Positions 1 through 17,920 of a DNA stretch of 17,920 bases are shown in pieces (positions within the stretch are counted from its first letter, which is position 1; the number at the start of each line of letters is the position of its first letter). Below the pieces are notes generated by a model. It was not told where the DNA came from, did no database searches, and saw only the letters and a program-made list of their open reading frames with translations. A program made the position numbers and the translations under genes. The stretch comes from Discostella pseudostelligera (taxonomy: Eukaryota > Bacillariophyta > Thalassiosirophyceae > Thalassiosirales > Thalassiosiraceae): assembly GCA_036940085.1 (NCBI GenBank), contig JALLBK010000582.1:1-17920 (forward strand), given 5' to 3'.

Positions 1-105
1 ACTGCTGCCGCTGTCGCCATGGCGGCCACAGGTGTTGCAATGATCTTTTGAAGTCGCTATCGGAATGTGGTAGTCTTCTGGGAAACATGGCACTAGCCGA
101 ATCAT
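1..105 (-). CDS. Possible partial exon of an unknown gene leaving the left edge
   Basis: On the minus strand a 35-codon frame runs open from an ATG at 103-105 to the window edge. It contains a CxxC pair (Cys23 and Cys26) followed by Gly, Arg, His and Gly-Asp, which is zinc-site-like in appearance. The ATG lies directly after TTCTCAG, so the frame could be an internal exon entered through a 3' splice site rather than a true start. I do not recognise the protein. Its reading frame differs from the end of the neighbouring large gene, whose stop is at 393-395. The composition looks more protein-like than the other frames here, but the stretch is short and there is no second exon to support it. 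Confidence 0.22.
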   Translation of the reverse strand, partial: MIRLVPCFPEDYHIPIATSKDHCNTCGRHGDSGSS

Positions 106-392
106 CTGAGAACTTCATAGGCATCCGTCATCCGTTACTGTTGTTTTCATCACCGCCGCTACGATACTTTACAATATCCTAAACTAATGTAGATTCCTGA
201 ACATCTTCTTTTCTCAATGTCGAAACTGCAATGAATGAAGATGACAGCTGTTCTTTTTACTACCAGCATACTCAATAGGGAGAGATTGTGTACGACGTGA
301 GCGTAAACGACACAGCAGATTGATGATGCGAACGGGTCTGCTGGCATTTCTACACATGCCGTTTACTTGCCCTTCTCGAGAGATCATCTTCA
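106..392. other. 3' flank of the large glycan-enzyme gene
   Basis: This stretch lies downstream of the stop codon of the minus-strand gene at 393. It probably holds its 3' untranslated region and the spacer to whatever gene lies to the left. A 62-codon minus-strand frame at 159-347 shows no recognisable domain and was not called. Confidence 0.4.
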
Positions 393-1572
393 CTAGTATT
401 CCAGCTTCATCATCTCGCGGATGCGAGATTTCAGCATTCCGTTTCCGACGGTCTCATCCCATGAAAAATACATCTCTATTGTTTCCTCTCCATGCGCAAG
501 AATTGGTTCGTCCAACATTTCCTCGTAACTTGCAGGATTTTGTTCATAGAACTGAATCTCCATCAATGCTTGTTGCGGTGTGTCCAAATCAAAGAAAATG
601 AATGCTTTTGCATTGAATATGTCGAAGACTAATCTACTTCCAAAGTAGATAGGAACGGTTCCGGCTAAAAATGCATGCAAAATTTTCTCTGACACGTATC
701 CAGGAGCATCTGTATTCTCCATCACAAGTGCATATCGGTATTTCGAATAGAGATCCAAATTGTCTCGTTGACTGTCTGTTCCAGTGTGACCAGAGATAGG
801 CTGAATTGATGATGGTCGTTGATTATCGTCAAAGGGCACGCATTGAGCAGTTTTGCCCTCGTTGGACGAGGTTGGGTAGGCTTCAAAATTTCCCTGGCAC
901 TTCCCAGCGGTATGAATTGGCGCAATTTCAGATAATGCTCTCGCTGCACGTTCCCGGTACTCTATGAAGTGAGAGTTCTGGAAAATAATAAGAGGAGAGA
1001 CATTGATGTTGAGAGACGAACAAACGAATGTGTTGGGACATGCAAAGACTTGCACTCACGATGTAGAGCAAAAAGTGCTCTCTGGTATTCTTCGGTTTGC
1101 TCATGGGTTCAAAAATCCTACTCAACTCCGTTTGTCGGCTCATGTGTAGGTACCACAGTCGCATCGAGCAAAGAGGAACACGAATGCTTCGACTAGTGTC
1201 CTCGTGTGGACCAATAACAAAAGTACTATCACCAGGAGGCAGATAGTTGAAAGTTAATTCCCCGTTGATGTTATCACGATGAGTCGGGTGAATATCATAA
1301 TATTCAGCGTTGATGTGCAGCTGATAACCAGGGAAGGCTTCAACATCAACAGAACAGAATTGATGGGAGTGCACAATAAGCATATCATGCTCTGTTGCGT
1401 CGTTGATTGTGACTTCTGTCAGCGCAAGCGCAGAGGTCTCGACGGTGCCGGAATTCATGCTGACGGTGCCCTCGAAGTCTGGGAAAAGTGACTTAGCCAG
1501 GAACAGTCCAAACGTCGAATACCTGAAATTCTGTCGAGTATTCAAGAATCCTTGAGCGCCGCCGCAGTAATA
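393..1572 (-). other. GT10 fucosyltransferase domain of the fusion protein
   Basis: Residues 1467-1831 match the glycosyltransferase family 10 fold. The key segment is the GDP-fucose-binding region MENTDAPGYVSEKI (1723-1736), followed by GTVPIYFGS (1743-1751), which corresponds to the family ENS-x-DYVTEK ... AGTVPV pattern. An upstream segment, NSHFIEYRERAARAL plus a GKC motif, matches the S-N-C/HGKC region of the family. Intron 10 (978-1059) lies just before it. The domain transfers fucose from GDP-fucose, usually in alpha-1,3 linkage. The acceptor cannot be read from sequence. Confidence 0.75.
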
Positions 1573-4500
1573 TAGCTTCTTAATGCCCTCTCGATTACGA
1601 TGTCCTCCATGAACACCGAATTTATTATCTGCCGATTTAAAGGACTCGTTTTCTAATGATGCAACCACTTCAATCATTTCATTCAGGCGCCGCACAGCAG
1701 AGGCAATTCTTTCATTACTGAAAAAATCTGAGTTTGCTCCAAAGAAGTACTGTTGTAGACCAAGACGGCAATCATTGTAAGATGATTACCCCTTCGCAAA
1801 CAACAATCACGAAAAAGAACGTCTGACGTACCTCAAACCTCGCTCGAAATTTGTCAGTTAAGTTGTTCACAACCTTTTCGACTTCTTCATTCGACTCAAA
1901 CTGCAACTCTTCGTATTCAATGCACAACACGTTATCGTACTGACAGTATGATGGATCAATTCTTGTCTCTGTACTTGTCCCGCGGTTAGAAACCACGAAG
2001 AAGACTTCATCAAATTCAAGTTTGTATATCTTATATAACCGTATGAGATCTAAAGCATGGGTCTTCGTAACCACCGTCTGAAAAATAGATATGAATTCAT
2101 GTCAGCAAAGCGAGGTAGTTCGGCAACGCTGGAAAATATCATATTTCAATTCTCACCGTGTTGATCGGTACAGTCTTATCGTTGTGCCTTACATTCGTCA
2201 GTGATTCACTGTTGACCAAAAAACTGTAGTTTTGATCAGGCTCAAACAAGCCCATCAGCCAGTTTGTCGCTACGGTGGATGCAGTATGTTGGGGAGAGGC
2301 TTGGAATATATGAAACGATTTCCCATTCACTCTGATTTGGGTGGATTCCGTTATAACTCCAGACTTCGCATCTTGCATCTCCTGAGGTCGATCATCCACT
2401 ACAGCTGTTGCAATATCCAATGCCTCTAACCTTTTAACTGCAGCCACGCGCTTACTTTCATCTAACGATTCAAGCCCGAAGAAGTATTGAAATCTGGATT
2501 GAAATTTATTCGCCACGTTATTAACCATTGCAGACAATTCGTCTCGACTGGTGTAGGTGAGGTCTTCGCTATCAATGCACAGAACATTGTCGTATTTACA
2601 TAGCTCTTTGTCGATGTGTGTATTCGTATCCACACCCTTAATAGTCGCAACAAAAAAGATTTCGTCAAAATTATGCCTTTCTCTCTGGTAAAGCTCGAGT
2701 AAGCCTACCTCATGAGTAATTGTTATCAATGAAGACTTCTTGTAGGCTGCGGTTGGATCAAAAAGGCCGACTAATATGTTGTTCAGTATAGTTGATCCAG
2801 TGTGAGGTAACGATGCTTGGAAAATATGAAACGTCTTTGTTGGCTGTTCGATACTATTCGTCTCTGAGGACTGGTTGACAATTTTGAGATATGCCGCATG
2901 AACTTCCTGCTGGTATCTCTCAAGTGTGGTGCGCAAACGGAGATGACGATCACCCCACTTTTGAATCAAGTCTACGAGCATGTTGGACATGGACTCTAGC
3001 ATTTCCCGGGTGTATGGTCGTTCAGTAGGCCCTGAACGTTGAGAGTCATGGTGAGCAGGATCAAGTCGCCGCCGTTTCTCATCCTTGAGCGTCTGATTTG
3101 GGGTTTTCACCTGCTCCTTATATTTAACAACAGCTCTCCAGACACAAGGAACGGATTCGGAGGCTATTGGATGAACTCCTTCACTTCTAGTTAAGAAATT
3201 GTTCAATCTGATTGCTTCTTGTGGCCCTTCATTGTCGTCGATAAGCGTCTCGTAGGAGATGAAGATGCGATCATCGTTCATATCATCGAATCGGTTCATC
3301 CAGTAATCAACAAATTTTGCGAACTTGTTGATCTGAGACATTGCCGAACGATCACGCCATTCGATCCAGTCACTCACTGGCGCTCGTTGACTGTGAATTG
3401 GTAGATTATTCTGTGTTTCGAATCTAATGGTGGCAATCATGTGTGAGACTTCGACTGACAATGGCGGGAGAAGTTGCAATACCTCAACAAACTTACATGT
3501 GGTTGAAAAAAGATGGAATAGAGTTCATGGGATTTCTGATAATGACTATCGCACGCTTTATCTCGTTATCCCATGAGACCTACACAATGTTTGATAGTCC
3601 GATGCAACAATCCCGTTAAAAGAGTTCTGAGTCGATGAAATTGCAATCAATTTTCAGACCATTGTCGTACCAGCTGGCCTGCATCATGCGGGTAGTGGGT
3701 CCTTCAAGAAGGGAAATGAATGGGTTAATGTCGAGTAAAACGCAGCTGAGCCGCAATTTTTCAAAGCGAGAAGAACTTACTTGACAGTAACCACCTGCTT
3801 GCCTCTACGATTGTTATCCCAATCATCGCCCGTCCACAACCCTGTCAATGCCTCAATCTATGCCCATCGCCCAACAGAACACAAACGTAAGATTTGCCTG
3901 ACGACAGTGTAATATGAGTTTACGGCAATGAACTTACCAAATTCCATGTCATGCGCGCACCGCAACCTGGAGTACGATTAAACGGGGGTTGGTTGATGCT
4001 CATCAAATAAATGGTTCCAACAAATCTTACTAACCTGGATAGGACGCTGCGTACGAAGTTTGAACGTTCCCCTGCGCCGGCTGCGGCCACGTTATTTCAC
4101 ATCCACCACCTGGAAGCGCAATAGACAAGCGCCGTCGGCGACCTCGGAGGCGGTCATAGGGCATTATTTTATCGCCCGCGGATTCTCCATCGGCATGGAC
4201 AACTTCCGACGATTTACTTTGGTAACCACCATGGATACCGAATTTCAAGTCCACCTTTTCTGCCGGTTCGTTGGCCATGGCGGCCGCTACACGCGCGGTG
4301 GCATCTAATCTTTCGACGGCATCCAATTCATTTTCTAGTTGAAGCAAATTGGAGTCAGCACCGAAGTAGTATTTGAATCTCTTGCGAAGTTTCTCTGTCA
4401 GCAACTTCACCATGGCATGCAATTCGTCCTCGTTTTTGTAGAGCAACTCTTCGTATTCGATGCATAGGACATTTTTGTAGCTACAGAGTTCGTTGATTTC

Positions 4501-6757
4501 ATCCCTGTTGGAATCGTTGTCCCGATACGAAACAACGAAGAATACCTCTTCAACGCTTGCTTTTAGGTTTTGACAAAGAGACATGTGAATGATATTCACG
4601 GGTATGCGTTAGCAATAAAAAGAAATGATAGAGCAACAGAGATGAAGCACCCACTAAAGCACACACTAAACTCACGCCTGATAAGTTTGTACAATGTCAA
4701 CAGATCCATATTGTGCGTCTTGGTCACAATGTTTGCATCGATTGTGGTATCACTTCCTGACTGCTGGATGGGTTCCTGCGGCCAGTTATTCTTCATGAAC
4801 GCAACATCCTTCTGGGGCTCGAAGAGTCCTATGAGCCAGTTCGTGGCCACAGTCGATGCCGTGTTCGGAGGAGATGCTTGTATAATGTGAAAGGGAAGCA
4901 TGGACAGTGGTGGTGGCGGCGGTCCTTGCAGAAGAGGCGGCGGCGGCTGCTTCTGCTGCTGCTGTTCTTGTTGATATTGTTGCTGCTGCAGTTGTTGTTG
5001 TTGTTGTTCTTCACTTTGTTGTTGCATTTTCTGGTGCTGCTCCTGAGCATCTTTATCCTGCCCACTCAATGCAGCTTCTAAATTGCCAGTGGATGCCAAA
5101 TATTCCCTATTTACCACTCGGTGGTAAAAAGATAGAATGGTCAGGACCCTCTGATGACGGCTCCATCGGTTCAATAGCTGCAATAACATATCCGTCATCT
5201 CCGCAAGATTTTCCGGTGTGTATGGCCGATCTTCTGAATTCCATTCCCCACCATCCATACCGAAATTATAAGTAAGCTCGTCAACACCGTTTTGTTGCTC
5301 CTGCGATTGCGATGATAACATTGTAGAATACACCACCTCTTTCCATATGCACGGTACGTCATCGGCAGCCGCCATCATCACTGTTGCATCCTTCCCCGCT
5401 CTGTCAATCAATTCTTCCGTGCTACTACTCAATCCATCCTCGATAGGTTGCGGTTTTCGTCCACTACCTACGCTCGTCTCCTCAGCACTGAAACCATCAT
5501 TCTCGTCCACCTCCCCATCTGGATTACTCCCACCCAATTCTGACTTAGCCCACTCCATCGCACTCTCCTTCATACCCCTCTCCAAAAACAATGCCAATCG
5601 TAATGTCTCTCCCGGCCCCGTATCTTCATTGACTAAACTCTCATATGAAAAGTATAGTCGATCATTCTCCCCTTTGCCGGCATGACGATCCATCCAATAG
5701 GATACAAATCGACGATAGAGCATGAGTTGGGAGGATAATTGGGTGTCGCGCCATTCGATCCATGCATTGCGTGCTTCCTCCTTTTGTTGTGACGATGATG
5801 AGGAGGATGATGTTGACGAGGAGGAAGAAGAAGAGGAACCAGTGGGCAAATGGTTCTTCATTTCGTACATTCGATTAAAGTAGTTGGGAATGGCATGCAA
5901 TGGATTTCGGAGTAATATAATTGCTCGAGGAATATCTCGGTCGAATGGTGCCTGGTGTAACGATGAATGATGGTGTGATTGTTAGTAGTTCGCTCTTGCA
6001 AATTTTGATGAATCAAATGAAGATGATGCATTTTATTATTGAGGCGATTGTGTCATCATTAATGACTCACCAATTGTCCCGAGGTGTGTGGAAATTGTGT
6101 CCTCACCGCCACCATTCTCTTATTTTCTCCGTGGTCAGTGGTAGCACTAGCTTCTCCATCACCACCCCTGGCACCAGCAGCATCACCACTAGCAGTAGCA
6201 GCAGCAGCAGCAGCATCACCAACAGGCAATCCCGTCAATCGCTCTACTAAATACTTGGTGATTAATTTATCCCCCGATCCTGGAAAGGATGCTGCATAAA
6301 ATAATGGTGCTGCTGATGAAGATGATGATGCATAATAAAATGAGTTGGCTTGACCGTCTTCTTGGGATTGAATAGTCTGTTGTTGCTGCTGTTGTTTTTG
6401 AAGTGGTGAAAGAACGTGGTCGGGACATTGATCTAGTATTAATTGTCGTCGTCGCTGGGTGTCTATTAGTGTAGGAGTAGATGAATTATTTTGAAGATTG
6501 TGCATCATCAATACTTCTTCCATGGATCGACGACCATGACGTTCATTCCAGCCATTGTCATTGTCGTTATTAAATGATGATGGAAAGATTGCAATGGTAT
6601 CAATTGCATTCATAGATGATAGGATGGCGAATGCTGCCACCGCCGCAATTGCAATCCAAGCGACGAAGCGGCGGCGGCGACCCATCGTCTTGCAACTCCT
6701 ACTGACAGCAAGACCGTGCAACTCAGCCGGGCTGCTGCTGCTGGATGGTATCGTCAT
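393..6757 (-). CDS. Multidomain sulfotransferase / GT10 fucosyltransferase fusion protein (11 exons, 1,831 aa)
   Basis: Exons, in minus-strand order: 6757-6071, 5951-4676, 4559-4035, 3966-3938, 3857-3781, 3701-3671, 3579-3497, 3423-2157, 2077-1832, 1749-1060 and 977-393. All ten introns are GT-AG, and the coding total is 5,496 nt with no internal stop. Residues 25-49 (Arg-rich, then hydrophobic) form a type II signal anchor, which suggests a Golgi lumenal enzyme. The domains are: sulfotransferase 1 (about 152-510), QASPP domain A1 (583-768), sulfotransferase 2 (822-1085), A2 (1101-1262), A3 (1273-1460) and GT10 (1467-1831). Residues 1-24 may be dispensable, because Met25 at 6685 is an alternative start placed directly before the anchor. 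A Ser run and a Gln/Pro linker lie between domains. The gene could in reality be two genes, but splice junctions 4035/3966 and 3497/3423 fall inside sulfotransferase 2 and tie the halves together. The likely role, inferred from the families, is transfer of fucose and sulfate onto a secreted glycan. Confidence 0.8.
1591..2315 (-). other. QASPP domain A3
   Basis: FHIFQASPQHTASTVATNWL (1273-1292) opens the copy, followed by VTKTHALDL, FDEVFFVV, YDNVLCIEYEEL, YFFG and KFGVHGGHRNR (1450-1460). Introns 8 (2078-2156) and 9 (1750-1831), both phase 0, interrupt it at sites where A1 and A2 have none. It is the most complete of the three copies and leads directly into the GT10 domain. Confidence 0.65.
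2346..2831 (-). other. QASPP domain A2 (degenerate copy)
   Basis: FHIFQASLPHTGSTILNNIL (1101-1120) opens the copy. The Lys of the KTH motif is replaced (ITITHE, 1136-1141). FDEIFFV, YDNVLCI and QYFFG are kept. The C-terminal His-Gly-Gly motif is missing. There are no introns in this copy. It is probably a structural or degenerate module. Confidence 0.6.
2877..4059 (-). other. Sulfotransferase domain 2 (WSCD-like), split by five introns
   Basis: The PAPS loop is AASYPGCGAR (residues 825-834), split by intron 3. It is followed by IEALTGLWTGDDWDNN, an intact VKTHYP (864-869), RAIVIIRNP (884-892), WIEWRD (922-927) and FISYETL (957-963). The domain closes with VPCVW (994-998) and the terminal helix (1038-1083). 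The unbroken KTHYP makes this the better candidate for an active sulfotransferase. The N-terminal half is encoded by exons of 29, 77, 31 and 83 nt. Confidence 0.75.
4219..4892 (-). other. QASPP domain A1 of the fusion protein
   Basis: This is the first of three copies of a domain of about 190 residues. It opens with FHIIQASPPNTASTVATNWL (583-602), a P-loop-like start resembling the PAPS-binding strand and loop of sulfotransferases. It continues with VTKTHN (638-643), VEEVFFVV (657-664), KNVLCIEYEELL (683-694), KYYFG and finally KFGIHGGYQ (760-768). Intron 2 (4560-4675, phase 1) falls between the KTH and FFVV segments. I recognise the architecture as sulfotransferase-like but cannot name a characterised family. 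Confidence 0.65.
4908..5060 (-). repeat. Gln-rich and Pro-rich interdomain linker (imperfect CAG/CCN-type trinucleotides)
   Basis: On the minus strand this stretch encodes a Gln/Glu-rich segment (residues 527-564) followed by two runs of four or more Pro (565-577). It joins sulfotransferase 1 to domain A1. The codons are mixed CAA and CAG, so the repeat is imperfect and probably of moderate stability. It reads as a flexible hinge. Confidence 0.8.
5109..6304 (-). other. Sulfotransferase domain 1 (WSCD-like) of the fusion protein
   Basis: The PAPS 5'-phosphosulfate loop is the AASFPGSGDK segment at residues 155-164. The helix after it ends in Leu-Thr-Gly, as in WSCD-type sulfotransferases. Across the first intron (5952-6070, phase 0) the domain continues with RAIILLRNP (238-246, the 3'-phosphate strand), WIEWRD (293-298) and FSYESL (330-335), then VPCIW (428-432) and a terminal helix (471-513). 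The segment that is normally KTHFP reads RTQFP here (219-223), so nucleotide binding may be altered. The domain carries two low-complexity insertions, a Ser run at 268-283 and an acidic loop at about 365-425. Confidence 0.75.
5790..5837 (-). repeat. Poly-Ser tract inside sulfotransferase domain 1
   Basis: Sixteen codons (residues 268-283) encode Ser apart from one Thr, with mixed TCN and other Ser codons. The tract interrupts the sulfotransferase fold between the RNP strand and the WIEWRD motif. The second sulfotransferase domain has a plain loop at the same place, so this is a lineage-specific expansion. Confidence 0.8.
6611..6685 (-). other. Signal anchor of the fusion protein
   Basis: Residues 25-49 start with Met-Gly and four Arg, followed by about 17 hydrophobic residues and no obvious cleavage site. 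This is the usual N-terminus of a Golgi type II membrane enzyme. It would place all six downstream domains in the lumen, where glycosyltransferases and carbohydrate sulfotransferases act. Confidence 0.7.
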
Positions 6758-7145
6758 TGTGCAATGCGCAGTTTGGCGTTGCGCCCTTGGATTGTCAATC
6801 TCGAGCTTGGGACGACGCGTTCACTACATAGTAGGATGAAGCGGACGTCATGGTCATATCATGGGCATCGGTCATGATCCCGCGATAAGCCTTCCCGCGC
6901 GAAGTCGCGATGACCGCGGCGCCACTCATCGCCGATGACCTCGCTTATTATTTTTGGAGGAAAGATACTTAGGGTCATTATGAACAAGAAGATACTTAAG
7001 GAAGGGGGAAAGTGGCAGTAAAGATTTGGCGGGAAGGTAGATCCACGTCATCGTCCACTCACAGCCTCTCGATTTTCGTTTTTGGATGATCATTTCCACT
7101 TTCCACTACCTTACTTCCACTTTCCACTTCCACCCGTCGCCGACC
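6758..7145. promoter_or_regulatory. Divergent promoter region
   Basis: This 388-bp gap separates the start of the minus-strand fusion gene from the start of the plus-strand gene at 7146. It contains ACGTCA bZIP-type cores near 6845 and 7047, two copies of GATACTTA (6964 and 6991), and five GGTCAT/ATGACC hexamers between 6852 and 6978. TTCCACT heptamers crowd 7094-7128, directly upstream of the plus-strand start. Function is inferred from position only. Confidence 0.5.
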
Positions 7146-8484
7146 ATGACAGCCGCCGCCAGGATGATGTCTACCATGACATCATCATCATGGCTCGTGG
7201 CACTTGTGCTACTGGGTGTCGCGTCTTATTCGTCGTCGGGACCATCAGTAGTAGTGTCAGCAGCAACAACAGTAGCGTCGCCATCATCTGCCTTCTCGCG
7301 GAGTGGGGGCCACTTTGGCGTATTGACCCGAAGTCGACGACGTCATCAATTTGACATTACATCACCGGCATCAATACAAAAATATCCGACACTGCAAATT
7401 CGAGGAGGAGCCAACGATGATGAAGATGAGTATGATTCCGAAGTTGACGATGATGATGAAGAAGAGCCAATCATCCAAAAGACCAAATCGCTCGCCTCCT
7501 CCGCCAAATCTGTCGCACAAAAGAAGAAGTCGGCGGCACTCAAGTCCAAAGTCAATGTGGCTATCTCATCCTCCGCCGCCGCCGCCACAAAGAAGAAGGG
7601 AGGAAAGAATATCTACCAGCGTTATGTCCCCTACATCCTTCGAGCATGCTTGAATCCATTCACTTTATTGGCCATGACTAAGGCCTACTTTGTTAGTTTG
7701 TGTGATATCAATTATTTGAAAGAGGTGAGTTTTAGTGAAGAACATAGAGAGATTTGGAGAAAGCGACGTGTTCGTTTGTTTGTATGTTTGGTACCCTGAT
7801 GGAGAGGGTGTCGATGGAGGACTATGCTATTTTTGTGAAAAGGGGGGGATACAACGACAACATCAATGCGACAATACCGACGACAACTTCACACACACGC
7901 ACACCCAGATCAATGTATGTTTGCGCATATCCTCATGATGTATATTACATCAATTACAACCGGATTATTTGCGTGCGTTTATTCTGGAACATCAATTCAT
8001 TTCCGCCACGACTCTTCTTCGACGTTGCAAGTTTTTTGCAGCGATGAGGAATCTTATGGTTGTGGAAGGGGAATGATTCCTGCCGTCCTTAAGGCTGTTT
8101 TCATTTGGTCACTTGATTGATCAAGGAACGTACGGAAAATGTACTTCTATCATTGAAATCATACGAGTCATAACGGCAATACAATTCACTTTTTGCTTTA
8201 CTCGATGCGTTCGTTGTCGGTGTTGGGTGGGGGGATCTAGGGAAAGACAAATTATTGGCTGACTTGGAGCACTCCGTTCATTGGATATTGCGCGTTTTCT
8301 AACTCACTTACCCTCTCTATCCATTGAATCCATCAAATAGGAACCAACCCAAAATCTTCGTTCGGCTCTTGCCGACAAGGCACGGAAACAACAGCCACCA
8401 CCATCATCCTCTACCAAACCCAAACGCAAAATGAAACCAGGACAGGCCAAGACTATATCCGATCTGCCACAATTGAGTGCCTGA
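7146..8484 (+). CDS. Conserved-looking secretory or plastid-targeted protein of unknown function (2 exons, 240 aa)
   Basis: The exons are 7146-7724 and 8341-8484, with donor GAG|GTGAGT, acceptor ATAG|GAA, phase 0. An upstream in-frame ATG at 7086 exists, but the Met at 7146 gives a normal signal peptide (residues 15-40). SSAF at 47-50 resembles the diatom ASAFAP plastid-import motif and is followed by an Arg/Ser-rich stretch. A strongly acidic segment (90-107), a Lys/Ala/Ser-rich segment (111-154), and a compact C-terminal part follow. That part contains RYVPYILRACLNPFTLLAMT (159-178), a short hydrophobic stretch that may touch a membrane, and the ending KMKPGQAKTISDLPQLSA. I cannot assign a function. 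The low-complexity middle and ordered C-terminus suggest that the C-terminus is the conserved part. Confidence 0.75.
7725..8340 (+). other. 616-bp intron of the unknown-function gene
   Basis: This is by far the longest intron in the window; the others are 68-119 bp. It has a consensus donor (GTGAGT) and a TAG acceptor after a pyrimidine-rich stretch. It contains a short CA run at 7891-7904 and an inverted repeat CTTGAT-TG-ATCAAG at 8112-8125. I see no further exon whose inclusion would improve the protein. A hidden alternative exon or small RNA cannot be excluded. Confidence 0.6.
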
Positions 8485-8906
8485 GGCTAAGGGAGCGGGC
8501 TGAATAGGCAACTAATTATTTGGTACCCGCTCTTGAGAATCAGAGATTGAGGAGAAAGAGAGATGTTGTTGGGTGTGTGTGCATGATGTATTGATGATCA
8601 ATTATTGATCGCGTAATGACGAAAGAACTTTCTTCGCTCCATTTCATGGAAACGAGAGGACTTTTTTCTGAAAAGATTACATCGGTCCACGCACTCCCAG
8701 CTCTCCTCCCTCCCCGCTTGCATCTCTCTCTTTGAGTGGTATCATAATAGTTATGCCCCCGTTCCCATTTATTTTTCGCTATTATGAATAGTATCGTAAA
8801 ATATTTCTGCCTTACTTTAATATATGGAATGGTAATGCCAATGGGACGCGGAATACAACTGTACTGGAAAGGCAAACGCAAACTCAGACACGTTCAAAAC
8901 AACTCT
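8485..8906. other. Convergent 3' region between two genes
   Basis: The plus-strand gene ending at 8484 and the minus-strand gene ending at 8907 converge here. An inverted repeat, GATCAAT-T-ATTGATC, sits at 8596-8610. No coding frame here shows domain content. The region presumably holds both 3' untranslated regions. Confidence 0.45.
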
Positions 8907-10183
8907 CTACAACAGAGCCACGGTTATCCACTGGGCGGATATACAAGCCAACACTCCCATCTTAACAATTATTGGAATTGAAGAGATGATTCTATTACCA
9001 CTTGAGACAACAGTTCGAGAACTATCTGGTGAAGGTAGTGTTGTTGTGGAGGGAGGAGGAGGGATGGTGGTGGTGATGGACGACTCCATAGATCCCGTTG
9101 TGGCAGTGTTGATGGGAAACGATGCCGTCGTGGCAGGTGAGCCAATGGGTGAACTAACTGTCGATCCGGTAGCAGTAGACTCTGGTGCATTAGCGGCGGT
9201 TGGTGAAGATAAAATAGTGCTGGATGTTGTTGTTGTGTTCAAAGAAGAGGAGTCGTCAATCAGCATTGCAGATACGCCACTGCATTCGTCCAAAGCTTCT
9301 ACACAAGGTAGTCGACACGTCGCACACTCCTCCGATTCTTCATCAAACTCACTTTTTCAGGAAAGAAATAATGGAGTGTGTGAGAGAGGATGATTTGCAA
9401 GCGTGAAAATAATTGAGCAACTTGACTCATCCAACAAACGTACCACGAACTCTGACAATCTTTCTCAACAATACAATTTGCCACCTCCCCAAAACAAGCC
9501 GCGCATGCCTCTGAAAATCCCAATTCCACAAAGCAATCCTGTGTACAATCCCCTAGATAATAACATCCCCCGTTCCATTGTGTCGTACAATACTGTATAC
9601 TGCTGTCATCGTTCGACATATTGTTGAGACTCCATGCCGCAATATCTGCGGAGTTGTCGCATTGATCAAAACTTGAAAATGTGATTGAATCATCCATCAT
9701 ACTTGAAATCATGGTGGAAAAGGTTATTGATATTCCCGAGGAAGGTGTGGAGGGTGGCAACATTTCGAAAGTGTCATCATTCCCTCCCATCATTCCCATA
9801 TTATTGCCAAAGGCATCATCGCCTGTATCACTTGTGAGCGAACACACTTCCGGGACATCCGTCGTATCCAAACAAAGAGCAGCGCCCTGCTCGACAGAGC
9901 CACATTGAACACAGTACGGAGTGCCAATGTCAGATGGACAATTTTGCGTGGAGGTTGTTACCAATATAATCTCGCCATTGGGTCCACAGACCTTGTCTTT
10001 GTTATCGTAGGAGGTTTCATTGACGCAGACCTGGCCGAAGGTGCCGATGCTTTGGCCTTCCATGAACATCATGTCGCCCTCGACGAGACAGTCAGCGAGG
10101 ACATTGGTGGGGGCATGCAGAAGTAGGAGGAGGGTGGCGGTAGCGGTGAAGCCGAGTAGGGATAGGGGGGACGACGCCGCCAT
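8907..10183 (-). CDS. Secreted cysteine-rich protein with Ser/Thr stalk and GPI-like tail (2 exons, 394 aa)
   Basis: The exons are 10183-9444 and 9351-8907. The 92-bp intron has donor GTACGT and acceptor AAAAG, phase 2, and splitting there creates a Cys codon that completes a Cys-rich domain. A signal peptide (1-30, cleaved after VLA) is followed by an eight-cysteine module (C32-C114) shared with the neighbour at 10890. A second, different Cys-rich domain spans C175 to about 272, with ten or more cysteines that include CAAC and CATC. A Ser/Thr/Pro-rich stalk (about 274-365) and a hydrophobic C-terminus ending in Val-Ala-Leu-Leu complete it; the tail resembles a GPI-attachment signal. The architecture fits a cell-surface or wall protein. 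There is no enzyme motif, and I do not recognise either Cys domain. Confidence 0.8.
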
Positions 10184-10889
10184 GGTTCGCTTGGATCTTG
10201 GATCTTGGATTTATTAGCTGGGGCATGCGGTGCACGGCAGCAGCCTGATCTCGGCACGACGACGGCCGGGCAGACCTTCCTCAGAAAGATAATTTTGGAC
10301 TTTTAAAATTAAAATTTGAAATTGAATAAGATACTTAATGAACTTTGAAATGAAAATTTGAAATTGAAAAAGATACTTAATTACTTAACGTATGCACGAC
10401 ACCGTCGTCGAAGCGACGACTCGGCTCCACCTCCTTACACGTGGCACACCGATCGATACTCTCGCGCGCGGTCCTCTTGCTGTGGGCGAAGTGCGACGAT
10501 GCAAAGCGACGATGCAGTGCTTCCACAATTAATCTCCAATCCCCAATGTACTCAATCTCGCTCTGTCTCTAGAGATCGATATTGGAGAGCGAAATAAACA
10601 CAAGAACTACGAGGCGAGGTTTGACAACTTGTTGCATATGAAATATTATGCACCGCAGGCAGTACTACTACATCTTTCGTTTCCATCGGTTGCACGGCAA
10701 GGAACCACATCAATCATTCCATCATCATTGTATTGAAAGTGCGTCGAGAAGTACATGTACATGCGCATCGTCCATCATCGTCAACGGATAGATCTATTCT
10801 AGGTAGGTATGCAAAAGCAACATGGATCGACTGCTTCTCTCTCCGAATCACCACACACCACCACATCAGAGTGATGATTGCAAATTGTA
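10184..10889. promoter_or_regulatory. Spacer holding the promoter of the 10183 gene and the 3' region of the 11696 gene
   Basis: Both flanking genes are on the minus strand, so the right part should hold the 3' region of the upstream paralogue. The left part should hold the promoter of the gene that starts at 10183. The A/T-rich direct repeat at 10311-10380 is 128-197 bp upstream of that start codon. No credible coding frame was found. Confidence 0.45.
10311..10380. repeat. Two 28-bp direct repeats at a 42-bp period
   Basis: Copies at 10311-10338 and 10353-10380 differ at one base. Each consists of AAAATTTGAAATTGAA followed by an AAGATACTTAA-type end. The first half recurs at about 11938-11953, and the GATACTTA core recurs at 6964 and 6991. 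All occurrences lie upstream of gene starts, which suggests a shared promoter element or a small dispersed repeat. Confidence 0.75.
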
Positions 10890-11696
10890 CTACACCAGCA
10901 CACTCCCACTAAAGATCATAATCCCCATCATCGAAGCTACTATACCACCACTCTTCTTGACGGAACCACTACTGCTACTACCAGTAGGTGTCGCCGGACT
11001 AGTCACCGTCACCGAAGTGGGGGAAGTTGCCGGCTCGACTGCGGTGGCACAATCACTCGGAACCTCTGGACTTGTCAAACATAATGCCGATCCCTTTTCT
11101 CCCACTACTCCACATTGGACACAATAGGATGATTCTTCCGGACAAGTGAATTGCGCATCCGTTTCTGTAATAATATTGTCGCCGCTGCAGATGGATTCAA
11201 TGGCATTGTACGAAGTGTCATTGACACATTCGATGCCAATATGACCGGTGCTTTGACCATTTGTGTACATTATATCGCCCACGAGACATCCGGTGAGAGA
11301 GGAGGTGCCCTCTCCCTCAGTAGTTGAAGTAGTAGTTGACCCCGTGGCGGTGGTGGTATCAACGCAATTGCTGGGAATGTCGGTAGTATCCAAACATAAT
11401 GCTGCACCCTCGCTACGTTCTCCACATTGAATACAGTTTATATTTGTCGTTGGACAGGTGTATACTGCATCAATTTTGATAATGGCACCATCAGGCCCAC
11501 AGACCGAGTCGGTAGCATCGTACGAGGTGGCATTAATGCATTCGAGACCGATGTGACTTATGCTTTGACCTTCCATGAACATCATGTCGCCTTCGACGAG
11601 ACAGTCGGCGGAGACTAGTACCCCTCCTCTGGTAGAAGGATAGATGAGAAGGAGGGTGGCGGAGCTGCCGAGGAGGGTGAAGAGTTTCAAATGCAT
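10890..11696 (-). CDS. Secreted protein with two eight-cysteine modules and GPI-like tail (268 aa, single exon)
   Basis: The start at 11696 was chosen because it gives a clean signal peptide (residues 1-30, cleaved before Asp31-Cys32), exactly as in the paralogue starting at 10183. The frame stays open for another 462 bases upstream, but that part looks non-coding. Two tandem modules, C32-C111 and C137-C216, share eight cysteines and conserved segments (CLV-x-GD-x-M, GQS, IxC or CVN, TSY, CxQC, ALCL). A Thr/Ser spacer separates them, and a Ser/Thr-rich stalk (217-245) and a hydrophobic C-terminus (249-268) follow. It is probably a GPI-anchored or wall-associated surface protein. The gene is a close tandem relative of the 8907-10183 gene but lacks its second Cys domain. 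Confidence 0.82.
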   Translation of the reverse strand: MHLKLFTLLGSSATLLLIYPSTRGGVLVSADCLVEGDMMFMEGQSISHIGLECINATSYDATDSVCGPDGAIIKIDAVYTCPTTNINCIQCGERSEGAALCLDTTDIPSNCVDTTTATGSTTTSTTEGEGTSSLTGCLVGDIMYTNGQSTGHIGIECVNDTSYNAIESICSGDNIITETDAQFTCPEESSYCVQCGVVGEKGSALCLTSPEVPSDCATAVEPATSPTSVTVTSPATPTGSSSSGSVKKSGGIVASMMGIMIFSGSVLV

Positions 11697-12181
11697 GGCG
11701 GCGATGATCGATGATTTGAGTTGAATTGATGCGAGGAATTGAATAGTGAATAGGAGTAAGTAAAATGAAATTGATTGGGGCTGGATGGCGAATCGATCCA
11801 GCGGCGGCAACCGAACCCGCCCAATCCAAACACACACACGATCTCTAGAATTTTCAAAGGTCCCACTTTCTACTAATTCCTCCGTATCATAGTGGCCAAT
11901 ATCTTCCTGGGGTTGCTTAAGATTCAAAGTTTGAATTAAAAATTTGAAATTGAAGATCTTTCGGGAAGATCTTTCGGGTTCCCCCCGCCCCCCTTTTTCA
12001 AAAGATTCGGCTTCGGTTCTGAAAGGGTTGCGAACCATGCCATCCACCACTTTCACTTCTTTTTGAAGAGAGTTCGCGTTCGCGTTGGTGTTGGTGTTGG
12101 TGGCGGCATTCATTGTCATTTCATCGGCAGGCAGCGGCTTGGATCGGATTACCACCACAGCTATCGGACATAATTATCATC
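11697..12181. promoter_or_regulatory. Divergent promoter between the cysteine-module gene and PCCA
   Basis: This 485-bp gap separates a minus-strand start (11696) and a plus-strand start (12182). It includes an AAAAATTTGAAATTGAAG segment at 11938-11955, like the repeat upstream of the paralogous gene at 10311. It also includes a perfect tandem 13-mer. Transcription signals are inferred only from position. Confidence 0.45.
11952..11977. repeat. Perfect tandem 13-bp repeat (GAAGATCTTTCGG x2)
   Basis: Two head-to-tail copies sit in the divergent promoter, immediately after the AAATTTGAAATTGAA segment. Each copy contains the AAGATCTT palindrome, so the array could be a pair of binding sites or simple slippage. 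Confidence 0.8.
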
Positions 12182-14963
12182 ATGAAATCCATGGCATTAT
12201 CATCGTCGTCGCGTAGTAGCAGTCGATGTCATCGGTCTGCATTGTCGCGGGCACTTTTTGGAATTGACGGTGGCAATGTTGATGGCGTCGTCGGTAGCAG
12301 CAGCGGCATCGGCATCGGCAGTGGTGGTAGTCGACATCGTTATTTCCACCACAGCAGCGTCGTTTATCCATTGAGAAGAACGTCATCTCCAACTGATTAT
12401 AGCTCTAGCTTCTTTTTAGCATCGTCGTCGTCGTCGTCGTCGTCCATCGCGCCATTTTCCACCAGCAGCACTTCGTCGTCATCATCATCAGTGTCATTGC
12501 CACCTCCCCTCCGCAAAATTCTCATCGCCAATCGCGGCGAAATTGCCATCCGCATCATCAAATCGGCACGTGAACATGGCATAAAGACCGTAGCCATCTA
12601 CTCCAGCGCCGATGCTCGATCGCCGCATGTCACCCTTGCCGATGAAGCCGTCTGTCTTGGTCCCAACCCAGCCTCCAGTGCTAGTTACTTGGATATTGAC
12701 AAAGTATGTGAAGCAGTGCGCATGACCCACAGTGAGGGAGTGCATCCTGGCTATGGCTTCCTATCCGAAAACTGCAAATTTGCTGAACGAGTCGAGAGTA
12801 TTGTACTGGACAATTCGGAAAGTAGTGAAAAGCGCAAAGTCAAATTCATCGGACCATCGACCCATGCCATTCAATCACTTGGTGATAAAATCCAATCGAA
12901 GTTAATTGCGGCATCGGCAAATGTCTCCACTGTACCAGGCTACAATGGTGTGGTCACCTCACCGTCCCATGCACTTGAAATTGCACATGACATTGGATAT
13001 CCGGTAATGATCAAAGCATCGGCCGGGGGAGGTGGGAAAGGGATGCGAATATGTTACACCGACGAAGAAGTTAACGAAGGATATCGATTGTCCAAAGCCG
13101 AATCGGCAAGTTTCTTTGGTGATGATCGATTACTAGTCGAAAAGTATGTGGAAGATCCACATCATATTGAAATTCAAGTTTTGGCAGGCACAAACCCCGC
13201 CAATGGACAATTGGACATACTCTGCTTTGCCGAAAGAGAATGCTCGATCCAACGTCGGAATCAAAAGGTTATTGAAGAAAGTCCCAGTCCACACCTCCAT
13301 CCCTCCACTCGTCGAGAAATGATACGACAAGTCAAATCATTGGTTAGGGCAGTAGGATATGAAAGTGCGGGCACTGTGGAATTTCTGGTAGATGCTCATC
13401 AAAACTTTTATTTCCTTGAAATGAATACCCGGTTGCAAGTGGAGCATCCCGTTACGGAAATGATTAGTGGTAGTGGATATCCCACGGGGAAATATGTGGA
13501 TTTGGTATATGGTATGTTCGAAGTTGCGGCAGGTAGGGGTATCCCTCGTGAATATTTGGATATGGTTGAAGATAATGGTGAGAATGACGAGGGGGCGAAT
13601 GTACGATATACGGGCCATGCCATTGAGGCACGAGTGTATGCCGAAGATCCCTATCGGGGATTTTTACCAAGTACGGGTCCTTTGGTCAAGTATGTGGAGC
13701 CACCGTCGTTGATACATGTGGAGAATGATGCGAGCATTAGTGATGGTAGTAGTTCGGCCTCGTCATTGTGCAATATTCGAATCGATTCCGGTGCCATACC
13801 CGGAGCCATCATCACTACCCATTATGATCCCATCATCTCCAAGATTATTTCCTACAGCCCCATATCACGTCAACATGCCATTCATGGTCTGGGAATGGCA
13901 TTGGATCAATATATCATGCGTGGCGTACAGCATAATATCCCGTTCGTTAGGGATGTATTGCGCAATGACGATTTTGTCAAGGGAATTACACCCACGGGGT
14001 TTATTGGACAACATTATCCCGAGGGATTTCATGGTGCGGTATTGAGCGATAGGGAAAAGAGTGAATTGGTGGTGATAATGCGTGAGATTGATAGGAGGAG
14101 AAAGGCGGCGCATGCAAGAGATGGAGGAGGAGTAGGAGAGGATGATGTCGTGGTGTGCTTGGGAGGCATGTTTGGTGATGCCTATCTTGTTCGTTCTGCT
14201 CCTGGAAATTCAACCGCTGGTGGGTCTATTAGTGCTTCTGTTACGAAGCTTCCGAAACGCGTTGATGATGGTGATGATGAGAAGAAGGAAGAGGATGTGA
14301 ATGTAGTCGATTCTCAATTTGTGGAACTATCGGCATTTGAGTACAAGACATCGAGTGCATTGGCTATTGTGGAGATTGCTGGAGAGAGTCGAGCGTTGCA
14401 GGTGCGTACAATTCTCTTGCTATGTCAGATCTCGTTTCAATAGTTCTCTCACATCCCTCTTTCGTTTATTCGCCTTATATTGTCTATCAAAAAAGGTGCA
14501 TGGAGATGACGAGATTGGAACGCTAACACTCACCATGTACGGCTCAGATGTCGATGCCCTGGTAATGAGTCCGACGGAATATCAACTATCCTGCCACATG
14601 CATGAACCAGCGCCACCAGATTTTGGCAACTATGTATTGAGCCCAATGCCCGGCACACTCATTAGCTTCGCTGTCAAGGTACGAATAACGAGTACTCAAT
14701 GCATACCATTGTATCCAGCGCCTGTACTACTCTGCAGTTGCACTCACCTTCGTGTTATGATTCTGACTTTGAATACATCTTCGCAGGAGGGAGATGTTGT
14801 TGAATTGGGCCAGGAATTGTGTGTGGTGGAGGCGATGAAGATGCAAAATATCATTCGTTCGCATAAGGCGGGGGCAAAGGTTGGCAAGCTCCATGGCAAA
14901 GTCGGAGCATCCCTTCGCGCTGACGAAATTCTGGTGGAGTTTGAGAAGAACGTGGAACCGTAG
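12182..14963 (+). CDS. PCCA: Propionyl-CoA carboxylase alpha subunit, mitochondrial (3 exons, 859 aa)
   Basis: The exons are 12182-14401, 14496-14678 and 14787-14963 (introns of 94 and 108 bp, phase 0). The Met at 12182 begins an Arg/Ser-rich presequence typical of mitochondrial import; an upstream in-frame ATG at 12113 is less likely. The biotin-carboxylase domain starts at ILIANRGEIA. It has HPGYGFLSEN, the ATP-grasp Gly-rich loop GGGGKG (282-287), RECSIQRRNQK and EMNTRLQVEHP (413-423). The middle region (YDPIISK, MRGVQHNI, FVKG) follows PCCA rather than methylcrotonyl-CoA carboxylase. The C-terminal biotinyl domain has EAMKM with the biotin-accepting Lys819. The protein carboxylates propionyl-CoA to methylmalonyl-CoA together with a beta subunit not seen here. 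It is somewhat longer than animal PCCA because of Ser-rich, Gly/Tyr and acidic insertions. Confidence 0.92.
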
Positions 14964-15221
14964 GAGTTCCATAGCATAGCCTGAGAGAGTGCACTGTTTT
15001 ATAGAATAGTTCGATGTTGTATCTTGGTCTGAGGGTGGAGTAATATGTGTAGAATGGTAACCTCAACGACTTCAAGAGAACGGATCGTTGATGTATGGTC
15101 TCGTAGTCATATCATAAATCTGTTAGTGACTGGCGCTCTATCGATGTACGTGCATTTTGCCTTCTACATGTTATTTATTTGCATCACCATTCGGTGTTCC
15201 GCGCCACTGCAACCTCACCAT
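14964..15221. other. Convergent 3' region of PCCA and the CNNM-like gene
   Basis: The 258-bp gap lies between two stop codons on opposite strands. No coding or structural feature was recognised. It presumably carries both 3' untranslated regions, which may overlap as antisense transcripts. Confidence 0.4.
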
Positions 15222-17897
15222 CTATCCAGATGCTCGCTTTTCGGACACAATCTCTTTAACATACGCCGCCTTCATAGCATTTTGCTCCACAAGTCGTTCA
15301 ACCCTGCTAGCCTCATTCATATTCATAACTCGTGCCTGTCGTGAAACAGCCTCAGCATGGCTCATGTCATCATGGACAGCTGCCTCCACTGCCGCAGATG
15401 CTGATTCGTCTCCAATGTCACCGTTGACGTTCATTTCTGATTTATTTGCGTCATCGTTGTTTTTATTGTTCCTATTAAAGAAGCCAAGTACCAAATTTTC
15501 ATCTCCATCCTCTCCATCTTCACCGTCAAAGTAACCCAGTAATCTCTCAACCTTGACCTGGAACACTCGCTTCTCATCCCCGTCCGCTACTTGAAACTTC
15601 CATCCTCGGCTCATAACAAAGTCACCAACATGAGGGATTTCGCCCGCGCAGAAGCAGAGGAAGCCACTCAGGGTGCCATATTCCTTCAGTACTTCTTCTT
15701 CGTCAAGATTCAGGCCAAGCACAGCATCGACGTCTTCCAAGTCAGCATCACCGCGAATGAGAAAGGTGCCATCTTCTTGGAAGATGATTGAATTTTCCTC
15801 AAATACAACATCGTCTTCATCGTCCTCATCATAGATTTCACCCACAACCTGGATACGGTGCGAGAAGATGATGCATGAAGCGAAATGAGATACAGGGTCG
15901 GGATACTACAGCATCATGAATTGTAGTTCTAAACTCACCTCCTCCACAATATCTTCTAACGACACTAGTCCCTCCGTCCCTCCATACTCGTCCACTACCA
16001 CAGCCATGTGCACCCTTCTCCGTCTCATTTCCTGCAATACGCTCCATCCATTGGCCGTCTCGGGAACGAAGTAACAAGATTCTATTAATCCGGCATCATC
16101 AATGGTGGTCTCCATCCGTGAGGCTAGCTGAGATCCCGTCAATGATCGTACATATCTATCCATGGTCTTGCCAGTGGGTGGATCAATAAAGGATAATTTA
16201 CCAATATCATCGGCTGAGGAGGAACCTTGCTCTCCTCCCCCCTCACTGCCACTAATCTCTTCATTCATCACATCATCCCGTGGACGTCGATACTCCCCAT
16301 CCACCAACACTCCCTTGACGAAAAAGTCTAGTACGCTCTTGGCCAATACAATCCCAACAATGTTATCAATCTCACCCACATACACCGGAATACGACTATA
16401 TCCACTCTCTCTCACCACACCCAAAACACTTGCCACACTCATACTCTTGGGCACTGCCACAATCTCCACACGTGGTTTCATAATTTCACGAACTTTCTGA
16501 TCTTGCAAATTCAATACACCCTTGATCATCTCCTGCTCTGAATAGTCAATGGTACCCGAATCTCTTGCCCCAGTCACAATAAGCCGCAATTCGGAGTCAC
16601 TCACTCCACTAGTCTCATTGGATTTAATTCCAAACAAACGTAATGTCGCCTTGGCCAAATACGACAATGCATACCCAAATGGCCCGACCGCATTGGCCAA
16701 CACATTAATCGGTGGTACCATGAACCGTGCCACACGTTCCGCATTAATCACACCAATATTCTTGGGTAGTAATTCCACAAAGAATAAAGTAATTGCTGTT
16801 AGGAATACAGCACTCCATTTCTCGGCACGGGCACTCCCAAAGATATGATCGGCCAAATGGGTGAATAAGGTCGTGGCATAGATGGAACATGCCGTCGATG
16901 TGACCAGTATGGTGGTTAATACACGTGTAATATCCTCATTGAGGGTTTGGAAGGTCCCTCGTCGTTGTTGTCTACTCTTACTACCCCCGGATCCGCCTCC
17001 ACCTCCCCCCGAACTTGAGCGTTGTTTCTCCTCCTCTTCGGCAAATTCACGTACCTTCCATGGGTATAATGTGGTAATAGCAATTTCGGCCGCATGCAAT
17101 AAAGCCAGACCGGTGAAGATGGCTAACCAGATGGTTAGTTTGGAGGCTAATTCATTAGTGGATAGGGGAGTTAATGGTGCATCGGTGGGGGAGCGTTTGG
17201 CCATTCCTCCTCCTCCAGCATGAGCCAAAGGTAGGAGAAAGTTGGTGAGAATGTTGTTATTAGAATAATTGTTGTGGTTGGATAGTAGAAATTGGGGGAG
17301 GATGGTATGGCTGATTAATAGGGTGGCAAAGGCATATACTATTCCACGGGGAAATAATCGTCGTCGGTGTTGTTGCCCAAGAAGTTGGGATTGTTCTGTT
17401 GATTTCAGTGGCCGCTCCAAGAGATTTCTGACGCTGCTGTTGCTATTGGAATCACCACCACGACGACAATTTGAAATGATATTTCTAGCCCAGCGAAGTG
17501 GTTTCAGTGTGTTGGGCGAATCTGAATCTGACGCTGACGCTGACGACCATGTTGCTCCCAAACAAGTAGAAGTAGTGCTGGAAGCTACGCGTGGCATTGA
17601 ATGTCGATGGGTTGATAATGACGATAGTGATGGCATTGCGCTCCGGATAATGCTGGCATGATGATAGCCAAGAGAAGATTCTACCGCCGCCGCCGTCGCC
17701 GCACCATGTCGAAGTCGTAGTCTGCTGCTGCTCGCGGCTCCGCCCATGGAAGACGATGATGGCGCCAACAATGCCGACGAGAGGCCTACATTGGAGAATA
17801 AAATCGAAATAGCCAACCAGATCATCATAGTTGTCATTGTTGAACGATGCCGCCCATGGCCCGTCGTCGGCGAGGATGGTATTGATTGCATTGTCAA
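15222..17897 (-). CDS. CNNM/CorC-type DUF21-CBS membrane protein, probably plastid-targeted (2 exons, 861 aa)
   Basis: The exons are 17897-15939 and 15848-15222. The 90-bp intron is phase 0 and splits the conserved LEDIVEE|VVGEI motif. An N-terminal signal peptide (about 21-44, ending SSALLAP) precedes a long Ser/Arg-rich stretch, like a diatom plastid presequence. Predicted membrane segments lie near 186-205, 253-272, 325-346, 361-378 and 393-412. The DUF21 core is recognisable by AEIAITTLYP and VELLPKNIGVINAE. Two CBS domains follow (about 472-527 and 606-660, with VDEYGG and SLEDIVEE), then a CorC_HlyC domain (671-758). The family includes bacterial CorC/HlyC, animal CNNM proteins and plant chloroplast DUF21 proteins, linked to Mg2+ or other divalent-ion transport. 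A Gly-rich loop interrupts DUF21 at 296-305. The C-terminal tail beyond 760 is acidic and then Ala/Glu-rich helical. Confidence 0.88.
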
Positions 17898-17920
17898 TTG
17901 ATGATGTCGCAGAATTATTG

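Follow-up and report, generated by a model that had tools for sequence, protein, structure and literature searches.

Among known enzymes, the closest to the diatom protein described here are the GT10 alpha-1,3-fucosyltransferases (PF00852), such as H. pylori FucT (2nzw/2nzx), Arabidopsis FUT11 and human FUT9, and the PAPS sulfotransferases (PF00685), which include SULTs, TPST and the heparan N- and 3-O-sulfotransferases. The listed fucosyltransferase structures consist of the fucosyltransferase alone, whereas the GT10 domain of the diatom protein makes up the final fifth of a chain of 1,831 residues in which five sulfotransferase folds are present as well. The catalytic histidine known from SULTs lies in a K-T-H motif, but the first sulfotransferase domain (ST1) of the diatom family is often devoid of it. 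Another related enzyme is NDST1, the heparan sulfate N-deacetylase/N-sulfotransferase (8ccy, 8cd0, 1nst), in which the sulfotransferase has a different fusion partner, a deacetylase and not a glycosyltransferase. To our knowledge, NDST1 has no repeated compact sulfotransferase folds.

In brown algae including Nemacystus decipiens, fused FK-GFPP and ST-alpha/beta hydrolase genes were reported (PMC6418280). These are likewise gene fusions around sulfated fucan synthesis but with other partners, and the excerpts of that article contain no fusion of a fucosyltransferase to a sulfotransferase. None was found either in the titles and abstract beginnings of the open-licence literature searched. The earlier note knew of no described enzyme with such an architecture. 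The architecture is not unique, since relatives share it, and a T. oceanica protein has already been printed as a fucosyltransferase. A published table assigns this protein, THAOC_00736 (1,273 aa), the role of N-glycan (1,3)-fucosyltransferase and gives PF00852 as its only domain. By its equal length and PF00852 it is probably the same protein as the family member P0008 (1,273 aa), which has the order ST1-ST2-A2-GT10. In the same way, P0009 from Skeletonema marinoi is named 'glycosyltransferase (family 10)' and contains ST2-A2-A3-GT10. Both names cover the GT10 part alone and the sulfotransferase parts go unmentioned.

Gene structure and exon junctions

The window is a stretch of 17,920 nucleotides from Discostella pseudostelligera (assembly GCA_036940085.1, contig JALLBK010000582.1, positions 1-17,920, forward strand). 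The gene lies at 393..6757 on its reverse strand, as do all features below, and its 11 exons encode 1,831 residues followed by a stop, the length that the earlier note had also given. Spliced translation gave a GT donor and an AG acceptor at 10/10 introns. Exon 1 (6071..6757; residues 1-229) encodes the membrane anchor, a linker and the start of ST1, exon 2 (4676..5951) the remainder of ST1, a Q/P-rich linker and the start of A1, and exon 3 (4035..4559) the remainder of A1 and the start of ST2. Four short exons follow, namely exon 4 (3938..3966, 29 nt), exon 5 (3781..3857, 77 nt), exon 6 (3671..3701, 31 nt), which holds the His867 codon at 3697-3695, and exon 7 (3497..3579, 83 nt). Exon 8 (2157..3423) contains the remainder of ST2, the entire A2 and the start of A3, exon 9 is located at 1832..2077, exon 10 (1060..1749) comprises the end of A3 and the start of GT10, and exon 11 (393..977) includes the stop. 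The gene and exons 4 to 11 were delimited by translation and by comparison of the junctions with relatives.

The motifs GQL|APFDRD, PG|CGAR, VK|THYP, FE|YFFG and YI|NSHF, which the earlier note had seen restored by splicing, are indeed re-formed at junctions 1, 3, 5, 9 and 10. When aligned with six relatives, every junction (10/10) was spanned gap-free by at least two of them, and junctions 3, 4, 6, 7 and 10 by all six. Gaps were observed at junctions 1 (P0003), 5 (P0013), 8 (P0001, P0006) and 9 (P0003, P0008), and the region of junction 1, 2 or 8 is absent from some of the six. Since the domain joins fall within exons (ST1-A1 in exon 2, A1-ST2 in exon 3, ST2-A2-A3 in exon 8 and A3-GT10 in exon 10), the fusion is independent of the choice of junctions. 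Judged from the sequence, the observation of a single fused gene is confirmed.

Domains of the fused protein and its relatives

The order anchor-ST1-A1-ST2-A2-A3-GT10 is upheld by the spliced translation, Pfam, the relatives and the folds. The full spliced chain scored 32 bits against PF00685, where the cut-off is 22, and 31.6 bits against PF00852, where it is 23.9. The GT10 domain cut out reached 36.9 bits against PF00852, ST2 alone fell narrowly short of the PF00685 cut-off (21.8 bits), and ST1, A1, A2 and A3 alone had no Pfam match above cut-off. Hydropathy placed a putative hydrophobic signal-anchor adjoining RRRR at about residues 29-58 (6584..6673). It is the single hydrophobic stretch, 19-residue windows above 1.6 starting only at residues 29-40, and a type II topology is expected.

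The GT10 domain (396..1575; residues 1466-1831, exons 10-11) has a GT-B fold like that of the solved fucosyltransferases and carries ENTDAPGYVSEK at residues 1724-1735. N240, Y246, E249 and K250, which belong to the GDP-fucose site of HpFucT, align with N1725, Y1731, E1734 and K1735, the motif being intact. Together with the PF00852 score, fold and motif bear out the identification of a GT10 fucosyltransferase.

ST1 (5091..6307; residues 151-516, exons 1-2) and ST2 (2880..4062; residues 821-1084, exons 3-8) share 29% identity (E 9e-40). ST2 contains SYPGCGARMTW, VKTHYP (His867) and VIIRNP; its first motif lacks the lysine of the common PKSGTTW loop. Outside a side branch of three-domain proteins, 15/15 covered rows keep the histidine of KTH[YF]P, against 0/3 inside it. 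For ST1, trees and motif tallies gave a histidine in 4/9 reliably covered rows, and D. pseudostelligera has VRTQFP (Gln221) at this position; other catalytic bases are possible. Of the two sulfotransferase domains proposed earlier, the folds were upheld and ST2 keeps its histidine, but the glutamine of ST1 means that the pair may consist of one active and one altered domain. The fold of ST2 is that of a sulfotransferase. The P0005 orthologue had no PF00685 match whatsoever, and P0013 and P0079 scored below cut-off (19 and 13.4 bits), so that it is mainly the fold and the motifs that carry the assignment as a sulfotransferase. The structure model of P0005 had a pTM of 0.44, too low for a statement on domain packing.

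A1 (4219..4898; residues 581-768, exons 2-3), A2 (2358..2837; residues 1099-1258) and A3 (1594..2321; residues 1271-1459, exons 8-10) are compact domains. A1 matches A3 at 45% and A2 at 38%, and A2 matches A1 and A3 at 37-38%. BLAST similarity to ST1 and ST2 was at chance level only. That the A domains are unrelated to sulfotransferases, as sequence alone suggested, was rejected on the fold matches listed for P0042, a stand-alone relative made of an anchor and an A domain. The best 50 entries for its predicted model, out of up to 1000 preselected chains, were sulfotransferases throughout, Teg12 and Teg14 among them. The "sulfotransferase-like" label, a guess from sequence, is therefore now backed by the fold of a relative.

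Four putative PAPS-site or base columns, picked by eye, were all kept in 2/20 A1, 13/35 A2 and 11/24 A3 rows, where gapped rows count as not kept, Lys is accepted for Arg, and P0046 is D. pseudostelligera's own frame, counted twice in A2. They are intact in A1, A2 and A3 of D. pseudostelligera. In trees, A1, A2 and A3 form position clades. These are partly circular for fragments, which were labelled by their best-scoring profile; long proteins were labelled by position. Among solved structures, a profile of A4 retrieved fucosyltransferase chains, because A4 rows include GT10, and three chance-level matches. Elsewhere, A domains were sought in the D. pseudostelligera genome, and the five matches at E 0.01, a lower bound, all fell within the same gene. 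With the A domains as query, prokaryote genomes yielded 65 pattern matches and none confirmed, and with A3 plus GT10, viral contigs yielded 62 and none confirmed.

Long relatives carry the same domain order; the homologue searches covered 0.55-1.75 times the query length, and proteins of other lengths may be missed. Records name them hypothetical, 'glycosyltransferase (family 10)' or 'Fucosyltransferase', or 'sulfotransferase'. Family-by-family annotation thus hides such fusions under several labels.

Proposed function and competing readings

Our preferred reading, held tentatively, is a single Golgi enzyme coupling fucosylation to sulfation, with the fucose-containing sulfated polysaccharide (FCSP) of diatoms as a possible product. 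A type II Golgi membrane protein would couple two reactions on one acceptor glycan within one chain: the C-terminal GT10 would transfer alpha-L-fucose from GDP-fucose, and ST2, joined by ST1 in some species, would use PAPS to sulfate that glycan too. The A modules would most likely serve as spacers or as acceptor- or PAPS-handling modules, or act as minor sulfotransferases. The likeliest product would be an extracellular polysaccharide of thalassiosiroid diatoms that contains fucose and is sulfated. As a fusion of both kinds of enzyme, the protein is a candidate that can be tested for a role in making the fucose-rich sulfated sugars which diatoms shed into seawater. This conserved protein offers one thalassiosiroid knockout target and one chain to express. 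Sulfate might also go to another glycan than fucose does. Chaetoceros and Nitzschia are reported to yield FCSP as well, and none of the seven named matches comes from them; hence the gene cannot be shown to be a general route. A bolder version, which we consider unlikely, is a single-chain sulfated-fucan machine in which GT10 would attach alpha-fucose to a polysaccharide and perhaps extend it, the passing chain would be sulfated by the ST/A array, and the A modules would be a new compact sulfotransferase class. If true, no gene for FCSP would have been identified in diatoms before this one.

A fused enzyme coupling both reactions might instead act on glycoproteins, GT10 being an N-glycan alpha-1,3/1,4-fucosyltransferase and the ST domains sulfating the same N- or O-glycans, to which we grant an appreciable minority chance. 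The tabled assignment of THAOC_00736 points this way, although it considers PF00852 alone; so does a Phaeodactylum GT10 fucosyltransferase linked to glycoprotein fucosylation, but this FucT54599 has 481 residues and the main text of the paper does not contain the word "sulfotransferase". A single GT10 locus was found in the D. pseudostelligera genome, so that its GT10 might have to serve N-glycans, yet further GT10 genes may be missed because the 23 Mb assembly is fragmented and the search had no intron handling. It is rather unlikely that only one half of the single protein is catalytic and the family is drifting, the ST array (or GT10) being a binding scaffold for the other. Some members do look inactive from their sequences, which also counts against the preferred reading. 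In GT10 of P0008 and P0018 both the lysine and the tyrosine are gone, and the three-domain (ST-A-GT10) group is without the ST histidine and has an altered GT10 motif (Asn to Asp/Ser in 5/5 rows, Lys to Arg in 4/5). The ST1 histidine and A-domain tallies agree with such drift. Against it, the GT10 motif, the histidine of ST2 and the four scored columns of each A domain are all intact in D. pseudostelligera, and every covered row outside the three-domain branch has the ST2 histidine.

A misjoining of two or more adjacent genes, for sulfotransferase and fucosyltransferase, is scarcely credible and was rejected on the domain joins within exons and the long relatives of identical order. Among annotated models, P0061 and P0063 extend no further than A1, and P0065 fails where ST2 begins; the models break at 3497-3966 because of the four short exons (29-83 nt). 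P0065, however, enters the start of ST2 before going astray, which makes truncated models a better reading than separate genes, and the record of P0013 carries a transcriptome name. Finally, a small-molecule or lipid acceptor, as in sulfation and fucosylation of a sterol or glycolipid, is highly improbable. The best or near-best fold matches of ST2 and the A domains were cytosolic SULTs that act on steroids and other small molecules, but for ST2 the heparan N- and 3-O-sulfotransferases trailed the top match by no more than 1 Z unit, and the membrane anchor and GT10 would point to the Golgi and to glycans.

Gene structure and the reality of the fusion

Splicing of the minus-strand gene from 6757 to 393 through ten GT-AG introns gave a single frame of 1,831 residues, the length proposed in the earlier note. 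The stop-to-stop frame containing the start codon opens at 6820, and no ATG was found upstream of the chosen start back to the preceding stop. A single hydrophobic anchor (about residues 29-58) is followed by a sulfotransferase domain, ST1 (residues 151-516), the compact sulfotransferase-fold domain A1 (581-768), a second sulfotransferase domain, ST2 (821-1084), two further compact domains, A2 (1099-1258) and A3 (1271-1459), and a GT10 fucosyltransferase domain (1466-1831).

Every boundary between neighbouring domains lies within an exon and none at an intron: ST1-A1 in exon 2, A1-ST2 in exon 3, ST2-A2-A3 in exon 8 and A3-GT10 in exon 10. The introns at 3424-4034, where a split into separate genes had been suspected, interrupt ST2 only, which upholds the claim of one fused gene. 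The ten exon junctions were compared with six relatives from homologue searches (P0001, P0003, P0005, P0006, P0008, P0013). Junctions 3, 4, 6, 7 and 10 were free of gaps in all six and each remaining junction in two to five of them, gaps being observed at junction 1 in P0003, 5 in P0013, 8 in P0001 and P0006, and 9 in P0003 and P0008.

Relatives and age of the array

The fusion claimed from this one gene recurs in relatives. A search with residues 600-1831 retrieved 14 proteins, 13 of them strong matches, and 11 of these 13 carry sulfotransferase and GT10 domains in one record; the sequences of P0011 and P0012 stop ahead of GT10. P0001, P0002, P0003, P0004 and P0006 have the window's domain order, with the GT10 C-terminus missing from P0003 and P0004 and the ST1 start from P0006. 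P0004 begins with Val, ends abruptly just past its SEKIL motif and looks like an unspliced open frame, so that, judging from the protein, most of the six-domain chain would lie in one exon there. In P0005 (Thalassiosira profunda), P0007 and P0009 (Skeletonema marinoi), an anchor-like stretch precedes ST2-A2-A3-GT10, while P0008 reads ST1-ST2-A2-GT10. A three-domain layout, ST-A-GT10, was found in P0013 (T. punctigera, taxon 265564; its MMETSP name presumably denotes a transcriptome project), P0079 and P0080.

Of the annotated gene models, P0061 (Cyclotella cf. meneghiniana) and P0063 (C. cryptica) contain ST1-A1 only. P0065 (Cyclostephanos tholiformis) reaches the ST2 start and then strays, so at least this model looks truncated at small exons. 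Most matches carry no species name; the seven named species are those five Thalassiosira, Cyclotella and Cyclostephanos species, T. exigua and S. marinoi, and the four checked for taxonomy, one per genus, all belong to Thalassiosirales.

In the A-domain tree (79 rows, 78 different, since P0046 is the window's own frame), the 35 A2 rows form one side of a branch (support 96/99) and the A3 rows, P0080 excepted, a single clade of 23 (99/93). Support is weaker (92/73) for the grouping of A1 rows with the A domain of the three-domain proteins. In the sulfotransferase tree, one branch (94/99) separates ST1 (16 rows) from ST2 (29 rows); the three-domain ST groups with ST1, a placement marked as possibly caused by long branches. 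Fragments, labelled by best profile, count for less in both trees than long proteins labelled by position. The simplest reading of these sequences is that the array was built once before the lineages diverged and was then inherited by position.

Two other kinds of protein were observed. P0042 and P0074 each consist of a membrane anchor and a single A domain, and neither reaches the Pfam cut-off; they represent a compact sulfotransferase-fold family, in diatoms or relatives, that is so far undescribed. P0082 (1,795 aa, metagenome) combines sugar-transferase, GT11, FkbM-type methyltransferase and GT10 domains and is another multi-enzyme glycan chain.

Conservation of catalytic motifs

ST2 of the window contains SYPGCGARMTW, VKTHYP and VIIRNP. 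We take the KTH histidine to be the catalytic base in SULTs. Outside the three-domain group, KTH[YF]P is kept in 15/15 covering ST2 rows, window included, with 11 further rows not covering the motif; pieces below 150 residues or scoring at most 100 bits were left out, and P0010, P0011, P0012, P0024 and P0039 are fragmentary or incomplete. Among nine reliably covered ST1 rows, the position is His in four (P0001, P0002, P0061, P0063), Ser in three (P0003, P0004, P0008) and Gln in two (window, P0065). Of the 16 rows in all, seven more are uncovered or were set aside as misaligned (P0011, P0062).

In GT10, N1725, Y1731, E1734 and K1735 align with N240, Y246, E249 and K250 of the H. pylori fucosyltransferase, residues that we assume to be functional there. 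Outside the three-domain group, 17 fused rows span the motif and 15 of them retain both Tyr and Lys. Both are lost in P0008 (F, N) and P0018 (F, D), whose motif reads GFVSE[ND] versus GY[VI][ST]EK and whose fucosyltransferase activity may be lost; ST2 of P0008 still has KTHYP. The side branch comprises P0013, P0079, P0080, P0021 and P0023, its layout being visible in the three members that reach the ST part. Much of its GT10 motif is altered, with Arg in place of Lys in 4/5 rows, and the KTH histidine is found in 0/3, replaced by Q, R or L. It is possibly a pseudo-enzyme lineage in which transcription persists (P0013).

Four PAPS-site-like columns are all kept in A1, A2 and A3 of the window, and in 2/20 A1, 13/35 A2 and 11/24 A3 rows (gapped rows scored as not kept, Lys allowed for Arg). 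With these columns kept in the window but in few A1 and under half of A2 and A3 rows, its A domains may be either active or dead.

Possible product and genomic context

GT10 and PAPS sulfotransferases are each of known kinds, and no description of the two with three compact sulfotransferase folds in one chain was found among the titles and abstract openings listed by searches of open-licence literature. From its parts, the protein would be a Golgi type II enzyme using GDP-fucose and PAPS on one glycan. C. weissflogii is presumably the same species as Thalassiosira weissflogii. Fucose-containing sulfated polysaccharides (FCSP) were obtained from Chaetoceros socialis, T. weissflogii and Nitzschia frustulum (PMC7896085), and a 2026 paper describes the FCSP of C. 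weissflogii as structurally unknown (PMC13063451). A 2024 survey counts zero validated putative fucan synthases and does not decide the case of diatoms (PMC11468063). FCSP being known in diatoms with no fucan synthase validated, the fusion gene is a candidate. The named relatives are thalassiosiroid, yet Chaetoceros and Nitzschia make FCSP, so the gene may explain one lineage's version only. Alternatively, the protein may modify N-glycans: Behnke 2021 (PMC7864949) tables the T. oceanica protein THAOC_00736 (1,273 aa, PF00852) as an N-glycan-pathway (1,3)-FucT, and P0008, of exactly this length, is a candidate for the same protein.

The assembly (23.0 Mb, 963 contigs) was searched disregarding introns and taking best candidates only. 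Among these, the sole GT10 locus, by PF00852 and by a GT10 protein query, is the gene itself, and A-domain matches are confined to it. The presence of the GDP-fucose and PAPS donor pathways is suggested by GDP-mannose dehydratase-like pieces, the best of them below cut-off, together with two matches to APS kinase. A stand-alone, anchored ST2 paralogue lies at G000:C385:14148-15927 (L002:3149-4928, plus strand), with 56% identity over 154 residues in its best piece and KTHYP kept; neither the PF00852 nor the A-domain search gave a match on this contig. The matched stretch contains one stop, probably at an intron, and its translation one X (unread base). A separate 659-residue frame on contig C752 (L003:1367-3346) has a clear PF00685 sulfotransferase (54 bits) and is, we presume, similar to WSCD-type sulfotransferases.

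Elsewhere in the window, the neighbouring minus-strand frames 9299-10210 and 10890-12173, with no Pfam match at E 0.001, share a unit starting DCLVEGDMMFMEGQSI, of which the latter holds an additional, more diverged copy. The plus-strand frame 12023-14443 encodes the biotin carboxylase portion of a biotin-dependent carboxylase, with an EAMKMQ biotinyl-like stretch following in the frame 14307-14963, and a CNNM/CBS transporter lies at 15906-17918 on the minus strand.
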